A stretch of 6,551 nucleotides of DNA from Acidobacteriaceae bacterium. GTDB taxonomy: Bacteria; Acidobacteriota; Terriglobia; Terriglobales; SbA1. The stretch lies in assembly GCA_003156615.1 (NCBI GenBank), contig PMHI01000039.1, positions 1 through 6,551 of the forward strand, read 5' to 3'. The position numbers and the translations under genes are program-made. Below, one piece after another: positions 1-6,551 of the stretch; positions within the stretch are counted from its first letter, which is position 1, and each line of letters starts with the position of its first letter. A model generated the notes under the pieces. That model made no database searches. It saw only the letters and a list, made by a program, of their open reading frames with translations, and was not told the origin of the DNA.

Positions 1-1
1 G

Positions 2-922
2 GGCTTTAGTCTACTGGCTCGACGAGCTTGGATCGGCCTCGCCCTGTCACTATCAGGAGCCGTCTCAGCACTGCTGCTCTGCTATTTCCGCACCATGCGC
101 AAGATTGTGGAGGAGCCCGATATCATGCCGCAGGCTAACGGCTGGCATTGGTCGCCGAGCCTCGGCAGCGCATTGCAAACGGCCATGCTCTTGTTTAGTT
201 TTCGGTCACTGGTGCGGAGCCGCCAGCATCGTGTTGTCGTTGCCTTTTATCTGGGGGTAGGATTCGCCGTCGCACTTTCCTGCCTGAATATCCCCGCAGC
301 CCAGCAGGATCTGGCGAGGCCATCACTTCATCCAGCAAGCCTCCGCTTCCTTATCTCAACCATCGTCATGATGAGCTTCGCCGTCGTAGGAGTCCGCGTC
401 GCGTTCTCCCTACCGGTCTCGTTGCCAGCCAACTGGATTCTGCGCGTCACGCAGGTTCATCCTTCGCAGGACTACATCGCGACGACTCGGCGCTCGCTGC
501 TTGTGCTCGCTGTCGCTCCCATCCTGATCGGCTCAGCCGCCTTCTCGTTGCCATTCCAGCTTTGGCGGCAGGTGGCCGGCCACCTTGCCGTGCTTGGGCT
601 TCTCGGCGTACTCTTTACCGAACTCAGCCTCCTCAGATTTCACAAGATTCCGTTCACCTGTTCTTTCCTTCCAGGCAAAGCCAACGTCCAGTTTGCCTTC
701 TGGGCCTACCTGCTACTCCTGATACCGCTTACCGAGAAAAGCGCACGGTCTGAACAGCAAGCATTGGCAGATCCGCTAAGGTACACCCTCGTCCTAGGTG
801 CCCTAGGCGTCGTGTCCTTCTTGCTCTTGGTGTGGAACAGGCTTCAGGCAAATTCAGCCGTACTCTCTTTTGAGGAATTGCCCTCCGTCGATATCATGGG
901 TCTTGGATTAGGTAAAGACTGA
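2..922 (+). CDS. Multi-pass membrane protein, 5'-truncated by the window edge
   Basis: The frame is open from base 2 to a TGA at 920-922. An ATG at 95 exists, but the 31 upstream codons already encode a hydrophobic helix ending in LLLCYFRT, so the true start very probably lies outside the window. Numbered from the ATG, hydrophobic segments lie near residues 47-65, 83-105, 133-153, 160-180, 198-213 and 230-248, giving at least seven helices with the upstream one. Motifs include RKIVEEPDI after the first helix, LPANWILR at 110-117 and IPFTCSFLPGK at 185-195. I recall these motifs from uncharacterised acidobacterial membrane proteins, which is recollection, not a search. No catalytic or transport motif is visible. 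The tail after residue 250 is soluble. The role is unknown; an inner-membrane location is inferred. The gene converges with the exported-protein gene at 1254-1763. Confidence 0.75.
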   Translation, partial: GFSLLARRAWIGLALSLSGAVSALLLCYFRTMRKIVEEPDIMPQANGWHWSPSLGSALQTAMLLFSFRSLVRSRQHRVVVAFYLGVGFAVALSCLNIPAAQQDLARPSLHPASLRFLISTIVMMSFAVVGVRVAFSLPVSLPANWILRVTQVHPSQDYIATTRRSLLVLAVAPILIGSAAFSLPFQLWRQVAGHLAVLGLLGVLFTELSLLRFHKIPFTCSFLPGKANVQFAFWAYLLLLIPLTEKSARSEQQALADPLRYTLVLGALGVVSFLLLVWNRLQANSAVLSFEELPSVDIMGLGLGKD

Positions 923-1253
923 ACTCTAACGCTTAAATCTGACCATGCGTGAACGCGCACACGCTACAACACCTTTGCTTTATCCGAGTAATGGTTATTC
1001 CGCGCTTTCCTGAGGTTCCGGGCTGATCGTCGACAGGCAGCAGATTGACACGTGGCCGTGTAGTCGGCATTCCGGACAAGTGGCTTTCCGCCAAACCACG
1101 GGGCGTTACCCGGCACCGGAATCGATGCTATTTCACCCCGGGACCGACCAATACAGGGGGAACTTACCGAAAACGAGACTTCTCAGGCACTCGTATCGTT
1201 CGATCGACGCCATAGAGCGCGACGGCTTTCTCTTTGCTTCCTGAATCTTGCCA
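923..1253. other. Intergenic region between two convergent genes
   Basis: This gap holds no convincing gene. After the plus-strand stop there is a weak hairpin (GCGTG 947-951 with CACGC 960-964) without a T-run, so it is not a convincing terminator. The right half carries a palindromic repeat copy at 1109-1186. One plus frame stays open from about 1028 to 1243, but it has no good start or ribosome site and runs straight through the repeat, so I do not call it. Confidence 0.6.
1109..1186. repeat. Palindromic intergenic repeat, copy A (left arm decayed)
   Basis: The right arm at 1157-1186 (GGGGAACTTACCGAAAAC...CTCAG) matches the right arm of the copy at 4242-4319 at 26 of 30 positions without gaps. 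The left half, roughly 1109-1138, is where the partner arm should lie. It is strongly diverged, sharing about 13 of 22 positions, including TTCACC, with the left arm of the copy at 4912-4990. The CCCC (1136-1139) and GGGG (1157-1160) blocks of the tip are kept. It sits 68 bases beyond the stop of the DUF6197-like gene, between convergent genes, where a hairpin could help end transcription. Confidence 0.65.
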
Positions 1254-1763
1254 CTAAGGCTTGCTCGACGATTCCTTCTGTTGCCTTGAGAGCCGGGTGG
1301 CAATTCGTTCCTCTAGCAGCCGGAAGAACTCTTGGGTATCCGCAAAGGTTGTTCTGGGGTCGTTGTTGTAGTCCATCAATCGGTGGTCGTAGTGGTTCCC
1401 TTTCGCGAGGTCATCGTCAATCACAAACCGCGCCTGTTGCATCGCCGCCTCTCGATGTTCAAAATGGCCGCTCACTTCATCCGAAGCAATCTCGATCGCG
1501 CAGTAGAGGCTAAAGGCTTTCGCGGTCTTGGGACACTCTCTGTTGTCTGCTCGATTCCACTTCGCCGGCGAGTTTAGAATTGCCTTTGCACGTTGAACTA
1601 TCCTGACATCATCTTGCGTTACCGGAGGGTCAGCGTTTGAATCGCCCTGAAACTTGCCTTCGGTTTCGTGAGCTAAGACGGCGCTCGCAAGCATGACCTG
1701 GCTGGGGAGCACAAGCGCCAGCCATAGCCCGAGAATCGATGACCGCGTCAATGCTGTACGCAT
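1254..1763 (-). CDS. Small exported protein, DUF6197-like
   Basis: The chosen start is the ATG at 1763, giving 169 residues. GGAGGGG at 1774-1780 lies 10 bases upstream of it. The ATG at 1772 would have only a 1-base gap, and the GTG at 1805 would lie upstream of the likely promoter. Residues 1-31 form a signal peptide (Arg-containing start, hydrophobic LGLWLALVLP, cleavage likely after VLA before HE), so the protein is exported. The mature part has an Asp-rich linker, then a helical domain: RAKAILNSPAKW near 58-69, Cys77 and Cys88 in ECP...YCAIEIA, YDHRLMDYNNDP near 125-136, and a C-terminal helix. The order (Ala-rich helix with Trp, Cys-containing CAIEIA, then a NDP.T.AD segment before the last helix) resembles DUF6197, a family of unknown function. 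That assignment is my inference. The cysteines could form a disulfide. No catalytic function can be assigned. Confidence 0.8.
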   Translation of the reverse strand: MRTALTRSSILGLWLALVLPSQVMLASAVLAHETEGKFQGDSNADPPVTQDDVRIVQRAKAILNSPAKWNRADNRECPKTAKAFSLYCAIEIASDEVSGHFEHREAAMQQARFVIDDDLAKGNHYDHRLMDYNNDPRTTFADTQEFFRLLEERIATRLSRQQKESSSKP

Positions 1764-1773
1764 GTGTGCCATT

Positions 1774-1780
1774 CCCCTCC
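1774..1780 (-). promoter_or_regulatory. Ribosome binding site deciding the start of the DUF6197-like gene
   Basis: GGAGGGG read on the minus strand lies 10 bases upstream of the ATG at 1763 and only 1 base upstream of the ATG at 1772. This favours 1763 as the start. Confidence 0.6.
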
Positions 1781-1795
1781 ATTTGTGCGCGCCGA

Positions 1796-1804
1796 ATTCT
1801 AGCA
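1796..1804 (-). promoter_or_regulatory. Possible extended -10 promoter element
   Basis: The minus strand reads TGCTAGAAT, an extended -10 pattern (TG-n) with five of six bases of TATAAT. Transcription would begin near 1789, leaving a leader of about 25 bases that contains GGAGGGG and excludes the GTG at 1805. No good -35 box is visible. A second, perfect TATAAT lies further upstream at 1876-1881, so which promoter is used is open. Confidence 0.35.
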
Positions 1805-1861
1805 CCGGGCTTCTGTTCTGACGCGATACAGGGAACCGCGGCTACAGGTTCGCGGGCTCAG

Positions 1862-1909
1862 CGCCGCTCGCGGCGATTATACCGGCAATTGCTAACCCGG
1901 CCCGGGTTA
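1862..1909 (-). promoter_or_regulatory. Upstream TATAAT box flanked by two inverted repeats
   Basis: The minus strand carries a perfect TATAAT at 1876-1881. Just upstream of it (1893-1909) is a perfect palindrome with 8-base arms, TAACCCGG and CCGGGTTA, around one central base. It overlaps the expected -35 position. Immediately downstream is a short hairpin, CGCCG (1862-1866) with CGGCG (1871-1875). A palindrome at this spot is what an operator for a dimeric repressor would look like, but there is no recognisable -35 box and no regulator gene nearby. Alternatively the region is a relic of the palindromic repeat family. Confidence 0.3.
1873..1892. repeat. Possible relic of the palindromic repeat
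   Basis: The string GCGATTATACCGGCAATTGC resembles the left arm of the copy at 4242-4319 (GGGATTATCGGTAAATTGC) when one base is gapped. No clear right arm follows. It could be a decayed copy or a chance match. Confidence 0.2.
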
Positions 1910-1957
1910 CGGGCCACTCGGACGTGTCGGTGTGTTGAAGGAGTTGGTGACCGGATT

Positions 1958-1974
1958 GCTCCTGATCCAGGAGC
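1958..1974. repeat. Short perfect hairpin downstream of the ATP-grasp gene
   Basis: GCTCCTG and CAGGAGC form a 7-base stem with a 3-base loop (ATC). It lies about 70 bases beyond the stop of the ATP-grasp gene. No T-run follows on the minus strand, so it is not a standard intrinsic terminator. It could mark an mRNA 3' end or be chance. Confidence 0.3.
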
Positions 1975-2043
1975 GACGTCCGCAAGGCCGATTGGAAGCC
2001 ATTCCTCCAATAAGCCAATCATGCGACCGGCGCGAATCCTCCA

Positions 2044-3306
2044 CTAAGTCGTGCGACCGAGATCTGTCGAGCCGAGGTCCACGATTTCCCGTGCTGCGCC
2101 TGGACTCAGTGCATAGGAATTGATTGTTCCGACACTAAGAGCGGTTGCCGACTTGGGATTCAGAAGTAGGCGGGTGACCACATAGGCTAACGGGAAGAGG
2201 CTTTCGAAATCAGTCCGCACCGGTAGTAGTTCCTCCCGACCGTCTGCATATAAGCCGGTCCCTGCGATTGCTCCCATAAGCTCGACAATGACGTCGAGTC
2301 GCCTCGACCTGGAGGCTGCTTTCGACAGCAATGCCATAAGCAGCATGTGGGTCTGAACTTCTCTGCCACTCGGCTCCGCCGTCGTGACAGCCTCACCGGT
2401 TGAGACTCGCACCAATATGTCCGCAAGGTTTACGCCGCTGAAGACAGCGTTCATCGGCTCAACAAGGCGGGGGTTTGCGTCGATGAAGATTGGGACCTGA
2501 TTCTCCTCCTGGAGGATGTAATCCAAAGACAACGCGCCATGCCACTGCAATTCGTTTCCGAGCCGGCTGACATAATCACGGACGTTGGGCCGCGTGACGC
2601 TGAGCTTGGCGATATCTCCTCCGTTCAAACCTTCCGCCACTTGACGGTAGCCGTGAACGGCGACCAATCTTCCGCGGTCGAAGACGGACTGAACGCGCTC
2701 TAAGATTCCCTTCGCCGATTCCTGGACGACAAATTCCTGATCGCCTTGCAGCAGACCGCCCGACGCCAGCTCTGCACACTTAGATTTGAGTTCCTCGGCG
2801 TTGTGGATTCGCCAAACCGCTGTCGAAGCCGTTGCATAGTCGGCCTTCAGGTAGAACGGGAACCGGTGTTCGCGTAACAGCTCTTCCCGTGTTCGGATCA
2901 CACACGAAGCCGGTTGCGGTATCGATAAGCGTTCAAGAGTCCTGACGAGGGCAGCCTTTCCCTGAATCTGAAGGAAAGATTGGAAATCTGCAACGGCTAG
3001 TCCAATTCCCGGCGGAATGCGCGCTCTTTCCCTGGAGAACAGAAATGCTTGTTCGTGCGTCGGAAAGAGCACGTCCCAATGGCCACTGGAGAGGAGATCC
3101 AGCACAACATCCAGGTATGTCTTGGGGTCCTTGCCGATCGGAGGGCACCGGTAGAAATGAGTGACAAATCGTGAGAAACGTCCGAGACACAACGGACTGG
3201 GATCGCAGACCCCGATCTGATGGCCTGCGATGCCGAGTGCCGTAACCGCCTCCCGCGACGAAAGACTCGAGCCTTCCGACAGCAAGATTCGTTTCCGTGA
3301 GGACAT
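2044..3306 (-). CDS. ATP-grasp domain protein, stand-alone carboxylate-amine ligase-like
   Basis: The chosen start is the ATG at 3306 (420 residues, MSSRKRILLSEG), where the usual N-terminal nucleotide-fold strand begins. The frame is open further, to a TTG at 3384, but that stretch looks non-coding. No clear ribosome site precedes 3306, and an in-frame GTG at 3330 is an alternative. Residues 1-110 form the pre-ATP-grasp domain. The ATP-grasp core includes QGKAALVRTL near 116-125 with Lys117, FYLKAD with Lys154, FVVQES with Glu196, Asp262 in LSLDYI, and FIDANPR with Asp276 and Asn278. These are the expected nucleotide- and Mg-binding positions by pattern. ATP-grasp enzymes join a carboxylate to an amine or thiol through an acylphosphate. 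Both substrates are unknown here. About 100 residues follow the core. No biosynthetic partner gene is adjacent, so the pathway cannot be inferred. A cytoplasmic location is inferred. Confidence 0.85.
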   Translation of the reverse strand: MSSRKRILLSEGSSLSSREAVTALGIAGHQIGVCDPSPLCLGRFSRFVTHFYRCPPIGKDPKTYLDVVLDLLSSGHWDVLFPTHEQAFLFSRERARIPPGIGLAVADFQSFLQIQGKAALVRTLERLSIPQPASCVIRTREELLREHRFPFYLKADYATASTAVWRIHNAEELKSKCAELASGGLLQGDQEFVVQESAKGILERVQSVFDRGRLVAVHGYRQVAEGLNGGDIAKLSVTRPNVRDYVSRLGNELQWHGALSLDYILQEENQVPIFIDANPRLVEPMNAVFSGVNLADILVRVSTGEAVTTAEPSGREVQTHMLLMALLSKAASRSRRLDVIVELMGAIAGTGLYADGREELLPVRTDFESLFPLAYVVTRLLLNPKSATALSVGTINSYALSPGAAREIVDLGSTDLGRTT

Positions 3307-3639
3307 GCTGTAAACCGCTATTGTGCTCACCTCTAATGATGCGAGACTCAGGATACAGGCTTGGAGGGCGCAGGCCCGGGCCAACTACCGACTTTGGCGT
3401 CGATCTCTCTAAAGGTTCTGCTACTTGGAACGAGCCACACGTATCCCGTCGATGGATGAAACGGATTAGTCCTGGATGGCCAGGCCACTCGGAAGCAAAC
3501 CTGGAGAGGGGCGGCCTGATCTCTTGGTATCGAAGTGTCTGAAAAACGGGATTTTCGGTAAATTCGACCGGGCGCCCCGACCACGGGGAACCACCGCGTC
3601 GGGGCCCTGTAATTCTTCTACGCCAAGGGTGAAAAGACT
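3307..3639. other. Intergenic region upstream of the ATP-grasp gene
   Basis: I see no supported gene here; the open frames in both directions read through the repeat at 3539-3614. A small palindrome, GGCCCGGGCC, lies at 3373-3382. No convincing promoter could be picked for the ATP-grasp gene, although it must start in this gap unless it is read through from the VOC gene. Confidence 0.6.
3539..3614. repeat. Palindromic intergenic repeat, copy C (right arm decayed)
   Basis: The left arm at 3539-3565 matches the left arm of the copy at 4242-4319 at about 24 of 27 positions, including ACGGGATT and TCGGTAAATT. The tip is kept as CCCC (3575-3578) and GGGGAAC (3585-3591), at nearly the same distance as in the full copy (46 against 48 bases). 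After GGGGAAC the right arm has diverged, with only ACCG recognisable. It lies 26 bases beyond the stop of the VOC gene. Confidence 0.65.
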
Positions 3640-4095
3640 CTAGCCGGCGGTCGCGCTCGCCATGCGCGTCTCCATTTCCTCCGGCGGAACATCTTCGACG
3701 TGCGTGCCAATCGTCCACTTGTAGCCGAACGGATCGAGAAAAGTTCCGGAACGATCGCCGTAGAACTGATTTTTCACCGGACGCAGGACTTCGGCTCCCG
3801 CTGCGACGGCCTTTTTTGTGAAAGCGTCGACGTCGTCGACGTAGAGCATCAGACTGACCGGCGATCCGTTGTGATGTTTGGGGCCGTACGCATCCATTTG
3901 CCGGGCTTCATCGGCCAGCATAATCCGAGAGTTTCCGATCAGAATCTCGGCGTGCCCGATCCGGTCCCCCATCGGCATACGAAAGAGTTCCTGTGCGCCG
4001 AATGCCTTCGCGTAGAAATCAATCGCGGACTTGGCATCCTCGAAGATGAGATATGGCGTGATAGAGCTATATCCGTCGGGAATTGGCTTGACCAT
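3640..4095 (-). CDS. VOC family protein (glyoxalase fold, PhnB-like)
   Basis: The ATG at 4095 is well supported by AAGGAGGA at 4103-4110, seven bases upstream. The protein has 151 residues, a usual length for single-chain PhnB-like VOC proteins. It shows the two paired beta-alpha-beta-beta-beta modules. The first runs from SITPYLIFEDAKSAIDFYAKAFGA to the IGHAEILIG strand with His48. The second runs from VSLMLYVDDVDAFTKKAVAAGA to the closing strand FLDPFGYKW near 119-127. VOC proteins include metal-dependent lyases, dioxygenases and antibiotic-binding proteins. His48 sits where a metal ligand is expected. The closing strand has DPFG and no obvious Glu ligand, so catalysis is uncertain. It is a cytoplasmic protein with unknown substrate. 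Resistance or detoxification would be a guess. It stands alone, with repeat copies on either side. Confidence 0.9.
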   Translation of the reverse strand: MVKPIPDGYSSITPYLIFEDAKSAIDFYAKAFGAQELFRMPMGDRIGHAEILIGNSRIMLADEARQMDAYGPKHHNGSPVSLMLYVDDVDAFTKKAVAAGAEVLRPVKNQFYGDRSGTFLDPFGYKWTIGTHVEDVPPEEMETRMASATAG

Positions 4096-4102
4096 GACAA
4101 AG

Positions 4103-4110
4103 TCCTCCTT
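4103..4110 (-). promoter_or_regulatory. Strong ribosome binding site of the VOC gene
   Basis: AAGGAGGA on the minus strand ends seven bases before the ATG at 4095. It is the clearest Shine-Dalgarno sequence in the window; several neighbouring genes have none that is recognisable. Confidence 0.75.
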
Positions 4111-4113
4111 CCA

Positions 4114-4141
4114 TGGACGAATGTCCAGTGCCAGGAGTATA
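4114..4141 (-). promoter_or_regulatory. Possible -10 box and leader hairpin of the VOC gene
   Basis: The minus strand reads TATACT at 4136-4141, five of six bases of a -10 box, without a recognisable -35. A transcript would begin near 4129. A 5-base inverted repeat, TGGAC (4114-4118) with GTCCA (4123-4127) and a GAAT loop, lies between there and the ribosome site. It could be an operator or a leader hairpin next to the Shine-Dalgarno sequence. This is a pattern match only. Confidence 0.3.
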
Positions 4142-4226
4142 GACCTTCCGGGCTCAACGCATCTGCGACTTGGTTCCCGTCTCGCCGGAAATCTCGCAGG
4201 TCACTTTTTTGATCAGGCGGGCGGTC

Positions 4227-4240
4227 GAAGTTACCGGAAA
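4227..4240. repeat. Extra repeat-arm fragment beside copy B
   Basis: GAAGTTACCGGAAA resembles the right-arm core GAACTTACCGAAAA at 12 of 14 positions. It lies immediately left of the full copy at 4242-4319, giving an arm order of right, left, right. This suggests a nested or partly deleted second copy. Confidence 0.4.
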
Positions 4241-4241
4241 G

Positions 4242-4319
4242 CTGGAAAACGGGATTATCGGTAAATTGCTTCTGCCTGCCCCTTCGGCTGGGGAACTTAC
4301 CGAAAACCCGACTTTGCAG
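4242..4319. repeat. Palindromic intergenic repeat, copy B (most complete)
   Basis: This 78-base imperfect palindrome runs from CTG (4242-4244) to CAG (4317-4319). The left arm contains AAAACGGGATTATCGGTAAA. The right arm at 4290-4319 begins GGGGAACTTACCGAAAACCC. Read in reverse complement, the right arm follows the same scheme as the left: CTG, A-run, CGGG, T-rich, CGGTAA, TT. The tip has CCCC at 4279-4282 and GGGG at 4290-4293. It has no coding capacity. It lies 154 bases beyond the stop of the two-helix membrane protein and about 150 bases upstream of the VOC start. Confidence 0.8.
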
Positions 4320-4473
4320 GAAGATCGAGCTTGAGTTTTGGCTTGGTTCCTCGGCAACTTGACGGCAAATGTGGCGAGTGCGCCCGCACTTCTCCGGGGA
4401 AAGGCCCGTTTTATCGTGCAAGTGTCCTGGTGCCTTGGCCGATTGCTTCTCGATCGGGCACGCTACTGGTCAG

Positions 4474-4797
4474 CTAGAGTAATTGCCGACGGATCCGCTT
4501 CTTCTCGTTGCGTACAACAAGCCAAGGTATAAGCACCGCGAGCGCCCAGTGGTAAAGCACCGCTAGTTTATATGTCCAGGAGCTCTCAAATTCAGGGTGG
4601 AACATTATGAGAATGCCCATCCCAGTAAATAACAAAGAGGGAAGCAACGTTCGCCGTAAGAGCGAGCGGTTAGCTTCTAACCGTTCTAGCTCCAGTCGGA
4701 CTTCCCGTCGGGTACGCAGAACCAGAGTTTGCGAAGCAAGCGGAATGTATTCAGGTGTGCCTAGCTCAATAGGCTCCTTGCCTTCACCGAGAGACAT
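4474..4797 (-). CDS. Small two-helix membrane protein, unrecognised
   Basis: The chosen start is the ATG at 4797 (107 residues, MSLGEGKEPIELG). The frame is open upstream to a TTG at 4905, but those codons encode a Cys- and Arg-rich stretch that looks untranslated and abuts the repeat at 4912-4990. No ribosome site is visible at 4797, so the start is uncertain. From this start, residues 28-50 form a charged helix (RREVRLELERLEANRSLLRR) that could be a short coiled coil. Two hydrophobic segments follow at about 51-66 (LLPSLLFTGMGILIMF) and 78-95 (LAVLYHWALAVLIPWLVV), and the protein ends in a basic tail (RNEKKRIRRQLL). Charge distribution suggests both ends face the cytoplasm. I do not recognise the family. 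It is simple in sequence and could be a subunit or a regulator of a membrane protein, but the neighbours give no hint. Confidence 0.6.
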   Translation of the reverse strand: MSLGEGKEPIELGTPEYIPLASQTLVLRTRREVRLELERLEANRSLLRRTLLPSLLFTGMGILIMFHPEFESSWTYKLAVLYHWALAVLIPWLVVRNEKKRIRRQLL

Positions 4798-4911
4798 AGT
4801 GATGTGTTGACGCGGTTCGGAGGCGCAAAGACCCCTTGTGTCACTCAGAGGTAATTCGCTGTAAGGTCGGCTTTTCCCACAGGCGCCCATTCGGTGCTGA
4901 CGCAAAGTTCC

Positions 4912-4990
4912 CGTGAAACGGGGGTTTGAGTAACTTCACCTGTTTACCAGATGATCACTCCGGGAACTTACCGAAAACCCGACCTTGCAG
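4912..4990. repeat. Palindromic intergenic repeat, copy D
   Basis: The right arm at 4961-4990 matches copy B at 28 of 30 positions, and identity continues as GGAAG beyond it. The left arm near 4912-4941 is more diverged (GGGGGTTTGAGTAACTTCACC). It begins with CCCGT-GAA-ACGGG, itself a small hairpin. Seventeen bases here (4906-4922) recur exactly at the right end of the window. A further 6-base inverted repeat, GGAAGT (4990-4995) with ACTTCC (5007-5012), follows at once. The copy lies about 100 bases beyond the amidohydrolase stop. Confidence 0.75.
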
Positions 4991-5074
4991 GAAGTACGCG
5001 GGATTCACTTCCGGATTACCCGTCAACCTCCAGCGATCAATCGAAAAATACAATGGGCTTCCGACTGTACACCC

Positions 5075-5095
5075 TGGGGTTTTCGGGTAATTTCA
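5075..5095. repeat. Solo repeat arm touching the amidohydrolase stop codon
   Basis: TGGGGTTTTCGGGTAATTTCA resembles the left-arm core CGGGTTTTCGGTAA..TTC with one inserted G. It overlaps the amidohydrolase stop codon (5093-5095), and no partner arm follows, because coding sequence begins there. It could be a half copy left by deletion, or an insertion that supplied or trimmed the gene's end. Confidence 0.45.
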
Positions 5096-6334
5096 TTTCT
5101 CTGCGTAGATGACGTCTCCACCGCGGATCGTGTAGCGAACTTTTGAAAATGCCGAGGTGTTCTGAGCCGGATCGGCACTTAGGACCACAAGGTCGGCATC
5201 CATTCCTTTTCCGATGCGTCCGCTGTGAATTGCGTAGCCGAAGCGCTGGGCGGGGTTCGTGGTGAGCGAAGCAAGAATCCCCTGGAAACTCATTCCGGCG
5301 CGGGACATCCACTTGAGTTCTTCGGAAGTGTCGAAGCGCTCGATGAAGCCAACGTCGGTGCCGAAGAGAACTTGTCCTCCTGCTTGGTAGAAAGCCCCCA
5401 GTTGCTGGGCCGCCCTGCTCATGCCCTTTTCGAGTTCGTCAGGTGAGGCGTTCGGGGACACGACTTCCCAAAGGGTAAGCGTCGGGGTAAGGGCCATGTG
5501 AGCTGCCGTCAGGCGGTGGACGAAAGACGGACTCCAGAGGTCATCGGTGGGAGTCGTGTGGGCCAGGATATCGACCCCGCTCTGAATCGCTACCTCGATG
5601 CCTTGATTATTGGAGACATGAGCAAAAACAGGTTTGCCAGCATGGTGGGCCTCGGCGACGATCAATTGGGCCAGATCTAAAGGCATGGTTAACATGCCAT
5701 CGCGCTCCGCGGAATTCGCGAAAATCTTGATGCCATCTGCTCCGTCGTTGATCTGCTGGCGCACTCGCTCTTTGGCTTGCGCCGTTGATTCCACCTCCGG
5801 AATGCTGATGTGATTGGCTTCGAGGAAGCCCTGAACGTAAATCGGCGTTCCGCCTTTCATCCAGAATGGCTCACCGGTTGTGAGAATCTGCGGCCCTTTC
5901 ACTTCGCCGCTTTCTATGCGATGGCGGATGAGATTGGTGTTCTGGAGCACGGAAGCGATGTCAAAGACGGTCGTGAATCCCCACCGTGTGAGCATCTGTT
6001 GAAGCTGTGAGGTGATCTGCCCGGAGGAGAGATTTTCGGCATGAAGTAATCCCGGCAAAAGAATGTGTACGTGGCTGTTCCAGAAACCTGCAGTCACGAC
6101 GAGGCCCTTGCAGTCTATTACGGTCGTACCGCGTGGGACTTTGATCTCTGCAATCGGCCCAACCGATAGAATGTGGCCGCTGTGTACAAGGATTGTGCCG
6201 CTTTCGATTGGTGGCGCGGCTGGGGAGATATAAATCTTTGCACCAACCAAGGCCAGATCGGACGCGTGGCTTTGGAAAGTTGCAAAAAAAATTGCCAAAA
6301 CCAGAAGAAGAGGCAGCGCCACTCGAAGTCGCAT
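5093..6334 (-). CDS. Exported metal-dependent amidohydrolase
   Basis: The chosen start is the ATG at 6334 (413 residues), because it begins a clean signal peptide: MRLR, a hydrophobic run LPLLLVLAIFFATF, and cleavage likely after SHA at residue 24. The ATG at 6427 would add 31 residues with no secretion logic. Neither start has a visible ribosome site. The mature protein begins with the small beta domain (LALVGAKIYI...GTILVHSGHILSVG). The metal ligands follow in family order: His88 and His90 in NSHVH, Lys203 in DGIKIFA (candidate bridging lysine), His239 in VFAHVSN, His259 in ILAHTTP and Asp327 in LFGTDVG. The C-terminal strand GKGMDADLVVLSADP closes the beta domain. This is the imidazolonepropionase/prolidase-like branch of the amidohydrolase superfamily, often secreted and acting on amide or cyclic imide bonds. 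The substrate is not predictable. All expected catalytic residues are present. A periplasmic location is inferred. Confidence 0.9.
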   Translation of the reverse strand: MRLRVALPLLLVLAIFFATFQSHASDLALVGAKIYISPAAPPIESGTILVHSGHILSVGPIAEIKVPRGTTVIDCKGLVVTAGFWNSHVHILLPGLLHAENLSSGQITSQLQQMLTRWGFTTVFDIASVLQNTNLIRHRIESGEVKGPQILTTGEPFWMKGGTPIYVQGFLEANHISIPEVESTAQAKERVRQQINDGADGIKIFANSAERDGMLTMPLDLAQLIVAEAHHAGKPVFAHVSNNQGIEVAIQSGVDILAHTTPTDDLWSPSFVHRLTAAHMALTPTLTLWEVVSPNASPDELEKGMSRAAQQLGAFYQAGGQVLFGTDVGFIERFDTSEELKWMSRAGMSFQGILASLTTNPAQRFGYAIHSGRIGKGMDADLVVLSADPAQNTSAFSKVRYTIRGGDVIYAEK

Positions 6335-6341
6335 GTTCAAA

Positions 6342-6388
6342 ATATACGACGTAAGCGAAGGAATCGTTCCGAAGTGACTCTTGGAACG
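6342..6388 (-). promoter_or_regulatory. Inverted repeat and AT-rich box upstream of the amidohydrolase
   Basis: CGTTCC (6365-6370) and GGAACG (6383-6388) form a perfect 6-base inverted repeat with a 12-base spacer, starting 30 bases upstream of the ATG at 6334. Between it and the ATG the minus strand reads TATATT, a -10-like box followed by only a few bases before the ATG. If that box is used, the mRNA would be nearly leaderless, which would fit the missing ribosome site. No -35 box is clear. The inverted repeat also lies inside the longer reading frame from 6427. Confidence 0.3.
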
Positions 6389-6534
6389 GTCGCTTTGCCA
6401 TGCTGGACGGATAGTGAGAAAGCTCATTCAACAATTCGATCATCCGGCTCAGAAGCGACTCTTCACCTAAAAGAGGACGCACTGGGCAGATGGTCGGCAA
6501 CTCGGAAGCCATGCAGCCTTGAGCGTCGTGGAGG

Positions 6535-6551
6535 AGTTCCCGTGAAACGGG
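6535..6551. repeat. Left edge of another palindromic repeat copy, cut by the window end
   Basis: The last 17 bases, AGTTCCCGTGAAACGGG, are identical to 4906-4922, where they enter the left arm of copy D. The match stops only because the sequence ends, so a further copy probably continues outside the window. Confidence 0.6.

Follow-up and report, generated by a model that had tools for sequence, protein, structure and literature searches.

Paired inverted sites of Xer-like layout form co-oriented arrays between genes in one Acidobacteriota order and may delimit exchangeable gene modules

The window analyzed here, a stretch of 6,551 nucleotides from an Acidobacteriaceae bacterium (contig PMHI01000039.1), contains members of a family of elements in which a full copy consists of a pair of inverted 36-bp sites, designated L and R, and not of a single palindrome. 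Each site has two inverted arms of ~11-15 bp flanking a 6-bp spacer, with L reading arm-ACGGGG-arm and R reading arm-CCCGAC-arm, and a single motif is common to all four arms, the outer arms sharing it with the inner ones. In the same reading sense the L spacer is ACGGGG and the R spacer GTCGGG, and four of the five invariant columns in the 54-copy consensus lie inside the two spacers. We propose, tentatively and with somewhat less than even confidence, that a tyrosine recombinase of the Xer kind recognizes the elements, which would be pairs of inversely oriented sites and would delimit swappable gene modules. A sequence-only reading of the same DNA had listed four dispersed palindromic repeats of about 78 bases with shared arms and nearly constant length, resembling REP, BIME or MITE elements. 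The sites and genes of the window are as follows.

1159 to 1192, plus strand: solo R site, score 37.9 against a maximum of 15.9 in 60 resamplings
1254 to 1805, minus strand: DUF6197 gene (Pfam PF19698), from the unit bounded by R 1159 and L 3534
2044 to 3384, minus strand: gene for 446 amino acids (ORF, no Pfam match), second gene of that unit; we take its product to resemble an ATP-grasp protein
3534 to 3566, plus strand: solo L site, score 37.5 against a resampling maximum of 12.1
3640 to 4095, minus strand: glyoxalase superfamily gene (PF00903), from the unit bounded by L 3534 and L 4237
4237 to 4269, plus strand: L site of the best-kept doublet, score 18.9, palindromy reached in 3 of 2000 shuffles
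4292 to 4325, plus strand: R site of the best-kept doublet, score 46.7
4474 to 4905, minus strand: gene for 143 amino acids without a family (ORF, Pfam), from the unit bounded by R 4292 and L 4906
4906 to 4938, plus strand: L site of the second doublet, score 37.8
4963 to 4996, plus strand: R site of the second doublet, score 40.9
5093 to 6427, minus strand: amidohydrolase gene (PF01979), from the unit bounded by R 4963 and L 6535
6535 to 6551, plus strand: further L site, truncated by the window end to its outer arm and the start of the spacer

The matrices for L and R were trained on 52 copies from other genomes, which had initially been retrieved with a model built from the window copies. 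In the matrix scan the L sites at 3534, 4237 and 4906 and the R sites at 1159, 4292 and 4963 each exceeded the maximum of 60 resamplings. The four repeats form a real homologous family, and the pairs 4242-4912, 4242-1109, 4242-3539 and 1109-4912 each surpassed all 2000 dinucleotide shuffles, which the pairs 1109-3539 (1223/2000) and 3539-4912 (160/2000) did not. Two of the four, at 1109 and 3539, are only half preserved, as neither a partner L near 1109 for R 1159 nor a partner R at ~3585-3614 for L 3534 was recognizable by these matrices. Sharing of arms holds for the right arms of 1109, 4912 and 4242 (over 33 nt, 97% agreement with 4242 for 4912 and 82% for 1109) and for the left arms of 3539, 4242 and 4912 (over 26 nt, 92% agreement with 3539 for 4242 and 69% for 4912), but not for the right arm of 3539 or the left arm of 1109. 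Palindromy goes beyond shuffles at 4242 only and lies within their range at 4912 (257/2000), 3539 (1382/2000) and 1109 (1458/2000). All four listed copies are real, but a fifth had been missed at the window end, where 6535-6551 is identical to 4906-4922 in 17 of 17 letters (score 22.1 against a resampling maximum of 17.4). A weak L-like stretch at ~5071-5093, spotted by eye, was dropped since it is not among the best matrix scores, and an Rfam search gave no match at the window elements.

The length of the elements is stepped instead of nearly constant, with peaks of the L-R distance at 42, 52 and 62 bp, that is, about one helical turn between peaks. The two doublets of the window have distances of 61 bp (4237/4292, about six helical turns) and 63 bp (4906/4963); the linker between L and R measures up to ~25 nt and the spacer-to-spacer segment mostly ~43-66 nt. 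Among 136 match lengths the best period was 10.5, equalled by none of 2000 controls, and among 98 separately found L-R distances it was 9.7 (0/5000). The match lengths exclude antisense duplicates, genome G056, one match of G037 scoring like G023 and matches weaker than ~7e-6, with the best 10 candidates scored per genome in one of the contributing searches; the 98 distances exclude G056, the sister of G045. Any reading of the elements has to account for this helical phasing, which constrains them strongly and points to protein-bound duplex DNA as their form. A single-stranded hairpin was rejected as working form, since the phasing favors a duplex and only two of the four window copies fold better as DNA than shuffles (4242, 0/200 as good; 3539, 5/200), while 4912 (28/200) and 1109 (106/200) do not. 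Covariation in the palindrome is slight (74.4% of cells paired against 72.4% in shuffles) and above all 500 shuffles. Helical phasing and the dyad symmetry of each site would fit equally well with cooperative binding of a nucleoid or regulatory protein, a dimer of which holds L and R on one helix face, while breakpoints and duplications stem from ordinary homologous recombination between repeats. This we regard as rather improbable, because it predicts neither the spread of an inner segment with sharp ends at the spacers nor invariant spacer letters and coherently oriented clusters in islands.

The view of a dispersed, multi-copy and largely intergenic palindromic family is supported on a larger scale, as 25 of 298 genomes of one Acidobacteriota order carry matches to the model (best 12 candidates scored per genome), on chromosome-sized contigs. 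The profile search proposed earlier led well beyond a few copies; at E<=1 and over both strands, a single genome had up to 101 matches (best 150 candidates scored per genome). Exact pattern scans for the element gave no match in genome contigs and none in viral contigs, and one 111-bp copy had no blastn match in plasmid and phage records. A mobilization of REP/BIME palindromes by a RAYT transposase would account for palindromic, mostly intergenic elements in many copies, but Y1 (RAYT-type) genes do not follow the element number. They are absent from the element-rich genomes G045 and G059, whereas two to seven each occur in G001, G009 and G010, which have no element match, and in G003, which has matches at chance level only; among ten Y1 loci scanned, one weak element match (E 0.07) was found. 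Moreover, REP elements have a tetranucleotide foot, in place of which there are spacers here, and the copies are clustered, co-oriented and made of two helically spaced recombinase-like sites. The likeness to REP, BIME or MITE is therefore unsupported as named, also because target-site duplications were not above shuffles, and we hardly give any credence to RAYT mobilization.

The elements form arrays of ~14, 26 and 28 kb, with fetched flanks devoid of an R2 match, in which mostly intergenic copies follow each other about one gene apart in a single orientation. Orientation is coherent in 29 of 34 clusters (5.4 expected), and neighboring elements within one fetched locus (<=20 kb) are in the same orientation in 127 cases and opposite in 10; G056 was excluded from both counts, and the fetched loci were mostly picked for containing or flanking elements. 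Replication-strand bias as the cause was rejected, as clusters on one replichore show both signs in G056 and G083, a judgement made by eye on few clusters with candidate dif places as reference. Strict open/close alternation of the sites is trivial for doublets, and of the pairs 60-3000 nt apart 111 alternate whereas 45 do not (G056 excluded), so that alternation does not count as evidence.

The arrays have a four-box layout R''-L''-variable-L'-R', roughly a gene in each unit and a coherent element orientation, and in this they resemble integron attC sites and CALINs, in which each doublet would be an attC recombined as a folded single strand by an integron integrase. The attC boxes have the motifs RYYYAAC and GTTRRRY, and these occur at attC distance in none of 54 copies on either strand. 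An integron integrase above the TIGR02249 cut-off was found in none of the 25 element-bearing genomes, the longest ORFs between elements point both ways, signs of crossover lie at both spacers, and a single-stranded hairpin would give no cause for helical phasing. A diverged integron array is therefore highly unlikely. Earlier work had modelled attC sites from Acidobacteria (PMC8352920).

Possible signs of exchange come from related copies, and some longer units, in which identity drops at the 6-bp spacers. In 12 pairs of same-linker copies from G093, chosen by regex anchors that pick copies with a recognizable core (G056 excluded), identity compared with unrelated pairs was 0.95/0.94 against 0.60/0.69 in the inner arms, 0.85/0.79 against 0.90/0.71 in the spacers, 0.57/0.62 against 0.50/0.54 in the outer arms and 0.27/0.25 against 0.24/0.25 in the flanks. 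Homology ends at a spacer in nine of 292 cases, with 2.1 expected (G056 excluded), where three of the nine have an end in common and one lies directly next to Ns. Among the longer units there is just one in which a complete ORF is intact in the two genomes compared, with an ambiguous boundary there. Sister genomes differ by a 6.4-kb stretch that ends inside an L spacer on one side and has no element on the other; the remaining differences between sister genomes are not at elements. A unit of 1005 bp, containing a single ORF of 281 amino acids, is repeated at three contig ends of G093. Among the matches of the window listed for other genomes (best two candidates scored per genome), the shared stretches extend over single genes.

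The main rival, which we judge unlikely, is MITE-like: the spacer-to-spacer segment with its long inverted ends would move alone into targets resembling outer arms, while the genes stay. It agrees with an inner segment that is found again, 84-98% identical, in otherwise unrelated surroundings (four groups with 12 copies in total, all in G093). It also agrees with genes whose relatives lack elements, as these are likewise expected if elements insert beside genes: four relatives of a gene located between two G093 elements lack an element in their vicinity (best two candidates scored per genome), and the window amidohydrolase has an 86% identical relative in G139, where the flanks are unrelated and the fetched locus contains no element. 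However, the target-site duplications expected of such a movement were at or near shuffled rates in 103 copies (G056 excluded), both at the spacers (k>=4, 0.019 against 0.036) and at the outer ends (0.252 against 0.247; k>=6, 0.029 against 0.018). Moreover, no full-length autonomous element was seen, one strict pattern applied to 3.2 Mb of fetched DNA, on either strand, found no empty site with joined outer arms, the outer arms bear the inner-arm motif, and co-oriented clusters and longer units losing identity at spacers are left unexplained.

If the sites belong to an Xer-type recombinase, the enzyme would act in trans and most likely be the host XerCD. The window contains no integrase-like ORF, and such ORFs occur in seven of 81 element or flank loci. 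By eye, adjacent integrase genes were seen among the listed matches in all 25 genomes, and the pair at the one G093 locus read looks like XerC and XerD. IntI-like matches of ~305 amino acids in six of the 25 genomes presumably resemble an IS91-associated recombinase. The XerC arm of the candidate dif in G056 is similar to the element arms (p 0.0003-0.0020 among genomic 11-mers), a likeness that is less marked if the comparison is limited to 11-mers ending in AA (p 0.004-0.03). Similarity was also found for G036 and G003, but was weak for G083, where it fails at p 0.07-0.15; the XerC arm of B. subtilis scores about equally on the outer arms. Between the element arms and the XerD arms, examined for G056 and G003, there is hardly any match (p 0.016-0.28).

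Since the L spacer differs from the R spacer, L would pair with L and R with R in the proposed recombination. A crossover at a spacer could then swap the outside of a doublet, as a rule one gene or two, pointing either way, that would travel with the sites, or alternatively its interior with a linker of up to ~25 nt. With L and R ~4, 5 or 6 helical turns apart, the recombinase would sit on the same side of the duplex at both, and repeated exchange, which may still go on today, would build head-to-tail arrays of gene modules with one element orientation.

The layout resembles that of Acinetobacter dif modules and of integron attC sites, a likeness that we claim for the layout and not for membership in either. 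The dif modules are recombined by the host's XerCD and, to our knowledge, have no recombinase of their own. According to PMC13141974 and PMC12907356, they are gene-sized, have ~11-bp inverted arms around a 6-bp spacer in alternately inverted sites and recombine between sites of like spacers. The elements share the inverted arms, the 6-bp spacer, the alternately inverted sites and gene-sized units, but their arms lack a match to the dif XerD arm, and they occur as doublets in helical phase, with two constant types of spacer, on contigs of chromosome size in one order of Acidobacteriota. The attP of CTXphi consists of two inverted dif-like sites in one hairpin and is similar in its closely paired, inverted Xer-like sites; there a folded phage single strand is used, whereas the elements are phased duplex sites, numerous and located between chromosomal genes. 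PMC4792948 compares CTXphi with cassettes and discusses a path from Xer recombination to integrons.

It is conceivable, though we hold it with reserve, that the elements represent a third kind of bacterial gene cassette beside integrons and plasmid dif modules, with twin Xer-type sites, two incompatible spacers and chromosomal arrays, in which a host recombinase would shuffle single-gene modules while element orientation stays locked. If this is true, the layout would be intermediate between Xer sites and integron attC sites, and the route by which integrons may have arisen from Xer recombination would become testable. Soil bacteria would then hold an unrecognized gene-shuffling system without a dedicated integrase, and the same-direction arrays may let them swap genes as modules.

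Each element consists of a left half-site (L) and an inverted right half-site (R), which are joined by a linker and together form a doublet. In the consensus of 54 copies the left half reads CGnAGTTCCCGnAAA-ACGGGG-TTTTCGGnAACTTCG and the right half, after the linker, CGAACTTGCCGAAAA-CCCGAC-TTTnCGGGAACTTCG, with two inverted arms flanking a 6-bp spacer in each half. One motif underlies all four arms, and therefore the whole element looks palindromic. Since the two spacers differ when read in the same sense (ACGGGG versus GTCGGG), the element has a direction. Five columns are invariant in 54 of 54 copies, four of them in the spacers; the fifth is a T of the left inner arm. Conservation reaches its limit about 15 nt beyond each spacer. 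None of the 54 copies has RYYYAAC and GTTRRRY, the motifs of attC sites, at the spacing they have in attC. A looser pattern yields sites like CCGATAA-GTCGGC-TTATnnG (e.g., in genomes G056, G083, and G036), perhaps a sister subfamily with arms nearer to the XerC arm of dif.

The four copies that the sequence-only reading had reported in the window are indeed mutually related, but two of them are only half preserved, and a fifth copy is truncated by the window end. Using matrices from 52 copies of other genomes, which had originally been found by a model of the window copies, six half-sites and the cut one are recognized, each of the six exceeding the maximum of 60 resampled windows. The L-R distance in the two window doublets is 61 and 63 bp. 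That the copies belong to a dispersed family is supported, as the four-copy sequence model matches, at E ≤ 0.01, 25 of the 298 genomes drawn from the order. A refined model built from 54 copies gives, at E ≤ 1 and with both strands counted, 101 matches in G093, 61 in G130, 34 in G045, 28 in its sister G056, 18 in G083, four in G302, and three in G139. In a phylum-wide sample 11 of 396 genomes match at E ≤ 0.001, all of which may stem from the order sample. Exact element patterns occur neither in genome_contigs nor in viral contigs, blastn with one copy gave no match to plasmids and phages, and none of the listed titles and abstract beginnings of open-access papers on Acidobacteria with REP or intergenic repeats, integrons/attC/CALIN, integron-like cassettes, pdif/dif-like sites, and dif modules, or on Terriglobus/Granulicella cassettes or recombination sites, describes the family.

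The elements form arrays of ~14 kb and ~26 kb in G045 and of 28 kb in G093. The fetched DNA beside these arrays contains no model match; with a looser profile a single partial hit comes up, in a G045 array flank. Copies in the fetched regions are separated by a median of 1.3 kb. Neighboring copies (same fetched locus, at most 20 kb apart) are co-oriented in 127 of 137 cases, and 29 of 34 clusters of at least three copies, window included, are wholly coherent versus 5.4 expected. Between copies lie mostly one or two ORFs per unit, in either orientation, as judged by longest-ORF calling only in units below 2.2 kb.

The window amidohydrolase is 85% identical to its counterpart in an Acidobacteriaceae MAG, which places the window in Acidobacteriota, probably in the order Terriglobales. 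In a comparison of the window with 397 genomes from the order, in which two candidates per genome were scored, 57 gave a match; every match listed is confined to one window gene or runs slightly past its ends, and nowhere among them are two different window genes adjacent. The G139 amidohydrolase, 86% identical to the window gene from the stop codon to slightly above the start, has unrelated flanks, and its fetched locus contains no element; a G093 gene between two elements has 77–86% relatives whose fetched flank of ~1.5 kb is without elements. Such element-free relatives fit genes joining an array, but also elements landing beside genes. A sub-threshold Rfam RNaseP-T match at window positions 6211–6322 (+; 26 bits, gathering 60; E 0.013) falls within the amidohydrolase coding region and is probably due to chance.

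The elements may be read as Xer-type tyrosine-recombinase sites that bound swappable gene modules. In G093, 12 copies fall into four groups with the same linker. Within the 12 same-linker pairs, the inner arms have an identity of 0.95/0.94 (against 0.60/0.69 for 89 different-linker pairs), the spacers of 0.85/0.79, the outer arms of 0.57/0.62 (against 0.50/0.54 for different-linker pairs), and the sequence outside the element of 0.27/0.25. Among 292 ends of longer homologous stretches, nine lie at a spacer versus 2.1 expected, where three of the nine have one end in common and one adjoins Ns. A G083/G045 stretch (326 bp at 90%) terminates within a spacer, and a 256-bp stretch common to two G130 places, comprising R, linker, and inner L arm, terminates at the L spacer; further clear cases are 432 bp between G139 and G083 and 300 bp between two G130 places. 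A 1042-bp stretch common to G159 and G083 contains a 324-aa ORF that is intact in both genomes, but where it meets the element its boundary is ambiguous; the remaining long stretches hold ORF fragments or an ORF that is intact in just one of the two places. A 1005-bp unit (99.9–100%) that contains a single 281-aa ORF and is bounded by element sequence is located at three G093 contig ends, and therefore at least two copies are needed. The sister genomes G045 and G056 differ by 6.4 kb at one place, where one end falls within an L spacer and the other in sequence without an element; other differences fall outside elements, and three further fetched locus pairs show few. Taken together, these signs are suggestive of exchange, short of proof.

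The main rival explanation is a transposon of very small size that would end at the spacers. Target duplications above the level of shuffles and empty sites with joined outer arms were not seen at the elements. The REP reading is not supported, as RAYT-type genes do not track the elements. Other sequences lie beside or inside elements.

Sequences and ORFs associated with elements (fetched loci, L-numbers)
L108:4640-4900, L173:10395-10650, L121:6905-7160, L197:8540-8800: sequence upstream of L
L116:2824-3068, L175:6109-6350, L185:9333-9561, L115:9042-9267: ~215-bp sequence in R spacers
L140:8568-9515; L185:15722-16650, 18699-19630: ~0.95-kb sequence
L181:4526-6037: 503-aa tyrosine-recombinase-like ORF, G130
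L185:17164-17964: 266-aa tyrosine-recombinase-like ORF, G130

The first, a stretch of about 65–100 nt upstream of the L site (AATCGCCAACTC...TCGGACAAGTGGTTCC) that is common to copies of three genomes, may be a module without a gene or a small RNA. The ~215-bp sequence, whose ends are inverted (GTGTTGCATCGACC...), lies within R spacers of G130 and G093, with CCCG at both flanks in L175, and is possibly a MITE targeting these sites, much as some IS target pdif sites. The ~0.95-kb sequence, a putative IS110-type transposase, stops within a few bases of an element in G120 and has two more copies in G130.

Of 81 element or flank loci, 7 contain integrase-like ORFs; the window has none, and none of the 25 genomes reaches the integron-integrase cut-off. 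The candidate dif of G003, ACTTCCGATAA-CGTATA-TTATGTAAACT, is absent within three mismatches from 14 element-bearing genomes. For the element-bearing G056 the candidate is GTGTCCGATAA-CACATA-TTATGTATAGT, selected among numerous loose matches since G036 carries it as well and G083 nearly so. The XerC arms of G056, G036, and G003 match the element arms with p of 0.0003–0.0044 against random genomic 11-mers and 0.004–0.06 among 11-mers ending in AA; that of G083 scores poorly (0.07–0.15 among 11-mers ending in AA), and that of B. subtilis scores about equally on the outer arms. The XerD arms of G056 and G003 barely match (0.016–0.28). In G130, a distance of 169 bp separates the 503-aa ORF from the first element in a co-oriented group of four and, elsewhere, 87 bp separate the 266-aa ORF from an element.

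Match lengths cluster at 81–87, 92–96, and 100–108, with few in between. For 136 lengths the best period is 10.5 bp (resultant 0.62), reached by none of 2000 smoothed controls, and the phasing is present separately in G093, G130, G045, G083, and the remaining genomes. When L and R were located with separate profiles to rule out a model artefact, 98 L-R distances peaked near 42, 52, and 62 bp, with a resultant of 0.55 at a period of 10.5 and the best value, 0.57, at 9.7 (0 of 5000 controls). The 59 distinct inner segments retain the pattern with a resultant of 0.42, a figure without a control run. Such phasing has no reason in a single-stranded hairpin and would be explained by proteins bound on one face of duplex DNA.
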